Positions 1-64,000 of a stretch of 64,000 nucleotides of DNA are shown in pieces. The notes beneath the pieces were generated by a model. It had not been told where the DNA came from. It ran no database searches and worked only from the letters and a program-made list of their open reading frames with translations. How positions within the stretch are numbered: position 1 is the stretch's first letter; every line of letters begins with the position of its first letter. Origin of the DNA: Haloarcula salina (GTDB taxonomy: Archaea; Halobacteriota; Halobacteria; Halobacteriales; Haloarculaceae); assembly GCF_010119195.1 (NCBI RefSeq), contig NZ_WRXL01000004.1, positions 186,001 to 250,000 on the forward strand, read 5' to 3'. Made by a program: the position numbers and the translations under genes.

Positions 1-330
1 CGCAAGGGCTCGGAGTTCCTCATGCTCCACCGCGCGAAGGGGCTCTCGGAGATGAAACAGCTCGCCCGCGCGGGGCGCAACTCGCTGCTCCCGCTGGTGA
101 CCTACTTCGCGCTCCGGACGGGGATGCTGTTCCAGGGCGTCATCACGCTTGAAGTGGTCTTCGCGTGGCCGGGCATCGGCCGCGCGCTCGTCCAGGCGAT
201 CCTCAATCAGGACTACCCCACCGTCCAGGCCGCCGTGTTCATCATGGCGCTCGCGGTCATCGTGATGAACCTCACTGCCGACATAGCGTATGCGAAACTC
301 GATCCGACGATCAAGGCGGGTGACGTCTGA
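1..330 (+). CDS. Dipeptide/oligopeptide ABC transporter permease (DppB/OppB type), 3' part
   Basis: Open reading frame 1 runs in from outside the window, so only the last 109 residues are visible. They match the C-terminal half of the BPD_transp_1 permease fold: the cytoplasmic EAA-type loop (AKGLSEMKQLARAGRNSL) followed by membrane segments with the family phrase YFALRTGMLFQGVITLEVVFAWPGIGRALVQ. The protein would sit in the cytoplasmic membrane and form the import channel with the permease encoded next. Its TGA stop shares a base with the next ATG (TGATG), indicating one operon. The 5' end and the substrate-binding protein are not in the window. Confidence 0.93.
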   Translation, partial: RKGSEFLMLHRAKGLSEMKQLARAGRNSLLPLVTYFALRTGMLFQGVITLEVVFAWPGIGRALVQAILNQDYPTVQAAVFIMALAVIVMNLTADIAYAKLDPTIKAGDV

Positions 331-1250
331 TGTCCGGGTACTCCCTCGACGCCGAGACCGCACGCGACCGGCTCAGCTCGGAGTTCGGTCGCGCGAAAGA
401 GACCATGGCCGTCGTCTGGCAGGACACCGGGGCGAAGTTCGGCCTCGTCATCCTCGCCAGCTTCGTGTTCATCGGGCTCTTCGGCCCGTACATCGCGCCG
501 TACCACCCGATCGAGGACACGCTCCGCCGCCAGGGCGCGATGATGCGACTGACCGCGCCCAGCGGGAAGGCGCTGCTCGGAACGACCTCCTTCGGGAAGG
601 ACGTGCTGAGCCAGTTCCTCGCCGGCGCGCGGCCGACGCTCATCATCGGGCTGTTCGGCGGCATCGGGACCGGAATCCTGGGCTTCCTCGTCGGCCTCAC
701 GAGCGGGTACTTCGGCGGTCGCATCGACGAGTTCCTGATGCGGCTGACCGACCTCACGTTCGCGCTCCCGCTCCTGCCGATGGCGCTGCTCATCCTGTCG
801 TTCGTCTCGCCGAACGTCTGGCTCATCACCGCCGTGCTGGTGATCTTCCTCTGGAAGATGCCGGCGCGGGTCATCCGCTCCGAGGTGATGACCGTCAAGG
901 AGCGGACGTTCGTGAAGTCCGCTCGCGCGAGGGGCGCGGGCCACCTGCGGACGATGTTCCTCCACGTCGCGCCGAACGTGCTGGGCATCGGCTTCCTGTA
1001 CACCGCCTACGCCGTCGGGTGGTCGATCGTCGCCGGGGCGTCGCTCGCGTTCCTCGGGTTCGGTGACCCGACGACCACCTCCTGGGGCCGGATGCTCCAG
1101 CAGGTGTTCCGCTCGGGCGCGATTCGGGTCGCCTGGTGGTGGGTGCTCCCGCCCGCGTTCGGTATCGCCGCCGTGACGACCTCGGTCTTCCTCGTCGGGC
1201 GCGCCTTCGAGGAGATCGTCAACCCCGAACTGCAGACGGAGGAACAATGA
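330..1250 (+). CDS. Dipeptide/oligopeptide ABC transporter permease (DppC/OppC type)
   Basis: A 306-residue protein, a usual length for DppC-type permeases. There is an N-terminal cytoplasmic stretch of about 40 residues, a first membrane helix (LVILASFVFIGLFGPYIAPY), then a BPD_transp_1 domain with five further hydrophobic segments and the EAA loop near residues 180-200 (MTVKERTFVKSARARGAGH). The sequence AGASLAFLGFGDPTTTSWG is typical of OppC/DppC. The start ATG overlaps the upstream stop and the stop overlaps the next ATG (ATGA), so translation is probably coupled through the operon. The substrate class (peptides, nickel or sugars) cannot be decided from the permease alone. Confidence 0.94.
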   Translation: MSGYSLDAETARDRLSSEFGRAKETMAVVWQDTGAKFGLVILASFVFIGLFGPYIAPYHPIEDTLRRQGAMMRLTAPSGKALLGTTSFGKDVLSQFLAGARPTLIIGLFGGIGTGILGFLVGLTSGYFGGRIDEFLMRLTDLTFALPLLPMALLILSFVSPNVWLITAVLVIFLWKMPARVIRSEVMTVKERTFVKSARARGAGHLRTMFLHVAPNVLGIGFLYTAYAVGWSIVAGASLAFLGFGDPTTTSWGRMLQQVFRSGAIRVAWWWVLPPAFGIAAVTTSVFLVGRAFEEIVNPELQTEEQ

Positions 1251-3367
1251 GCCTGCTCGAAGTCGACGACGTGAAGATCACGTATCGAACGCCCGACAAA
1301 GACGTCCACGCGGTCAACAACGTCTCCTTCTCCATCGAGGAGGGGGACAACTACGGGCTCGTCGGCGAGTCCGGCTCCGGGAAGTCGACCCTCGCGAAGT
1401 CCGTGCTCGGACTGCTCGACGACAACGGCGAGATCCGCTCCGGGAGCATCACGTTCAACGGGCGCGAGCTGACGAACCTCTCCGAGCGGGAGTGGCGCGA
1501 CGTCCGCTGGGAGGAGATCGCCTACATCCCACAGAGCGCGATGGACTCGCTCGACCCCGTGATGACCGTCGGCGAGCAGATCCGCGAGGCGATCCACACG
1601 CACAAGGACGTCACCGACGCCGCCGCCAACGAGCGCGTCGAAGAGGTCTTCGACATCGTCGGACTCGATCCGGGGCGGACCGAGGACTACCCCCACGAGT
1701 TCTCGGGCGGGATGCGCCAGCGCGTCACCATCGCGATGGCGCTGGTCCTCGACCCCGACCTCATCATCGCCGACGAGCCGACGACCGGGCTGGACGTCAT
1801 CGTCCAGGACAAGATCGTCCAGAAGCTCATGGAGATCCAGGAGGAGATCGACAGCTCGCTGCTCCTCATCACCCACGAGGTCGGCGTCGTCGCGGAGACC
1901 TGCGACGAGGTGTCGGTGCTCTACGGCGGGAAGGTGATGGAGCAGGGCAAGACCTTCGACGTGTTCAACGACCCGCACAACCCCTACACGATGGGGCTGA
2001 AGAACGCCTTCCCGGAGGTCGACGAGTTCGACGAGAACGCCATCTCCATCCCGGGGTCGCTCCCGGACCTCGTAGAGGAGCCGACCGGCTGCGTCTTCCG
2101 GAACCGCTGTCCGTTCGCGACGGAGGAGTGCGAGAGCGCGCACCCGCCGCTGGTCGGCGACGAGGACCAGGCCTCGGCCTGTTACTACAACGACCGGGCC
2201 GACGAACTTCAGGAGCGGGCGGCCGACCCGGAGACCTGGGGCATCGACGTGCCCGAGGACGACGAGGGGAGCGACGTTGGCGAGGTCATCGTGGAGACCG
2301 ACGGGCTGGAGAAGTGGTTCGAGCAGTCCCAGTCGATCGTCGCCGACCTCCTCGGCGGGGAACCGAACTACGTCAAGGCGGTCAACGGCGTGGATCTCGA
2401 CATCCGCGAGGGAGAGATCCTCGGCATCGCCGGCGAGTCCGGCTGTGGAAAGTCGACGCTCGCGGAGGTCGTCTCAGCGCTGCAGTCCCAGACCGGCGGC
2501 GACATCCTCTTCGAGGGGCGACCCGTCGACGACCTGCTCGACGAGGACACGAAGCAGTTCCGCTCGAAGGTGCAGTTCATCTTCCAGGACCCCTTCGACT
2601 CGCTCAACCCCCGCCAGCGCGTGCGGGCCGCGGTCAGCGAACCGCTGAAAGTCCAGGGCGTCGAGCCCGAGGAGATCGAGCGGCGGGTCCGCCAGACGGT
2701 CTCGGACGTCGGCCTCAATCCGCCGGAGAAGTACCTCGACAAGCACCCCGACCAGCTCTCTGGCGGGGAGCGCCAGCGAGTCGCCATCGCCCAGGCGCTC
2801 GTGCTCGATCCGCGCCTGCTCATCTGCGACGAGCCGGCGTCGATGCTCGACGTGTCGCTGAAGGCCAACATCCTCAACATCCTCCGGGAGATGGCCGACG
2901 AGCGCGACATCGGGATCGCCTACATCTCGCACGACCTGGCGAGCCTCTCGCAGATCGCCGACCGCCTGGCGGTGATGTACCTCGGGCGCGTGGTCGAGAC
3001 CGGACCCACCGAGGAGGTCGTCGAGAACCCGAAGCATCCCTACGCGGCCTCCCTGCTCGAGGCGTCGCCGCGGGCCGACCCGAGTATCGACCGTCAGCGT
3101 GTCCTGCTCCCGGGCGAGCCGCCGAACCCGGTCGACCTCCCGGGCGGCTGTAACTTCGCACCGCGCTGTCCGAAGGCGACGGACAAGTGCCGACAGGAAG
3201 ACCCCGCCCGCTCGGAGTTCGCCGACGGCGACCACGAGGCGGCGTGTTTCTACCCCGTCGAGGACATCGAGAGCGAACTGCTCGCTCGATACGCCCGCGA
3301 GCGAGAGCAGGCGGACCGCGAGTCGGCCGCGAACATCGCGGAACACGAGCCGGCCACGGAGACGTAG
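1247..3367 (+). CDS. Fused double-ATPase subunit of dipeptide/oligopeptide ABC transporter (DppD-DppF)
   Basis: A 706-residue protein with two complete ABC ATPase halves, each followed by an oligopeptide-type C-terminal cysteine extension (CVFRNRCPFATEEC and CNFAPRCPKATDKC). Half one has Walker A GESGSGKST near residue 40 and signature FSGGMRQRV; half two has Walker A GESGCGKST and signature LSGGERQRV. In many bacteria these are separate DppD and DppF proteins; here they are one polypeptide that can energise both sites. The reading frame is open further upstream, but the ATG overlapping the permease stop (ATGA) starts exactly at the conserved MSLLEVDDVKITY beginning and was chosen. It ends the transport operon. 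Confidence 0.94.
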   Translation: MSLLEVDDVKITYRTPDKDVHAVNNVSFSIEEGDNYGLVGESGSGKSTLAKSVLGLLDDNGEIRSGSITFNGRELTNLSEREWRDVRWEEIAYIPQSAMDSLDPVMTVGEQIREAIHTHKDVTDAAANERVEEVFDIVGLDPGRTEDYPHEFSGGMRQRVTIAMALVLDPDLIIADEPTTGLDVIVQDKIVQKLMEIQEEIDSSLLLITHEVGVVAETCDEVSVLYGGKVMEQGKTFDVFNDPHNPYTMGLKNAFPEVDEFDENAISIPGSLPDLVEEPTGCVFRNRCPFATEECESAHPPLVGDEDQASACYYNDRADELQERAADPETWGIDVPEDDEGSDVGEVIVETDGLEKWFEQSQSIVADLLGGEPNYVKAVNGVDLDIREGEILGIAGESGCGKSTLAEVVSALQSQTGGDILFEGRPVDDLLDEDTKQFRSKVQFIFQDPFDSLNPRQRVRAAVSEPLKVQGVEPEEIERRVRQTVSDVGLNPPEKYLDKHPDQLSGGERQRVAIAQALVLDPRLLICDEPASMLDVSLKANILNILREMADERDIGIAYISHDLASLSQIADRLAVMYLGRVVETGPTEEVVENPKHPYAASLLEASPRADPSIDRQRVLLPGEPPNPVDLPGGCNFAPRCPKATDKCRQEDPARSEFADGDHEAACFYPVEDIESELLARYAREREQADRESAANIAEHEPATET

Positions 3368-4777
3368 ATGACAGCGGGCACCCCGTTCGGAGCGGCGACG
3401 CTCGACGCCGTGGCCCCGGCCTTCCAGGTCGGGGGCACGCCGGTTCCGAACAGCGCGATCGCCGTCGGCGGGGCCGCCCTCATCGCCGTGCTCATCGGCA
3501 TCTCGGCGTTCTTCTCGTCGTCCGAGATCGCGATGTTCTCGCTTCCCGCCCACCGCGTCGACGCGCTCGTGGAGGACGGCGTCCCCGGCTCGGAGACGCT
3601 GGCGGCGCTCAAGGGCGATCCACACCGCCTGCTCGTCACCATCCTCGTCGGGAACAACCTCGTCAACATCGCGATGTCGTCGCTCGCGACGGGGCTGCTG
3701 GTCGTGCTCGGCTTCGGGCAGGGGCAGGCCGTTACGGTCGCGACGTTCGGCATCACCGCGCTGGTGTTGCTGTTCGGCGAGAGCGCCCCCAAGAGCTACG
3801 CGGTCGAGAACACCGAGTCCTGGGCGCTCCGGATAGCGAAACCGCTGAAGCTCGCCGAGTACGTCCTGCTGCCGCTCGTCCTGTTGTTCGACTACCTCAC
3901 CCGCGTCGTCAACAAGGTCACGGGCGGCCGGTCGGCCATCGAGACCTCCTACGTCACCCGCGAGGAGATCCAGAACATCATCGAGACGGGCGAGCGCGAG
4001 GGCGTGCTGGACGAGGAGGAACGAGAGATGCTCCAGCGCACCCTGCGGTTCAACGACACCATCGCCAAGGAGGTGATGACGCCCCGCCTCGACATGACCG
4101 CGGTCCCGAAGACGGCGTCCGTCGAGGAGGCCCTGGAGACCTGTATCCAGAGCGGCCACACCCACCTGCCGGTGTACGAGCGGAGCCTGGACAACGTCGT
4201 CGGCATCGTCCACGTCCACGACCTCGTCGGCGGGCGCACCGACGGCGGGGACCGCGGCGGGTCCGAACCCCTGTCCGACCTCGTCGAACCGGTGCTTCAC
4301 GTCCCCGAGTCGAAGAACGTCGACGACCTGCTGACCGAGATGCGCAAGGAGCGCATCCACGTCGTCATCGTCATCGACGAGTTCGGGACGACGGAGGGCC
4401 TGCTCACCATCGAGGACCTGACCGAGGAGATCGTCGGCGAGATCCTCGAGGGCGAGGAGCGCGAGCCCATCGAGTTCGTCGACGACGACACGGTCGTCGT
4501 CAAGGGCGAGGTCAACGTCAACGAGGTCAACGAGGCGCTCGGCATCGACCTGCCCGAGGGCGAGGAGTTCGAGACCGTCGCGGGGTCCCTGTTCAACCGC
4601 GCCGGCCGCCTCGTCGAGGAGGGCGAGACGTTCGCGTTCGACGGCGTCGAGATCGGCGTCGAGCGCGTCGAGAACACGCGCATCACGCGGGCCCGGCTCC
4701 GGCGCGTCGACGACGGCGACGACGCGGACACGGCGGAGTCGGCCGCCGAGGTCGGCTCGGAGTCCAACGCGTCGTGA
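3368..4777 (+). CDS. CNNM/CorC-type membrane protein (DUF21-CBS-CorC_HlyC)
   Basis: A 469-residue protein whose ATG follows the transporter stop without a gap. Order of domains: DUF21/CNNM membrane domain (about residues 30-190, with the ISAFFSSSEIAMFSL motif typical of the family), a CBS-domain pair (about 210-340; EVMTPRLDMTAVP and DEFGTTEGLLTIEDLTEEIVGEI), and a CorC_HlyC domain (about 355-445). CNNM/CorC proteins are implicated in magnesium or other divalent cation export; the older name hemolysin is misleading. The ORF is adjacent to the ABC operon but has no obvious functional link to it. The C-terminal tail is acidic and probably disordered. Confidence 0.92.
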   Translation: MTAGTPFGAATLDAVAPAFQVGGTPVPNSAIAVGGAALIAVLIGISAFFSSSEIAMFSLPAHRVDALVEDGVPGSETLAALKGDPHRLLVTILVGNNLVNIAMSSLATGLLVVLGFGQGQAVTVATFGITALVLLFGESAPKSYAVENTESWALRIAKPLKLAEYVLLPLVLLFDYLTRVVNKVTGGRSAIETSYVTREEIQNIIETGEREGVLDEEEREMLQRTLRFNDTIAKEVMTPRLDMTAVPKTASVEEALETCIQSGHTHLPVYERSLDNVVGIVHVHDLVGGRTDGGDRGGSEPLSDLVEPVLHVPESKNVDDLLTEMRKERIHVVIVIDEFGTTEGLLTIEDLTEEIVGEILEGEEREPIEFVDDDTVVVKGEVNVNEVNEALGIDLPEGEEFETVAGSLFNRAGRLVEEGETFAFDGVEIGVERVENTRITRARLRRVDDGDDADTAESAAEVGSESNAS

Positions 4778-4813
4778 GGGGCCAGTAGTTCCTCTCGAAA
4801 TCTTCTCCCACCT

Positions 4814-6271
4814 TCACAGCACGAGCGGCCAGTAGACCAGCCACGACGCCGCGACGACGGCGAGCGACAGCGCCATCGTCACCAGCCCGAACGACACCAC
4901 GTCGCGATGTGAGAGCGGCCCGCGGTCCATCGAGACGAGGACCGCCGAGGTGTTGAACGGCAGAATCGTGGTCGCCCCGACGACGAGCAGGACGGAGAGC
5001 GCGAGCGGGATACGAGCGACGTCGAACGCGTCGGCGAACTCCAGCACGATGGGGAGCGCGACGACGATGGCCGCCGACCCGGTCGAGAACAGCACGCGGA
5101 TCCCGACCGCGAGCGCCAGCAGCACGGCGACGACCTGCCAGTGGGCGAGCGCGGCGAACGGGACCGCCCGCGTGAGCGTCTCGACGACGTAGTCGAGCGT
5201 GCCCGTCGACTGCATCACGTCCAGAATCGACAGCATCGCGCCGATGAGGAAGACGATGCCCCAGCTCACCTCGCGCACGTCCTCCGTCCCGATGACGTCC
5301 ACGCCGGGCAGTGACAGGACGAACACGGCCGCGGCGGCGGGCACGACCGTCGGGACGCCGACGAACGAGCCGACGATCCACGCCAGGACGGTCGCGCCCA
5401 TGACGCCGGCGACGAGGCGCTGTTCGCGGGACGACCCCTCCGCGGGCGAGTCGGTCCCGAGCGGGGCCGACTCCCCGCCCGTCGCGCCGCTCCCGTCGGC
5501 GGTCGCGACCGTCGTCTCGCCGTCGACCGAACTGAACGCCGCCGCGGCGACGGTCCCCAGTCCGAACAGCGCGATGGTCGGCGGGATCATCAGCACGGCC
5601 CACTCGACCCACGTGACCGGCCGCACGTTCGCGGTGACGATCTCCGAGGTGACGAGCGCCATTCCGCCGCCGGTCATCAGCGCCATCGACGCGATGGGGT
5701 TGACGTGGCCCAACAGGAGGAAGGCCCCGCGCTCGAAGCCGCTGCCCTCGCCCAGCCCGTAGGCGTCGACGAGGCGCTCGACGATGGGGATGAACGTCAC
5801 CGCGCGGGCCATCGCCGAGGGGACGAACGCCGCGAGCATGAGGACGTGCGCCGCCAGCGAGCGGTAGGTCTGTCGCGGCGTCTGCTCGCCAGCGAGAAGC
5901 CGCTGTGCCACGCGGCGGTCCAGGCCGACGCTGGAGATGGAGTTGCTGAGCAGGAGCAAGAGCAGGAGGAAGAAGACGAGCGACGAGGCGTAGCCGGTGG
6001 CCGCCGCGGCGAAGGTGTCGGCGACGCCGAGCGCGTACAGCAGCGTCACGCCGAGCGCGCTGGAGACGACGTACGGAACCGGCTCGGTCAGCCACAGGAC
6101 CAGCGCGAGCAGGAACACCGCGAGGACGCGCCGGATCGCCGGAGACGCGCCGGGCGGCGTCGGGCCGACGAGACCGTAGCCGAGAAACAGCGCCGCCGCG
6201 ACCAGTCCACCGAACTGCGGCACCGAGAGGCCGCCCGGAAGTGCAGGCCCCTCGGTGCGTCGTTCGCCCAT
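4814..6271 (-). CDS. SLC13/DASS-family sodium-coupled anion transporter
   Basis: A 485-residue polytopic membrane protein with about 11-13 hydrophobic segments. The phrase LALVLWLTEPVPYVVSSALGV followed by FFLLLLLLLSNSISSVGLDRR is the N-terminal signature of the divalent anion/sodium symporter family (dicarboxylate, sulfate or phosphate). Two hairpin-like repeats, around GHVNPIASMALMTGGGMALV and FSTGSAAIVVALPIV, agree with the inverted-repeat fold. The frame stays open to 6376, but the upstream part is hydrophilic and Pro/Arg-rich; the Met at 6271 directly precedes GERRTEGPALPGG and the first helix, so it was preferred. Substrate is not predictable. Confidence 0.88.
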   Translation of the reverse strand: MGERRTEGPALPGGLSVPQFGGLVAAALFLGYGLVGPTPPGASPAIRRVLAVFLLALVLWLTEPVPYVVSSALGVTLLYALGVADTFAAAATGYASSLVFFLLLLLLLSNSISSVGLDRRVAQRLLAGEQTPRQTYRSLAAHVLMLAAFVPSAMARAVTFIPIVERLVDAYGLGEGSGFERGAFLLLGHVNPIASMALMTGGGMALVTSEIVTANVRPVTWVEWAVLMIPPTIALFGLGTVAAAAFSSVDGETTVATADGSGATGGESAPLGTDSPAEGSSREQRLVAGVMGATVLAWIVGSFVGVPTVVPAAAAVFVLSLPGVDVIGTEDVREVSWGIVFLIGAMLSILDVMQSTGTLDYVVETLTRAVPFAALAHWQVVAVLLALAVGIRVLFSTGSAAIVVALPIVLEFADAFDVARIPLALSVLLVVGATTILPFNTSAVLVSMDRGPLSHRDVVSFGLVTMALSLAVVAASWLVYWPLVL

Positions 6272-6388
6272 TACAGGGGGTGTCGCCGGTCGGTCCAAAG
6301 TATCTGGTGGAAGCGACGGGCGCGCGGGCGCGATGGCGTCGCCGGCCACCGCTCTCTCGTGCCGCAGGGAGGACACTCCGCGATTCGA

Positions 6389-7420
6389 TCAGTCCCCGTC
6401 TGCGGCCGCCTGCAAGCGAGCGTAGGCCTCCCACGACGGGTCCGCGCCGGGGTGGGACTGGCGCGTCCCGTCGACGTACAGCCCCTCGCCCTCGCGCACC
6501 TCGCCAACGACGGCCGCGGGCGTCCCGCGGGCGTCGAGCGCCGCGACCGCGTCGGCGGCGTCCGCGGGGTCAACCGCGGCCAGCAGCGTCCCGCAACTGG
6601 AGACGTGCCAGGGGTCGACGCCGACGGCGTCACACACGTCGGCGACGCCGTCAGCCACCGGGACCGCGTCGCTGTCCACGTCGAAGCGGACGCCCGCGCC
6701 GTCGGCCATCTCGATCAGCGCGCCGGTGATACCGCCCTCGGTCGCGTCGTGCATCGCCGTCACTTCGCCCGTGCCCGCGACGGCCGCCGCGTCCTCGACG
6801 ACGGCGGTGTCGGCGAGTCGCTCCTGCGCGACGGCGACGCGCTCCGGCGGCAGGTCGAGCGCCGCCGGAAAGAGGCGGGCGAACAGGCCCGCTATCTCGG
6901 CGGCCGGGCCGGTTCCGACGACGAGTCTGTCGCCGGGTCGCGCTCCGTCCGGCCGGACGACGTCGCCGTGGGACCCGACGCCGAGCGCCGTCGCACCGCC
7001 GACCCAGGAGTAGTCGACGCCGTCGTAGCGGGCGGTGTGGCCCGTGACGACGCTCACCCCCAGTTCATCTGCCCGGCCGGCCATCCCGCGCCACATCGCC
7101 GCGAGTTCGTCGTCGGTCATCTCCGGCGGGAGCGTGAACGTCACGGAGAGGTGCGACGGCGGGACGCCGGAGACCGCCACGTCTGCCAGCACCACGTCCA
7201 TCGCGAAGCGGCCGGCCGTCTCGAAGCCGAGGTCCGGCAGCACCGACAGCGGGTCGGTGGCCGTGACGAGCGCCTCGCCGCCCACGTCGATCACGCCGAA
7301 GTCGATGCCGTGGGTCGGCCCGAGCACCACGTCGTCGCGGTCCGCGCCGAGTTCCGGGTAGATTACCCGGTCGAACACCTCGCGGTCGATCTTGCCCAGG
7401 TCACTCACGGCCCGACCCAC
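6389..7420 (-). CDS. HypE/PurM-like AIR synthase family protein
   Basis: A 343-residue protein with AIR-synthase N-terminal and C-terminal domains. Visible features are DDVVLGPTHGIDFGVIDVGG near the start (ATP-binding region), ATDPLSVLPDLGFETAGRFAMD, VTGHTARYD, and MHDATEGGITGALIEMADGAGV (second domain). This is the fold of HypE, ThiL, PurM and SelD. The C-terminal Pro-Arg-Ile-Cys tail that HypE uses for cyanide transfer is absent (the protein ends ARLQAAADGD), so a hydrogenase role is unlikely. Haloarchaeal relatives are usually annotated only as AIR synthase-related. The substrate is unknown. The gene lies 24 bp downstream of rqcH on the same strand. Confidence 0.9.
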   Translation of the reverse strand: MGRAVSDLGKIDREVFDRVIYPELGADRDDVVLGPTHGIDFGVIDVGGEALVTATDPLSVLPDLGFETAGRFAMDVVLADVAVSGVPPSHLSVTFTLPPEMTDDELAAMWRGMAGRADELGVSVVTGHTARYDGVDYSWVGGATALGVGSHGDVVRPDGARPGDRLVVGTGPAAEIAGLFARLFPAALDLPPERVAVAQERLADTAVVEDAAAVAGTGEVTAMHDATEGGITGALIEMADGAGVRFDVDSDAVPVADGVADVCDAVGVDPWHVSSCGTLLAAVDPADAADAVAALDARGTPAAVVGEVREGEGLYVDGTRQSHPGADPSWEAYARLQAAADGD

Positions 7421-7444
7421 CCCGAGCGCTCCGCGACCCGCACA

Positions 7445-9601
7445 TCACTCGTCCACCATCCGACTGCCGCCCGGTGGCAGGAACTCCTGTATCTGGTCCG
7501 GGCTGGCGACCTTGCGGACGAACGACTCGTCGGCGAACCGGGACCTGAACTCTCGGTAGAGCCGCTTTGCGATGTCGTTCTGGGCGTACTGGCCCGGTTC
7601 GACGACGATCGTCGTCGCCGCCTGTCCCTCGATTGCCGCCGGGGGGCCGCCGATGACCCGCGTCTCGTCCTCGCAGGTGATGCCGACGCCGACGCCGGCG
7701 GGCGTGTCCTCGAAGTACGTCCGGTCGCCGCGAACGGCGAAGCCGCCCTTCTCCAGGTACTCGCCGCTCTCGGGCGTCTTCGACACCTGGTCGGGATCGA
7801 CCATGTACGCGTCGCCGGCGAAGCGGCCGTCCTTCCAGACCGAGGAGTACGAGACGGCGAACTGCGCGGCCTGGTCGAGCGACGACTGCGGGAAGTCGAC
7901 CTCCTTGGCCGGCTCGCTCGGGCCGGTCGCTTTCAGCACCGTGACCGGGCCGCCGTGGGCCTGCGCGTGGAAGAACTTGTCACCGCGTTCGAGGTACTTC
8001 TGGACGAGCTCCTCGTTGTCGTCGGCGTCGCGGCCGCCGATGACGAGGAAGCCGTCGGAGGTGTGGAACCAGCGGAACTGCTCGTACCAGTGCTCGGTCG
8101 AGCGCGTGGGGATCGACGCCTCGGCGAGCCAGTCGGTCGGTTCGTCCGCGTCGGCCTCGCTCGCGGACCCGCCCTCGTCATCCTCTTTCTCCCACTCGTC
8201 GCGCCGTTGCTTGACCGCTTCGAGGTCCTCGCGGGTGTCCTCGATGGCGGCGAGCGCGCCCTCCTTCTTCTCCTCGATGCGCTTCGCCTCCTTGTACAGT
8301 TCGTCGGCGTTCACCTCGACGCCCTCGGCGGCGTCGACCGTGACGCGCGTGCCGTCGATGTCGAGCGTGACGGTCCCCTCGCTCCCGTCCAGCGAGACGA
8401 CCGCCTCGGCGGCGGGGATGCCCCGCTCGGCGCCCTCGTCGAACTTGGCTTCGATCTCGTCCCACGCCACGTCGTCCTCGCGGGCGGCGCGCACGGTCGA
8501 CAGCACCTCGTCGACGAGGTCGTAGTGCGCGTACAGCAGCTCGGCCTTCTCGCGCTCGGCCTCGGCGTCGTCCTCGAAGTCCCCAATGGCCTGCTCCTGC
8601 TGCTGGATGATGCGCTTTTGTTTCTCGATCTCGGCCTCGAAGTCCGGGCGCTGGGTCTCGCCGCCCTCGACTTCCTCCTCGCGCTCGAAGTTGTAGAAGT
8701 AGTCGTCCAGCGCGGGATTGAACTCGGTGAACGTCTCGCTGTAACGGCCCTCGTACTCTTCGAGCGGGAGGGGCGTCACGTCGACGCGTCGGCGGTCCGG
8801 CTCGCCGTCGCCGTCTGCGCCGTCGCTCTCGCCCCCGTCCTCACCGACCGTCTCGTAGTACACCCGCGGGTCGACGTTGCCCTCGCGGAGCCGCGTGCCG
8901 AGTTCGTCGACGATGTCGTAGAGGCGCTGGAACTGGTCGTCGGTGAGTTCGCCGACGGCGACGTTGTAGTCGATGCCCGCGCGGGTACACAGCTCCTCGC
9001 CGTAGAGGCCGCCGAAGTTCAGCTGCGTCGCGAGCGTCCGCACGAGGTCGGAATCGGACTCCTCGATGCGGGCGACGAACCCCTCGTAGCCGACGGTCAG
9101 CGGATTGAACCGCGCCGACGGGAACTCGTAGGGGGTCCCCGGGGCGACGGTCCGCGACTTGAGCCGGACGGTCTCAAGGCAGTCGATGACCTCGCCGTGC
9201 TCGTCGAGAACGGCGACGTTGCCGTCGCCGAACAGCTCCGCGACGATGGTGGTCGAGCCGTCCTCGCGGTCGAACTCCAGTTCGATGATGCGGTCGAACT
9301 CGAACTGCTCGACACGGACGAGGTCGGCCCCCGAGAGCCGGTTCCGGAGCATCATCGCGAAGTCGGGCGGTCGGCCCGGCGCGTCCGGGACGTGGGCCGC
9401 GTCGGCGACGTGGGCGCGCTTCACGTCGCCGACCTCGATGACGAACTCCACCCGGCCGCGGTCGAAGTCCCGGAGCTTCAGCCTGACGAGGTCGTCCTCG
9501 GGGTAGAGGTACGCCTTGTCGAGCTTCGCGCCCTCGTAGCCGGCGAGCTCGCCCTCCAGGGCGGCGAGGTCGACGCTCGTCAGCTCCCGCTTGTGATCCA
9601 T
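7445..9601 (-). CDS. rqcH: Ribosome quality control protein RqcH (NFACT family)
   Basis: A 718-residue protein of the NFACT/NEMF/RqcH family. These proteins bind split large ribosomal subunits with a stalled peptidyl-tRNA and add a C-terminal tail. NFACT-N starts at MDHKRELTSVDLAALEGEL; the conserved Asp-Arg pair needed for tailing in bacterial RqcH is present as FDRIIELEF (D103-R104). A charged coiled-coil region (about 320-360 and 425-475) leads to NFACT-R/DUF814, with WYEQFRWFHTSDGFLVIGGRD and DKFFHAQAHGGPVTVLK. The length is usual for archaea. It heads a minus-strand pair with the HypE-like gene. Confidence 0.95.
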   Translation of the reverse strand: MDHKRELTSVDLAALEGELAGYEGAKLDKAYLYPEDDLVRLKLRDFDRGRVEFVIEVGDVKRAHVADAAHVPDAPGRPPDFAMMLRNRLSGADLVRVEQFEFDRIIELEFDREDGSTTIVAELFGDGNVAVLDEHGEVIDCLETVRLKSRTVAPGTPYEFPSARFNPLTVGYEGFVARIEESDSDLVRTLATQLNFGGLYGEELCTRAGIDYNVAVGELTDDQFQRLYDIVDELGTRLREGNVDPRVYYETVGEDGGESDGADGDGEPDRRRVDVTPLPLEEYEGRYSETFTEFNPALDDYFYNFEREEEVEGGETQRPDFEAEIEKQKRIIQQQEQAIGDFEDDAEAEREKAELLYAHYDLVDEVLSTVRAAREDDVAWDEIEAKFDEGAERGIPAAEAVVSLDGSEGTVTLDIDGTRVTVDAAEGVEVNADELYKEAKRIEEKKEGALAAIEDTREDLEAVKQRRDEWEKEDDEGGSASEADADEPTDWLAEASIPTRSTEHWYEQFRWFHTSDGFLVIGGRDADDNEELVQKYLERGDKFFHAQAHGGPVTVLKATGPSEPAKEVDFPQSSLDQAAQFAVSYSSVWKDGRFAGDAYMVDPDQVSKTPESGEYLEKGGFAVRGDRTYFEDTPAGVGVGITCEDETRVIGGPPAAIEGQAATTIVVEPGQYAQNDIAKRLYREFRSRFADESFVRKVASPDQIQEFLPPGGSRMVDE

Positions 9602-9637
9602 ATCGGTGGCTGTCGGCGGGGACCCAAAGGGGTTCCG

Positions 9638-10672
9638 TTAGGCGTCGTCGGCGATTGCCTCGCCCGCCTCCAGCCCGTTGCGGACCGCCGCGTGGACGCG
9701 CCCCCTCCCGGCCACCCAGTCGCCGGCGAAGTAGAGGTCGTGGTCGCTGGCGCGGGCGAGCAGGTCCCGGTCGACCTCGCCCTCGGGCTGGGAGTAGCGC
9801 CAGTGCTGGTGGTCGGTCCAGTCGGGTTCGGTGAGCCGCTCGTCGTCGAGCAGCCGCGCCGTCCGCTCGGCGATGTCGTCGACGAGGCGGTCGGGGTGCT
9901 CGTCGTAGTTCGCGACCGACCACGGCTCGTTCATCTGGACGATCAGGAGCGACTCGCCGTCGGGGACGTGGCCGTCCTTGCACTCCTCGCGGGAGACCCA
10001 GCCGACGTCGTGGTCCTTGTCGGCGTTGACCGCGCCGTACCACGGCACGTCGAGTTCGAAGGGGTAGTGGAGGACGCCGGCGACGACGGTCCGGTACGGA
10101 ACCGCGGCGACCGCTTCTCTGAGTGACCGGCAGTCGTCGTGGTCCCACCGGGCCTGTCCCAGCAGGTCGGCGGTCTGCGGGGCCGGCGGCGTCAGCAGGA
10201 CGGCGTCGTAGCGGCCGCGGTCGGTCCCGGCCGCGTCGGCCAGCGTCCAGCCGTCGTCGTGGCACTGCAGCGTCTCGACGCGGACCTCGGTTTCGACCGT
10301 GGCGTCGGTCTCGGCGAACAGCCGCTTCGCGAGCTGGGTGAGACCCGCCTCGTAGGTCCACTTGTGCTCGTCGGCGTCCCGACCGGGCTCGACGTCGCCG
10401 TCAGCGTCGAAGGCGTAGATCGGTTCCTCGATGTCGACCAGCCCGTCGGTCGGCAGGGCCTCGGTGACCAGTTCCGTCACGCGGTCGTCGTCGGCCTTGA
10501 GGTAGTTCGCGCCGTACTCGTACGTGCAGTCGGCCTTGCGTCGGGTGGCCGCGCGACCGCAGACGCCGCGGCTCTTCTCGAACACAGTCACGTCGACCGG
10601 CTCGTCACGGAGCGCGTACGTCGCCGCCGCGCCGGCCGCGCCAGCTCCGACGACCGCGAGGTCACGAGTCAT
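9638..10672 (-). CDS. FAD-dependent oxidoreductase, renalase/amine oxidase-like
   Basis: A 344-residue flavoprotein. The N-terminus has the dinucleotide-binding fingerprint VVGAGAAGAAATYAL with the following acidic residue in VTVFEKSRGVCGRAATR, and the C-terminus has the FAD-contacting stretch DLYFAGDWVAGRGRVHAAVRNGLEAG. Pattern and length match NAD(P)/FAD proteins related to renalase (for example EYGANYLKADD after the fingerprint). It lacks a signal peptide and should be cytoplasmic. The substrate is unknown. The gene is separated by 36 bp from rqcH downstream on the same strand. Confidence 0.9.
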   Translation of the reverse strand: MTRDLAVVGAGAAGAAATYALRDEPVDVTVFEKSRGVCGRAATRRKADCTYEYGANYLKADDDRVTELVTEALPTDGLVDIEEPIYAFDADGDVEPGRDADEHKWTYEAGLTQLAKRLFAETDATVETEVRVETLQCHDDGWTLADAAGTDRGRYDAVLLTPPAPQTADLLGQARWDHDDCRSLREAVAAVPYRTVVAGVLHYPFELDVPWYGAVNADKDHDVGWVSREECKDGHVPDGESLLIVQMNEPWSVANYDEHPDRLVDDIAERTARLLDDERLTEPDWTDHQHWRYSQPEGEVDRDLLARASDHDLYFAGDWVAGRGRVHAAVRNGLEAGEAIADDA

Positions 10673-10732
10673 ACGCGGGGTGTCGAACGGTGTGAGTAAA
10701 AACCCACCACACGACAGCGGGGCGTCCGCGAC

Positions 10733-11797
10733 TTAGCGGCCGCCGCGAAGACCCTGACTCATCCGGCCGGCGACGGCCAGCAGCGCCAGTAGGAGGCCGA
10801 CCTGTCGCACGGAGAAGCCCGGACCCGACGACCCGGTCGTGGATTCGCCCGCGGTCACGCTGTCGTCCTCGCCAGTCGTGACCGACTGGTTCGCGACCCG
10901 GAGGTCGCCCGCCTCCACGCCGTCGACGCTGACCGTCCCCTCGACCGCTTCGAACTCGGCCCGGACCGTGGTCTCAGTGCCCGGTGACAGTTCGACCGTT
11001 TGCGTCGTGACGCGCTCGCCGTCGACGGTCACGACGAACGTCTCGGTGACCGGCGACGAGCGCGTGTTCGTCACCTGCGCTCGGACGGTGGTGTTGAACC
11101 CCGAACGCACCCAGTCGGCCGTCAGCGACGCCGACTCGATACGCACGCCGTTCTCGTTCACCGTGGCGGCTTCGGTCGTCGCGACCGGCGTGGCCGTCAC
11201 AGTCTCGACCGGAGTGGGCGTCGCAGTTTCGGTGGGCACGGTTTCGTCGCTGCTCTCGTCTTCGTCGTCTTCGTCCGGCTCGACCGCGCCCCCGCCGTCG
11301 TCGGAGTCGCTATCGTCGTCAGAGTCACCGCCGTCGCTCGAACTTCCACCGCTGTCTGAACCGTCGTCGTCGGATCCGTCGGTCGTCTCGGTCTCAGTCG
11401 GCTCCGCCGTGACAGTCTCCGCCGGTTCTTCGGTGGGTGGTTCGGTCGCCGTCGCGGTTTCGGCCGGCTCCTCGGTGACGGTTTCTGTCGGTGCTTCGGT
11501 CGTCGTTTCCGTCTCGGTCGGCTCTTCGGTAGCCGTCTCCGTTGGTTCCGCAGTCGCAGTTTCGGTCGGCTCTGCAGTCGCCGTCTCCGTCGGCTCCGGA
11601 GTAGCGGTCTCCGTCGGTTCCGCAGTCGCCGTTTCTGTCTGCGTGTCCGTCGTATCGTTCACCAGCGATTCCGCGTCCGAGTTCGCGAGCGAAGCGGCCG
11701 CCGCCCCGTTCGCGTGGCCGGCGATCGGGAACGACCAGAGGGTAATGCCGAGGAGAGCCACAGATATCGCCAGAGAGAGCGCGCTGAGCTTCTTCAT
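10733..11797 (-). CDS. Secreted Thr/Glu-rich PGF-CTERM-like surface protein
   Basis: A 354-residue exported protein. Residues 1-35 form a Sec-type signal peptide (MKKLSALSLAISVALLGITL, then a small-residue cleavage region). Residues about 50-150 are a low-complexity linker of repeated ETATAEPT-like units, likely O-glycosylated, followed by a Ser/Gly/Asp/Glu-rich acidic spacer. A CARDB-like beta domain (about 215-305, SLTADWVRSGFNTTVRAQVTN) precedes the C-terminal sorting signal: GPGFSVRQ, one hydrophobic helix, and an Arg-containing end. This matches PGF-CTERM proteins processed by archaeosortase ArtA and lipid-anchored. It resembles the C-terminal part of the larger neighbour upstream. Confidence 0.85.
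   Translation of the reverse strand: MKKLSALSLAISVALLGITLWSFPIAGHANGAAAASLANSDAESLVNDTTDTQTETATAEPTETATPEPTETATAEPTETATAEPTETATEEPTETETTTEAPTETVTEEPAETATATEPPTEEPAETVTAEPTETETTDGSDDDGSDSGGSSSDGGDSDDDSDSDDGGGAVEPDEDDEDESSDETVPTETATPTPVETVTATPVATTEAATVNENGVRIESASLTADWVRSGFNTTVRAQVTNTRSSPVTETFVVTVDGERVTTQTVELSPGTETTVRAEFEAVEGTVSVDGVEAGDLRVANQSVTTGEDDSVTAGESTTGSSGPGFSVRQVGLLLALLAVAGRMSQGLRGGR
11400..11640. repeat. Thr-Glu-Pro coding minisatellite
   Basis: Degenerate tandem units of 24 bp (and half units) coding for ETATAEPT-type octapeptides within the secreted protein at 10733-11797. Synonymous positions vary between units, so the repeat is partly diverged at DNA level while the peptide pattern is kept. 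Copy-number change would alter linker length without breaking the frame. Confidence 0.75.
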
Positions 11798-11877
11798 ACC
11801 CGGACGTTTGTGAGTAAAGGATTAGTTACGGAGGTGCAAAGCCGGGGTTAGGTTGTCCCTTCCGGTCTTCGGGTGCG

Positions 11878-14800
11878 TCAGCGCCGGCGTCGTCCGTGAA
11901 CGAGGAGCGTCACGAGCGCGAGCGCAACGGCCACGTGCGGGACCGTGAAACCGGGACCGGACGCAGTCGCGGGATCGTCCGTCGTCTGTTCCTGACCGGC
12001 GCTCTCGCCGGTCGATCCCTGACTCTCTTCGACGCCGGTCCCGTCGGTTCCGACCCGGAGGGCACCCGCCTCCACGCCGTTGACCGAGACGGTTCCCTCC
12101 GTGGCTTCGAACTCGATCTTCGTCGTGGATTCGCCCGGTTCCAGCCGGACGGTCTTCGATGCGACCGTTTCACCGTCGACGGTGACCGTCAGCGTCCGTT
12201 CGACTGCCTCCTCCGTCGGGTTCTGGAACGTCGCCGAGACGGACGTGTTCAGTCCCGCCCGGACCCAGTCGGCCGTCAGCGCCGCGTTCGTGACGGTCGG
12301 TTCGACGGGCGTCGACGAGTTCGGGACCGCCCCACCTCCCACCGCGCCGGTTCCCGGCGCCACGACGGCGAGGGTCGACAGCCGTGGCGCGTCTGCCTGC
12401 ACCGTCTGGTCAGTGGCGTTCGCGGTGGCGTTCAGTTCGCTCCAGGTCCCGTTGTGGTACTGGAACACCTGCACGCCACCGACGTCGCTCCCCTCGGGAA
12501 GTGCCGTCTCGTTCACCGTCACAGTGTAGGTCGCGATACGCACGTCGGTGGCGTTTCCGTCGGACGTGACGGACACGTAGCCGAGCACGCCGTCGTCTCG
12601 GACGGCGGTCGCGTTGTCCGGCATCGCGTGCGGGCCCGACAACGTCGCGTTGAACGGCCCGCTCCCGTTGGCGAGCGACAGCGATACCGACGAGAGGGTG
12701 AACGACGGGGCAGCAGCGTCCGGACCGGTGAGGTTCAGCGACTGGTCGATCGTCGCGTTCGAGGCGTTCGCGGCGACGCGGAGGGTCACGCTGTCACCGC
12801 TCTGAGACTGCGTGACTGCGGGCGGCTCCGCGCCCCCACCGTCGGACGAGGTCCCGTCGTCGGAATCATCGGTGTCACCGTCGTCTCCACCGCCGCCTCC
12901 GCCGCCTCCGCCACCACCGCCGCCTCCGCCACCACCGCCGCCTCCGCCACCACCGCCGCCTCCGCCACTATTGGTGCTGGTGGCGGCTTCGACGGTCAGC
13001 GTTCCGGCGGAGACGCCGTTGACCGCAAGCGACCGATCCCCGCTGCTGTCGAACGACGCGCTGAGCGTGACAGTCTCCGTTTCGCCGGGACCGAGCGGTC
13101 CGACGGAACTCGAGTCCACGGTCGTTCCGTCAGCGGTCAGCGTCGCGTCGAACGTCCCGGACCCCGTTCCGACGTTTTCGACGGTCGCGGTCACGTCGAC
13201 GGCCTCGCCCTCGGTGACGGAGGTGCTTCCTAACTGCGCGTCGCTGACTTCGAACTCGGCGGGCGTCTGCTCGACCGTGATCTCGATCCGCTCGTTCGAC
13301 GTGCCGAACTCGTAGGTACCGGCCTCCTCGAACGTGTGGACGTATTGGTCACTGCCCGTCTCACCGGGGCCCAGCCGAAGGACCACGCCACCGACGGTCG
13401 TGTCGTCGACGTAGACGAGCGCGTCGCGCTGGCCCGAGACGACGCCAGTGTTCTCGCCCGTCACGGACAGCTCGACGGCCTCGCCCTCGCTCACCGTGGT
13501 CCGATTCGTTTCGACGGACGTAACCCCGATTTCGGAGGTTCCCACGATGACCGTCCCGGCGGGTTCGCCGTTGACCGTCACCGCGTGCTCACCGTCCTCG
13601 ACGTAACCGCCGTCACCCGTTTCGAGGACGTACGTCACCGTCACGTTCTCCGTCGCACCGGGCGCGATGGTCGGTTTCCGTCCGGAAGTGACGGTTACCT
13701 CGTCGCCACCTACCTCGACAATTATCGGGACGGCCGCCGTCTGCTCGCCGGTGTTCTCCAGTTCGACCCACAGCTGTGGTTGCGGGGTCGCCATCTGGCC
13801 CGTGTCGATCCGCGTGTCGAGCAGGCCTGCGTTGCTGACCCCGACCGCGTCGTCCGCGAAGACCTCTACCGTGCCTGCGGATTCACCGTTGACCGCGACG
13901 GCGTAGGACCCCGGTCGGTCGAAGGTCCGCGTGTACGACACGTCGGTCGATTCACCGGGATCGAGCGTCACCGCTCTCGTCTCCTCCTGATCCCCGTCCA
14001 CGGTGAACGTGACCTCGGCCGTTCCGCGCTGGTCGCCGTTGTTCGTGACGACTGCGGAGATGTCCACGCTGTCGCCCGCTGAGAGGACCTCGGCGCTGAG
14101 CGAGCGGTCGCTCACCGTCATCGACGGCGGTTCGGCCCCGCCGCCTGAGTCGGCCGGTTCGACGGTGATCTGCTCGCTCTCGCTCACGATGCCGAACTCG
14201 TGCGTTCCGGCGTCCCCGAAGGTGTGCACGTACGTCTCGGTGCCGGTCTCGCCGGGTTCGAGTTCCAGTTCAACCGCGCTGACAGCGCTCCCGTCGACGA
14301 AGGTCTCGACTATGCGTTCGCCGGCCAGCGCGCCCTCGTTCGTCCCGGTCACGGAGAGTTCGACGGTTCCGCCCTCGCTGACCGTGGTTCGACTCCACGT
14401 CACGTCCGTGATCTGGATGTCAGACTGGCCGACGACGATCGTGCCGGCGGGTTCGCCGTTGACCGTCACCTCGTGTTCGCCATTTTCTACGTAGCCGTCG
14501 TCGGTTTCGAGGACGTACGTGACGGTCTTGTTCACCGTTTGGCCGGCCGGGACGGAAGCCTCTCGCCCGGACGTGATAGTGACCTCCTCGCCGCCGACTT
14601 CGACCGTCAGCGGCAGGGTTCCCGCTTCACCGCCCGTGTTCTCCAGTTCGACCCACAGCTCCGGTTGCGGCGTCGACATCTGTCCGCTGTCGACCTGCGT
14701 GTCGATGAGACCGGCGTCTACCACCGCAACCGACGGGGGTTCGGCCCCGCCGCCGGAGTCGTCCGATTCGACGGTGATCGTGGTGTCCGAGTCGACGCGC

Positions 14801-15462
14801 CAGTCACCAGTCTCGTCGGCGATGACCGTCGCCGTCTCGGTGCCAGTCTCGCCCGCGTCCAGTTCGAAGGACTCCTGTCCGATCTGCTGGCGGTCTCCGG
14901 TTTCGGTGTTCTCCCAGAAGATGTCGAACGTCTCCTCACCGGCGGTACCGCCCGTGTTCTCCGCTGTGACCGTCAGCGTGACCTCCTCGCCCTGCGACAC
15001 CGTCGTCCGATCCGCGGCGATATCCGTGATTTCGAGGTCAGCCTGCTCGACGACCGTTACCGTCCCGGCCGAGACGCCGTTCGCGGCCAGATCGTACTCG
15101 CCCGGCTCGTCGAACTCGACGACGGCCACGCCCTCGTTCGTCGAGTCCGCCTGCACGTATCGCTCTTCCTGAGCGATCCGTTCACCGTTTGCGGTGATGT
15201 TCACGGTCTCCTGTCCCTCGGCGCTCCCCGTGTTTTCGAGGGTGAACCGAACGTCGATCCCTTCTCCGGTTGCAGCCTCGAACGGCGCTTCCGGTTGTTC
15301 GGGAATGGACGATTTTACCGCAGTCGCATCCGTCACTTCGATGTTGCTCGTGTCGTGGTTCGACGCGGCCGCGACGCCCGACGCCGCCAGTGGTGTGGTG
15401 ACTATCGCCACCACCGAGAGCGTCATCATCGCTGCCAACCACAGGCCCGTTAGCTTACCCAT
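11878..15462 (-). CDS. Large secreted PGF-CTERM surface protein with CARDB-like repeats and poly-Gly hinge
   Basis: A 1194-residue exported protein. The frame is open to 15597, but the Met at 15462 starts a clear signal peptide (MGKLTGLWLAAMMTLSVVAI, then an Ala-rich cleavage site before SNHDTSN), so it was chosen. The body holds about six to eight CARDB/DUF11-like beta-sandwich repeats recognisable by recurring ENTG, EPGETGTETYVHTF and ERTTVSEGE-type phrases. A run of about 27 glycines (residues about 832-858) and an acidic linker separate these from a PGF-pre-PGF-like domain, a further CARDB-like module (LTADWVRAGLNTSVSATF) and the PGF-CTERM signal (GPGFTVPHVAVALALV plus Arg tail). Probably lipid-anchored at the cell surface; ligand unknown. 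Confidence 0.88.
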   Translation of the reverse strand: MGKLTGLWLAAMMTLSVVAIVTTPLAASGVAAASNHDTSNIEVTDATAVKSSIPEQPEAPFEAATGEGIDVRFTLENTGSAEGQETVNITANGERIAQEERYVQADSTNEGVAVVEFDEPGEYDLAANGVSAGTVTVVEQADLEITDIAADRTTVSQGEEVTLTVTAENTGGTAGEETFDIFWENTETGDRQQIGQESFELDAGETGTETATVIADETGDWRVDSDTTITVESDDSGGGAEPPSVAVVDAGLIDTQVDSGQMSTPQPELWVELENTGGEAGTLPLTVEVGGEEVTITSGREASVPAGQTVNKTVTYVLETDDGYVENGEHEVTVNGEPAGTIVVGQSDIQITDVTWSRTTVSEGGTVELSVTGTNEGALAGERIVETFVDGSAVSAVELELEPGETGTETYVHTFGDAGTHEFGIVSESEQITVEPADSGGGAEPPSMTVSDRSLSAEVLSAGDSVDISAVVTNNGDQRGTAEVTFTVDGDQEETRAVTLDPGESTDVSYTRTFDRPGSYAVAVNGESAGTVEVFADDAVGVSNAGLLDTRIDTGQMATPQPQLWVELENTGEQTAAVPIIVEVGGDEVTVTSGRKPTIAPGATENVTVTYVLETGDGGYVEDGEHAVTVNGEPAGTVIVGTSEIGVTSVETNRTTVSEGEAVELSVTGENTGVVSGQRDALVYVDDTTVGGVVLRLGPGETGSDQYVHTFEEAGTYEFGTSNERIEITVEQTPAEFEVSDAQLGSTSVTEGEAVDVTATVENVGTGSGTFDATLTADGTTVDSSSVGPLGPGETETVTLSASFDSSGDRSLAVNGVSAGTLTVEAATSTNSGGGGGGGGGGGGGGGGGGGGGGGGGGGDDGDTDDSDDGTSSDGGGAEPPAVTQSQSGDSVTLRVAANASNATIDQSLNLTGPDAAAPSFTLSSVSLSLANGSGPFNATLSGPHAMPDNATAVRDDGVLGYVSVTSDGNATDVRIATYTVTVNETALPEGSDVGGVQVFQYHNGTWSELNATANATDQTVQADAPRLSTLAVVAPGTGAVGGGAVPNSSTPVEPTVTNAALTADWVRAGLNTSVSATFQNPTEEAVERTLTVTVDGETVASKTVRLEPGESTTKIEFEATEGTVSVNGVEAGALRVGTDGTGVEESQGSTGESAGQEQTTDDPATASGPGFTVPHVAVALALVTLLVHGRRRR
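12887..12967. repeat. GGC-type minisatellite coding for poly-glycine
   Basis: The plus strand repeats an 18-bp unit CCGCCGCCTCCGCCACCA more than three times, within a longer stretch of CCN codons. On the minus strand this is about 27 consecutive glycine codons in the large surface protein. The near-exact 18-bp units suggest recent expansion by slippage or unequal exchange. Confidence 0.85.
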
Positions 15463-15632
15463 GACTGGGCCGATGCCATTGTGGTAATTAGTTAGCGGGC
15501 AGCAATCGGCTGTTAAGCTGATATTATCCCGTTTCTCGACCGCTACCCGCGGTTTTCGGCTAATAAACCAAACTGGGTGGCCTGATTGGTAATGCACTCC
15601 TGGTGGCCCGGCGGACGGCCCCGAGAAAAGTG

Positions 15633-15646
15633 ACTATACGTATAGT
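15633..15646. promoter_or_regulatory. 14-bp perfect palindrome in intergenic region
   Basis: ACTATACGTATAGT is a perfect palindrome in the 305-bp gap between the start of the large surface protein gene and the end of elp3, about 170 bp upstream of the former. The rest of the gap holds no convincing gene; AT-rich stretches at about 15484-15491 and 15524-15532 could serve as TATA elements for the surface gene. It may be an operator or a hairpin at the 3' end of the elp3 transcript; the sequence alone does not decide. Confidence 0.4.
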
Positions 15647-15767
15647 GGCTGAAAACAGCGCCACGCTTTCGGTAACGTCCGCCCACTCGGCGCGCACGAC
15701 CGCGCGGTCGCTGTTCGACGACGTTTCGAAACCGGTTAGAATACGTCGTTCGGTGCTGAAAACCCGA

Positions 15768-17429
15768 TTAGAGGCGTTTGCTCACGTACGGTCCGTCCTG
15801 TCTGTAGCCGAGCTTCTCCCGGTAGTACTGCCGAACGCCGATGCCGGAGATGACGGCGATCTTCGGGAAGCCGGCGTCGCGAGCCAGCTCCTCGGCCCGT
15901 TCGAGGAGCTTCCGACCGTAGCCCTTGTGCTGGTGGTCCTCGTCGTCGCCCTGCTTCCCGACGCCCACCGCGTTGCCGTAGACGTGCAACTCCCGGACGA
16001 GCGCGGCGTTCTGCAGTTCCTGTCGGACGGGGTCGTTGGGGAACCGGAGCCGACAAAAACCGACCAGCACGTCGTTCTCGAAGTCCTCCACGGAGATGAA
16101 GTGCTCCGTGCCGCCGCAGGCCTCGTAGGTCAGCACGTCGAACTCGACGGTTTCGGCCGTCTCGTCGCTGTGGCCGGCCTCGCGACAGCGGATGCAGTCA
16201 CAGGACCAGCCGTGTTCGTCCATCCGCTTGCGGGCGAGCTGTCGGAGGTTCGATTTCCAGACGCCGCCCTCGATGAAGTCCGCGGGGATGTCGCGCTGGA
16301 CGCGCTGGAGACGGGTGTAGCGCGGAATCATGTCCTTGATCTCCGCGACCAGTTCGGCCGCCTCGTCGTTGGAGAGCGGCTCAAACTCCTCTTTGCGCCA
16401 CCAGTCGTAGGTGACGGTGCCCTCGACGACGAGCGTGGGATAGATCTTCAGATAGTCGGGACGGAAGTCCGGGTCGTCGAAGATGCGCCGGAAGTCCTCC
16501 AGGCACATCTCCCTGGACATCCCGGGCTGGCCCGGCATCATGTGGAAGCCGACCTTGAACGCCGAGTCCCGAAGCCTGCGGTTCGCGTCGATCGAGGCCT
16601 GCACGCCGTGACCGCGGTGCATCTCGCGGTTGATCCGTTCGAAGGTCGTCTGGACACCGACCTCGACTTTCGTTCCGCCGAGGTCGAGCATCCGGTCGAT
16701 CTGCTCGGGGTCGCACCAGTCCGGCTTGGTCTCGAACGTCGTCGCGACGTTGCGCACGTCCGCGGTCTCGTTCTCGGCGATCACGTCCTCGAGATACCGG
16801 AACTCGTACTCGTCGCGGTCCTCCGCGAAGCTCACGCCCTGCTCGGGCGACGGTTCGGCGTCCACGTCGAAGTCGTTCATCGCCTCCAGCGCGCGCTTGA
16901 CGAACCACTCCTGGTAGTCGTGGCTCCGGGCGGTCATCGTCCCACCCATCAGGATGAGTTCCGCCTTGTCGACGGGGTGACCGATCTCCCGCAGCTGATT
17001 GAGTCTGAGCGTGACCTGGCCGTAGGGGTCGTAGTCGTTCTGCTCGCCGCGGGCCGCCGCGGGCTCGTGGCCCGTGTAGGACTGCGACGACGAGAACTCC
17101 GAGTCGGGCCCGCCGGGACAGTAGAGGCACTTCCCGTGGGGACAGCGCTTCGGCGAGGTCATGATGGCGATGGGCGAGACGCCCGAGGCCGTCCGCACCG
17201 GCTTGCGCTGGAGGACCTCCTCCAGCACTTCGCGGTGTTCCTGTGGCGCGTAGTCGAGCAGCTCGGAGTTCTTCGGGACTTTCGGCGCGGAGTACTCCCG
17301 ACACACGTCGATCTTGGCCGACTCCACGTCGTCGCGCTCGACCTCGCCGGCGAGGATGCGGTCGACCAGCTCCGCACACACCTGTTGGAAGGCCTCTGTC
17401 TCGCGCGGGTCCGTCGTCTCGGTGCTCAT
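15768..17429 (-). CDS. elp3: Elongator-type tRNA uridine-34 modification enzyme Elp3
   Basis: A 553-residue protein joining a radical SAM domain to a C-terminal GNAT acetyltransferase domain, the arrangement of archaeal Elp3 that makes 5-carboxymethyl-type modifications on wobble uridine of tRNA. The iron-sulfur motif is CPHGKCLYC (C96, C101, C104). The sequence LILMGGTMTARSHDYQEWF and the long conserved core (GVQTTFERINREMHRGH) are typical. Further cysteines (CDCIRC) belong to the family zinc-binding region. GNAT features such as YGNAVGVGKQGDDEDHQHKGYGRKLLERAEE occupy the last 120 residues. No other Elongator subunits are nearby, as expected in archaea. Confidence 0.96.
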   Translation of the reverse strand: MSTETTDPRETEAFQQVCAELVDRILAGEVERDDVESAKIDVCREYSAPKVPKNSELLDYAPQEHREVLEEVLQRKPVRTASGVSPIAIMTSPKRCPHGKCLYCPGGPDSEFSSSQSYTGHEPAAARGEQNDYDPYGQVTLRLNQLREIGHPVDKAELILMGGTMTARSHDYQEWFVKRALEAMNDFDVDAEPSPEQGVSFAEDRDEYEFRYLEDVIAENETADVRNVATTFETKPDWCDPEQIDRMLDLGGTKVEVGVQTTFERINREMHRGHGVQASIDANRRLRDSAFKVGFHMMPGQPGMSREMCLEDFRRIFDDPDFRPDYLKIYPTLVVEGTVTYDWWRKEEFEPLSNDEAAELVAEIKDMIPRYTRLQRVQRDIPADFIEGGVWKSNLRQLARKRMDEHGWSCDCIRCREAGHSDETAETVEFDVLTYEACGGTEHFISVEDFENDVLVGFCRLRFPNDPVRQELQNAALVRELHVYGNAVGVGKQGDDEDHQHKGYGRKLLERAEELARDAGFPKIAVISGIGVRQYYREKLGYRQDGPYVSKRL

Positions 17430-17551
17430 CTGCGTTATCGGAACGTGGTCGTCTCGGCCGAATAAGCGTGTCGCTCGGGTGTCGCAGCGTGGACGCGTCC
17501 GGCCCGCACACGGCCGCCGGCTTGAATAGCGTCGCGGCCGTAGGCGGTGAT

Positions 17552-17686
17552 ATGGTCACGAACTCGGACGACGACGCGACGCCGGAGCGGCCGAAATTCC
17601 GCGGGTGCGTGTTCTGTTACGGCGCGGAGTGGGCCTACTACGGCGCGAAGACGGCCGCTCGATCGGTGTCCTCGGACGGCGAGTGA
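17552..17686 (+). CDS. 44-aa hypothetical protein with CxxC motif
   Basis: Small ORF divergent from elp3: about 15 acidic N-terminal residues, then the compact motif FRGCVFCYGAEWAYYGAK and a short polar end. The single Cys-x-x-Cys with aromatic residues after it suggests a metal-binding or redox micro-protein; a full zinc site would need a dimer or partner. The ATG at 17552 is followed by haloarchaeal codon use (third-position G/C). Function not recognised. It ends 26 bp before the convergent antiporter gene. Confidence 0.6.
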   Translation: MVTNSDDDATPERPKFRGCVFCYGAEWAYYGAKTAARSVSSDGE

Positions 17687-17711
17687 CCGACCGACTGCAG
17701 TGCTATTCGCC

Positions 17712-19463
17712 TCACTTCTCGTCCGCCGATAGCTCCTCGTCTCCGGTCGCGTCGGCGTCCGTTTCCTCGTCCAAGTCGAGCCCGAACTCCTGGACTCGCT
17801 GGCGCCAGAACTCCTCGTAACCCTCCTCGGTCTCCGAGACGGTCTGCTCGCCGTCTTGCACCCGATCGAGCTTGATATCGATCTCTTCGATGAGTTCGTC
17901 GCCGACGTCCCCGGAGATGACGCCGTTTCGCGTCGCGTCCATGAGCGCGCTCTTCTCGCGGCGGAGGAGTCGCCGCTCGCCCGCGAGAATCTGCTCCTGT
18001 CGGAGTTCCGGATTGTCCCGCATCAGCGTCGCGATGGCCTCGTTGAGCTGGTCTTTCTCCCGCTGGTACTCCGACGTGAACCGGTCGTACACCTCCTGTG
18101 GGATGTCGCCGTTGGCGTGCAGTTCGTCGGCGGCGTCGAGGGCTGCGTCGACTGCGCGCGCCCGGCCGATCAGCAGTTCGTAGAGCTGCTCGGCGTCGCT
18201 GCGGGTGACGATGTCGAGGCCGTCGAGCACGTTCGACATCGTCAGTCCCTGGACGACAAGCGAGAAGGCGGCGACGCCGAACACCATCGCCCGGAGTTCG
18301 GTCCGCATCGGCGTCGACGGCGGGAGGCCGAGGACGAGCGCGATGGGAATGGACGCGTGCAGCCCGCCCCAGACCATCACGTGCTGGTAGGACCGCGGGA
18401 CCGAGGGTTCAGAGAGGCGGTTCGCGAGCGCCGTCAGCGGGTAGACGACCGCGCTCCGGGCGAGCAACACCATGGGAATCGCCATCCCGATCAGCGCCGC
18501 GTTCGCGAGCAGGTCCCCGATGGGCGTGGTCACGCCGATCATCAGGAAGATGAACGTGTTGACGATGAACGCCGCCGTCTCCCAGGTGTTGAACACGGCG
18601 ATCTTCGTCTGCGGGCTCATCGCGTACTCAGCGCCGCGGTTGCCGATGAACAGGCCGGCGACGACGGTGGCGACGACGCCGGAGAGGTGAAAACCGAGCA
18701 CGTCGGCGGCGTAGTGTTCCGCCAGCAGGAACGCGCCGTAGGCGAGGATGATCGTCAGGATTATTTCGGTCATCTGATCGTCGAGCGAGACCATCACCGA
18801 GTACGCGAGGACGCCGCCGGCCAGACCGACCATGAGGCCGCCGCCCGAGACGATCGCGATGTCCACGAGCAATTCGCCGACGCCGCCGACGGTGAACAGT
18901 TCGCCCGCCCCCGCGCCGCCCTCGGCGCTGCTCGTGACGTACCCGAGCAGCGCCGAGAACACGACGACGCCGACGCCGTCGTTGACGAGGCTCTCGCCCT
19001 CGACGAGCGTCGCCAGCCGTTCCGGCGCGCCGAGTTCCTCGAACAGCGCCAGCACGGAGACCGGGTCTGTCGGCAGGATCATCGCCGCGAACAGCAGGGC
19101 GAGCAGGAGGTCGAAGCCTGGGAACAGCGCCGAACCGACGACCCCGACGAGGACGACGGAGACCAGTAGGCCGACGACGGCGAGCAGGAGGATGGGAACG
19201 AGGTTCCGTCGTAACCGTTCGAGGTCCGTCGTGGCCGCGCCCTCGAACAGGAGCGGCGGCAGCAACACCAGCAGTATCAGGTCGTGTGACAGTTCGATGT
19301 CGATCGTGACGCCCACGACAGAGGCGGCGACCCCCGCGATGAGGAGCGCGATCGTGTAAGGGAACTGCCCGACTTTGGTGACCAAGACGCCGACCCCCGC
19401 GGCGATGATGAACACCGCCAGGAGATCGGCCAGCAGCGAGACGGGGATACCACCGGGTGCCAT
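17712..19463 (-). CDS. CPA1-family sodium/proton antiporter (NhaP type)
   Basis: A 583-residue protein with 12-13 membrane helices in residues 1-400 and a cytoplasmic acidic, helical tail of about 180 residues. Diagnostic CPA1 phrases are LVLLPPLLFEGAATTDLERLRRN, AAMILPTDPVSVLALFEELGAPERL and the ion-site motif ESLVNDGVGVVVFSALLG with the Asn-Asp pair. It exchanges sodium (or potassium) for protons across the membrane; in a halophile this fits sodium extrusion and pH control. The long tail (ERRLLRREKSALMDATRNGV) resembles regulatory tails of NhaP-like exchangers. The start at 19463 directly precedes the first hydrophobic region. Confidence 0.93.
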   Translation of the reverse strand: MAPGGIPVSLLADLLAVFIIAAGVGVLVTKVGQFPYTIALLIAGVAASVVGVTIDIELSHDLILLVLLPPLLFEGAATTDLERLRRNLVPILLLAVVGLLVSVVLVGVVGSALFPGFDLLLALLFAAMILPTDPVSVLALFEELGAPERLATLVEGESLVNDGVGVVVFSALLGYVTSSAEGGAGAGELFTVGGVGELLVDIAIVSGGGLMVGLAGGVLAYSVMVSLDDQMTEIILTIILAYGAFLLAEHYAADVLGFHLSGVVATVVAGLFIGNRGAEYAMSPQTKIAVFNTWETAAFIVNTFIFLMIGVTTPIGDLLANAALIGMAIPMVLLARSAVVYPLTALANRLSEPSVPRSYQHVMVWGGLHASIPIALVLGLPPSTPMRTELRAMVFGVAAFSLVVQGLTMSNVLDGLDIVTRSDAEQLYELLIGRARAVDAALDAADELHANGDIPQEVYDRFTSEYQREKDQLNEAIATLMRDNPELRQEQILAGERRLLRREKSALMDATRNGVISGDVGDELIEEIDIKLDRVQDGEQTVSETEEGYEEFWRQRVQEFGLDLDEETDADATGDEELSADEK

Positions 19464-19561
19464 GGGGGCAGTTCCGCCGTCTCCCCTTTAACCCTGCTCC
19501 CGGCCACTGACGTGTGTCTCCAGTCCGGTCCCGGGAGCGGACCGACGCGGCCGTCCTCGCC

Positions 19562-20050
19562 CTACTCGTCCCAGTAGTCTTTCTCTGCGGTGGCGTCGAG
19601 GTACGTCGACAGGGAGCGCTCCGCGGCGTCGCCGCCGGGTGCCGCCCCGGCGTACAGCCCCACCATCTCCCTGTCCGGGTAGACGGTGATATCGGGTTCT
19701 TCCATGGTCGAGACCATCAGCAGGCGCAGTTCCTCGTCGCCGGCCGCGATCTCGTGGGCGCTCTCCTCGCCCGCGGGAAGCGCGACGTAGTCGCCCGCCT
19801 CGAGTGGGTGTTCCTCCTTCTCGGGGCCGAGCCACAGCGTTCCCGTCCCGCGCTGGACGAAGATCGCCTCCTCGTTGCCCTCGTGGTAGTGGCGGAGCCA
19901 GAGGCGCTTGCCCGGCGGCACCGCGTAGAGGCTCGCACCGAGGTCCTCACCGCCGGCGGCCTCGCCCAGTTGCTTGCGTCTGAACTGTCGGTCGCCGTGG
20001 TCGTAGTCGGTCCAGTCGAGGTCGTCGGCGTTGACGGGGCCGTCGCTCAT
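19562..20050 (-). CDS. Cupin-domain protein
   Basis: A 162-residue protein with one double-stranded beta-helix cupin domain: motif 1 WLRHYHEGNEEAIFVQRGTGTLWLG and motif 2 LEAGDYVALPAGEESAHEI, supplying His/Glu metal ligands. Haloarchaea have many such small cupins, mostly of unknown substrate. The open frame continues upstream, but the ATG at 20050 starts the acidic MSDGPVNADDLDWTDYDHGD leader and was chosen. It lies 41 bp downstream of the DHH-type gene on the same strand. Confidence 0.87.
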   Translation of the reverse strand: MSDGPVNADDLDWTDYDHGDRQFRRKQLGEAAGGEDLGASLYAVPPGKRLWLRHYHEGNEEAIFVQRGTGTLWLGPEKEEHPLEAGDYVALPAGEESAHEIAAGDEELRLLMVSTMEEPDITVYPDREMVGLYAGAAPGGDAAERSLSTYLDATAEKDYWDE

Positions 20051-20091
20051 GGGCGCTGTGACAGCCCGCGACCGGAAAAAGGCTCGCCGCG

Positions 20092-22269
20092 TTACAGCTG
20101 TTCGGCCAGCACGTCGAGCGTCGCGTCGAGGACCGCGGGTCGCTCGCCGGCCAGGTAGCGGATCGTCCCCTCGCGGACGCTCCGGGTCGCGACGCCGCCC
20201 TCGGGGACGCGTTCGGCCACGGCGGCGGCCAGGTCGTGCAGGGCCACGTCGCCGTCGGTCCGCACGTACATCGTGTCCGTGGAGATGCCGAGGACGGCCG
20301 CGCACTCGTCGCGCACGTCGCGGTACAGCTCGTCGAGCAGGAGCGACTCCGGCGGGAACTCGTACTGGTGGGTGAACGCGTCCGTGTCCAGCACGGCGAT
20401 GTCCACGCCGTCGACGGTCCGGTAGTCGAGGTTCGCCCGCGCGGTCGAGACCTCCTCGTCGACCTTCTCGCGGAACTGCTCGGAGACGTGGCCGGCGAGG
20501 CCGCCCACGTCCTCCTCGTCGTCGCCGAACACGAGGTCGGTGATGAGCTCGCGCTTGTCCTCGTAGGACTGGTAGTGCGCTTCCAGCGCGACGGCCTCGC
20601 GGAGTTCGGCGACGGCGTCGGCGTCGTAGCCGGCGTCGCTCGCGGCGTCGAGGTACGACGCCGGTGCGTCTTCCCAGAAGCTCACGGCGGGGAGGTGCCG
20701 GAGGTCGTCACGGACGCCGTCGTTGACGTGCGCTGCGACGTTGGCCGCGAGCGCGGTCGCGGTGGTGTCGGGTGCGTCCGCCACGGACGGCGAGACGACG
20801 GCGTCGACCGCGTCGACCACCGCGCCGTCGACGTCGATGTCGTCGATGACGACGCTCGGCGCGCCGTAGACGTTCAGGAGGTCGAAGCCGTCCAGGCTCT
20901 CGCGCGTGCCGCCGGCGGCGACGAAGACGAACAGCGGGAGCTTCTCCTCGTGGCGCTCCCGGTTGTCGAGCATCGTCGTCGTGTCCTTCGTGGCGTCGTC
21001 CATGTCGTAGACGCCGCCCTCGAGCGGTCGGCGGTCGAAGTAGTGGTACTTCGCGTCGGCGCGGCGGTGCTGTTCGCTCACGAGCGGGAGCGTCGCGCGT
21101 TCGAGTGCGCTTCCAGCGAGGTAGCCGTCGGCGGTGTTGGCGTGGCGGACGATGACCGGGCGGTCGGTGAGGACGGCCTTGCGGATCTGCGTGGCCGTCT
21201 CGACCAGTTCCTCGGAGAGGTCCGCGATCGCGGGGTCGTCGGCCAGCGGTTCGACGGTCTCCGGTCGCGCCTCGTCGTCCAGCGCGTCGGCGAGTCGCTG
21301 CTCGACCTCGTCGCGCTCGCCGGCTTCGAGGACGGTCAGCTCGTCGGTCTCCACCTGCAGTTCGCCGCGTCGGCGGCGGACCTCACCATCCAGTCGGATC
21401 ACGTCGGCCTCGTCGACCTCGGGGTAGGCGCGGACGCCGGCCTCGACGAAGGCCGCACAGTCGACGGTGGCGGTCTCGTCCTGCAGTTCGAACACCGTCG
21501 GGCCGGAGGTCTGTCGGATGCCGACGACCTCGCCTTCGAGGCGGACGTCTTCGCCGACGTGCTCGTCGAGGTCGCCGATAGCGACGGCGACCGGCTCAGA
21601 AGCCGGGGCCGCGTCGGCCGAGTCCTCCTCGTCGTCGGACTCGGCGACGACCGCCGCCGATCCGCCGTCGCTCTCGCCGACGGAGCCAGCGCCCGCGACG
21701 CGGTCGGCGTCGCCGGCCTGACTCACTGCACCGGCGCTCGAGGACTCGTCGTCCGACGCCTGCGCTGCGTCGTCGTCCGACTCCTCGTCGGTTTCGGCGT
21801 CGGTCTCGACTTCGTTATCTGCCTCGACCGCGCCCGTCTCGTCGGCGTCCGCGGAGTCGGCCGTCTCCTCGTCGTCCTCCTCGTCTTCGAGCAGGACCGA
21901 GTGGCCGATCTCCGGGTCGTCGACGAGGACGCCGCGGAACTCGCGTTCGGACTGCCGGATCGACCAGCCGAGGTCGATGTTGCCGTTGTCGCGAACGTTC
22001 TTGACCTGGACGTACACGTCGTCGCCCGGCTCCCAGTCGAGGGAGTCGAGCCGTCGGTCCAGTTCACTCCGGTGGAGGAGCCCCGTGACGCTGTCGCCGA
22101 TGTCGACGAACACGCCGAACTCGGCGAAGCCGTCGACGCTGCCGCGGTAGTACCGACCGACCGATAGCTGGTCGGGGCGAGAGCCGCGGAACTCGAACAG
22201 GGCGTCCTCCTCGTGGAGGTCACAGATGCGTCCTTCGACAGATTTGCCGCAGATGATACACGAACCCAT
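20092..22269 (-). CDS. Zinc-finger / S1 / OB-fold / DHH-family protein (RecJ-like)
   Basis: A 725-residue protein with four parts: an N-terminal zinc finger (CIICGKSVEGRICDLHEED), an S1 RNA-binding domain (about 30-110, DGFAEFGVFVDIGDSVTGLLH), a very acidic linker of about 110 residues, then an OB-fold nucleic-acid domain (about 235-310, GEVVGIRQTSGPTVFELQDET) and a C-terminal DHH-type region. Within the latter, VRHANTADGYLAGSALE and MLDNRERHEEKLPLFVFV resemble RecJ/DHH motifs I-II, but the DHH triad position reads VVIDDIDVDG, so catalysis may be altered or lost. Archaeal RecJ-like proteins act in replication (GAN/Cdc45-like) or RNA turnover; the S1 and zinc parts favour RNA contact. Confidence 0.88.
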   Translation of the reverse strand: MGSCIICGKSVEGRICDLHEEDALFEFRGSRPDQLSVGRYYRGSVDGFAEFGVFVDIGDSVTGLLHRSELDRRLDSLDWEPGDDVYVQVKNVRDNGNIDLGWSIRQSEREFRGVLVDDPEIGHSVLLEDEEDDEETADSADADETGAVEADNEVETDAETDEESDDDAAQASDDESSSAGAVSQAGDADRVAGAGSVGESDGGSAAVVAESDDEEDSADAAPASEPVAVAIGDLDEHVGEDVRLEGEVVGIRQTSGPTVFELQDETATVDCAAFVEAGVRAYPEVDEADVIRLDGEVRRRRGELQVETDELTVLEAGERDEVEQRLADALDDEARPETVEPLADDPAIADLSEELVETATQIRKAVLTDRPVIVRHANTADGYLAGSALERATLPLVSEQHRRADAKYHYFDRRPLEGGVYDMDDATKDTTTMLDNRERHEEKLPLFVFVAAGGTRESLDGFDLLNVYGAPSVVIDDIDVDGAVVDAVDAVVSPSVADAPDTTATALAANVAAHVNDGVRDDLRHLPAVSFWEDAPASYLDAASDAGYDADAVAELREAVALEAHYQSYEDKRELITDLVFGDDEEDVGGLAGHVSEQFREKVDEEVSTARANLDYRTVDGVDIAVLDTDAFTHQYEFPPESLLLDELYRDVRDECAAVLGISTDTMYVRTDGDVALHDLAAAVAERVPEGGVATRSVREGTIRYLAGERPAVLDATLDVLAEQL

Positions 22270-22345
22270 TACACGGTGAAAGCATGTCGTGCCTAAAACG
22301 GTTGTCGAAATCCGGACGACTTCGAGACCCGCCGAACGGCAGGGT

Positions 22346-22609
22346 CTAGTCGAACAGCTCGCTCTCCTCTTCGAGCAGTTCGAGCCCCGAGGCGACGGCT
22401 TTCGCCTGTTCGGGGAACAGCGCGATCTCGATCTCGCTGCCCTGTTCGTCTTCGAAGGCGAGTTTCACGCGCTTGTCGCCGTACTCCCGCACGTCGACCC
22501 CCTCGACGTCGTACATCTTGATCGTCGCCTCCTTGTTCGACGGGCCGACGCTCTTGAACGCGCCGTCTTTGAGTTCGAGCATGAACTGATCGATGTCGAT
22601 GCTGAGCAT
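22346..22609 (-). CDS. 87-aa conserved-looking hypothetical protein
   Basis: Small acidic protein beginning MLSIDIDQFMLELKDGAFKS with alternating hydrophobic residues that suggest beta strands (GVDVREYGDKRVKLAFEDEQ, GSEIEIALFPEQAKAV) and an acidic helix at the end. No membrane segment or cysteine is present. The frame extends eight codons further upstream; the Met at 22609 precedes the structured part. It lies between the DHH-type gene and a YIP1-like gene, all minus strand. Family and function not recognised. Confidence 0.75.
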   Translation of the reverse strand: MLSIDIDQFMLELKDGAFKSVGPSNKEATIKMYDVEGVDVREYGDKRVKLAFEDEQGSEIEIALFPEQAKAVASGLELLEEESELFD

Positions 22610-22633
22610 ACCCGAGACGGGAGCGGCGGTCAC

Positions 22634-23332
22634 CTAAAACCCGGTCACGAGCGACAGCGCGTGGAACCCCCGGAAGCCGTACCCGAACACGATGGCCGCG
22701 GGGACGGCCCCCACGACCGCCGCGACCGGGAGCCTGAGGTCGTGAACCGTCGCCGTTCCGAGGATGTACAGCCCCGCGCCCCAGGCGGCGACGGCGGCCC
22801 GGACCTCGGGACTCGGCAGGCCCGCGAACAGGCACGGGGCCATCGCGTAGCACAGCACCTGTACCGTCTCGCTGATGCCGCCGCGGTCCGGCGCGGTGGG
22901 GACCAGGAGCAGCGTCTGCACCGCCGCGGTCAGGTGCACCGTCGCCGGCGTCACGAACATGATGATAGCAAGCAACACGAGCACGGCGACGCCGGGCGAG
23001 AAGCCGGCGAGGGCCGGATAGTCGAACGGCCCGGTCGAGACGAGTCCCCGCTCGGCCAGGTGGACGACGGCGAAGCGACTCGCCTCCTCGACGAGCACGA
23101 CCATCGAGGCGAACACCAGCCCCGGGGCCTGATCACCCGGCGCGATGCCGGTGCGGAAGAACCGCCGCGGCCGACGGAGAATCTCAGCCCACGCGCGGAC
23201 CAGTGCCGCCGGTCCGCGATCGCGACCCCCGGTCGGATTCTCGACCCACTGCGTCACGCCGAATCCTTGGAAGTGGGGCGATTTGACGGTTTCCTTCTCC
23301 GCGTCGTCCGTTCCTTCGCTCCCGCCGCTCAC
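22634..23332 (-). CDS. YIP1-family membrane protein, GTG start
   Basis: A 232-residue protein with a cytoplasmic N-terminus containing RAWAEILRRPRRFFRTGIAPG, the conserved entry to Yip1 domains, followed by five hydrophobic segments (LVFASMVVLVEEASR, GVAVLVLLAIIMFVTPATVHL and later ones). Yip1-like proteins of haloarchaea are membrane proteins of unknown role. No ATG suits the start; GTG at 23332 gives SGGSEGTDDAEKE and lies inside the first copy of a three-copy tandem repeat, so the first residues may have been supplied by that repeat. Confidence 0.82.
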   Translation of the reverse strand: MSGGSEGTDDAEKETVKSPHFQGFGVTQWVENPTGGRDRGPAALVRAWAEILRRPRRFFRTGIAPGDQAPGLVFASMVVLVEEASRFAVVHLAERGLVSTGPFDYPALAGFSPGVAVLVLLAIIMFVTPATVHLTAAVQTLLLVPTAPDRGGISETVQVLCYAMAPCLFAGLPSPEVRAAVAAWGAGLYILGTATVHDLRLPVAAVVGAVPAAIVFGYGFRGFHALSLVTGF

Positions 23333-23482
23333 GGCTCGGACACGAGACCCTCGCGGCTAATCGTCCGCTCCTGCCGACTACGGCACGGACACGCGAAGCG
23401 GTCCTCACCGCTAGTCGTCTGCTCCTTCGGTCCTGCCGCTCACGGCTCGGACACAAGGCCCTCGCGGTTAATCGTCTGCTCC
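23321..23482. repeat. Three imperfect tandem repeats spanning a gene boundary
   Basis: Copies at about 23321-23371, 23372-23425 and 23431-23482. Each reads approximately GCCGCTCACGGCTCGGACAC, then a variable middle, then CGCTAATCGTCTGCTCC. The first and third copies are nearly identical; the middle one has diverged. Copy three contains the last codons and stop of the FMN reductase gene, copy one the GTG start of the YIP1-like gene. Confidence 0.8.
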
Positions 23483-24046
23483 GACGTTCTCCGTACTCTC
23501 GAAACACGCCGGATCGGGCTCGATGTTCGCGTACTGCACCGCTTCCTCGCCGAGCGTAACGACGCGGTCTTCGATGTCGTCGTCGATGAGTTCTCCGTCC
23601 TCGACGTAGGTCCGGGCCCGCGGAATCGCGGCCTGGTGAGGGATCACCCAGCAGTTGAGCGAGCGACAGACCGACCGGAGGTGTTCGAGCGCAGTGATCG
23701 GAAAGCCGCCGCCGGCGACGGCGAGCAGGCCGACGGTCTTGTGCTCGAACTCGTCGAAGCCGCAGTAGTCGAGCGCGTTCTTCAGCGCGCCGGAGTACGA
23801 GCCGTGGTACACCGGCGTCCCGAGCAGGATCGAGTCGGCGTCGTACACGCTGTCGGCGAAGTCGACGGCGTCGCCGGGTTCGCGGTCGTCCGCGTCGAAC
23901 ACCGGCAGGTCGAACTCCCGGAGGTCGAGCAGTTCCGTCGTCGCGCCGGCGTCCGCGGCGGCCGCGAGCGCGCGTTCGATACCGACGCGGGTGTAGCTCT
24001 CGTCTCTGAGGCTCCCGACGACGCCGACGACGTGCGGTCTGGTCAT
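23468..24046 (-). CDS. NADPH-dependent FMN reductase family protein
   Basis: A 192-residue flavodoxin-like protein. The phosphate-binding start VVGVVGSLRDESYTRVGIERAL, the central PVYHGSYSGALKNALDYCG and the following KTVGLLAVAGGG are the standard NADPH-dependent FMN reductase motifs (SsuE/ArsH/azoreductase group). It would reduce FMN or quinones with NADPH in the cytoplasm. The C-terminal residues GADD and the TAA stop fall within a repeated sequence that continues past the gene, which may mean the original 3' end was replaced. Physiological substrate unknown. Confidence 0.9.
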   Translation of the reverse strand: MTRPHVVGVVGSLRDESYTRVGIERALAAAADAGATTELLDLREFDLPVFDADDREPGDAVDFADSVYDADSILLGTPVYHGSYSGALKNALDYCGFDEFEHKTVGLLAVAGGGFPITALEHLRSVCRSLNCWVIPHQAAIPRARTYVEDGELIDDDIEDRVVTLGEEAVQYANIEPDPACFESTENVGADD

Positions 24047-24112
24047 GTCCCGAGTATGGAGGGGGGTCGGTATAGGGATGGTGGACGGGGACGCCGCCCG
24101 CGGCCGGATCCG

Positions 24113-25861
<1,749 letters not shown>

Positions 25862-25922
25862 ACCGGTCCGTTCGGGCCCGGTCTAAATCCCGGTTTCGGC
25901 CCGGTCCGGCCGTTCACACGCG

Positions 25923-26402
25923 TCAGAATGCGAGTCCGCCGAACCGCCGGCGCGCGTACATCAGGGGGAGCCCTGCGACCGCGCCCAACGGGGCAGTGAC
26001 CGCGAGAGCGAACCCGATCACGACGACACCCGCGAGCAGCACCGTCCGCGGTCCCCAGACGACCGCGACCGCGAGCGTCCAGAGCGACACCGTGACGACG
26101 GCCGTCGTCAGCCCGAAGAGCGCGCCGAGCAGATAGGACTGTGCCGCGCGTCGCTCGACGAGCGCCCACCAGCCGACGGCTCCGACGACACCGGCGGACG
26201 CCGGGACGAGGACGCCAGCGTACGGTTCGGGGAGCCCGAGCACCGTCAGCAGCGTGCCGGCGACGGCACCGAGCCGCAGTAACACCAGCGAGCTACAGAC
26301 GAACGCGTACGCGCCGGCGAGCAGCGACCACGCGATCGGCGTGGAGAGCGTCGAAGCGGGTCCTTTGGAGGACACGAGTGAGAGCAGACGCAGGGCCGAC
26401 AT
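25923..26402 (-). CDS. Small polytopic membrane protein
   Basis: A 159-residue protein with four or five hydrophobic segments (about 22-45, 55-75, 85-120 in two passes, 125-150) and a basic end (YARRRFGGLAF). No catalytic motif is seen. It sits downstream of the glutamate mutase S gene on the same strand with a 90-bp gap. Function unknown. Confidence 0.75.
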   Translation of the reverse strand: MSALRLLSLVSSKGPASTLSTPIAWSLLAGAYAFVCSSLVLLRLGAVAGTLLTVLGLPEPYAGVLVPASAGVVGAVGWWALVERRAAQSYLLGALFGLTTAVVTVSLWTLAVAVVWGPRTVLLAGVVVIGFALAVTAPLGAVAGLPLMYARRRFGGLAF

Positions 26403-26492
26403 ATGTTTTGGGACCCGGCGCCGGGGCCCAGGTGGGACTCAGACGAGAGTGCTATCCGATGGAAGCGGACGGGGAGTAAGCCGAACCCGGCC

Positions 26493-26936
26493 TCAGGAGC
26501 GCAGTCGCGTCCGCTCGGACGCCGCCTCGCGCGAGCGGTGTCCCAGGTCGGCCTTCAGCGCCTCGATGGCCTCCTGGGGATCCGTCTCGGAGTCGAACAC
26601 GCGGTCGAAGCCCATCTCGCGGAAGGTCTTTCGCGTCTCGTCGAAGGAGTCCTGTCCGACGGCGAGGTTCCCGCCGATGTACGTCGTCACGTCCAGGCCC
26701 GCCTCGTCCATCGCCCGGTGGAAGTCCTGACAGTCCTGCTCGGCGTGGCCGTACAGCGAGGAGACGAGGATCGCCTCCGCGTCGTGCTCCGCGGCGGCCT
26801 CGATGAACTCCGACTGGGACGTCTGTACGCCGAGGTTCACGACTTCGAACCCCGCCGCTTCGAACGCCCGTTCAAGGATGGTAATTCCGACGACGTGCGC
26901 GTCGGAGCCGATGACACCGAGGATGACTGTCCTCAT
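26493..26936 (-). CDS. glmS: Glutamate (methylaspartate) mutase small subunit, B12-binding
   Basis: A 147-residue cobalamin-binding protein. The DxHxxG base-off B12 motif is present as GSDAHVVG (D12, H14, G17), followed by SSLYGHAEQD and YIGGNLAVG, exactly as in the S component of glutamate mutase (other names MamA, MutS). With the E component it interconverts glutamate and 3-methylaspartate, the entry step of the haloarchaeal methylaspartate cycle. The E subunit, methylaspartate ammonia-lyase and mesaconyl-CoA enzymes, which often lie next to it, are not in this window. A TATA element about 27 bp upstream puts the transcription start at or near the ATG. Confidence 0.92.
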   Translation of the reverse strand: MRTVILGVIGSDAHVVGITILERAFEAAGFEVVNLGVQTSQSEFIEAAAEHDAEAILVSSLYGHAEQDCQDFHRAMDEAGLDVTTYIGGNLAVGQDSFDETRKTFREMGFDRVFDSETDPQEAIEALKADLGHRSREAASERTRLRS

Positions 26937-26960
26937 ACAGGACCACCAACGAGGGTATCC

Positions 26961-26970
26961 TACATAAACC
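26961..26970 (-). promoter_or_regulatory. TATA box of glmS
   Basis: On the minus strand GGTTTATGTA is centred about 27-30 bp upstream of the ATG at 26936, the spacing expected for a leaderless archaeal promoter. A second AT-rich patch at about 26983-26990 lies further upstream. Confidence 0.5.
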
Positions 26971-27173
26971 TAATGAAAGACCATTATAGATTGTGTCAAC
27001 CGTTCCCACCCGCGAAGGGATGGATATTAGCCGCGATGGCCCGAAGCGTCGGTAGACTCCTCAGCAATGGTATCCGAACCGTCGTCTCGCCTGGGCTCCA
27101 CGGCGACGCCCGCCCGTCCGTCCGGCAGACCGGGCCGGCGAGCGAACAGCCACACCGTTCCGGTCGAGTCGCC

Positions 27174-27713
27174 ATGACGACCGTTCGGCCGGCGTTCGAC
27201 GCCGACGCCGACGACGTCCGGCGGGTGGCCAGGCGTGCGTGGCACGACGCCTACGACGAACTCGACCCCGAGGCCATCGAGTCCACCATCGACGACTGGT
27301 ACGCGGACCCGCTCGGAGCCGCGCTCCACGGGTGGGCCGGCGGCGTCCCCGCGAACGACCTCGACGACATCGAAGCCACGCTTCTCGTCGCCGAGCAAGA
27401 CGGTGATATCGTCGGTTTCACGCAGGGCATCACGCTCCAGACGGTCGGGACGATTCTCCGCCTCTACGTCGACCCGGACTACCACCGCGAGCGGGTCGGA
27501 ACCGCGCTGTACGAGCACCTCCGGGAGATTTTCGAAGCGCACGGGGTCGAACGTATCCGGGCGCTCGACCTCGCCTCGAACGAGAAGAGCCGCCGCTTCT
27601 TCCTGAACCACGGCTTCGAGCGGTCGAACACGCGGACGGTCACCATCGGCGGCGAGCCCTACGACGAGGCCGTCTTCTCCAGGGAGCTGGAGACCGACGG
27701 CGGCGAGTCGTAA
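27174..27713 (+). CDS. GNAT-family N-acetyltransferase
   Basis: A 179-residue protein with the GNAT fold: N-terminal VRPAFDADADDVRRVARRAWHDAY, central beta strands ATLLVAEQDGDIVGFTQG, the acetyl-CoA loop region VDPDYHRERVGTALYEHL (a variant of Q/RxxGxG/A), and the C-terminal ALDLASNEKSRRFFLNHGFE. The open frame runs far upstream, but the ATG at 27174 begins the conserved domain. The acetyl acceptor is unknown. Transcribed divergently from glmS. Confidence 0.9.
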   Translation: MTTVRPAFDADADDVRRVARRAWHDAYDELDPEAIESTIDDWYADPLGAALHGWAGGVPANDLDDIEATLLVAEQDGDIVGFTQGITLQTVGTILRLYVDPDYHRERVGTALYEHLREIFEAHGVERIRALDLASNEKSRRFFLNHGFERSNTRTVTIGGEPYDEAVFSRELETDGGES

Positions 27714-27733
27714 CTGCGGGAGTGGCCAGAAGG

Positions 27734-28189
27734 TCAGGGTGGGTTCTGGCCGTCGTTGATACCGTCGAACGCGCCGCGGTCGTACGCGTACCGCCATCGC
27801 TGGATGACCGCCCGCGCGACGAGCCCCGTCTCTGAGACGGTAATACACGACGCCTCCACGGGTCGGCTGGGAGCATCCGGTGGCGGGTGGAAGTGCCGCG
27901 TCGGCGCGTCCGGTTTCGGATGACAGTCGAACCGGAAGTTCCGCTTTCGATCGTCCGTGTAGTGGACCGCGTAGTTTCCGGACAGACTCCACCGGATGTC
28001 GAAGCGCGCGGAATCCGCGTCACCGACACCGTCAGAGACAGTGACCGAGAGCGTCTGCGGATTCAGCGGGTCGTCCAGTTCGGCCGTCTCTACGAGCGGC
28101 TCCCGGTTTCGGAACAGATCGCGGATCTCACGCAACGCGCCGGCGTCGATCGGGCCGAACACCTCCGGCCGTTCGCCCTCGTCGGTCAT
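27734..28189 (-). CDS. Hypothetical protein with HFHPPPD motif, partner of the upstream HTH gene
   Basis: A 151-residue soluble protein. The region 60-120 has a distinctive pattern: FDIRWSLSGNYAVHYTDD, then FRFDCHPKPDAPTRHFHPPPDA. Clustered histidines and prolines could form a metal or nucleotide site. I associate this pattern with haloarchaeal proteins paired with winged-helix regulators, possibly related to TumE-type (DUF6516) toxins, but that family assignment is uncertain. Its ATG overlaps the stop of the upstream regulator by four bases (ATGA), the usual arrangement of toxin-antitoxin or regulator-effector pairs. Confidence 0.75.
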   Translation of the reverse strand: MTDEGERPEVFGPIDAGALREIRDLFRNREPLVETAELDDPLNPQTLSVTVSDGVGDADSARFDIRWSLSGNYAVHYTDDRKRNFRFDCHPKPDAPTRHFHPPPDAPSRPVEASCITVSETGLVARAVIQRWRYAYDRGAFDGINDGQNPP

Positions 28190-28797
28190 ACGACAGCGGA
28201 CGTGTCGCCGTTACCGTCCTCGTCCGAGTCCGTCCCAGTGAGGAGTCCCGACCGGCTGGCTTCCCCAATCGCGAGCGCGGCCTGCGCGAGTGCCAGATTG
28301 CGCCGCGTCGTTTGCCACTCCGTGAGGAGCGCCCCGCGGTCGTCGTCCGCGTCGTCCACGTCCATAGTGCGGGCGAACTCTTCGGGGGACTCGACGTCGT
28401 ATTCGTCGCGCCAGTCCCGGATCGTCGCCTTCATGTCGGCGATGCCCGACGCGATTTCTTCGGTGGTCCGCTCTGCGAGAAGCGCCTTCGCGTGCTCGGT
28501 GACGACGGCCGTCTCCGAGCGGCGGTACAGCGTCGTCTGTCCGTCCTGCGACGCCGTCACTTCGCCCGCATCTTCGAGCGTTCGCAGGTGCTTTCGCGCC
28601 GTGGTTGGCGAGACGCGCGCACGGTCGCCGACCGCCTCGGCCGATTGCGGGTCGTACGTCCGCCGAACGACATCGTACACACGCTCGAATGGCGTCGTTT
28701 CCTCGACCCACTCGTCGACGACGCTGTCGTTTACGTCACGGCCGCCTGTTCCGCCGTCTGACCGGAGGCGGCCCGACGGACGCAGTTCCTCGGACAT
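28186..28797 (-). CDS. Winged-helix transcriptional regulator (ArsR/TrmB-like)
   Basis: A 203-residue protein. Residues about 35-95 form a winged helix-turn-helix (TPFERVYDVVRRTYDPQSAE, RARVSPTTARKHLRTLEDAG, then a wing ending TLYRRSE). The C-terminal half is helical with an acidic end and contains LLAERTTEEIASGIADMKATI. The frame extends seven codons upstream, but the Met at 28797 is placed about 27 bp after a TATA box, so a leaderless start there is favoured. It resembles a family I know as DUF7342 (not certain). The gene is translationally coupled to the HFHPPPD protein, and probably autoregulated through the palindrome over its own promoter. Confidence 0.85.
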   Translation of the reverse strand: MSEELRPSGRLRSDGGTGGRDVNDSVVDEWVEETTPFERVYDVVRRTYDPQSAEAVGDRARVSPTTARKHLRTLEDAGEVTASQDGQTTLYRRSETAVVTEHAKALLAERTTEEIASGIADMKATIRDWRDEYDVESPEEFARTMDVDDADDDRGALLTEWQTTRRNLALAQAALAIGEASRSGLLTGTDSDEDGNGDTSAVV

Positions 28798-28815
28798 CGT
28801 GTGTAGACTACGTCG

Positions 28816-28835
28816 CACAAGTATAATAATTTGTG
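28816..28835 (-). promoter_or_regulatory. TATA box inside an inverted repeat: promoter/operator of the HTH pair
   Basis: The plus strand reads CACAAGTATAATAATTTGTG: arms CACAA and TTGTG surround the AT-rich core. On the minus strand the core is a TATA box (TTATTATA) about 27 bp upstream of the ATG at 28797. A dimeric winged-helix protein bound here would block TBP, a standard archaeal autorepression layout. Confidence 0.6.
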
Positions 28836-28922
28836 GACCAGCATGCTGACCTGCAACGGTGGGGGCAATCGCGCGGAGACAGCGCTATCGTTCCTCGCTT
28901 CGCGGGGGCTGTCCGGACACTC

Positions 28923-29897
28923 TCACCGCCGGAGTCGAGCCACCGTCTCGCCGTCGCGCTCCGTTAGCTCGACGAGGCCGTCGTCGTCGAGGTCAGAGAG
29001 CAGCCCGCGGAGCCAGTCGCGGCCGTACTCCCCATCCGGGGCGTAGTCGACCCGGATTCGCGGCCCCAGTTCGTCGAGTTCGAGCCGGTCGTACTCCTTG
29101 AGCGTCGATATGGCGCGGCCCCGCATCTGCCGTCTGCTCCCCTCGAACTCCGGTTGGGTCGGCACGTCCGGCGCGGTGAAATCGCCCGTCTCGTAGGCAG
29201 AACACCACTCGCGCCAGGGACACGCCGCGCCGTCGCAATCGGGCGTCTTCCCGCAGGCCACGCCGCCCAGTTCCATGATCGCGTTGTTCCAGACGCGCGA
29301 CTCACCGTCGGGCATGAGCGCGCTCGCGACGGCCTCGAAGGCGTCGTCCTCGTCGGGAACGTCGAACGCGCGGTACAGCACCCGCTTGACGTTGGTGTCG
29401 ACGACGGCGTTCCCGTTGTTGAACGCGAAGGAGGCGACGGCGTTGGCGGTGTAGGGGCCGACGCCCATCAGGTCGCTGAGGCCGTCGGGGTCGCGGGGCC
29501 ACTGGCCACCGGCGTCACCGCCCCCGTGAGACCGGTCCGTCGGACCGAGCTCGCCCTCAGTGACCTGGCGCGCGGCCTCGTGGAGGTACTTCGCGCGGTT
29601 GTTGTATCCCAGCGAGTGACTGGTCCAGAAGCCGACCACGTCCGCGCGGTCGGCGGCGGCGAGGTCGGCGACGGTCGGCCAGCGGTCGAGGAAGTCCGTC
29701 CAGGCGTCGACGACGCGGTCCAGTTGCGTCTGCTGGCTCATCACCTCGGAGACGAGAATCTCGTAGGGGTCCTCGGTCTCGCGCCACGGGAACGAGCGGT
29801 GGTCCGCCTCGTACCACTCGATCAGCGCACGCTGGACGGCGGACGGGTCCCCGGGGACGGACCCCGGACGCTCGGCCGCCTGCGACTGGTCGCTCAT
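28923..29897 (-). CDS. mutY: A/G-specific adenine glycosylase MutY
   Basis: A 324-residue DNA repair enzyme of the endonuclease III/MutY family that removes adenine mispaired with 8-oxoguanine. Seen: ILVSEVMSQQTQLDRV with the catalytic Glu region, the helix-hairpin-helix LMGVGPYTANAVASFAF, the catalytic Asp in AVVDTNVKRVLYR, and a four-cysteine iron-sulfur loop (CGKTPDCDGAACPWREWC) whose spacing differs slightly from the bacterial C-x6-C-x2-C-x5-C. The C-terminal region is shorter than in bacterial MutY and lacks a clear MutT-like domain. Divergently arranged to nothing; it follows the histidine kinase gene on the same strand. Confidence 0.92.
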   Translation of the reverse strand: MSDQSQAAERPGSVPGDPSAVQRALIEWYEADHRSFPWRETEDPYEILVSEVMSQQTQLDRVVDAWTDFLDRWPTVADLAAADRADVVGFWTSHSLGYNNRAKYLHEAARQVTEGELGPTDRSHGGGDAGGQWPRDPDGLSDLMGVGPYTANAVASFAFNNGNAVVDTNVKRVLYRAFDVPDEDDAFEAVASALMPDGESRVWNNAIMELGGVACGKTPDCDGAACPWREWCSAYETGDFTAPDVPTQPEFEGSRRQMRGRAISTLKEYDRLELDELGPRIRVDYAPDGEYGRDWLRGLLSDLDDDGLVELTERDGETVARLRR

Positions 29898-29935
29898 GCG
29901 ACGCCCTTAGCGCCGTCCTGTTTTGTGCGTGACGG

Positions 29936-31870
29936 TCAGCCGTCGGACTCGACGCCGACCCACTCGAAGTCGGTCCCGTACCAGTCCGGTTCGTCGGCGT
30001 CGAACACGTCCGCGAAGACGAACATCGCGCCGTCGACGTACGTCGTGTCGACGTACAGCCGCCAGCCGTGGGCGGCGGCGATCGTTTTGACGATCGAGAG
30101 GCCGAGACCGGTCCCCTGGTCGCTGGTCGTGTGGCCGTAGTCGAAGATGTCGTCGACCTCCTCGGAGGGGATGCCAGGGCCGTCGTCGGCCACGTAGAAG
30201 CCGTGATCGGTCAGGCCGACGGAGACGGTCACGTCGTCGCCGACGTGGTCGATAGAATTCCGAAAGAGGTTCTCGAAGGCGCGCAGGAGGCGCGAGCGGT
30301 CGGCGTGGATGGTCCGACTCTCCCGTACGTCGAGCGTGGCATTCCTGCTGTCGATGTTGTCCCACGCGTCGGTGACGATGGCCTCGAGCGGGACCGGCGC
30401 GGTCGCCTCGACGCTCGCTCCCTTCCGCGTCAGCGTCAGTACGTCGTCGATGATCGACTCGATGCGGTCGTGTGCGCCCTCCAGCTTCTCGACGTGGGTC
30501 TGGAGGTCGTCGCCGTCGGCGTCCAGGTCCGACAGCCGGGCCGAGAGGAGTTCGACGTGGCCGCGGGCGACGGTCAGCGGATTCCGGAGGTCGTGGCTCA
30601 GCGTCGACGCGAACTCGTCTAAGCGCTCGTTCTGGCGCTCCAGTTCCCGGCTGGACCGCTCGGCCGCTTCGCGCGCTTCGTGTGCCTCTCGGATCTGTGT
30701 GCGGAGCGCGTCGCGCATGTTCGCGAAGGACTGGTACAGGCGACCGATCTCGTCCCGGCGGGCCGTCGAGAGGTCGACGCCGAGGTCACCCTGCTCCATC
30801 GCCTTCGTGCGCCCGCGGAGGCGGATGAGCGGCAGCAGGGTGTGCCGGCCGAGGACCGCGCCCAACACGGACAGCGAGACGATTGCCGTGCCGACGATGA
30901 CGATGAGGCTCCGCCGGATGGTGTGGCTCGTCGCGTACAGCGACGCGGTGTCCGCCGACGTGGCGACGATCCAGTTCGTACCGTTTACCGTCGCGTACGC
31001 CGTGACAGCACCGTCGGTTTCGACGATCGGATGACCGCCCGCCACGGCCGCTTCGACGCCATCCTCCCGCACTGGAACACCGCCCGTTTGCGCGGCGGCG
31101 ACCATCGGTTCGCCCTCGGCGGTAAGGAGAGTCGTCTCGAACTCCTGTCGATGGGTCCGGAGGCGGTCGTCCGGAATCGTCGCGACGAGGACGAGCGCGC
31201 CGTCCGCGCTGGCGACGGGACTCGCGAACGCGACCGTCGCGGTGTCGCCGTCGGCGTAGACCGACGACGTCGTCACGGTCCGGGTCGGACCGGTGGCGTC
31301 CATCGCGTCGTCGAGCGCACCAGTCCACGACGGTTCGACCGCGGCCGCCGACGTTCCCGACGCGGACACGTTGGTGCTGGCGACGACCGTGTATCCGCCG
31401 CCTGAGGAAGTAACGTAATAAAGCCCGCGGACCGATGACGCGTCCGCCGCGAGGCTCGCGACGAGGTGCCGGCGAACGTCGGCGGTCGTCCCCTCGCCGA
31501 ACACGGGCGATGACGAGACGGTGGCCGTCATCGACGCGGTGTCGGCTCGCCAGGCAGCGACGGCGTCGGCGTGGTGGGACGCCGACGTCCGGAGGTCGGT
31601 CGTCGCGTCGCGCTCGACCCGGTGTTGGATCTGGTGGTAGCTGACCGCTCCGACCGCCGAGAGCACGACGAGCACGACGAGCAGCGCGACGGAGAACTTC
31701 GCCGCGTAGTTCCGAGATACGAACGTCGGCACCAGCCGACCGAGACGGCTGGCGCTCTCGCCGCCGTTCGGTGAGTCGGTGGCGCTGCACTCACCCCCGT
31801 GACCACCCCGTGGTCCGCCGCCAGAACCCGTCATTGTTACCCCAAATCGGTCGGAGGACGACCGTCGCAT
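29936..31870 (-). CDS. Membrane sensor histidine kinase (extracellular sensor, HAMP, HisKA, HATPase)
   Basis: A 644-residue two-component sensor. TM1 at about 57-77; extracellular domain about 80-315 with a Cache/dCache-like look (GLYYVTSSGGGYTVVAST, NGTNWIVATSADTASLY); TM2 about 320-341; HAMP about 342-395; HisKA with phospho-acceptor His426 in STLSHDLRNPLTVARG; HATPase with ADDGPGIPSEEVDDIF and GTGLGLSIVKTIAAAHGW. It should autophosphorylate in response to an external ligand. No response regulator lies nearby. The first ATG is about 27 bp after a TATA-like element, supporting the long start; a Met twelve residues in is the alternative. Confidence 0.93.
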   Translation of the reverse strand: MRRSSSDRFGVTMTGSGGGPRGGHGGECSATDSPNGGESASRLGRLVPTFVSRNYAAKFSVALLVVLVVLSAVGAVSYHQIQHRVERDATTDLRTSASHHADAVAAWRADTASMTATVSSSPVFGEGTTADVRRHLVASLAADASSVRGLYYVTSSGGGYTVVASTNVSASGTSAAAVEPSWTGALDDAMDATGPTRTVTTSSVYADGDTATVAFASPVASADGALVLVATIPDDRLRTHRQEFETTLLTAEGEPMVAAAQTGGVPVREDGVEAAVAGGHPIVETDGAVTAYATVNGTNWIVATSADTASLYATSHTIRRSLIVIVGTAIVSLSVLGAVLGRHTLLPLIRLRGRTKAMEQGDLGVDLSTARRDEIGRLYQSFANMRDALRTQIREAHEAREAAERSSRELERQNERLDEFASTLSHDLRNPLTVARGHVELLSARLSDLDADGDDLQTHVEKLEGAHDRIESIIDDVLTLTRKGASVEATAPVPLEAIVTDAWDNIDSRNATLDVRESRTIHADRSRLLRAFENLFRNSIDHVGDDVTVSVGLTDHGFYVADDGPGIPSEEVDDIFDYGHTTSDQGTGLGLSIVKTIAAAHGWRLYVDTTYVDGAMFVFADVFDADEPDWYGTDFEWVGVESDG

Positions 31871-31890
31871 ATGCTATTAACATTCCATTT

Positions 31891-31906
31891 GATAAAATTT
31901 ATTATC
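31891..31906 (-). promoter_or_regulatory. TATA element of the histidine kinase gene
   Basis: AT-rich stretch GATAAAATTTATTATC, with short inverted arms GATAA/TTATC, is centred about 28 bp upstream of the ATG at 31870, the spacing of a leaderless archaeal promoter. Confidence 0.5.
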
Positions 31907-32001
31907 TTGATAGTTACCCACTATCACGGTCGTGCGTCGTCAACTGATCGGTTCCGCTCGGAGTCGTAAGGGGTTTCCTCGCGCTGGACTTCAGGGGCGC
32001 T

Positions 32002-32328
32002 ATGAGCCTCGACGATCTGCAGGACGACCTCGAAGCGTCGTACAGCGACCTCGGCGACGACCTCTCCGTGTCGCTCGACCGCGAGACGCGCAACGAACTC
32101 GCGATGCTGTCGGTCGCGATGGACCCCGACGACACCGACGAACTGGTCCGCCGCGCGGTCCACATGCTCTTTCAGTCCACCGTCGACCGGGGGACGCTCG
32201 ATTTCCACCTCCGATCTGGCTACGACTGCACGTACGACGAGTACCTCTCGGGGATGACCTTCGACGAGATGACCGGGAACCAGTTCCCCCAGGACAAGGA
32301 CAACGACGACCGGCGCTACCAGTTCTAG
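32002..32328 (+). CDS. 108-aa haloarchaeal hypothetical protein
   Basis: An acidic, mostly helical protein: helix-rich start SLDDLQDDLEASYSDLGDDL, then SVSLDRETRNELAMLSVAMD and DDTDELVRRAVHMLFQSTVD, and a C-terminal part with FHLRSGYDCTYDEYLSGMTFDEM. The middle resembles ribbon-helix-helix-like or tetratricopeptide-like small regulators only vaguely; no family recognised. Its TAG stop overlaps the TAG stop of the convergent gene (shared CTAG). Confidence 0.8.
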   Translation: MSLDDLQDDLEASYSDLGDDLSVSLDRETRNELAMLSVAMDPDDTDELVRRAVHMLFQSTVDRGTLDFHLRSGYDCTYDEYLSGMTFDEMTGNQFPQDKDNDDRRYQF

Positions 32329-33599
32329 AGGAGCAGGCCGAGCGCGAACACGGTCGCAACGCCGAGTACGACGGAACTCCAGAACGCCACGCGGGAGGCG
32401 AACGACCGGTTCGGTCCGGGCGCCGTCAGCGCCGCTTTGACGCCGATACTGGCCGCCGTCGCGACGAGGATAGCCACCATCGCTGTCGGGCCGTCGATCG
32501 CGCCGCCGCGGTACAGTAACACGGCGGAAGTCGTCGCCCCGGCGCTCGAAACCAGCCCGCTGAGTGCGGACGTGACGTAGAGCCCGGCGGTACCGAACTG
32601 CGACTGCGCGACGCCGCCCAGGACGACGACGAGCAAGAAGACTCCGCCGAACGACAGCGCGTTTCGCATCGAGAACGGGCTCTCGAGCCCCATATCGACC
32701 GTCTCCGACCAGTCTGCGGTGTAGGCCGCGATGGCCACGCTGCCGACGATGACCGCGCCCAGTGGCACGACCGCCTCGACGAGAATACCGCGCTCGATGG
32801 TGAACACGACGGTGATGAGAAGGTTTCGCAGCGCCATCGCGGCGTCGGCCAGCAGGATCGCGGCCACCGCGTAGGAGGCCGCGTCCGGCCGCTGACGGAC
32901 GTGGTCGAGCATCGTCCCGACGACGGCGGTCGAGGACGCCAATCCACCGAAGAAGCCGGTCACGGCGATGCCGCGGCCGCCGTAGCTCTGGACGATGGCG
33001 TAGTTGACGATGCCGATGCCCGCGACGAACATGACCATCAGCCAGATCACGCGGAGTTCGACACTGATATCGAGCAGTCCGCCGGGGAGTTCGACCGGTT
33101 CGGCCGGGAGGAGCGGGTAGATGACGAACGCGAGGATGGCGAACTCCGAGGCGGAGCGCAGTTCCTCGCGCGAGAGGCCCCACGCGAGCGAGTGGAGTTC
33201 GCGCTTGAGCACGAGCAAGAGCGACGAGAAGACGGCGACGGCGACGCCTTCGAGGACGAACCCCTCCGCGACGAGCGCGCCCACGCCGTAGGCGACGAGC
33301 ATCGAGACGGACGTGGTCAGCGACAGCCCCTCGCCGTCTCCGTCGTCGAGGAGGCCCTGCACCGCCAGCAGAATGCCCTGAACGATCACCAGCACGCCGC
33401 CGACGACCAGCAGCGCCTGGCTCTCGGTGAGGGTGAACACCGCGGCCAGCAGGCTGATGAGCGCGAACGTCCTGACCCCCGCCGACTTCTGGGACCATTC
33501 GCGCTCTAATCCCAGGAACATCCCGAGCGCGCCCGCGAGCAGGATGTGTAGGACTGACGCCTGGACTGGCGCGGGGTCGAACTGCAACAGCGCGTTCAC
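32325..33599 (-). CDS. MgtC/SapB and DUF4010 membrane protein
   Basis: A 424-residue protein with 11-12 membrane helices. The N-terminal 150 residues are MgtC/SapB-like (LLAGALGMFLGLEREWSQKSAGVRTFALISLLAAVF), the rest is DUF4010 (VNYAIVQSYGGRGIAVTGFFGGLASSTAVVGTM and ALSGLVSSAGATTSAVLLY). MgtC proteins modulate membrane ATPase or magnesium-related physiology; the role of the fusion form is unknown. The open frame extends upstream through a His/Cys/Pro/Arg-rich stretch without family character, so the GTG at 33599 (NALLQFDPAPVQ) was preferred as start. Confidence 0.87.
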   Translation of the reverse strand: MNALLQFDPAPVQASVLHILLAGALGMFLGLEREWSQKSAGVRTFALISLLAAVFTLTESQALLVVGGVLVIVQGILLAVQGLLDDGDGEGLSLTTSVSMLVAYGVGALVAEGFVLEGVAVAVFSSLLLVLKRELHSLAWGLSREELRSASEFAILAFVIYPLLPAEPVELPGGLLDISVELRVIWLMVMFVAGIGIVNYAIVQSYGGRGIAVTGFFGGLASSTAVVGTMLDHVRQRPDAASYAVAAILLADAAMALRNLLITVVFTIERGILVEAVVPLGAVIVGSVAIAAYTADWSETVDMGLESPFSMRNALSFGGVFLLVVVLGGVAQSQFGTAGLYVTSALSGLVSSAGATTSAVLLYRGGAIDGPTAMVAILVATAASIGVKAALTAPGPNRSFASRVAFWSSVVLGVATVFALGLLL

Positions 33600-33750
33600 G
33601 GTTCGTCTACGACAGGGGTCGGGTAAAGTGGTCGGGGTGTGGCAGTGAGCGTGCGGTGGGGCCGTCAAACGGCGGTAGTCGAACGCAGAAGCCGTCGCGT
33701 GGCGTACGGCCGCCGCTCGTCGGTGTACGAGGCCGCGCCGTCGGCACGGA

Positions 33751-34026
33751 CTATAGGTCGACGTACTGGTCTTCCCAGTCGCGTCGCGCGTCGATCTCTC
33801 GACGGCCGCGACGAGTGAGCGTGTAGAAGTTCGTCCGGCGGTCGCGCTGCCCCTTCTCGACCAAGCCCTTATCTACAAGGGTGTCTAAATTAGGGTAAAG
33901 GCGACCGTGGTGGATCTCCTTCTCGTAGTATGCCTCGAGTTCCTCCTTGATCGCCAGTCCGTGGGGCTCCTCCCTGCCGGCGATGACGTACAGGAGGTCC
34001 CGCTGGAAGCCTGTCAGGTCGTGCAT
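33751..34026 (-). CDS. PadR-family transcriptional regulator
   Basis: A 91-residue winged-helix protein typical of the small haloarchaeal PadR group: LTGFQRDLLYVIAGREEPHGLAIKEELE, then RLYPNLDTLVDKGLVEKGQRDRRTNFYTLTRRGRREI. It binds DNA as a dimer; the ligand or signal is unknown. The long C-terminal dimerisation helix is short here, as in this subgroup. An AT-rich upstream region with palindromes at 34057-34081 is a probable self-control site. Confidence 0.92.
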   Translation of the reverse strand: MHDLTGFQRDLLYVIAGREEPHGLAIKEELEAYYEKEIHHGRLYPNLDTLVDKGLVEKGQRDRRTNFYTLTRRGRREIDARRDWEDQYVDL

Positions 34027-34056
34027 CAGTTGGTCCTATGTAATGATTATGTATCT

Positions 34057-34081
34057 ATACTCTTAAATATGTCGACATAGA
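34057..34081. promoter_or_regulatory. Palindromic operator candidate upstream of padR-like gene
   Basis: A perfect 12-bp palindrome TATGTCGACATA (34068-34079) is nested in outer arms ACTCT and AGAGT. It lies about 40 bp upstream of the PadR ATG, next to TATA-like stretches (CATATTTAAG and ATACATAATC on the minus strand). PadR proteins commonly repress their own promoters at such sites. Confidence 0.5.
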
Positions 34082-34236
34082 GTAGTTGTCGTTTTCTCCG
34101 ATAGCTAAATCCCCGAATACGGATCAGAAACGCCGCCAATCTGGCGTTACATTTCTCACGAAATAGCATCAAATCTACATCACTCTCTGGAAACTGATGG
34201 CGATGAGATTATTTGTTAGTAGGGCGTATACTCGCT

Positions 34237-34509
34237 ATGGTCGAAACTGTCCTCTTCGAGAACGAGCGCGTTCTCGACCGGAGCGCCGTGGCGGACTACC
34301 TCAGAAGCCTGGCTGACTCCCTCGAGGAAGGGTCGGACGTGACGCTCAGCGCCGGCGAGCAATCGGTGACGCTCGCCCCGCCGTCACAGTTGGAGTTCGA
34401 AGTGAAAGCCGAGCGCGAGGGACCTGCCGAAGGGAACGGCGAACTGAGTATCGAAGTCGAACTGGAGTGGCCGGAACACGCGACGGACGACGAGCTGTCG
34501 ATCGAGTAG
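34237..34509 (+). CDS. Amphi-Trp domain protein
   Basis: A 90-residue acidic protein starting MVETVLFENERVLDRSAVAD and ending with the strand-rich FEVKAEREGPAEGNGELSIE and VELEWPEHATDDELSIE, the layout of the amphi-Trp domain family common in haloarchaea. The domain binds no known ligand. The frame opens eight codons earlier, but the ATG at 34237 fits the family start and follows an AT-rich stretch (GAGATTATTTGTTAG) with near-leaderless spacing. A short T-run at 34521-34525 just after the stop may end transcription. Confidence 0.88.
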   Translation: MVETVLFENERVLDRSAVADYLRSLADSLEEGSDVTLSAGEQSVTLAPPSQLEFEVKAEREGPAEGNGELSIEVELEWPEHATDDELSIE

Positions 34510-34520
34510 CGAACACTCGA

Positions 34521-34525
34521 TTTTT
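34521..34525 (+). terminator. T-run after amphi-Trp gene
   Basis: Five T residues within CGATTTTTCGG, 12 bp after the stop codon. Archaeal termination often uses such T-runs on the coding strand; the run is short, so support is modest. Confidence 0.3.
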
Positions 34526-34594
34526 CGGATCGACGTGATCGACAGAACAGCCGTGAACAGCCGTCACTCAGAGTGTAGCAGCGAAGTAAGTGGA

Positions 34595-34621
34595 AAGCGG
34601 TCGCGAAAAACGCGACCGCTT
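34595..34621. repeat. Strong hairpin I (11-bp perfect stem)
   Basis: AAGCGGTCGCG and CGCGACCGCTT form a perfect 11-bp inverted repeat around an AAAAA loop, in the intergenic region after the amphi-Trp gene. A second hairpin follows 22 bp later. Confidence 0.75.
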
Positions 34622-34643
34622 GCCGCCCTGAATTGGTCCCCGC

Positions 34644-34673
34644 TGACGCTTCGGCCCTCCAAGCGAAGCGTCA
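34644..34673. repeat. Strong hairpin II (10-bp perfect stem)
   Basis: TGACGCTTCG and CGAAGCGTCA form a perfect 10-bp stem with the 10-base loop GCCCTCCAAG. With hairpin I it makes a compact double-hairpin of 79 bp between 34595 and 34673 with no plausible gene inside; it could be a small structured RNA, a terminator region, or a palindromic element. Confidence 0.7.
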
Positions 34674-34767
34674 CTTGGTCGAATGAGGCTGAATAACTTA
34701 AATGTACCGGCCCTGTCCTGCAGATGTTAGCTTTCGGAACAGAACTGGATGGAACGTCGCACACATC

Positions 34768-34914
34768 CTATATGTGTTCCTCCTCGAGGACCCACCCGAG
34801 CGCCCGCTTGTAGTGGGTGAACATCATCCGGACGCGTTCGTGGTCCATCTCATCCGAGTCCAGCTGTTCGGCGAGAAAGTCGTACTGCTCGCGGATCTCG
34901 TCTTCCGAGCGCAT
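34768..34914 (-). CDS. 48-aa helical hypothetical protein
   Basis: A short ORF that reads MRSEDEIREQYDFLAEQLDS, then DEMDHERVRMMFTHYKRALG and ends WVLEEEHI with a TAG stop. The charged heptad-like pattern suggests two helices, possibly a small coiled coil. Codon use and the position, divergent from the zinc-ribbon gene with only 59 bp between starts, support it as a real gene. I recognise the pattern from small haloarchaeal proteins without known function. The palindrome ACACAT...ATGTGT covers its 3' end. Confidence 0.7.
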   Translation of the reverse strand: MRSEDEIREQYDFLAEQLDSDEMDHERVRMMFTHYKRALGWVLEEEHI

Positions 34915-34973
34915 GCTCGCCGGTACGCGGCGCTCGCGGAACAATCTTGAGGGCGGCCCACCGAGTGTCGCAC

Positions 34974-35693
34974 ATGAAGATCCGCGGGGAGCGCGAGTGC
35001 CAGGAGTGTGGCACGCGCTGGGCCTACTACGAGACCGGCAGCGTGGAGTGTCCGCAGTGTGGCAGCCTTCACAGCGTTGGTGTCGGCGAGCGAACGGAAC
35101 ACACCGACTCGCCGGCGACGCTGGACCTGACGCCGGTCAGGAACCGCATCGACGCGGACCCGCTCCGCGAGATCGCGAGCGAGGCAGCCGATGCCTGCCG
35201 CGAGTACGCCCAGAAGCGCGGCTTCATCGACGCGGGCGAACTCAGACCGCTGTCGGAGACGTACGTCGCCGCGGTCGAACTCCAGCACGTCGGCGCGCAC
35301 GTCGCTCGGGAGATGCGCGTCGACGACCCGACGGAGCGGTACTTCTACGAACTGCTCGGTGGTGCTGACGCCGGCGACCGACCGACGCCCGAGGAGGTTC
35401 CGAACGCCCTCAGAGCACCGTACGGGCTGGCGATGGCGACCGCGATAGAGCGCTACCAGGGCGACGTTCGGACGTACCTCGACGCGAACCCGAATGCCGA
35501 CGCGCGGCGGCTCTCCGGTCGGATCCGGGACCACCGTAAGCGGATCGAGGCCCTCGACGGCGACGTGGACCCGGCGGACGCGAACCGACTCGTCCACGCG
35601 GCGCGCGAACTTGGCTCGTTCGTCACCGGCGAGGAGAGCGCCGCCGTCAGGGCAGAGAACTGGCTGACCGGTATCGAAGACGTAGACACCTGA
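34974..35693 (+). CDS. Zinc-ribbon haloarchaeal protein (DUF7117-like)
   Basis: A 239-residue protein. Two CxxC pairs at the start (ECQECGTRWAYYETGSVECPQCG) make a zinc ribbon; the rest is helical and acidic (REIASEAADACREYAQKRGF, LGGADAGDRPTPEEVPNAL, GRIRDHRKRIEALDGDVDP). No catalytic motif. The likely family is a haloarchaea-specific one (my recollection: DUF7117). The frame opens nine codons upstream, but the ATG at 34974 begins MKIRGERECQECG, the natural family start. Confidence 0.83.
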   Translation: MKIRGERECQECGTRWAYYETGSVECPQCGSLHSVGVGERTEHTDSPATLDLTPVRNRIDADPLREIASEAADACREYAQKRGFIDAGELRPLSETYVAAVELQHVGAHVAREMRVDDPTERYFYELLGGADAGDRPTPEEVPNALRAPYGLAMATAIERYQGDVRTYLDANPNADARRLSGRIRDHRKRIEALDGDVDPADANRLVHAARELGSFVTGEESAAVRAENWLTGIEDVDT

Positions 35694-35730
35694 GGCCGCG
35701 CCGCCCCCTTGGCGAACGCGCTCGCGACGG

Positions 35731-36219
35731 CTACCGCAATCGCCGTAGCAGGTCCCGGTCGAGGCAGTTCTCCGGCACCGCGTCCCGCCACGCGACCCGC
35801 TCGATCCCCTCGTCGGCCAGTCCGGGGTCGTCGGCGAGCGCCGTCGTCTCCGGCGTCCCGCGGTACGTCCCGAAGAAGAACGTCTCGCTCCGCTCGGCGT
35901 CCGCTGTCGTCACCGTCACTTCGGTGACGGCGGCCAGGTCCTCGACGGCGATCTCGACGCCGGTCTCTTCCGCGACCTCTCGCTGCAGCGCCCCCTCGCG
36001 GCTCTCACCCGCCTCGACGCCGCCGCCCGGGAGCTTCCAGGTGTCGTCCTCGTAGACGAAGAGGATCCTGTCGTCGGCGTCGGCGACGAGCGCGCCGACC
36101 GCCCAGCAGAGCCCGCGGTCGGCCCGGTCGCGGACACTGGCCAGGCCGCGCTGATCGGTCTCGCGCGTGACGCGGCGGGTGTAGACGTCCCGCTCCGCGA
36201 ACGCCGACAGCGACGGCAT
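35731..36219 (-). CDS. Nudix hydrolase
   Basis: A 162-residue protein with a complete Nudix box GGVEAGESREGALQREVAEE followed by TGVEI, carrying the REVAEE metal ligands, after the strand WKLPGG. Nudix enzymes cleave nucleoside diphosphate-linked compounds; the substrate cannot be deduced. Its start is adjacent to the stop of folD on the same strand (no gap), so the two are probably co-transcribed. Confidence 0.92.
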   Translation of the reverse strand: MPSLSAFAERDVYTRRVTRETDQRGLASVRDRADRGLCWAVGALVADADDRILFVYEDDTWKLPGGGVEAGESREGALQREVAEETGVEIAVEDLAAVTEVTVTTADAERSETFFFGTYRGTPETTALADDPGLADEGIERVAWRDAVPENCLDRDLLRRLR

Positions 36220-37113
36220 TCAGGGGAGGTCGACCGCGACATCGTGCTGGAGGCCGGCGGCCTTGACCGTGTTGTACAGCAGCATCGCGCGGGTCATCGG
36301 GCCGACGCCGCCGGGAACGGGCGTGATCGCGCCGGCCTTCTCTTTGGCGCTCTCGTACTCCACGTCGCCGACCAGTTCGTAGCCCTTCTCGGTGTCCGCC
36401 TCGACGCGGTTGATACCCACGTCGATGACCGTCGCGCCCTCGCCGATCATGTCGCCGTCGATCATCTCGGGGACGCCGGCCGCGGCGACGACGATATCGG
36501 CGCTCCGGGTCCGCTCGGCGAGGTTCTCGGTCCGGGAGTGACACACCGTCGTCGTCGCGTTGCCGCCGGGGGCCTTCTGGATGAACAGGTTCGCCATCGG
36601 CTTGCCGACGATGTCCGAGCGGCCGACGACGACGGCGTCTTTCCCCTCGGTGTCGACGCCCGCGTGGGCGATGAGCTTCTGGATGCCGTGGGGCGTACAG
36701 GGCTTGTAGCGCGCGTCGCCGGCGACGAGGCGGCCCACGTTCTCCGGGTGGAAGCCGTCCACGTCCTTCAGCGGGTCGATGGCGCGCAGGACCTCGCGGT
36801 CCTCGACGTGGTCGGGGACGGGCATCTGGACGAGGATCCCGTTGACGTTCTCGTCGGCGTTGAGGTCGTCGACGGTGTCGTACAGTTCCGCCGCGTCGGC
36901 GTCCGGGTCGATGTCGATGTCGATGGCTTCGATGCCGACCTCCTCGCAGTCGTTCTGCTTCATCGAGACGTACGTCTCGCTCGCGGGGTCGTCGGACATC
37001 AGCACCGTCGCGAGCGAGGGGCGGACGCCCTCGTCGGCGAGCTGGTCGATCGCGTCCGTCAGGTCGTCGCGGATGGACTGGGCGACGGCGTTGCCGTCGA
37101 TGATATCGGTCAT
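36220..37113 (-). CDS. folD: Bifunctional methylenetetrahydrofolate dehydrogenase / cyclohydrolase FolD
   Basis: A 297-residue enzyme of C1 metabolism that converts 5,10-methylene-tetrahydrofolate through methenyl- to 10-formyl-tetrahydrofolate, with NADP. Seen: VLMSDDPASETYVSMKQNDC (catalytic Lys in YVSMK), GILVQMPVPDHVE, the dinucleotide site AVVVGRSDIVGKPMANLF, and the C-terminal TPVPGGVGPMTRAMLLYNTV. It lies two genes away from glyA, whose product makes the methylene-tetrahydrofolate it uses; all but the membrane protein between them are on the minus strand. Confidence 0.96.
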   Translation of the reverse strand: MTDIIDGNAVAQSIRDDLTDAIDQLADEGVRPSLATVLMSDDPASETYVSMKQNDCEEVGIEAIDIDIDPDADAAELYDTVDDLNADENVNGILVQMPVPDHVEDREVLRAIDPLKDVDGFHPENVGRLVAGDARYKPCTPHGIQKLIAHAGVDTEGKDAVVVGRSDIVGKPMANLFIQKAPGGNATTTVCHSRTENLAERTRSADIVVAAAGVPEMIDGDMIGEGATVIDVGINRVEADTEKGYELVGDVEYESAKEKAGAITPVPGGVGPMTRAMLLYNTVKAAGLQHDVAVDLP

Positions 37114-37373
37114 TAGGTAGTGTTGGTGACGCGCCCGCGTATGAACGTCCCGGATTCGGGTCGCGCTCGGTGGCGATCGGCTCCGGTCTTCAGGGACAGT
37201 CCGCCTCGGTGAACGACCGGCGGTCCGGACCGCGCGACGCGTCCTGTCGCTCGGTCACGCCGAACGCAACGGCCTGCGTGGTGAACAGTCAGCGGGCACG
37301 CCGCACGCCTCGGGCGAGCGCGTCGGTGGTACTCGGGGGATACGCTCATGCTGTCAGCCATCCATTGTGTCAC

Positions 37374-37721
37374 ATGGTTGTACGACGGCTCCTGGGTCTG
37401 CTCGTCAGCGGAACGAACCGAAACTCGAACCGAAAAGTGAGGCGAGTCCGGCGCAACGCCGTCGAGATCGTCACCCGTCCGTTTCGGACGCTCTACGCGA
37501 TCGCGTTCATGACCCTGCTGCTCGGCGTCATGTATACGCTCATCTACGACAGCGGAGCGGCCGCTGCCGTCGACGCCGCGGAGGGGGACGCGGTCGCGAT
37601 GGCACTGGCGTTCCTGCCGCCGCTCCCCGTCCTCGCGCTCATCGCCGTCGCGATGGCGATCCTGGTCCCGTTCTCGATGCTGTTCAGGGGCGTCAGCGAC
37701 GAAAACCGGTATCACCGGTAA
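37374..37721 (+). CDS. 115-aa membrane protein with two helices
   Basis: A basic N-terminus (RRLLGLLVSG, KVRRVRRNAVEIVTRPFR) is followed by two hydrophobic segments (LYAIAFMTLLLGVMYTLIY and ALAFLPPLPVLALIAVAMAILVPFSMLF). It lies on the opposite strand between folD and glyA and ends 18 bp from the convergent end of glyA. The frame extends upstream without support; the ATG at 37374 begins the basic region. Function unknown. The preceding 260-bp gap holds no other gene that I can support. Confidence 0.68.
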   Translation: MVVRRLLGLLVSGTNRNSNRKVRRVRRNAVEIVTRPFRTLYAIAFMTLLLGVMYTLIYDSGAAAAVDAAEGDAVAMALAFLPPLPVLALIAVAMAILVPFSMLFRGVSDENRYHR

Positions 37722-37739
37722 CAGGACGTTCGGAACCGC

Positions 37740-38987
37740 TCAGTCGTACAGCGTGTACTCGTCGGTCAGTTCGTCGACGCGGTCGCTGACCTCGGCGATG
37801 ACCGCGTCGTCGTGGGGCGCGTCGACGATCTCGTAGATGAGGTCCGCGACCTCCTCGCAGGCGGCCTCGTCGAAGCCGCGGGTCGTGAGCGCGGGCGTGC
37901 CGGCGCGGATGCCCGAGGGGTTGAACGCCGAGCGCGTCTCGCCGGGGACGGTGTTCGCGTTGAGCACGATACCGGCCTCTTCGAGCGCCGCCTCGACGTC
38001 CTTGCCCGTGGTGTCTGGGTGGGAGGGGCGGAGGTCGATGAGGACGAGGTGGTTGTCCGTGCCGTCCGAGACGAGGTCGAGGCCGTGTTCCTGCAGACGG
38101 TCGCCGAGCGCGCGGGCGTTGTCGACGGTCTGCTGTGCGTACGCCTCAAACTCGGGGGCGAGCGCCTCGCCGAAGCCGACGGCCTTGCCGGCGACGTTGT
38201 GCATCAGGGGACCGCCCTGGGTGCCGGGGAAGACGGCGGAGTCGATGTCGTCGGCGTACTCCTCGTCGCACATGATGATGCCGCCGCGGCCGGCACGGAT
38301 GGTCTTGTGCGTCGAACCGGTGACGAAATCGGCGATGCCGACCGGCGAGGAGTGGACGCCGGCGGCGACGAGGCCGGTGATGTGGGCGATGTCGGCGAGG
38401 TGATACGCGTCGACGGCGTCGGCGGCCTCCTGAATGGTCTCCCACTCGATCTCGCGCGGGTACGCGGAGTAGCCCGAGACGATGATGTCGGGCTCGAACG
38501 CTTCGGCCGTCTCACGCAACTGTTCGTAGTCGATGTAGCCCGTCTCGTCGTCGACCTCGTACTGCTCGACCTCGTACACCTGGCCGGCGAAGTTCGCCGG
38601 GTGGCCGTGGCTGAGATGGCCGCCGTGGGTCAGGTCCAGCGAGAGTATCTTGTCACCGGCATCGAGCATGGCGAGGTAGACGCCCATGTTGGCCTGCGAG
38701 CCGGAGTGTGGTTGGACGTTGACGTGGTCGGCGCCCCACAGCTCCTTCGCGCGGTCGATAGCGATCTCCTCGACGTCGTCGGCGTACTCACAGCCGCCGT
38801 AGTAGCGCTCGCCGGGATAGCCCTCGGCGTACTTGTTCGTCAGTTCGGAGCTCTGGGCCTCCATGACGGCCTCGCTGACGTGGTTCTCACTGGCGATCAT
38901 CGCCAGCGTGTCGTTCTGTCGTGTCCGCTCGCCTTCGAGCGCATCGGCTACTGCCGGGTCGGACTCCCGTACAGTCTCGTAGGTCAT
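37740..38987 (-). CDS. glyA: Serine hydroxymethyltransferase GlyA
   Basis: A 415-residue PLP enzyme that exchanges serine and glycine with tetrahydrofolate (or the archaeal analogue), supplying one-carbon units to FolD. The PLP lysine lies in DFVTGSTHKTIRAGRGG; other family marks are TNKYAEGYPGERYYGGCEY, VNVQPHSGSQANMGVYLA and NTVPGETRSAFNPSGIRAGT. The frame extends 53 codons upstream, but the ATG at 38987 begins MTYETVRESDPAVADALEGE, which matches the usual N-terminus and length. Confidence 0.96.
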   Translation of the reverse strand: MTYETVRESDPAVADALEGERTRQNDTLAMIASENHVSEAVMEAQSSELTNKYAEGYPGERYYGGCEYADDVEEIAIDRAKELWGADHVNVQPHSGSQANMGVYLAMLDAGDKILSLDLTHGGHLSHGHPANFAGQVYEVEQYEVDDETGYIDYEQLRETAEAFEPDIIVSGYSAYPREIEWETIQEAADAVDAYHLADIAHITGLVAAGVHSSPVGIADFVTGSTHKTIRAGRGGIIMCDEEYADDIDSAVFPGTQGGPLMHNVAGKAVGFGEALAPEFEAYAQQTVDNARALGDRLQEHGLDLVSDGTDNHLVLIDLRPSHPDTTGKDVEAALEEAGIVLNANTVPGETRSAFNPSGIRAGTPALTTRGFDEAACEEVADLIYEIVDAPHDDAVIAEVSDRVDELTDEYTLYD

Positions 38988-39097
38988 GTGTGCGCCTCGG
39001 AACCCGGCGGACAATAATCTACCCCTCTGGTGCGGGCGTGCGGCTGACTGGCACGTAACGGATCGGAGCTTCGGCGAAGTCGTTAGTAACCGGCGTT

Positions 39098-39152
39098 CAC
39101 ATGTCAATTGATGGTACCCATATGTATTTATTGAATAAGGACACACATGTCA
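39098..39152 (+). promoter_or_regulatory. Promoter of the CHAT gene with flanking direct repeats
   Basis: CACATGTCA occurs at 39098-39106 and again at 39144-39152. Between them TATTTATTGAATAA (about 39123-39137) is a TATA region centred about 27 bp before the ATG at 39157, giving a leaderless or near-leaderless transcript. The second repeat overlaps the transcription start, a position from which a bound regulator could repress; the first lies upstream of the TATA region. Confidence 0.5.
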
Positions 39153-39156
39153 GTGT

Positions 39157-41235
39157 ATGGTCGCCTGGGGGGTGTCAGGCGTGGAGGTCGACGGGGACGC
39201 GGATTCGACGACGGAGTGGGACGGAAGCGAAGTCGACCCGGCCGCGCTGGTACGACAGTTGCACAGGAGCGTGTCCGTCGGGACCGAACAGCTCCAGCGC
39301 CCGGCGGACGAGTGTTACCGTGGAACGGTCACCGAGATCGCGCTGCCGGCGGTGGAGCCGACGCTGTCCCGGCTGGACGCGGAGCCGTATCGGGGCACGC
39401 TGTCAGAACTCCCCGAAGGGACGTTTCTCCTGACGATGCAGGCGCCCGCGGCGGTGGCCGATCGAGCGTCGCCGTTCGCCGACGCAGACGAGATTCGCAT
39501 CCATCTCCGCTTCGACGGTCCCGCCTACGTGCGTTCGCTGGGTACCACCACGGTTCTCGCCTTCGACGACTGGACGGCCGTCACGCTCGGGTTCGTGTCG
39601 GTTTCCAGCGAGTCTCGGCCGCAGATACAGGTCCCCGAGACGCCCGCTGGACTCGCGACGGCGGTTACCTACATGAGCAGCGCGTTCCACACGATGAAGC
39701 CGTCGCGATCACATCCCGAGTTCCGGGGGCATCCGCCGCTGGTCGCGACGGGAGAGCCGGTACAGATCCCCGAGGCCGTTCGGGAGTGTCGACCCGACAC
39801 CGGAATCCGTCTCCGCGTCCCGGAGCGCGTCGCCGACGTGCTCGTCACCGCCCCGCTAGCGTACTACCTCGGTGCGGAGGTCACCGTCGAATCGCGTGAT
39901 TCGGCGCTGCTGACCGCCGACGGGACGGACGTCTCGATCTCGCTCGGCGAGCGTTCCTCGCTCCAGTGTGGCGTCGCGCAACTGCTCCGGAAGGTGTTCT
40001 ACCTGGACTGCCAAGTCAGGCACATCGACCCGGACCAGAACGGAGACCGGATCACAGCCGCCCTCTCGCTCGATGCGGACGCGGTCTGCTCGCTGCCTCC
40101 CGCGGAGCGACTCGAACGCTACGTCGACGTCTCGGACGACGCGGTAAACAGTATCCTCCCCGAGTGGCCGCTCTCGACCTACGTCGAGCCGCGGGCGGAT
40201 CGAGTACGATGTCTTCCCTTTCTGCTGGAACGTCTCAGTCTCGTCTACCTACCCGACGGATCCGAGCTCGATCAGAGCGACCTCCTCGACAAGACCCTCG
40301 CGGACTCGTACCTGTGTCGCGGCTCGGCCGAGCGCCCGTCCATGATCGAACCGACCCTTCGAGAGGGGCAGCTACACGCCTGGCTCGCGCCCGGGAACCC
40401 GATCGACGCCTGCAAGACGACACCAGAAGCCTACCTGAACCGGTACCGGTTCGAGTGTCGGTGCGATAGCGAGCCGACCGTCGCGGTGGTTCTCAACGAC
40501 GAGGAGATGGCGGACGAACACACCGAAGTGACGGAGATCTACCGGGCCGCCGACCTCCCGATGGACGTCCGGGTGAACGAGCGGCTATCGGTCGCCGAAC
40601 TGGCCGACGCGTTCGAACGTCAGACCGACTTCGTCCACTTCATCGGCCACTGCGACGACGTCGGACTGCGCTGCCCGGACGGCAACCTCCCGCTGTCGTC
40701 GCTCGACGGCACGGGTACCCAGACCTTCTTCCTGAACGCCTGTGGCTCCTATCAGCAGGGACTCGATCTCGTCGAGCAGGGCGCCGTCGCCGGCGCGGTG
40801 ACGTTCACAGACGTGCTCGACAAACACGCCGCGCTGGTCGGGACCGCGTTCGCCCGCTTGCTGTGCAACGGCTTCAGCATCCAGCGGGCGCTCGAACTCG
40901 CTCGCCGCCGGATCATGATGTGCAAAGACTACGCCGTCGTCGGGGACGGGACGTACTCGATCATCCCGTGCCCGGACCAGCCCGCGGTGGTCTGGCTGTC
41001 GGAGTCGGAGTCGGGCTTCGACCTCGACTGCACCGTCGTCTCGCCCGAGCGACCGGGCGAGAGCTACCGGCTACCGTTCGGCGACGGCGCCGTGCTGAAC
41101 GGTGAGCAGACGACCCACACGCTCGAACGGGACGAACTGGCCGCGGCGCTGTCCGGGACGTCGCTGCCGGTCATCTACGACGGCGAGTTCCACTGGTCCG
41201 ACGACCTGGCCGCGCGACTTCAGAGCGGGTTCTGA
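39157..41235 (+). CDS. CHAT-domain caspase-like cysteine protease
   Basis: A 692-residue protein. The C-terminal part is a CHAT (caspase HetF-associated) domain: catalytic histidine H498 in DFVHFIGHCDD and catalytic cysteine C529 in TFFLNACGSYQQG, followed by GAVAGAVTFTDVLDKHAALVGTAFARLL and a C-terminal tail of strands. The first 440 residues are an unrecognised region with several beta-rich parts and a conserved-looking centre (LRVPERVADVLVTAPLAYYL). There is no signal peptide or membrane helix, so it is cytoplasmic. CHAT proteases often act in effector or immune systems after activation by partners. The gene is followed by a TbsP regulator and a YcaO enzyme on the same strand. Natural substrate unknown. 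Confidence 0.85.
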   Translation: MVAWGVSGVEVDGDADSTTEWDGSEVDPAALVRQLHRSVSVGTEQLQRPADECYRGTVTEIALPAVEPTLSRLDAEPYRGTLSELPEGTFLLTMQAPAAVADRASPFADADEIRIHLRFDGPAYVRSLGTTTVLAFDDWTAVTLGFVSVSSESRPQIQVPETPAGLATAVTYMSSAFHTMKPSRSHPEFRGHPPLVATGEPVQIPEAVRECRPDTGIRLRVPERVADVLVTAPLAYYLGAEVTVESRDSALLTADGTDVSISLGERSSLQCGVAQLLRKVFYLDCQVRHIDPDQNGDRITAALSLDADAVCSLPPAERLERYVDVSDDAVNSILPEWPLSTYVEPRADRVRCLPFLLERLSLVYLPDGSELDQSDLLDKTLADSYLCRGSAERPSMIEPTLREGQLHAWLAPGNPIDACKTTPEAYLNRYRFECRCDSEPTVAVVLNDEEMADEHTEVTEIYRAADLPMDVRVNERLSVAELADAFERQTDFVHFIGHCDDVGLRCPDGNLPLSSLDGTGTQTFFLNACGSYQQGLDLVEQGAVAGAVTFTDVLDKHAALVGTAFARLLCNGFSIQRALELARRRIMMCKDYAVVGDGTYSIIPCPDQPAVVWLSESESGFDLDCTVVSPERPGESYRLPFGDGAVLNGEQTTHTLERDELAAALSGTSLPVIYDGEFHWSDDLAARLQSGF

Positions 41236-41410
41236 ACGGCCCGGCGGGCGGCTTCGAATCCGTTCAATGACCACAGCGACCGCCAGCATAGCGCATTTTC
41301 CAGCCCTGATATCGAGTTCTGCTTATTCGTCCGTGTCGATATTTTTATCGCGAATATTCTGTGGGTGTTGAGCCGTGAGACGAGAAATCAACACATATCG
41401 GCCGGTAAAA

Positions 41411-41424
41411 TTAAATATATTAAT
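41411..41424 (+). promoter_or_regulatory. TATA box of the TbsP-like gene
   Basis: TTAAATATATTAAT lies about 30 bp upstream of the ATG at 41448, predicting transcription start at or a few bases before the start codon. The 212-bp gap between the CHAT gene and this gene holds no ORF that I support, and thus the regulator has its own promoter. Confidence 0.6.
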
Positions 41425-41447
41425 GCGCTATATACTGGCAGAAGAAA

Positions 41448-42266
41448 ATGACTTCAAATCTCCTGCAGGACGACGTCGGTTCCATGCTCGGGGCAGTGTT
41501 CGAGTCGACGACCGAACCGGTGTACGTCGTCAATCCGTCCCGTCAGAGCGTCGCCGAACTCGTCTCGACGCTCGACGCGGACGCCGACGCTCCGGAGGTG
41601 CGACTGCTCGCCGACGAGCGCGCACTGAAAGACGTGATGGACGACTTCCTCGTCGCCAGCACCGCGGCCGACCTCATCGACGAAGACAGGCTCGAGATGC
41701 GACTGCTCGGTGAGGTGCCGAACCACTCCGTCGCCGTGACACCGGACGCGGTGTACGCGCTCGTCACCATCAACGACGCGGTCGGCGGTCTCGGAACCGA
41801 CGACGGCGACTTCGTCGACACCGCCTACGACTACTACGAATCGACCTGGGCGGACGCCGACGAGTACTCGCTCCGGACGCCGCCGCTCAACCGCGTCCGC
41901 AGCACGCTCGAATCCGACATCGGTCAGGAGACCGCCGACGACTTCGACGACGTGCTGAGTTCGCTGTCGACGGCCCGCGGCGACGGTGACGGCCTGGACG
42001 AGGTCACCATCAGTCTGCTGGTCGCGGCCCGCAACGGCGAACTGCTCTACGACATCAGCAAGTGGGGCGAAGACGTCGGCCTCGCCAGCAAGGCGACCTT
42101 CTCCCGGACGAAGACCAAGCTCGAGGACATGAACCTCATCGACACCGAGAAGGTTCCCATCGACGTCGGCCGACCGCGGCTCCGCCTGATGCTCGGCGAC
42201 GAGCGCCTCAAGGACGCCGAACCGGACGAGCTTGCGACAGTCGCCCAGTCGATGCTCGCCGCATAG
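41448..42266 (+). CDS. TbsP-type transcriptional regulator (DUF5821 family)
   Basis: A 272-residue protein with an N-terminal alpha/beta domain (MTSNLLQDDVGSMLGAVFES, VRLLADERALKDVMDDFLV) and a C-terminal winged helix (DEVTISLLVAARNGELLYDI, LASKATFSRTKTKLEDMNLI, then the wing EKVPIDVGRPRLRLML). This is the haloarchaeal DUF5821 family, which includes TbsP of Haloferax volcanii, described with TrmB as a regulator of glycolytic/gluconeogenic genes. Whether this copy has that role is not known. A T-run directly follows its stop. Its YcaO neighbour starts 32 bp later. Confidence 0.85.
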   Translation: MTSNLLQDDVGSMLGAVFESTTEPVYVVNPSRQSVAELVSTLDADADAPEVRLLADERALKDVMDDFLVASTAADLIDEDRLEMRLLGEVPNHSVAVTPDAVYALVTINDAVGGLGTDDGDFVDTAYDYYESTWADADEYSLRTPPLNRVRSTLESDIGQETADDFDDVLSSLSTARGDGDGLDEVTISLLVAARNGELLYDISKWGEDVGLASKATFSRTKTKLEDMNLIDTEKVPIDVGRPRLRLMLGDERLKDAEPDELATVAQSMLAA

Positions 42267-42268
42267 GT

Positions 42269-42273
42269 TTTTC
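42269..42273 (+). terminator. T-run after TbsP-like gene
   Basis: Five T residues (GGTTTTTCCCC) lie directly after the stop codon of the regulator and before the YcaO gene, a possible weak or partial archaeal terminator. No separate TATA box for the YcaO gene was seen in the 32-bp gap, so read-through is likely. Confidence 0.3.
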
Positions 42274-42297
42274 CCCGTTCACGCCGACGCCTTCGGC

Positions 42298-44007
42298 ATG
42301 CCAACTGTCGAAGTCGTCGGGAGTGGGCCGGCGGTCGCCTCACTCACCGAGTTTCTCGCCGATATCGACGTCGCACTGACGCGGAGTTCGACACCGACCG
42401 AATCGCCTGCAGACCTGTTCGTCGTCGTCGATACCGTCGGCGCGACGGCGTTCGAGTCCGCGTCCGACCGAGCCAGCGACGCCGGGACGCCCTGGGTGGC
42501 CGTCGAACTGGGCGGCGTCGGCGGCGTTCCCGTGACCGACGCCGCGATCAGCGCGTTCGGGCCGGAGACCGGCTGTTTCGACTGCCTTCGCCGGCGGGTG
42601 GAAGCGACGGTCGACGGGTCCGAGTCGCCGACCGAAGCCCCTTCGGCCGCTACGCAGCGCTTCGCCGGTTCGCTGACCGGACGGCTCCTGACGCAGTTTT
42701 TCGACGGCGAGCGGGCGCTGTTCGGGACCGTGGTCGAACTCCCGCACACGGAGCGGCGGTTCCTCCCCGTCCCGGGGTGTGACTGCGGTGACTCGCCGGC
42801 TCCCCGACTCGACGCGGGACACCAGACGGCACACGACAGCGAGGCGCTCTCACGGGCCGAAATCGGCCTCGACGACCGGGTGGGAATCGTGGGGGAGGTC
42901 GGGGAAGCGCGGTCGTTCCCGTCCCCGTACTACCTCTCGACGCTGGCCGACACGGCGGGCTTCAGCGACGTGACCGCACCGAGACAGGCCGCCGGCGTCG
43001 CGGTGGACTGGGACACCGCGTTCATGAAGGCGCTGGGCGAGAGCTACGAGCGCTACGCCGCCGGCGTCTACTGCGTCGCCGACCTCCCGAGCGGGACGGT
43101 CGAGTCCCAGGCCGACGCCGTCGATCCGTCGGCGTTCGTCAGAGCGGAATCCGGGTGGGACGACGAGAGGGCGATTCCGTGGTATCCGGCCGAGGACCTC
43201 GCGACCGGTTCGGAGCGGTCGTTGCCCGCCGAGACGGTCCTGTACCCGCCGCCGTCGAACGCAGTCAGGACGGCGACGACGACCGGCCTGGGCCTCGGCA
43301 ACACCGTCACGGAGGCGCTGGTGACTGGCCTGTACGAGGTCATCGAGCGCGACGCCGCGATGCTGTCGTGGTACTCCACGTTCGACCCGCTCCGGGTGAC
43401 CGTCGACGACCACGACCGCTTCGACACGCTGCGACGGCGCGCGCAGTCGGAGGGGCTGGACGTGACGCCGCTGTTGTTGACCCAGGACGTGGACGTGCCC
43501 GTCGTCACCGTCGCGCTGGAAGGGGAGTCGTGGCCGCGGTTCGCGCTGGGGACCGACGCCGACCTCGATCCGGGGGCGGCCGCCGTCGGCGCGCTCGAAG
43601 AGGCCCTCCAGAACTGGATGGAACTCGACGGCATGGGACCCGACGGCGCGAAAGAGGCGGAGGGCGCGATCGGCCATTACGCCGAGTCGCCGGGCGACGC
43701 GGCCGGGATGACCGACACCGAGACCGCGGTGCCGCTCGACGGCCTCGGCTCCGACGCGGACCTGTCCGGCGAGGCGGAACTCGACGCGCTCTGCGAGCGG
43801 GCGACAGATGCCGGCCTGACGCCCTGCGGCGCCCGGCTCACGACGCGGGACCTCGAACAGCTCGGCTTCGAGGCCGTTCGCGTGGTCTGTCCGTCGGCAC
43901 AGCCGCTGTTCTTCGGCGAGTCGTTCTTCGGCGGGCGCGCCGAGCGCGTGCCGAGCGACATGGGGTTCGAGCCGCGCCTCGACAGGGACCATCACCCGTT
44001 CCCGTAG
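42298..44007 (+). CDS. YcaO-domain enzyme with fused E1-like zinc-binding N-terminus
   Basis: A 569-residue protein. The N-terminal 200 residues resemble the E1/ocin-ThiF-like partner of TOMM cyclodehydratases, with a cysteine pair GCFDCLRRRV and another GCDCGDS that could together bind zinc. The rest is YcaO: ATP/magnesium motifs E248-x-x-E251-R252 (ESYERYA), E347-x-x-E350-R351 (YEVIERDAAMLSW) and E434/E435...Q438 (EEALQNWMEL). The C-terminus ends HHPFP, like the Pro-rich tails of azoline-forming YcaOs. YcaO enzymes phosphorylate peptide backbone amides to make azolines, amidines or thioamides. No TfuA partner or precursor peptide is visible nearby. The start at 42298 follows the regulator by 32 bp. 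Confidence 0.88.
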   Translation: MPTVEVVGSGPAVASLTEFLADIDVALTRSSTPTESPADLFVVVDTVGATAFESASDRASDAGTPWVAVELGGVGGVPVTDAAISAFGPETGCFDCLRRRVEATVDGSESPTEAPSAATQRFAGSLTGRLLTQFFDGERALFGTVVELPHTERRFLPVPGCDCGDSPAPRLDAGHQTAHDSEALSRAEIGLDDRVGIVGEVGEARSFPSPYYLSTLADTAGFSDVTAPRQAAGVAVDWDTAFMKALGESYERYAAGVYCVADLPSGTVESQADAVDPSAFVRAESGWDDERAIPWYPAEDLATGSERSLPAETVLYPPPSNAVRTATTTGLGLGNTVTEALVTGLYEVIERDAAMLSWYSTFDPLRVTVDDHDRFDTLRRRAQSEGLDVTPLLLTQDVDVPVVTVALEGESWPRFALGTDADLDPGAAAVGALEEALQNWMELDGMGPDGAKEAEGAIGHYAESPGDAAGMTDTETAVPLDGLGSDADLSGEAELDALCERATDAGLTPCGARLTTRDLEQLGFEAVRVVCPSAQPLFFGESFFGGRAERVPSDMGFEPRLDRDHHPFP

Positions 44008-44028
44008 AACAGTGAGACCGCCCGACGC

Positions 44029-45177
44029 TCAGATCGCGAACGTCGCGCGCAGCATGTCGCGCGTCCCCGGACCGAGGCCGACCGCGGTCACGGCGATGAG
44101 TAACAGGAGCGCGTACCGCGGGCTGTCCTCCATGAACTCCTCGTTGAACAGCGAGACGACGAGCGAGGCGACGGCCAGTTTGACCACGAGGAAGGGCCAG
44201 GACGTGCCGATGGCAGCCGAGAGCGCGGCCGGCTGAATCGCCTCCGTCGTCTCGATGATGAACGCGTTCGCGGGGTGTTTCGGGTAGTAGGTCAGCGGGA
44301 CGCTGAGCGCGTCGAGCCAGTCCGCGAGCAGGACGTTCGCGACCCCGTCGATGGCGTGCCCCCAGATGACGAGCAGACCGATGGTGCCGGTCCCGTCGTT
44401 GACCGCGGGCCAGTACCGGTCAAACAGCCGGTAGAGGCCGTACGACAGTACTGAGGCGATCCCGACCGTCGTAATGAGGACGCTGGGATAGAGCCGCGAG
44501 TAGTCGGTGGTGACCGCCACGAACGTCAGGTACAGCAGGGTGACGAGGACGAGGGTCGTACCGACCACCCCGGTCGTCCGGTAGTAGCTGTCGACGACGC
44601 CGTCGTTATCGAGCTTCACGCAGACGACGAGCACGAGCAGCGTGAGCAGGAACACCGTCCCGTAGATGACGGGGCTGATGATGAGCGAGGACAGCGGGTA
44701 GTCGACGAGCGGATCGACCCCGGCTTCGACCGCGCGGTCGGTGGCGTCCTCAACGACGCGTAGCGCACCGCCGAGCAGCATGAAGGGGACGAACGCGAAG
44801 TAGAGCTTCGGGTCCTCCGCGATCTCCAGTCGCTCCAGGAGGAGGTAGACGCCGACGAGCATGTAGACGAGAATGAGCATGTAGCCCACCTCGGAGACGA
44901 TGGTGTAGCCGGGTTCGGCGACCAGTCGTCCTTCCTGAATCGCGGCCGCACAGCCCTCGTAGAGCGGTTCCGGGCCAACCGGGGACATGACGGCGCAGTT
45001 CGCGGCCATCGCGTCCGCGTACACCGGCCCCCAGAAGTAGTGCCAGAGGAACCGGTCCCAGACCAACTGTGGGGCCGCGAAGACCGCCCCGATACCGACG
45101 AGAACGACCGCGACGAACGACCCGAGCCAGAGCTGCCCGGAGTCGAAATCACCGACGACTCGCTCGTACGTTGCCAT
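44029..45177 (-). CDS. DUF63-family membrane protein
   Basis: A 382-residue protein with about nine hydrophobic segments. The family marks are AAPQLVWDRFLWHYFWGPVYADA near the start and IWGHAIDGVANVLLADW in the second half, with FVPFMLLGGALRVVEDATDRA between. DUF63 proteins are archaeal membrane proteins of unknown function. It is convergent with the YcaO gene (22-bp gap) and begins 92 bp downstream of the inositol-monophosphatase-like gene. Confidence 0.9.
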   Translation of the reverse strand: MATYERVVGDFDSGQLWLGSFVAVVLVGIGAVFAAPQLVWDRFLWHYFWGPVYADAMAANCAVMSPVGPEPLYEGCAAAIQEGRLVAEPGYTIVSEVGYMLILVYMLVGVYLLLERLEIAEDPKLYFAFVPFMLLGGALRVVEDATDRAVEAGVDPLVDYPLSSLIISPVIYGTVFLLTLLVLVVCVKLDNDGVVDSYYRTTGVVGTTLVLVTLLYLTFVAVTTDYSRLYPSVLITTVGIASVLSYGLYRLFDRYWPAVNDGTGTIGLLVIWGHAIDGVANVLLADWLDALSVPLTYYPKHPANAFIIETTEAIQPAALSAAIGTSWPFLVVKLAVASLVVSLFNEEFMEDSPRYALLLLIAVTAVGLGPGTRDMLRATFAI

Positions 45178-45268
45178 GGCCGTGTGACCGGTGGCTGGCG
45201 GTTTTAGCGTTCCGGTCGCGTGCGCGTGACGGACGAAATCGGCCGGTCAGCGATTTCGCCGAGACGGC

Positions 45269-46108
45269 TCATTCGCCGCCGAGGGCCTCGTTGCCGGCCG
45301 CGACGAGCGCGTCGTGCGCCTCGCCGTTGGAGGCGACCATGGCGGCACTGTCGTGGCTCCAGGGCTCGCCGTCGAGATCCGTCACCGTCCCGCCGGCCCG
45401 TCGGACCAGTTGCACGCCGGCGACGGTGTCCCAGGGGTTCATCGGCCGGGTGCAGATCAGCCCCTCGAGCGCGCCGTCGGCGACGTGTGCGAGCGTCAAC
45501 TGGAACGACCCGAGGCGGCGAACGTCGCCGAAGCGCTCGGCGATGGCGGTACAGAGACTGCCGAACTCGCCCCGCTCGTCGCGGTCCCACCAGCCGACGG
45601 GCGCCACCGCAAACGTCTCGGGGTCGGTCCGGTCGCTCACGGCGAGTTCGGTCCCGTCACGAGTGGCGCTCTCGGGGCCGACGGCGTAGAGGTCGCCCTG
45701 TGACGGCGCGTACGTCGCCGACGCCACGGGCTCGCCGTCGACGACGGCGCTGACGCTCGTCGCCCAGAGGCGCATTCCACGGACGTAGTTCGCGGTCCCG
45801 TCGATGGGGTCGACGATCCAGGCCGGTCCCCGCTCGGGCACGTCGTCCACCTCGGTCGCTCCCTCGGCGTTTTCGCCCGCTCCCAGCGTCGTCACGGGCT
45901 CTTCGCAGAGGAACGCATCGGTGGGAAACTCCGCGCGGACGGTGGCGACGACCTGCCGCTGAGCGTCGCGGTCCAGTTCCGTGACGAGATCGTTCTTGTT
46001 GGCCTTCGACTCGACGGAGAACGATCCCCGAAACCCCTCGCGTGCGACGACGCCGCCGGCGCGGGCCGCCCGCTCGGCGACCGCCGCCCGGTGGTGCGCA
46101 TCAGTCAT
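45269..46108 (-). CDS. Inositol monophosphatase/fructose-bisphosphatase family enzyme
   Basis: A 279-residue protein of the magnesium-dependent phosphatase superfamily: metal site LCEEPVTTLG (Glu), then WIVDPIDGTANYVRG with the DPIDGT motif, and WDTVAGVQLVRRAGGTVTDLDGEPW near the end. Archaeal members hydrolyse inositol-1-phosphate, fructose-1,6-bisphosphate or related sugars phosphates. The Met at 46108 begins TDAHHRAAVAERAARAGG and was chosen over one nine codons upstream. Confidence 0.92.
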   Translation of the reverse strand: MTDAHHRAAVAERAARAGGVVAREGFRGSFSVESKANKNDLVTELDRDAQRQVVATVRAEFPTDAFLCEEPVTTLGAGENAEGATEVDDVPERGPAWIVDPIDGTANYVRGMRLWATSVSAVVDGEPVASATYAPSQGDLYAVGPESATRDGTELAVSDRTDPETFAVAPVGWWDRDERGEFGSLCTAIAERFGDVRRLGSFQLTLAHVADGALEGLICTRPMNPWDTVAGVQLVRRAGGTVTDLDGEPWSHDSAAMVASNGEAHDALVAAGNEALGGE

Positions 46109-46180
46109 ATCAGCCGCTGGTCGTCCCTCGTTCAAACCACCTCGGCTTCCAGCAAAACGGCCCGCGCGCGGAGAGAGCGG

Positions 46181-46378
46181 TCAGTCCGTCTCGACGGCCC
46201 CGTCGACGGCGTCGAGAATCTCCTCGGCGATGTCTCGCGCCTCGCTTGGCGTGTACAGGACCTGATTCCCCAGGGATTGCTCGATACGGACGTACCCGTC
46301 GTCGTTCTCGATGGAGAAGAACGCCGTGTTCTCGAGCGGTGGCACGCGCAGGTCCGCCTCAGACTGGTCGGTCGCCAT
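46181..46378 (-). CDS. 65-aa haloarchaeal hypothetical protein
   Basis: A small acidic protein: PPLENTAFFSIENDDGYVRI then EQSLGNQVLYTPSEARDIAE and an acidic end. It has the look of a small beta-sheet plus one helix. The frame is open further upstream, but those codons run into the neighbouring insertion sequence (from 46431), so the ATG at 46378 is favoured. The insertion starts only 53 bp upstream of this ATG and may have displaced the original promoter. Function unknown. Confidence 0.6.
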   Translation of the reverse strand: MATDQSEADLRVPPLENTAFFSIENDDGYVRIEQSLGNQVLYTPSEARDIAEEILDAVDGAVETD

Positions 46379-46452
46379 GTCAATATATATCATACGGAGC
46401 GAAATAAATCTACGCCCCGGACGAGAGGTAGTGTTTAGTTTGGAGCATTGTG

Positions 46453-47126
46453 TCAGCGTGCGAAACTCTGCAACCAGTTTTCGGCTGTTTCCGGTTGGAC
46501 GTGACTGAAGCAATTTGAAAATGACGAGGTGCGACGTTTCAGCTCTCGAAAAATTCGCTCGACAGCGTTCCGATTTCCGTGGCGACACATCTGAAATCGG
46601 AGGCCAGCTCGTTGCAGCGCAGTTTGGAGGTGTTGAGCGCCATCAACGAGAAACACGGCAGTTTCGATATCGTGTTTTTGGCGAAGTTCTCGCAGGAAAA
46701 TTCCGTGAGAGTGGTCGTAGTCGTCGCAAACAGCCGGACGTGAAGCAGTTCATTCGACTGCGGATCGGCGGCGTTCGCAAGAGCACAGCTCTTGCGCAGC
46801 CCATCAGAATGGCTATGCCATTCTGAGGACGGCGTACAGCCAGAACTGCTGGTCGTTGATTCGAATCACTGTTTCGTCAAGCGCGATCTGATTCGGAGAT
46901 TTACCCGATTCGGGCTGTAGATTGGCTTTTTGCACCCAATCGTGAATCGCTTTTCGACTGCGTTGGACACCCAGCGCTTCGAGCAATTCGTCGGTATTCG
47001 ACAGTGACAACCCCGCAACGTACGATTGAATACCCAGCGCCATCGCCGACTCGGGTGTCCGCTTGCGCTCCACAAAATCCAAATCAATTCAGTCGCTACT
47101 TCCGCTGAGGCGGCTGATTTCTGCCA
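46453..47126 (-). pseudogene. Broken IS6-type DDE transposase, copy 1
   Basis: The coding sequence should start at MAEISRLSGSS, but a TGA stop follows within 15 codons. The rest shows the IS6/IS26-like domain with the first Asp in ALDETVIRINDQQFWLYA, the second in FLVDGAQHL, and the Glu region GNRNAVERIFRELKRRTSSFS. Around 46770-46830 a short insertion with two hairpins shifts the frame after QFWLYA. Two lesions make it inactive. Confidence 0.85.
46770..46830. repeat. Double-hairpin insertion inside transposase copy 1
   Basis: Two hairpins sit next to each other: CGCAAGAGC-ACA-GCTCTTGCG (46776-46796) and AGAATGGC-TAT-GCCATTCT (46806-46824). They interrupt the transposase between codons for LYA and DPQS; about 58 bp appear to be inserted. 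The same insertion is in copy 2, with the second loop reading ATA. Confidence 0.75.
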
Positions 47127-47201
47127 TAGACCAGCAAGAAATCCGTCCGCATCACTTTTCACGCTTAACTAAACACGACCCTCGAAAATGCCTCGATATA
47201 G

Positions 47202-47414
47202 TTATGATCGAAACACAAGGAGATACGTTCCGGAGACCAGTGTAACAAAACCGCCAACCATCGTTGAAAAAGCTACTGCTTGGGCTGCCACATCCTGCGT
47301 ACACTGCTGCTCTAAACCCGTGCCATAGGCACACCTGCCGGTCGGCATACTGAAACCGATAAGTAAGATTATTGCACCAACAAGAATAATCAAATATATT
47401 TGCCAATTTTTCAT
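47202..47414 (-). CDS. 70-aa membrane protein between the two insertion sequences
   Basis: A two-helix protein: MKNWQIYLIILVGAIILLIG, a short extracellular loop with two cysteines (GRCAYGTGLEQQC), and a second helix FSTMVGGFVTLVSGTYLLVF. Codons are AT-richer than in the flanking genome, fitting an acquired gene. It lies in the 280-bp segment between two directly oriented IS copies. Function unknown; a superinfection or immunity role would be speculation. Confidence 0.55.
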   Translation of the reverse strand: MKNWQIYLIILVGAIILLIGFSMPTGRCAYGTGLEQQCTQDVAAQAVAFSTMVGGFVTLVSGTYLLVFRS

Positions 47415-47478
47415 TTCTATTAGACAACACTCATATGATAGGTTTTAATCTTGGTAGTGTTTAGTTTGGAGCATTGTG

Positions 47479-48154
47479 TCAGCGTGCGAAACTCTGCAGC
47501 CAATTTTCGGCTGTTTCGGGTTCAACGTGGCTGAAGCAGTTTGAAAACGACGAGGTTCGGCGCTTCAGTTCTCGAAAAATTCGCTCGATGGCGTTCCGAT
47601 TTCCGTGGCGACGCATCTGAAATCGGAGGCCAACTCGGGAAAGTGCAGTTTGGAGGTGTTGTGCACCGTCGACAAGAAATTCAGAGGTTTCGACATCGTG
47701 TTCCTGCCGCAGTTCTCGCAGGAAAATTTCGGTGAGAGCGGTCGTGGTCGTTGAATACAACCGGACGTGAAGCAGTTCGTTCGATTGGGGATCGGCGGCG
47801 TTCGCAAGAGCACAGCTCTTGCGCAGCCCATCAGAATGGCATAGCCATTCTGAGGACGGCGTACAGCCAGAATTGCTGGTCGTTGATCCAAATCACTGTT
47901 TCGTCGAGCGCGACCTGATTCGGAGATTTCCCCGATTTAGGCTGTAAATCAGCTTTTTGTACCCAATCATGGATGGCTTTCCGACTCCGTTGGACACCCA
48001 AACAGTCGAGTAATTCAACGGTATTCCTCAGCGAGAGTCCCGCAACGTGTGATTGAATACCCAACGCCACCGCCCACCCGGGTGTCCGCTCGCGCTCCAC
48101 AAAATCCAAATCAACCCAGTCTCTATGACCGTTGAGGCGGGTGATTTCTGCCAT
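47479..48154 (-). pseudogene. Broken IS6-type DDE transposase, copy 2
   Basis: The N-terminal half is intact (MAEITRLNGHRDWVDLDFVE, then HTH and DETVIWINDQQFWLYA), reading to a stop inside the hairpin insertion at about 47797-47857. The second half is in another frame: LVDGAQHLQTALSRVGL and NRNAIERIFRELKRRTSSFS. Unlike copy 1 it lacks the early stop codon, so it would be active but for the insertion. Confidence 0.85.
47797..47857. repeat. Double-hairpin insertion inside transposase copy 2
   Basis: Hairpins CGCAAGAGC-ACA-GCTCTTGCG (47803-47823) and AGAATGGC-ATA-GCCATTCT (47833-47851) occupy the same transposase position as in copy 1. The loop of the second hairpin is the reverse complement of that in copy 1 (ATA versus TAT). 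Confidence 0.75.
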
Positions 48155-48272
48155 GAACCAGCAAGAAATTCTCCCGCCTCACTTTTCACGCTTAACTAAA
48201 CACCGCCACCGCTTCCCGGCAGACCGTTATGGCTTCTGAGAATTGGGCCGCAACAATTTACCAATAATCGCT

Positions 48273-48464
48273 ATGAGTGCGTGTATGATGTCTCTCCGGG
48301 GAATTTTCCGGTCGGGAAAGGACCTTTCGATCATCGTGGTTCTCGGGCTCGTATTCGTACTCGGGCTGACCGTCAAAACGCTGTTCGAGTTGAGTAAACG
48401 GAAGTTTCCGCGCGCCCACGCGATGGGAAGTGAAGTCAGAGACTGGCTTCGCCGTCCGATATGA
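48273..48464 (+). CDS. 63-aa single-helix membrane protein (tentative)
   Basis: The reading frame gives MSACMMSLRGIFRSGKDLSI, a hydrophobic helix IIVVLGLVFVLGLTVKTLFE and a basic end (LSKRKFPRAH, RDWLRRPI), a plausible type II or tail-anchored membrane peptide. The start could also be the ATG pair four codons later. It follows the insertion sequence by 70 bp and its reality is uncertain. Confidence 0.4.
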   Translation: MSACMMSLRGIFRSGKDLSIIVVLGLVFVLGLTVKTLFELSKRKFPRAHAMGSEVRDWLRRPI

Positions 48465-48990
48465 CTACGACTGCCGTTCCGCTCTGTCCCAGCGCGCCCG
48501 CGTTCTATCGTCGCAGGAACCCACGAGACGGGTCAGCGAGATCCTCTGTGAATTTGTCTGAAATCTATCTATTGTCTCGGTTGGGCACTATTGATAAATT
48601 ATCTGTTAGTTTTGATGGCGCGGTCAAATATAGTCATTGCATGATATAAAAAGCAGTTGTCTAATTCGCTCACCGACCGATCCGATTTTTCACTTTTCCA
48701 CCTCCTCATTGTCTTTCAAGGTATTCTTCGTATCTTGTCGATCTAGCCACCTAGCGGACACGTTAGCCCGACCTTAATGCCATGATTAATTGCACACATT
48801 TTTACCCGACAGCTTTATGAGAAATTGGATTGACATGACGAGTAACGTGTGAGATCGGTAACTCATCGAGTCACCGTTGGATTGCCACAGCACCTATGAC
48901 TGACACCCATACCGCCCGAACAGGTGAGAGACTGACGAGTGACCGACCAGGGGTCCCACGGAGCGGAGAGAGAACCCCACTGGAAGGGGA
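48465..48990. other. AT-rich gene-poor stretch
   Basis: About 526 bp without a gene I can support. Much of it (48540-48840) is clearly richer in A and T than the rest of the window, with TATA-like patches such as GATATAAAAAG near 48650. It adjoins the insertion-sequence island and may be the remains of acquired DNA; its right part must contain the promoter of the glycosyltransferase gene. Confidence 0.6.
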
Positions 48991-50196
48991 ATGACGATAA
49001 ACGCAAACCAAGCCAACCATCAGGAACCCGCTGTCGAATCGGAACCCGACTTCATCGTCACGCCGGACAGCGACGTCACACCGGTGTTGAGCGTCGTGAT
49101 GCCGACGCTCAACGAGGAGGAGGGTATCGTGGAGTGTATCGACCGGATCAAGACCGCCGTCGACGAGTTGGGCGTGCCCACCGAGATCGTCGTGAGCGAC
49201 AGCTCGACCGATGCGACACCTGACCTGGCCCGCGAGCGGGGGGCGACAGTCGTCACACCCGACGGAGAGGGATACGGCTACGCCTACCGTTACGCCTTCG
49301 AACGGGCGCGAGGCGAGTACATCGCGATGGGGGACGCGGACACCACTTACGACTTCGAAGCGCTCCCTCGTCTCTTCGAACCCGTCCAGAGCGGCGATGC
49401 CGACATCTGCATGGGCAGTCGGCTGGAGGGCGAGATCAGGAACGGTTCGATGCCCCCGTTGCACCAGTACGTGGGTAATCCGCTCCTGACGCGGTTCCTG
49501 AACACCTTCTACGGGGCGGGCGTGAGCGACGCACACAGCGGCTTCCGCGTGTTCACCAAAGACGCGCTCGAAACGCTAGAGCTAGAGACGACGGGCATGG
49601 AGTTCGCCAGCGAGATGATCATGGAGGCCGGCGCGAACGACCTCACCATCGAGGAAGTCCCCATCGTCTATCACGAGCGCGAGGGCGAGGAGACGCTCGA
49701 CAGTTTCAGAGACGGCTGGCGACACGTCCGGTTCATGCTCGTGAACGCGCCGGACTACCTGTTCTCCTATCCGGCGCTGCTGCTAGTCTCAGTTGGAGCG
49801 GTATTGATGGGGCTGTCGCTGCCGACAGTTACCCTCGGCGGCGTCAACTTCGGCCTCCAGACGATGGTCGGTGGGTCGCTCCTCGCGATCGTCGGCTATC
49901 AGATCTGGGCGCTAGCCCTGTTCAGTTCGATCGCCGCCGACCCGATCCGCGAGCCATCCAGCGCGCTCGTAGGCACGATCAGGCGACACTTCCAGCTCGA
50001 ACACGGGGCGTCTGTCGGTGTCGCCGTCGCCGTCGCGGGGCTCCTGTACCTCGCGAGCGTGTTCGGGCGCTGGCTCGTCGCCGGCGAAGCGGCACTTCCC
50101 GGGGCGACGGCGACCCTGTTCGCGTCGACGGTCGTGATTCTGGGCGTCCAGACCGTCTTCGGGTCGTTCTTCATGAGCATGCTCGCTGATCAGTAG
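48991..50196 (+). CDS. GT2 family glycosyltransferase with C-terminal membrane helices
   Basis: A 401-residue protein. Residues about 32-240 are a dolichol-phosphate-sugar synthase-like GT2 domain: VLSVVMPTLNEEEGIVECID, VVSDSSTDATPDLARERG, and the metal-binding GDADTTYDFEAL. Four hydrophobic segments follow (about 255-400), anchoring it in the membrane with the active site in the cytoplasm. It probably loads a sugar on a lipid carrier for surface glycosylation. No other glycosylation gene is adjacent, other than the polytopic protein at 60727. Confidence 0.9.
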   Translation: MTINANQANHQEPAVESEPDFIVTPDSDVTPVLSVVMPTLNEEEGIVECIDRIKTAVDELGVPTEIVVSDSSTDATPDLARERGATVVTPDGEGYGYAYRYAFERARGEYIAMGDADTTYDFEALPRLFEPVQSGDADICMGSRLEGEIRNGSMPPLHQYVGNPLLTRFLNTFYGAGVSDAHSGFRVFTKDALETLELETTGMEFASEMIMEAGANDLTIEEVPIVYHEREGEETLDSFRDGWRHVRFMLVNAPDYLFSYPALLLVSVGAVLMGLSLPTVTLGGVNFGLQTMVGGSLLAIVGYQIWALALFSSIAADPIREPSSALVGTIRRHFQLEHGASVGVAVAVAGLLYLASVFGRWLVAGEAALPGATATLFASTVVILGVQTVFGSFFMSMLADQ

Positions 50197-50199
50197 CCC

Positions 50200-51267
50200 T
50201 CACGCACACACGCTCGCGCACGTCCCGTTGGCCGCGCAACTGACCGCGGGCCGGTACCGGTCTTCTGCGACGTAGGTCCATTCGTCCCGACCCACGCTAT
50301 CGGTTCCGTCGGAGTACGTGAGCTGGGTGTAGAGGCCGTTGTAGTTCATCACGCTATCGTACTCGTCGGTGGAGTAGCGGCGTTCGTCGATACCGTCCTG
50401 ATGCGCATTGAGGCCGACCGCATGTCCGAATTCGTGCATGAACAGCGACGCGGTGATCCGCGTGGCGTCGAACGGTTCCAGCGCGGCGATGCCCGGACGG
50501 CCCGCGCCGACGTAGTAGTCGTCACCGGCGTAGGCGACGTCGTCGGCGAGCAGGACGTAGTAGTAGCCCGCATCGCGGTGGTCGAAGTGGGTCGAGCGGA
50601 AGTCGTAGATGTCGTTTCTGGGACCGTCACGAGGTTTCGAGTACACCGTCCCGTTTGCGTCGAGTCCGGTGTCGTTCGTGACGAGGTGGACGTCGATGCC
50701 CGTCGATCCGTCCGGATTTGAAACCGGCGCGTCGGCGAACGTCTCTCGGACCGAACGCCGCACGTCGTCGCTCAGCATCTCCGGTCCGGCCGCGTCCACC
50801 TCGACGTAGATGTCGGTCCGGAGCGGATCCGCGTCGGGAAGCATCCCGGTACAGCGGACTTCCATCCCATCGGGGTAGCCGTCGCCGTCGGTGTCGGTCC
50901 GGTTCGGCGCAGTTCCCAGATCCTCGAGTTCGACTTCATCAGCGAGGCCGTCGCCGTCGGAATCGACCATCTCCCGCTCGGTATCGTTCACCGCGGTGGA
51001 AGTCGCCGCGTGCTCAGGGGAACCCGCGCCGCCGCCATCCGAGACCGCCGACTGCGGCGCGACCCCCGCCACCGGCAGTCCCGTTCCCGCGACGACTAGC
51101 AGTGCGACGAGCACGCTCACCCTGACCGAGCGCGGCCGTCGGCCGTCCGCAGACGACCGGTGACAGAGCCGAATCCGGTCGGGTACTCTCCAATTACTGC
51201 TACCGAATTCGATAATGGATTCAGTAATAGAGATCAGCGGTTCTGGTAATGTGTCCCTATCCGGCAT
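50200..51267 (-). CDS. Secreted metzincin-like zinc metalloprotease with calcium-binding repeats
   Basis: A 355-residue protein. The catalytic motif HEFGHAVGLNAH matches HExxHxxGxxH of metzincins, and DSVMNYNG downstream provides a Met-turn. Before it are two thrombospondin type 3-like calcium loops (DSDGDGLADEVE and DTDGDGYPDGME). A hydrophobic segment (VRVSVLVALLVVAGTGLPVA, about residues 48-67) acts as signal or anchor after an unusually long N-terminal extension; a later GTG start (in the VSVLVALL stretch) is an alternative. The C-terminus has four cysteines in a short tail (CAANGTCASVCA). Likely extracellular protein degradation. Confidence 0.85.
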   Translation of the reverse strand: MPDRDTLPEPLISITESIIEFGSSNWRVPDRIRLCHRSSADGRRPRSVRVSVLVALLVVAGTGLPVAGVAPQSAVSDGGGAGSPEHAATSTAVNDTEREMVDSDGDGLADEVELEDLGTAPNRTDTDGDGYPDGMEVRCTGMLPDADPLRTDIYVEVDAAGPEMLSDDVRRSVRETFADAPVSNPDGSTGIDVHLVTNDTGLDANGTVYSKPRDGPRNDIYDFRSTHFDHRDAGYYYVLLADDVAYAGDDYYVGAGRPGIAALEPFDATRITASLFMHEFGHAVGLNAHQDGIDERRYSTDEYDSVMNYNGLYTQLTYSDGTDSVGRDEWTYVAEDRYRPAVSCAANGTCASVCA

Positions 51268-51411
51268 TTGAACTGCCTACTGTTCACCAACTCCCGAACA
51301 AATACTTGGCCCACAAATTATCGATATTGAATTCGATATTCAGGACCGGATTACCCGCAAGCTGTCATCTCGTCGGAATCTTCAATGAGGTCGACGCAGT
51401 ACCTTGGCGTA

Positions 51412-52848
51412 ATGCGTCTCACCCGCCGATTCTGGCTCACCGCCGGGGTGGCACTCTGTCTCGTCCTCGGCGGCTGGCTCCTCGATTCGACGCCCCTGTT
51501 CGTCGCCGCCGCCGGACTGCTGGGGTGGATCCTGGCGATGCAGGCGGTCTTCGTTCGATCGGTGACGCGGATCGAACGCGCCCTCTCCGTCGACCAGTCG
51601 CTCGACCGGTCCCGCGTCACGACGGGGACCGAAACGACGTTTCGGCTCGCCGCGGCGATAGACGGCGCTAGTCCACATTTCCCAGTAACGATCCGGGCGA
51701 ACGTTCCGGTCGCCGCCGAGCGGGCGAGCGCGACCGAACCGCTCGTCACGCTCGCACGAACGCAGGCAGAATCGTCCATTACGGTCCCGCTCACGTGGGA
51801 GACGGTCGGCGACCACACTGTGGACGAGGCGACGGTGTCCGTCCGCGACGCCGCCGGACTGTTCGTCCAGTCGTTCGACGCCGGTTCGACGCCGTCGGTC
51901 ACCGTCGAAGCGCCGTCGCTCGGGCCGGTGCACGTCGGACAGAGCGGTGAACGCCTCCTGCGCGGCGTCGGCGAGCACGAGTCCCGCGGCAGTCAGGGCG
52001 GCCTCTCCGCCGAGGAGATCCGCAAGTACGTTCCCGGCGACGCGATGAAGTACGTCGACTGGAAGGCGACGGCCAGACTGAACGAACCGCACGTGCGCGA
52101 GTACGAAGCGGAGAGCAACCGCCAGACGGTCCTCGTCGTCGACCACCGGACCACGATGGGCGACGGGCCGGCCGGTCGAACGAAGCTCGACCACCTGCGG
52201 GCGGTCGCCTCGGCGATTCGCCAGCGCGCGGACGCGGACCGCGATCCGATCGGCTATCTGACCGTCGGCGACTCGGGAGTGACCGGAACCATGTCCCCCG
52301 CCGCGAGGCCGGAGGCCTACGAGTCGTGTCACCATCACCTGACCGACCTCAGCCCGACGGACTCCGAGGCGGGCACCCAGTCGCCTGCCACCACCCGTGG
52401 GGGCGGTCCGGTGACCGTCACAGGTGGTGATCCGACGCTCACCGAGATGGACCGTGTCCTGCTGTCGTATCAGGACCGCCAGCGCACGCTGTTACCGGAC
52501 GAACAGCTGTACAACGGGTTCCGGTCGGCGAGACACGAGATACGGAACGCCGATCTGGTGGTCATCTGTTCCGACGACACGGACCCCGGCGAACTCCGCG
52601 AAACCGTGGGGCTCGCCCGGCGGAACGCGACGGAGGTCGTCGTGTTCCTCACGCCGTCGGTGGCGTTCGAGGACGACCTCCTCGCGGCGACGGACGACGC
52701 CTACGAGCGATACCGCCGCTTCGACCAGTTCCGCCGCGAGCTCTGCGAGATGGACGCGGTGACGGCCTACGAGGTCGCGCCGCCGGACCGCATCGAGTCG
52801 CTCCTCTCGCGGTCCGCGTCCGACTCGAGGCGAGGTGAGGTCGCGTGA
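51412..52848 (+). CDS. DUF58-domain membrane protein (MoxR partner)
   Basis: A 478-residue protein: two N-terminal membrane helices (about 8-45), a beta-rich segment, and the DUF58 core GVGEHESRGSQGGLSAEEIRKYVPGDAMKYVDWKATARLNEPHVREYE, followed by a von Willebrand A-like domain (TVLVVDHRTTMGDG). DUF58 proteins work with MoxR ATPases as chaperone-like pairs. The ATG at 51412 was preferred over one nine codons upstream. The GTG of the next gene overlaps its stop (GTGA). The MoxR gene lies at 54326-55330 in the opposite orientation. Confidence 0.9.
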   Translation: MRLTRRFWLTAGVALCLVLGGWLLDSTPLFVAAAGLLGWILAMQAVFVRSVTRIERALSVDQSLDRSRVTTGTETTFRLAAAIDGASPHFPVTIRANVPVAAERASATEPLVTLARTQAESSITVPLTWETVGDHTVDEATVSVRDAAGLFVQSFDAGSTPSVTVEAPSLGPVHVGQSGERLLRGVGEHESRGSQGGLSAEEIRKYVPGDAMKYVDWKATARLNEPHVREYEAESNRQTVLVVDHRTTMGDGPAGRTKLDHLRAVASAIRQRADADRDPIGYLTVGDSGVTGTMSPAARPEAYESCHHHLTDLSPTDSEAGTQSPATTRGGGPVTVTGGDPTLTEMDRVLLSYQDRQRTLLPDEQLYNGFRSARHEIRNADLVVICSDDTDPGELRETVGLARRNATEVVVFLTPSVAFEDDLLAATDDAYERYRRFDQFRRELCEMDAVTAYEVAPPDRIESLLSRSASDSRRGEVA

Positions 52849-53342
52849 GCCGGACAGCGGGACGGTGGCCCCCCTCACCCCGGACGGCGCTGGGCGCGCT
52901 CGGTATCGGTGTGGCCGCGATCGCGATCGTCTGGAGCGGGCCGCTGTGGGGGGTTCTCGGCGCGTTCGCGCTCGGTTCACTCTACGTCGTGGGGACCGCT
53001 CCCCTCGCAGTCGCCTTCGGGCAGGTCGCGCTCGTCGCGGCCGGTCCGTCGTCGCCGGGTATCGTTGCCGCCGTCGAAGTGGGGCTGTTCCTGGCGCTGC
53101 TCGCGGCGGCGCTGTCGGCCCCCGCTCCGCGAACCGCCGCGGCAACCGTGGCGGTCACCGTCCCGCTGTTCGGCGGCCTGACCTGGCTGGCGCTCTCGTC
53201 CTGGCAGGTGGGCCCGATGGCCGTCGCGCTCGTCCTCGGCTGCGGGTTCGCGACCGCCGCCTACCTCCTGCACCGCTACCTCCTCGTCAGCGTCGGCATC
53301 GTCTCCCGAGACCAACTGCAGTCCTCCCCGACCAATGAGTGA
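52845..53342 (+). CDS. Polytopic membrane protein of the DUF58 operon
   Basis: A 165-residue protein with five or six hydrophobic segments over nearly its whole length (ALGALGIGVAAIAIVWSGPL, LGAFALGSLYVVGTAPLAVA and others). Starts at GTG overlapping the DUF58 stop and ends overlapping the next gene (ATG eight bases before its own stop), so translation is coupled. Such small membrane proteins accompany DUF58/MoxR clusters in haloarchaea; function unknown. Confidence 0.82.
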   Translation: MSRTAGRWPPSPRTALGALGIGVAAIAIVWSGPLWGVLGAFALGSLYVVGTAPLAVAFGQVALVAAGPSSPGIVAAVEVGLFLALLAAALSAPAPRTAAATVAVTVPLFGGLTWLALSSWQVGPMAVALVLGCGFATAAYLLHRYLLVSVGIVSRDQLQSSPTNE

Positions 53343-54300
53343 ACGCGACGACCACGAGCCGATCGACCGAGACGAACAGCACGCCGGGCCGGACCCAGCG
53401 ACGCTCCGCGCGGAACTGGAGGTCGCCCGCGAAGAGAACCGCCGCCTGCGTGACTCCTACGCGCGAGCCAAGCGGTCGACGTACCGCCGAACGGCGCTCG
53501 GCTTCCTCGCCATCGGGATCGCCTCGCTCGCCGGCGCCGCGCTCTTTCCCGCGCTCGGGACGGTCTTCGTCGCGCTGGCCGGCACGGGCGCGTTCGCCGG
53601 CCTCGTGACGTACTACCTGACGCCCGAGCGATTCGTCTCGGGCTCGGTCACCGGCGCGACGTTCGGGGCGCTCGCGGACGTGGAATCGGGGCTCGTCCGG
53701 GAACTCGAACTCCAGGACGAGGCGGTGTACGTCCCGACGCCGACGCTCCCCGATGCCAACGCCCGCCTGTTCGTCCCCCAGCACGTCGACTACGCGCTCC
53801 CCGACGCCGAGGCGCTCGGCGACCTGTTCGTCACCACCGAGGGGGACACGCGACAGGGAGTCGCCCTCCCGCCGTCCGGCGATCGGCTATTCGCCTCGTT
53901 CGAACAGACCGTCGACGGGGCGTTTGAAGCTGCGCCGGACCAGATAGGGGCCGACCTGGCCGCGGCGCTCACGGAGCAGTTCGAACTCGTCGACGATGCC
54001 GACGTCGAGATCGGCGCGGACGAACGGGCGACGGTCGCCCTCGACGGCCCGGCCTTCGGCGACCTCTCCCGGACCGATCATCCCGCCGTGTCCCTGCTCG
54101 CGGTCGGGTTCGCTGCGGGGCTGGACCGCCCGGTCACCGTCGAAACGCGGACTGACGAGCGCGCGAGCGCGGTTGTCTCACTCTCCTGGGAGCAAGACGG
54201 TGGTGTGGCGACCGGAAACTCGATGGAACAAGAGCCGATACCGGCGGGGTCGGCGGCAGAAACGTCCAGCGTCGCGACGCCCTCGGAAACGCGGAACTAA
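53335..54300 (+). CDS. Coiled-coil plus membrane protein of the DUF58 operon
   Basis: A 321-residue protein. The N-terminus has a short coiled coil (LRAELEVAREENRRLRDSYA), then two close membrane helices (RTALGFLAIGIASLAGAALF and FVALAGTGAFAGLVTYYL), then a soluble domain of about 180 residues (YVPTPTLPDANARLFVPQHV, TTEGDTRQGVALPPSGDRLF). The last 40 residues are Ser/Thr/Glu-rich. It is the third gene of the DUF58 operon. Family not named with certainty. Confidence 0.8.
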   Translation: MSERDDHEPIDRDEQHAGPDPATLRAELEVAREENRRLRDSYARAKRSTYRRTALGFLAIGIASLAGAALFPALGTVFVALAGTGAFAGLVTYYLTPERFVSGSVTGATFGALADVESGLVRELELQDEAVYVPTPTLPDANARLFVPQHVDYALPDAEALGDLFVTTEGDTRQGVALPPSGDRLFASFEQTVDGAFEAAPDQIGADLAAALTEQFELVDDADVEIGADERATVALDGPAFGDLSRTDHPAVSLLAVGFAAGLDRPVTVETRTDERASAVVSLSWEQDGGVATGNSMEQEPIPAGSAAETSSVATPSETRN

Positions 54301-54325
54301 CAGGCCATCGCGATCCGCGAGCCCG

Positions 54326-55330
54326 TTACAGTTCGCTGCCGCCGTCGCCGACCGCCGTCTCCGCGCCGGAGGGACGTCTGTCAGACCCGGTCCCGGGCGG
54401 CGTGACCGAACTGAGGATCTCGTCGATGACCGCCGGCGTGCCGATCCGGCTGAGTTCGGCGTCGCTGTTCAGGATCAGTCGGTGGCGGAGCACGGGCACG
54501 GCCACGCCCTTCACGTCGTCCGGGATGACGTAGTCGCGACCCTCGATGCGCGCGAGCGCCTTCGCCGTGTTCTGCAAGGCGAGCGTCGCACGCGGCGACG
54601 CCCCGTGTGCGACGTTCCGGTGATCCCGAGTCTCACGAACGACGGACAGGATGTACTTCTTGATGCTGTCGTCGATATACGTCTCGGGGACGACGCTCCG
54701 GGCCTGCAGGAGTTCGTTCCGGGTGACGACCTGCGAGATGTCGCTCGAATCGAGCGTCGGGTCGGCGTCGAAGCGGTCCAGGATCGCACGCTCCTCGTCT
54801 TCGTCGGGGATCTCGGAGACGAGCTTCATCTGGAAGCGGTCGCGCTGGGCCTCCGGGAGTTCGAACGTCCCCTCCATCTCCAGGGGATTCATCGTCGCCA
54901 CGACGGTGAACGGGGTTGGCAACGACAGGGTCGACCCCTCGATGGACACCTGGCTCTCCTGCATGGCTTCGAGCAGCGCGCTCTGGGTCTTGGGCGGCGC
55001 GCGATTGATCTCGTCGGCGATGACGAGGTTGGTGAACACGGGACCTTTCTGGAGTTCGAACTCGCCGCTTTGCTGATGATAGACCGTCGTACCAGTGATA
55101 TCAGCTGGAAGCAAGTCGGGCGTCATCTGGATTCGCGAGTAGTTCAGGTCGGTGGCGTTCGCGACGAGCGTCGCGATGGTGGTCTTCGCGACGCCGGGAA
55201 CGCCTTCTAGCAGAACGTGACCGCGAGTCAACATCGCGACCGTGATGTGACGGAGGACTTCCTCGTTCCCGATGAGCACGGTGCCCGCTTCGGCTTCGAG
55301 GCGGTCGTACAGCGCCGACGGATCAGTCAT
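54326..55330 (-). CDS. MoxR-type AAA+ ATPase
   Basis: A 334-residue AAA+ protein: Walker A GVPGVAKTTIATL, Walker B VIADEINRAPPKTQSALLEA, sensor ATMNPLEMEGTFELPEAQRDRF, and a C-terminal helical lid (SPRATLALQNTAKALARIEG). MoxR ATPases act as chaperones to insert metals or remodel vWA/DUF58 proteins; the DUF58 gene lies just beyond a convergent boundary (26-bp gap). The start overlaps the stop of the upstream DUF4350 gene by eight bases, so the two are co-translated. Confidence 0.95.
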   Translation of the reverse strand: MTDPSALYDRLEAEAGTVLIGNEEVLRHITVAMLTRGHVLLEGVPGVAKTTIATLVANATDLNYSRIQMTPDLLPADITGTTVYHQQSGEFELQKGPVFTNLVIADEINRAPPKTQSALLEAMQESQVSIEGSTLSLPTPFTVVATMNPLEMEGTFELPEAQRDRFQMKLVSEIPDEDEERAILDRFDADPTLDSSDISQVVTRNELLQARSVVPETYIDDSIKKYILSVVRETRDHRNVAHGASPRATLALQNTAKALARIEGRDYVIPDDVKGVAVPVLRHRLILNSDAELSRIGTPAVIDEILSSVTPPGTGSDRRPSGAETAVGDGGSEL

Positions 55331-56411
55331 CGCGTTGTCGTTTACGCCGCTGTGACATAACGGCTTCCGTTACCCGCGCGATTCGCGCCCCGTCCCAGTC
55401 GGGGTGACGCGACCGCAGGAGCGCCTCGACGCCCTCCGCAGACAGCCGTCCCGGGTCGGCCGGCGACCGGCGCTCGCGGACGTACTCGCGGAGTCGCTCG
55501 TCTGCGCGGCGGTCGATACCCACGAGGGCAGCTATTAGAACCGCCCCACAGAGCGCGAGGAGCCACCCCGACCGCCGGAGCGCCAGGACGGCGGCGGCGA
55601 GCGGGGGGACGCCGCCGGCGTGGGAGTAATCGAGCAGGACGCGTGGACCGAGGAGGGCGCGGGCGAACTGCCGATTGTCGCCGCGGTCCAGCATCGCGTT
55701 CACGAACACGCTCGGGTCACCGACGACGACGACGCGGCCCGCACCGACGGCTTCGGTCGTGGCGACCGGACGCGAGGCGAGCGACTCGTCGTCGTCGAGT
55801 TCGCCGTCGCCGTCCTCGTCGAGATACGCGTAACTCGACGTGGTCAGGAGCGGCGTCGCGTCCCCGGGTTCGACGACGGTTCCGTGGTTGAACACGACGG
55901 TTTCGACCCCCGCCGTGGCGGGCGACGGGCCGGTCGGCGTCACCTCGGGGAACGCCCCGGTTCGGTCGTAGTTTCGCGTGTCGTACAGAGGCCGTCCGTC
56001 GACGCGCGCGCTGGCCCCCACGCCGGACAGCAGGTCGTTGGCGTGCGGGCGGTAGTCCTCCGCGACGACGAGCGTCCCGCCCGCGCGGACGAAGCGCTCG
56101 ATTCGATCGACTTCCGGTCGCGTGTAGGGCTCCCCCGGCGAGAGGACGAAGGCGACGGTGCCGTTCGCGTCCGTCGTCGGATACTGGCTCACGTTGGTCC
56201 CGACGGTCACGGCCGATCCGTTCTCGGACGCGACGGCCCGCATGTCGCCGGAGCCGTCCCACTGGGCGTTGTAGGCGCCGAAGGCGACCGACGACGTGCT
56301 CGCAGCGTAGAGGAGCGCGATCACGGCGACGGCGGCGTAGACGGCAAGCAGCATCTTCGGCCCGTCGAGTCGCCGCCACGGCGGGTCGTCGATGCCGGGT
56401 TCCCCCGTCAT
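55323..56411 (-). CDS. DUF4350-domain membrane protein (MoxR cluster)
   Basis: A 362-residue protein. One N-terminal helix (MLLAVYAAVAVIALLYAAST), an extracytoplasmic GATase/DUF4350 domain (SPGEPYTRPEVDRIERFVRA, GTLVVAEDYRPHANDLL, GRVVVVGDPSVFVNAML), then a second helix near residue 285 (LLALCGAVLIAALVGI) and a basic cytoplasmic tail. DUF4350 genes commonly lie beside MoxR and DUF58 genes. The frame continues upstream in a non-family direction; the ATG at 56411 overlaps the stop of the upstream gene (ATGA). Confidence 0.86.
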   Translation of the reverse strand: MTGEPGIDDPPWRRLDGPKMLLAVYAAVAVIALLYAASTSSVAFGAYNAQWDGSGDMRAVASENGSAVTVGTNVSQYPTTDANGTVAFVLSPGEPYTRPEVDRIERFVRAGGTLVVAEDYRPHANDLLSGVGASARVDGRPLYDTRNYDRTGAFPEVTPTGPSPATAGVETVVFNHGTVVEPGDATPLLTTSSYAYLDEDGDGELDDDESLASRPVATTEAVGAGRVVVVGDPSVFVNAMLDRGDNRQFARALLGPRVLLDYSHAGGVPPLAAAVLALRRSGWLLALCGAVLIAALVGIDRRADERLREYVRERRSPADPGRLSAEGVEALLRSRHPDWDGARIARVTEAVMSQRRKRQRDD

Positions 56412-56686
56412 CAGACGAGCCCCGGCGGCAGGATCTCGAGGATGCGCTTGACGACCACGTAGGCGAAGCCGGCCAGGCCGACGGCGATGACCACCCAGAG
56501 CCGCCGTCGCCAACGCGGCGACACCGTCCGCGGCGCGACCAGTTCGACCGTGACGAGAAAGCCGATGAGCGACACGACGAAGAACAGTTCCAGGGTCAGC
56601 GCGTCGAGGAGTACCAGGACGAGCAACGATCCCAGTACCCACGCGAGGTGACCGTAGACGAACCGCTGGCGCTGTCGCGTCGCCAT
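56411..56686 (-). CDS. 91-aa membrane protein at the head of the MoxR operon
   Basis: A small protein with a basic N-terminus (MATRQRQRFVYGHLAWVLGS) and three hydrophobic segments (about 15-35, 33-50, 63-80), ending RILEILPPGLV. It overlaps the DUF4350 gene by four bases and so belongs to the MoxR transcription unit. Function unknown. Confidence 0.75.
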   Translation of the reverse strand: MATRQRQRFVYGHLAWVLGSLLVLVLLDALTLELFFVVSLIGFLVTVELVAPRTVSPRWRRRLWVVIAVGLAGFAYVVVKRILEILPPGLV

Positions 56687-56807
56687 ACGTGGCGACGTCG
56701 GCGGCGGAGCGGCAAAGGTCCGTCGGTGACAGTCGATTGACTCGTTCGGGGTCGTCCTTCGAACGCATCGAGCGGACAGGTCGGGGCTAGCAAACGAAAA
56801 ACGGCTA

Positions 56808-56850
56808 GCGGGCGGTCGGTCGCCTACGGACCGAACGCACGTCGAACGGG
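56808..56850 (-). terminator. Possible terminator downstream of the ABC permease
   Basis: In the 193-bp gap between the permease and the MoxR operon, two GGCTAGC elements flank the stretch AAACGAAAAAC; read on the minus strand this is a T-rich loop between self-complementary GCTAGC arms. Placed just past the permease stop, it could end that transcript. No gene is seen in the gap. Confidence 0.3.
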
Positions 56851-56879
56851 CGCTTCGACGGGTCCACGGGCGCGCGAAC

Positions 56880-59800
56880 TCAATCGTCGGACGGCGCTCC
56901 GGCGTCGTCCTCGGGCGTCCGCGTTCGGTCGCCGCTCCCCAGTAGCGACACCGGGGCCGCGGCGAGGTACGGCAGCGTGGCGACGAGCGCCCCGAGGGTC
57001 GCGAGCGCGACGCCCCCGAGGAAGATGCCCGCGAGCACCCGCGGAGGCATTCGCGCGGCGAGTCGGAAGCCGAAGAACACGAGCCAGCCGGCCGACTCCA
57101 TGAACTGGAGCGTGACGACCGACAGCGCCAGCGCGAGCGTCGTCGCGGGAATCGCGATCCGAGCGATGTCGCCGAGGATCGTCCGCAGCACGCGCCACTG
57201 CGTCGCGCCCGTCGACCGGTGGATGCCGATGGCCTGCCGCCGCGCGTGGACGGCCTGGGCGAACGTCGCCGTCGTGCTGCCGACGGTGCTCAGCGCCGAG
57301 AGCGCGATCAGGACACCGAGGATGAGCTGGACGTTGCCGAACACGCCCTCGATCGAGCGCTCGATCGGCGTCCCGGACGCGTAGGCCCCGTTGCTCGCGA
57401 CGGCCGAGACGAGTCGCTCGTCGCCGGTCACCCGGTAATCCGCCGTCGCGAGCGTCGTCCCGTTCGCGGTCACGCGGTAGGTGTAGGTCCCCGGCTGTCC
57501 GCGACCGCTTCCCGGGCTGAAGCGCGTCTCGGTGACGTTCCCCGGCGGCATGTACACGGTCCGGTTGCGCGAGACGCCGGGGCCGACGACGCGGATCTCG
57601 CGCGTCATCGGCTCGTCCCACGGGTTCGCGAGCCCGACGCCGAGCGTGGGCGTCGTCAGCACCGACCCCGACTCGGGGGTGATCGACAGCTGCGCGTACA
57701 GCTGTTTTTCGGCCCCGCGGACGACTGCGATCTCGCGAGTCGCCGTTTGCTCCCCGGCCGCGGCCGTGATCGTGTAGTTGCCGGGCGAGCGCGGCATCGG
57801 GACGATCGCGACGCCCTTCGAACCGGTCTCCAGTTCGAGGCCGTTCATCGACACCGTGGCGTTCGGCACGCGCTCGCCGGTCGCGGTGAGTACGGGGACG
57901 TACAGGCTCGCCCCCGGCGGCGCTCTCGACGGCAGTTGCTCCGGAATCGTGATGGCGTCCGGCGAGACCACCGTGACGGCGTGTCGATAGCCGTCGGCGG
58001 TGGCGTTCGCCCGGCCGAGTTCGGACGCGGTGAAGGCGACGCTCGTCCGGCGCTCGCCGCCCGGCGGGACGGCCACGCTCGTCGTCCGACGCTCGCCGCC
58101 GTAACGGACGGTCACGTCCCGCGTCTCGCGCTCGCTCCCGACGTTTCGAACGGTCGCGGTGACGTTGAACGACTCGCCGCGCGTGACTTGCCTCGGCCCC
58201 GACAGCCCGGTCACCACCGCGCCGGTCTCGTTCGCCCTCGACCCCGGCGTCGGGACGGGGCCGTCGACGCGGATCATGTGGACCTGTCCGCGACCGGTGG
58301 CCAGCCCGGAGGCGGTTTCAAGCGGGATGACGAGGAGGTCGTCGAGCGTCCGCTCGGCGTCGAAGCGCCCGACGACCGTGACCCGTCTGACGCCCGGCTT
58401 GACGCTCCCGGACAGGGTCATCGTCTCGCCGACCGACACGTCGAGCGTCTGCGCCAGGTCGCTCCCGATGACCGCCTCGTCGTAGGCGTCGGGGCGTTCG
58501 CCCTCGACGAGCGTGGCACCGGTGACGTTCGCGAACGCGTCATACTCCGCGCCGCGGGCCATGTACGGCTGGCCGTCCGAGACCTGCGCGTAGATGATCT
58601 CCGCGCTCGCTTGCGTCCCGTTGGCCCGGAGGACGCGCGCGTAGTCCGGGTCGAGACGGCTGTTCAGCGGGTGGGGCGCGCCGGCTTCGGTGATGGTCCC
58701 GGCCCCGCCCGCGCCGCCGCCGAGCGGAGACGCGAGGCCGGCGAGCGAGACGACCAGCAGGAAGGTGACGCCGAAGACCGTCAGCGTCGCCGCCGTCGGT
58801 ACGACCGAGCGCCACGACAACAGCGTCGGTGCGACGACCGCGCGGGCGCGAGCGAGAGCGGTCTTCGAGGACTGTCCGCCGCGGGCGCGGCCCCGTCCGA
58901 GCGACGACGGCGGCCCGGTCGACGCGGAGTAGGCCGCCAGCGCGCCGGCGGCGAGGCCGAGCAGGACGAACAGGCCGGCGACCGCCGCGACGACGGTCGC
59001 GCTCTGGCCCGTCACGGACACGTCGAGCGCGATGGGGAGCCCGACGTAGATGGCGACGTTGACGAGCGCCTTGATCGTGATGAGACCGACCGCGTAGCCC
59101 AGCGCCACCCCCGCCGTGACGAGGAGGCCGGCCCGGACGGTGAAGAGGAGGCCCACGCGCCAGCCCGGCGCGCCGGTCGAGCGGATGACGCGAATCGCGT
59201 CGAGGCGGTCGCGCACGCTCATCCGCGTCACGCTGTAGACGACGATGAGGACGAGCAGGCCGCCGGCCGCCGCGGCGACCGAGAGCGCCCAGAGCACCTG
59301 CTCGAGCCCGCCGATGACGTACAGGAGCGCGCTGACGAGCGGGGACCCGATCGCGGGGACGCTCCCCAGCCCCGTCCCACCGGGCGTGTGGTCGATGACG
59401 AAGTAGCCCGTCACGCCGACGCGCTCGGCGGTCGAGACGTTCGTCGCGTACCACTGCTCGGGCAGGAACTCGATACCGCGCTCCTGGGGAACCACGGTGA
59501 GCCTGACAGTCTCGTTCGTCCCCCGAACGGTCCGATTACGCTGTCGCGACACCGGCGCGCGTCCGTCGACGCCCGCGGGAATCGTCGGCAGTCGCCCCTC
59601 CTGCCACTGGGCCGAGCCCTCGATCAACACCCGCGGCGCGTCCGGTGGAATGCCGATCACCCTGACCGTCGAGCCGTTGACCGACGCCCGCGCCACGCGT
59701 AACACGGTCGCGTTCGCCTCGGCCGGCGGCGGCCCGTCGCCCGCCTCGTGGTACGTCACCGTCTCCGAACTCGCCAGCGGCTCGGCGAACGTCTCGGAGT

Positions 59801-59924
59801 AGGTCACCGCGGTGAACAGCAACAGGATGGTTCCGATGAGGAACGCGGCCGTCACGGCGACGACGACGACCGTCAGCCGGTCGCGGCGCGACCAGCGAAA
59901 CAGGATGGCGTTGCGGTAGCCCAT
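56880..59924 (-). CDS. FtsX/MacB-type ABC transporter permease, 1014 aa
   Basis: A very long permease with the FtsX layout duplicated: TM1 at about 18-40 (TVVVVAVTAAFLIGTILLLF), a first extracytoplasmic domain, three-helix FtsX blocks around residues 205-340, a second TM anchor near 380 (TLTVFGVTFLLVVSLAGLAS), a large extracytoplasmic region with CARDB-like beta domains (about 555-790, TVRNVGSERETRDVTVRYGG), and a final FtsX block (about 850-990). It works with the adjacent LolD-type ATPase, the start being 6 bp from its stop. FtsX/MacB systems move lipoproteins or peptides, or transmit mechanical signals; the substrate is unknown. Confidence 0.88.
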   Translation of the reverse strand: MGYRNAILFRWSRRDRLTVVVVAVTAAFLIGTILLLFTAVTYSETFAEPLASSETVTYHEAGDGPPPAEANATVLRVARASVNGSTVRVIGIPPDAPRVLIEGSAQWQEGRLPTIPAGVDGRAPVSRQRNRTVRGTNETVRLTVVPQERGIEFLPEQWYATNVSTAERVGVTGYFVIDHTPGGTGLGSVPAIGSPLVSALLYVIGGLEQVLWALSVAAAAGGLLVLIVVYSVTRMSVRDRLDAIRVIRSTGAPGWRVGLLFTVRAGLLVTAGVALGYAVGLITIKALVNVAIYVGLPIALDVSVTGQSATVVAAVAGLFVLLGLAAGALAAYSASTGPPSSLGRGRARGGQSSKTALARARAVVAPTLLSWRSVVPTAATLTVFGVTFLLVVSLAGLASPLGGGAGGAGTITEAGAPHPLNSRLDPDYARVLRANGTQASAEIIYAQVSDGQPYMARGAEYDAFANVTGATLVEGERPDAYDEAVIGSDLAQTLDVSVGETMTLSGSVKPGVRRVTVVGRFDAERTLDDLLVIPLETASGLATGRGQVHMIRVDGPVPTPGSRANETGAVVTGLSGPRQVTRGESFNVTATVRNVGSERETRDVTVRYGGERRTTSVAVPPGGERRTSVAFTASELGRANATADGYRHAVTVVSPDAITIPEQLPSRAPPGASLYVPVLTATGERVPNATVSMNGLELETGSKGVAIVPMPRSPGNYTITAAAGEQTATREIAVVRGAEKQLYAQLSITPESGSVLTTPTLGVGLANPWDEPMTREIRVVGPGVSRNRTVYMPPGNVTETRFSPGSGRGQPGTYTYRVTANGTTLATADYRVTGDERLVSAVASNGAYASGTPIERSIEGVFGNVQLILGVLIALSALSTVGSTTATFAQAVHARRQAIGIHRSTGATQWRVLRTILGDIARIAIPATTLALALSVVTLQFMESAGWLVFFGFRLAARMPPRVLAGIFLGGVALATLGALVATLPYLAAAPVSLLGSGDRTRTPEDDAGAPSDD

Positions 59925-59930
59925 CGGTCG

Positions 59931-60632
59931 CTAGCGCGTCTCCGGTGACCGCTCGGCCGCTCGCCTGTCGGGCGCGTCCGCGACGAGCGTGCCGTCGCGA
60001 ATGAACAGCCGCTCGTCGAACCGCTTCGCGAGCTGCGGGTCGTGGCTGATGACGACGAGCGCCGTCTCGGTGGAGGCCTTCATACTGAACAGCAGGTCTA
60101 GCACGGACTCGGCGGTGTCGGGGTCTAGCTGGCCGGTCGGCTCGTCCGCGAGGATGATCTCGGGGCGGTTCGCGAGCGCCCGCGCGATGGCGACGCGCTG
60201 TTTCTCGCCCCCGCTCAGCGTCGCGGGGTACTGGTCTTCGAGGCCGTCGATGCCGAGGCGCTCGAACAGCGTCTCCAGCCACTCGGGGTCCCGGTCGCCC
60301 GCGTGTTCCTGGGGGAGCGAGGCGTTCTCGCGGGCGGTGAGGTCGCCGATGAGCTGGAAGTCCTGGAAGACGAACCCGAGCGTCGTCCGGCGGAGGCCGG
60401 CACGCTGGCGCTCCGAGAGCGCGCTCGCGTCCCGGCCGTCGATCTCCAGGCGGCCGCTAGAGGGCGGTTCGAGCAGGCCGAGGACGTTGAACAGGGTCGA
60501 CTTCCCGGCTCCGCTCGGCCCCTGGACGAGGGTCGCCGCGTCCGGGGGGACCGTGATCGAGACGCCGTCGAGGATCGTCGTTCCCCGCCGCGTCACGCGC
60601 AGGTCGGTTCCGGCGAGGACGGGGTCAGTCAT
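59931..60632 (-). CDS. LolD/MacB-type ABC transporter ATPase
   Basis: A 233-residue ATPase: Walker A QGPSGAGKSTLFNVLG, Q-loop GFVFQDFQLIGDLTARENAS, signature LSGGEKQRVAIARALANRPE, Walker B IILADEPTGQLDPDT, and switch His VVISHDP. This is the LolD/FtsE/MacB class that pairs with FtsX-type permeases such as the next gene. The open frame extends far upstream into a nonsense-like region, but the ATG at 60632 starts MTDPVLAGTDLRVTRRG, the natural beginning. Confidence 0.94.
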   Translation of the reverse strand: MTDPVLAGTDLRVTRRGTTILDGVSITVPPDAATLVQGPSGAGKSTLFNVLGLLEPPSSGRLEIDGRDASALSERQRAGLRRTTLGFVFQDFQLIGDLTARENASLPQEHAGDRDPEWLETLFERLGIDGLEDQYPATLSGGEKQRVAIARALANRPEIILADEPTGQLDPDTAESVLDLLFSMKASTETALVVISHDPQLAKRFDERLFIRDGTLVADAPDRRAAERSPETR

Positions 60633-60726
60633 TGTCGGTCTTTCAGGCGGGCCCGTATTGTATGCCACGGTTACACGAATCGCTGACAGGACGGACGCCG
60701 GAGCGGTCGCGCGGTTCCGGCGGCCC

Positions 60727-62421
60727 TCAACAGCCGGGCTGGCCGTCGGTCGGCCGCGAGAGCCACACGCGGTCGACGCCGCGCGTGTCGTAGACGACGT
60801 TCGTTCGGTAGCGCCACTCGGAAAGCGCCGCGGGCGTCGTCCGCTCGCTCCCGGCCGGGAACAGGTGCGCGCCCGTCGTCGACCACGACCGTCTGGACAG
60901 TGTCGGGCAGGTCGGGGCGGCCCCGCCGCCGAGCCAGCGTGCGACCGGCTGATAGGTGCCGTTGGTCGCCGCCGGATAGTACAGGTCGACGATGCGCGTG
61001 AACGGGTGGTCCGACGCCCACTGCTCGTCGACGTGGTCCGCGGTGAACGTCGCGGCCGCGAACTGCGACTCCGTCGCGCCGGTCGGGAAGGCGAGCGTGT
61101 CGAGGTTGACGAACGCGATGGGCGCGGTGACGAGCGCCGCGACGATGAACAGCGTCGCCAGGACGGTCGCGAGGCGGTTCCGGGACGGCCGAATCGAGCC
61201 GAGCCCGCTAGTGGGGCCGGGTGACCGGTCGCCGGCGTAGGCAACCTTCGCTACCCCCAGGCCGGCGAGGACGAACACGGGGAAGTGGACGAACGTCTGC
61301 CCGCGCAGGGCCGTCCCGTAGTACTCCGGCGTCAGCGCGGCGGTCAGCGAGAAGTACACGACGACGATGGGGGCGAGCAGCAGTGCGAGGACGACCGGGC
61401 CGGTCCGCCGACGGTCGCGGCTCGCGAGCGGCAGGCCGACGAGCGCGAACGCGACTGGCACGGCGAACGCCGCGACGAGCACCACGAGGCCGGTCGGCGT
61501 CGACTGCGTCCCGGGGAAGACGGTCCGCAAGACGTTCGCTCCGAGCGCCAGGAACCAGAGCCCGACCGCGCCGCCGATCGTCGCGCGCTGGAGACGCTCG
61601 CTGGTGCGCTGGAACCACACCAGCGTCGCCGCCAGGACGACCACCCAGGCGAGAAAGAGCCCCGGATAGGCGCTCACGCGGTCGACGTAGGGCACTTCGA
61701 GCAGGGACCGCTCCGCGAGTCGGTAGTAGCCCCACATGTACACCCAGAACCCGCCGACCACGACGGCTGCGGTGACGGCGTCACGCCGCGACGGAACCCG
61801 GGCGAGCCACGCGGCCAGCACTCCCGTGAGCACCAGCCCGACGACGAGCGAACTGAACGTGTGCAACAGGGGAAACGCGACGAACAGGAGCCCCCCGAGG
61901 ACGCCCCACCGGAGCCTGCTCCCGTCCGTCGCGAACAGGCGATGGACCGCGATGGCGAACAGCGGGACCAGCAACAGCGCGAGCGCCTCCTCGTCGGTCT
62001 GGCCGGTCCGTCGGAGGTAGATCCCCGAGACCGCCAGTCCGAAGCCCGAGAGGGCCATCGCGGTGGTGACGCGCCGCCCGCGCCAGCGGTGCGAGCGAGC
62101 GATGCGCCTGACGAGCGCCATCGCCGTCAGGCAGGACGCTCCGCCGGTCAGCGCCACGACGGGCTGGGCGACGTACAACGGGCGCTCGCCCGTGACGAGT
62201 CCCACCGCGGTCAGCACGCCGGTGAACACCAGATTGTCCGCCCGGAACCGCGAGAACGGGAACGCCCCCGTCTCGATGGCGTCGCGGGCGAGCGCGACGT
62301 ATCCGAACCCGTCTAGCGTCGACGGCAGCGGCGTCCAGTGCAGTGACGTCAGCCGAGCGGCGATAGCCACGGCCAGCACGGCGACCACCAGCAGCACGCG
62401 CCCCCGCCGTCCGTCACTCAT
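60727..62421 (-). CDS. Polytopic membrane protein, possibly a lipid-linked glycosyltransferase-like protein
   Basis: A 564-residue protein with about 12 membrane helices over residues 1-440 and a soluble C-terminal region of about 110 residues that ends with a cysteine. The N-terminal luminal loop (LPSTLDGFGYVALARDAIET) and a further acidic motif (RRTGQTDEEALALLLVPLFA) recall GT-C fold glycosyltransferases (PMT/STT3-type), but no definite family match is claimed. It lies upstream of the LolD ATPase on the same strand, with a 94-bp gap. Confidence 0.8.
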   Translation of the reverse strand: MSDGRRGRVLLVVAVLAVAIAARLTSLHWTPLPSTLDGFGYVALARDAIETGAFPFSRFRADNLVFTGVLTAVGLVTGERPLYVAQPVVALTGGASCLTAMALVRRIARSHRWRGRRVTTAMALSGFGLAVSGIYLRRTGQTDEEALALLLVPLFAIAVHRLFATDGSRLRWGVLGGLLFVAFPLLHTFSSLVVGLVLTGVLAAWLARVPSRRDAVTAAVVVGGFWVYMWGYYRLAERSLLEVPYVDRVSAYPGLFLAWVVVLAATLVWFQRTSERLQRATIGGAVGLWFLALGANVLRTVFPGTQSTPTGLVVLVAAFAVPVAFALVGLPLASRDRRRTGPVVLALLLAPIVVVYFSLTAALTPEYYGTALRGQTFVHFPVFVLAGLGVAKVAYAGDRSPGPTSGLGSIRPSRNRLATVLATLFIVAALVTAPIAFVNLDTLAFPTGATESQFAAATFTADHVDEQWASDHPFTRIVDLYYPAATNGTYQPVARWLGGGAAPTCPTLSRRSWSTTGAHLFPAGSERTTPAALSEWRYRTNVVYDTRGVDRVWLSRPTDGQPGC

Positions 62422-62565
62422 TGCGTGGCCCTACAAAGGGGAGGTGTAAGAGCGTTGTCGGTTCGGTCGGGGGTCCGGTGCGGAGGTGCATGCGGTCGCT
62501 CGATGCTGTGATCGACCACTAGCGAGGCCAACGTCCCGACTCTCGGCACCCTCGTACCAGTACCG

Positions 62566-63249
62566 TCAGCCGTCGAGCGCGTCGACGGAGCCGCCGCCGA
62601 CGAACTGCCTGACCAGTCGCCCCTCCGCTTTCTGGAGGTGGTTCGAAGCGGTACTCGTCGCACAGCCGAGTCGCTCGGCCACGTCCGCGACGTTCCCGGA
62701 ACGGGGGACCTCGTAGTAGCCGACGTCGAGGGCCGCGCGCACGGCCTCGCGCTGTCGCGACGTGAGATTGTCGGCCGGCGCGCCCGGTTGCACGTCGTAC
62801 TCGCCGACCTCCGAGACATGCGCCGAAATTTCATCGGGAAGCCTGTCGAGTACCTGCTCCAGGTCCGCGGGCTCGCCGACCACGTCGAAATCGACGACGC
62901 CGTGGGGCCGATACGCGAGTGGCGGGACCACGACCAGCGATGGCCGGGCGAACGCCGCCCGGAAGCGCTTGAAAATCTCCAGTTCGCGCTCGCGAACGTA
63001 CGCGTAGAACGTGCCGTCGTGGACGGGCGTGATGTCGTAGTCGATGGTCTGCTCCGCGGCGGCGATCTCCCGTTCGTATCGCTCGCGGTCGCCGATGAGG
63101 TAAAACAGCGTCCTGAGCACGTCGCCCTCGTCCTGCAGGTTCCACGTGACGAGCCAACTGCGCTCGATGTCGTCGCTGTCCGTCAGCAGTCGCTGCATCG
63201 GATGCTGGTACGCCCGCTCGTAGCGAATCCGCAGGTGGAGGTACTTCAC
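62566..63249 (-). CDS. Bacterio-opsin activator-type HTH regulator (HTH_10)
   Basis: A 227-residue protein. The N-terminal 150 residues form the bacterio-opsin activator-associated sensor-like region (RYERAYQHPMQRLLTDSDDI, DITPVHDGTFYAYVRERELE), the C-terminus the HTH_10 domain LTSRQREAVRAALDVGYYEV and LGCATSTASNHLQKAEGRLV. Such regulators are abundant in haloarchaea. A TATA box about 26 bp upstream of the ATG suggests a leaderless transcript, and a perfect palindrome overlaps the promoter. It is divergent from nuoB, separated by 88 bp, and may control it. Confidence 0.92.
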   Translation of the reverse strand: MKYLHLRIRYERAYQHPMQRLLTDSDDIERSWLVTWNLQDEGDVLRTLFYLIGDRERYEREIAAAEQTIDYDITPVHDGTFYAYVRERELEIFKRFRAAFARPSLVVVPPLAYRPHGVVDFDVVGEPADLEQVLDRLPDEISAHVSEVGEYDVQPGAPADNLTSRQREAVRAALDVGYYEVPRSGNVADVAERLGCATSTASNHLQKAEGRLVRQFVGGGSVDALDG

Positions 63250-63267
63250 GACTCGGTCACCGTCCGC

Positions 63268-63292
63268 CTATAATTTAAACGCACTAGTGCGT
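63268..63292 (-). promoter_or_regulatory. TATA box and 14-bp palindrome between the Bat-type gene and nuoB
   Basis: On the minus strand GTTTAAATTATAGG (63268-63281) is centred about 26 bp upstream of the ATG at 63249. Directly next to it, where the BRE should be, lies the perfect palindrome ACGCACTAGTGCGT (63279-63292). The nuoB ATG is 46 bp to the right. One site could therefore regulate both genes. Confidence 0.6.
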
Positions 63293-63337
63293 CCGACAGC
63301 ACGACTATTCGCCAGTGGCGACGAGCGACAGGTGTTC

Positions 63338-64000
63338 ATGAGCAGCGACCGGCAGAACGCGGTCGGCGGCCGAATCGGTAGTCAGAGACCCAGAAACGAG
63401 AACGCGGACAGCCGCCACAACGGCAGGCTCCGGGAGGTGTTCGGGTCTTCGCCGTTCGTGCTCACGAAATTCGACGCGTTCATGGACTGGGTTCGCGGGT
63501 CGTCCATGTTCATCCTCCAGTTCGGCATCGCCTGCTGTACCATCGAGATGATGAGCGCGCTCGGCCCGAAACACGATCTCGACCGCTTCGCGGCCGGCGT
63601 TCCGCGGGCCTCGCCGCGCCAGGCGGACCTGCTGGTCGTCCCCGGGACCATCGTGACGAAGTTCGCTCCGCGAATGAAACGCGTCTACGACCAGATGCCG
63701 GAGCCGAAGTTCGTCGTCAGCATGGGCTCGTGTACCATCTCGGGCGGGCCGTTTCAGGAAGGATACAACGTCATCAAGGGCGCGGAGCAGATTATCCCGG
63801 TCGACATCCACGTCCCGGGCTGTCCGCCGCGTCCCGAGGCCCTCGTCTACGGCATCGCCAAGCTGCAGGAGCGGATCGCACACGGCGAGTCCTCGCCCGT
63901 CACCGTCGAGCCGTACGAACTACGGCAGTTCGGCGACCTGAAGCGCGACGAACTGGTCGAAACGCTCGCCGACGAGATCGACGAGGACACGCTCGTCATG
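63338..64000 (+). CDS. nuoB: NADH dehydrogenase-like complex I subunit NuoB, 5' part
   Basis: The frame stays open to the window end, giving 221 residues. It starts MSSDRQNAVGGRIGSQRPRN and has the core GSSPFVLTKFDAFMDWVRGS followed by FILQFGIACCTIEMMSALGP. The cluster N2 cysteines are visible in ACCTIEM, SMGSCTISGG and PGCPPRPEA. It belongs to the archaeal F420H2/NADH:quinone oxidoreductase family. The usual order in haloarchaea is nuoA-nuoB-nuoCD, but no nuoA precedes it: the 88 bp upstream are the promoter region with the divergent Bat-type gene. The C-terminus and following genes are outside the window. Confidence 0.93.
   Translation, partial: MSSDRQNAVGGRIGSQRPRNENADSRHNGRLREVFGSSPFVLTKFDAFMDWVRGSSMFILQFGIACCTIEMMSALGPKHDLDRFAAGVPRASPRQADLLVVPGTIVTKFAPRMKRVYDQMPEPKFVVSMGSCTISGGPFQEGYNVIKGAEQIIPVDIHVPGCPPRPEALVYGIAKLQERIAHGESSPVTVEPYELRQFGDLKRDELVETLADEIDEDTLVM

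Follow-up and report, generated by a model that had tools for sequence, protein, structure and literature searches.

A putatively mobile two-hairpin element of haloarchaea interrupts two IS6-family transposase genes of Haloarcula salina at the same codon

The window, a stretch of 64,000 nucleotides of the Haloarcula salina genome, carries two insertion sequence (IS) copies with terminal repeats of 14-15 bp (Table 1). They belong to the IS6 family, as the NCBI IS6 model NF033587 recognizes their intact relatives (E 1e-54). Outside a two-hairpin element that both contain, the copies are 85-86% identical (14.5% divergent), and a small minus-strand ORF for a putative membrane protein of 70 amino acids (47202-47414) lies between them. 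In copy B, this element is the sole break in the transposase ORF; copy A is decayed further, with a TGA at codon 13 and a frameshift. The transposase is split between its QFWLYA and AADPQSNE blocks, where the element shifts the frame and supplies a stop.

Table 1. Positions of the IS6-family copies and of the two-hairpin elements within the window
Feature	Position	Strand	Remarks
IS6-family insertion sequence copy A	46427..47180	-	decayed; terminal repeats 46427-46440 and 47167-47180
IS6-family insertion sequence copy B	47452..48208	-	terminal repeats 47452-47466 and 48194-48208
Copy B transposase, N-terminal part	47831..48154	-	ends at a stop within the two-hairpin element
Copy B transposase, C-terminal part	47479..47796	-	frame differs from the N-terminal part
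Two-hairpin mobile element copy A, with flanking CGs	46772..46831	+	covariance model R1, E 1e-19; relatives with empty sites
Two-hairpin mobile element copy B	47799..47858	+	covariance model R1, E 1.6e-19
Hairpin P2, copy A, CGCAAGAGC-ACA-GCTCTTGCG	46776..46796	+	compensatory changes in relatives, 4/9 pairs
Hairpin P3, copy A, TCAGAATGGC-TAT-GCCATTCTGA	46804..46826	+	compensatory changes, 4/9 pairs
Hairpin P2, copy B	47803..47823	+	same sequence as P2 of copy A
Hairpin P3, copy B	47831..47853	+	loop ATA, reverse complement of the TAT of copy A

In both copies, the segment spans 60 bp from CG to CG and consists of CGTTC, hairpin P2, the linker CAGCCCA, hairpin P3, and GGACG; counting the CGs, four bases precede P2 and five follow P3. 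An earlier sequence-only reading of the window had reported the same two-hairpin segment in both transposases with a flipped second loop. Indeed, P2 and P3 occur in both without a single mismatch, all 57 of the 57 bases outside the P3 loop are the same, and the loops TAT and ATA, the sole difference between the segments, are exact reverse complements. No further copy of the hairpins with up to three mismatches was found in the 64-kb window, where 0.04 and 0.00 chance matches were expected. That reading had also placed a break of about 58 bp after QFWLYA. Uninserted IS6 relatives read CTGTACGC-CG-CCGCCGATCC at this site, while filled copies have a CG at either end; thus, the net insertion is 58 bp. 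None of the intact relatives carried the segment in frame.

To determine how widespread the segment is, we searched other genomes. Within the family, a 66-base query matched 72 of 146 genomes, and its matches lay at many unrelated locations, so the segment is not unique to this locus. A covariance model detected the element in 359 of 391 haloarchaeal genomes of a class-wide sample (83 of 86 genera); its copy counts per genome are lower bounds, with the best ~14 candidates per genome scored. In an exact-pattern scan of 84,980 prokaryote species, all of the matches listed (at least 80) were haloarchaeal. Phage and viral collections contained no match to the element, Rfam returned nothing credible among the seven element loci tested, and a literature search that included the exact sequence found no publication or name for this two-hairpin family. 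The 58-base double hairpins of the window are copies of a tiny, probably mobile element present in nearly all haloarchaea.

Alignment of 45 distinct copies yielded a strand-specific fold composed of an outer helix (CGTT/GACG, with a G-T pair), P2, the linker, and P3; the pairing of the element ends CGTTC and GGACG includes one wobble. In this alignment, 98.8% of the cells were paired, both-side changes occurred at 8 of 22 pairs, and the covariation exceeded that of every shuffle and slide. The length of the element is 53-62 bp in nearly all copies.

Reverse-complement loops at the same site and on the same stem were found in 11 groups. When three-base loops were tested, 10 of 22 multi-loop groups held a flipped pair, as compared to 7.4 expected from the pooled loops. 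Thus, flips do not significantly exceed the pooled loop composition and represent a common pattern without statistical proof, and the idea that loop inversion is a statistically distinct process was rejected. The P2 loop, read on the same strand, was GAA in 57 cases and TTC in 6, a strand bias that fits a strand-specific DNA fold. The oligonucleotide d(GCGAAGC) forms a very stable DNA hairpin. Template switching inside hairpins is known in other systems and would explain both the loop flips and the perfect stems.

We then analyzed the target sites of 200 element copies, which fell by their flanks into 91 site kinds (a few rows being regex variants of one copy). An uninserted relative was available for 28 site kinds; the empty site contained CG in 25 of these, and keeping a single CG gave an indel-free alignment in 21. 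CG alone is repeated by the insertion, and the target consensus over the site kinds reads C-G-R-[CG]-N-Y-G. The joined element ends, GGA-CG-TTC, are near-palindromic and resemble this consensus (GR-CG-NY). Judged from these sequences, such a CG-to-CG rule would be expected from a single-strand (IS200/IS605-like) or a two-base-core mechanism and argues against a longer target duplication. Copies from different genera also lie between two T-runs, TTTTTcgcccaCG/TTTTTg (L063-L065, L080, L081, L084, and L098-L100), possibly a recurrent terminator-like target. Others recur next to a repeated GGGTGGGACTGAAAGGGGC...CG/acgcaagcactg block (L047-L050, L070, L078, L096, and L101).

The element lies preferentially in other mobile elements, with tnpB and IS6 transposase genes as its chief targets. 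Using tblastn with TnpB and IS6 seeds, we located 64 of the 200 copies inside such genes, at 13 site kinds and in both orientations, the element being antisense at the window's IS6 site and sense at several tnpB and other IS6 sites. The IS6 targets include the window's codon and other positions. In TnpB, two sites adjoin the RuvC motif (VLG/VDLGVN and DLG/VNS), one lies in the N-terminal half (LHRAIPD/DAKLKQV), and one lies in the C-terminal tail (HSEST/PVETALP), where 17 distinct element sequences of two lengths were found. At the LHRAIPD and HSEST sites, the insert length was divisible by three in all 25 copies, as compared to 46 of 165 elsewhere, a comparison between non-independent copies. 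These in-frame inserts are nearly all stop-free and add 19-20 residues, while a frameshift is nearly always the outcome next to RuvC and in IS6. In the annotation of public plasmids, two TnpB genes with an in-frame element stand as intact TnpB-type ORFs, and one of these adjoins an annotated tnpA. Thus, part of haloarchaeal TnpB diversity consists of short translated insertions, which is relevant to TnpB modeling or engineering, and a set of transposase genes annotated as broken shares one common cause, the insertion of this element.

Subsequently, we traced occupancy of the window's codon on an IS6 tree, in which L259 was taken as occupied at this codon and L104 as occupied at another site. 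The ten occupied copies are dispersed among empty ones, and nine changes of occupancy are needed, at least six of which are forced by well-supported branches. Five separated lineages are filled, and their element subtypes differ. The sequence-only reading had favored one insertion before the duplication of the IS; given the dispersal of the occupied copies, this is insufficient for the site as a whole. For the window pair, a shared origin stays plausible, since the six filled copies of the genus (the pair and four others) are of one subtype, with an ACA loop and an ATGGC stem. The two elements of the window probably share one element lineage. That they are more alike than their host IS (0 of 57 differences versus 14.5%) suggests conversion, a later arrival or transfer, or constraint. 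The changes of occupancy may be gains or precise losses, and either implies mobility unless recombination between IS copies carried the segment. Instead of fresh insertions, recombination and the spread of the host IS could account for much of the recurrence at particular sites.

From these sequence comparisons, we conclude with good though incomplete confidence that the segment represents a palindromic haloarchaeal element, mobile and non-autonomous, which inserts at CG and has split both IS6 transposases of the window at the same codon. The palindromic mini-element of the sequence-only reading is borne out by the dispersed copies, the covarying two-hairpin fold, and the exact empty sites. 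The element would move as folded single-stranded DNA. A transposase supplied in trans is predicted to cut the target behind RCG and the right end of the element behind GACG. Hairpin template switching during replication may then keep the stems perfect and flip the loops. For the mobilizing enzyme, an IS200/IS605-type Y1 single-strand transposase acting in trans is our leading candidate, although we hold it at slightly less than even confidence. Within the family, presence of a Y1 tnpA was weakly associated with element copy number (means of 5.9 versus 3.8, p = 0.03), with clear exceptions: Y1 transposase genes are absent from the genome with the most element matches in the family (G149, at least 15), from another with at least 10 (G001), and from the window's own genome. 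A dependence of the element on a Y1 gene was rejected on these grounds, and with several element-rich genomes lacking Y1 tnpA, a different enzyme is quite possible.

The same element could instead be driven by a 2-bp-crossover recombinase (serine type as in IS607, or IS110-like) or by a DDE transposase that duplicates a 2-bp CG target, a possibility that we rate clearly below the Y1 candidate but take seriously. A 2-bp core would yield a CG at both ends, as would a 2-bp duplication, the near-palindromic joined ends agree with the target, and the missing Y1 genes in element-rich genomes point in the same direction. However, we know of no serine-type, IS110-like, or DDE family that features terminal hairpins with strand-biased loops. 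That one insertion into an ancestral IS6 was inherited by the window pair, with IS spread, precise loss, and recombination accounting for the rest, appears unlikely. The single subtype within the genus and the sameness of the window segments outside the loop speak for it, but the forced occupancy changes, the other subtypes in deep lineages, and an element without differences in hosts 14.5% apart argue against it. Somewhat less likely still is a terminal-only remnant of an IS200/IS605 transposon (PATE), in which the hairpins would be the fused left and right ends. Such derivatives share with the element near-terminal hairpins, short length, lack of target duplication, and hosts; moreover, the 52-bp terminal-only PATEs of Haloquadratum may be mobile, and IS605 elements occur without target duplications (PMC3119063). 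However, the palindromes of PATEs are alike and set in, with a terminal region of 20-50 bp beyond them and the longer distance at the 5' end, whereas the hairpins here are dissimilar and terminal, with four bases beyond P2 and five beyond P3. Furthermore, a larger parent with the same left and right ends was not found in 276 loci (~1.46 Mb), which yielded only composites of three to four hairpins.

That the segment is a structured RNA or a terminator-like regulator, spread for its function, is improbable in our view. This reading would account for the strong covariation and for the copies between T-runs in several genera, but the element lies in either direction with respect to host genes and also inside transposase genes, the seven loci had no credible Rfam match, and hairpin self-correction can likewise yield compensatory changes. 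The sequence-only reading had also raised an archaeal intron-like or recoding structure. An intron or programmed recoding that restores the transposase would fit the disruption of an otherwise conserved gene at a single codon, but the sequence itself contradicts this reading, which we regard as barely credible. The RNA fold of 121 nt showed two local hairpins and, at the junctions, neither a bulge-helix-bulge nor exon pairing (a 4-bp helix with two 3-nt bulges). Moreover, the element is reversed at other sites, and intact IS6 relatives lack the segment.

Among known systems, comparison suggests that the mobile element proposed here most resembles the head-to-head dimers of CGTC-tagged REPs, a class of bacterial repetitive palindromes (Di Nocera 2013, PMC3733652), and the small mobile repeats (SMRs) of Haloquadratum. 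On its minus strand, the element reads CGTCC-P3-TGGGCTG-P2-GAACG, so that CGTC and CGTT tags, which may pair, face outward in a head-to-head arrangement. It shares with the REP dimers outward CGTC/CGTT tags, stems of ~8-10 bp, short loops, a conserved short unpaired linker, in-frame insertions in genes, and no known transposase (PMC3733652). In contrast, REP stems are 8-9 bp long and begin with A-T pairs, with loops of 4-5 and a CCA tail, while the element has different stem sequences (TCAGAA and AGAGC, not AT-first) that start T-A/C-G or C-G, loops mostly of 3, and no CCA tail on both hairpins. It also differs in its low copy number (1 to ~15), outer tags that may pair across the element, a strong tnpB/IS6 preference, and possibly the defined CG insertion rule. 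The hosts in PMC3733652 include no archaea, while the element is haloarchaeal. Because the stem and tail signature differs and archaea lie outside those hosts, we did not file the element as a CGTC-tagged REP member. A bacterial CGTC-type palindrome dimer was also seen in an annotated plasmid ileS of Sphingopyxis indica (L279:395-480); it runs CGTC...GACG, and no close relative with an empty site was found for it. More tentatively, the elements may be class-wide archaeal micro-elements that fold as single strands, home to fixed TnpB and transposase sites, are kept in TnpB as in-frame peptides, and are moved by a not-yet-recognized enzyme, with the bacterial CGTC-tagged REPs as mechanistic relatives. 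No mobilizing enzyme is known for short CGTC-like-tagged palindromic repeats. This family adds hundreds of copies, exact empty sites, a dinucleotide target, and recurrently hit codons, and thus the enzyme can be sought experimentally.

The SMRs of Haloquadratum walsbyi, SMR-A and SMR-B, measure 80-110 bp (SMR-A ~110 bp; PMC3119063). Like the element, they are haloarchaeal, transposase-free, and palindromic at the ends, have no known means of mobilization, and insert into other mobile elements; inverted terminal repeats without target duplication are shared with SMR-A, the element repeating CG alone. SMRs insert into near-terminal palindromes of IS605, and element flanks at L042, L069, and L157 look similar, although tnpB/IS6 coding sites are commoner. 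The shorter length (53-62 bp), the CG rule, the in-frame TnpB insertions, and the class-wide spread set the element apart from SMRs as described in PMC3119063. REPINs, mobilized by RAYTs, likewise form one mobile unit of two outward-tagged hairpins, but they carry a GTAG tag and have RAYT genes, in contrast to the CGTC/CGTT tag here. One haloarchaeal tnpA tested against the RAYT model scored 25.9 (cut-off 80), and the sole Y1 subclass reported from archaea is IS200-like (PMC6006769). Rickettsia palindromic elements also add protein residues through in-frame palindromic insertions (PMC10969869; PMC3733652); however, they are bacterial, were ~150 bp long in the first report, and lie in metabolic genes, while the element lies in transposon genes.

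Last, several loci showed variations of the two-hairpin architecture. Composites at L159, L202, and L263 consist of two P2-type hairpins head to head or of three to four hairpins bounded by CGTT and GGACG, which suggests that the hairpins are exchangeable modules. A second two-hairpin family, CGTTCGAGAGAGC-loop-GCTCTCTC GTGATGA CGAAA...TTTCG AACCACC, was found at L048:1612, L074:3096, L185, and L240, in the same kinds of genome as the main element.
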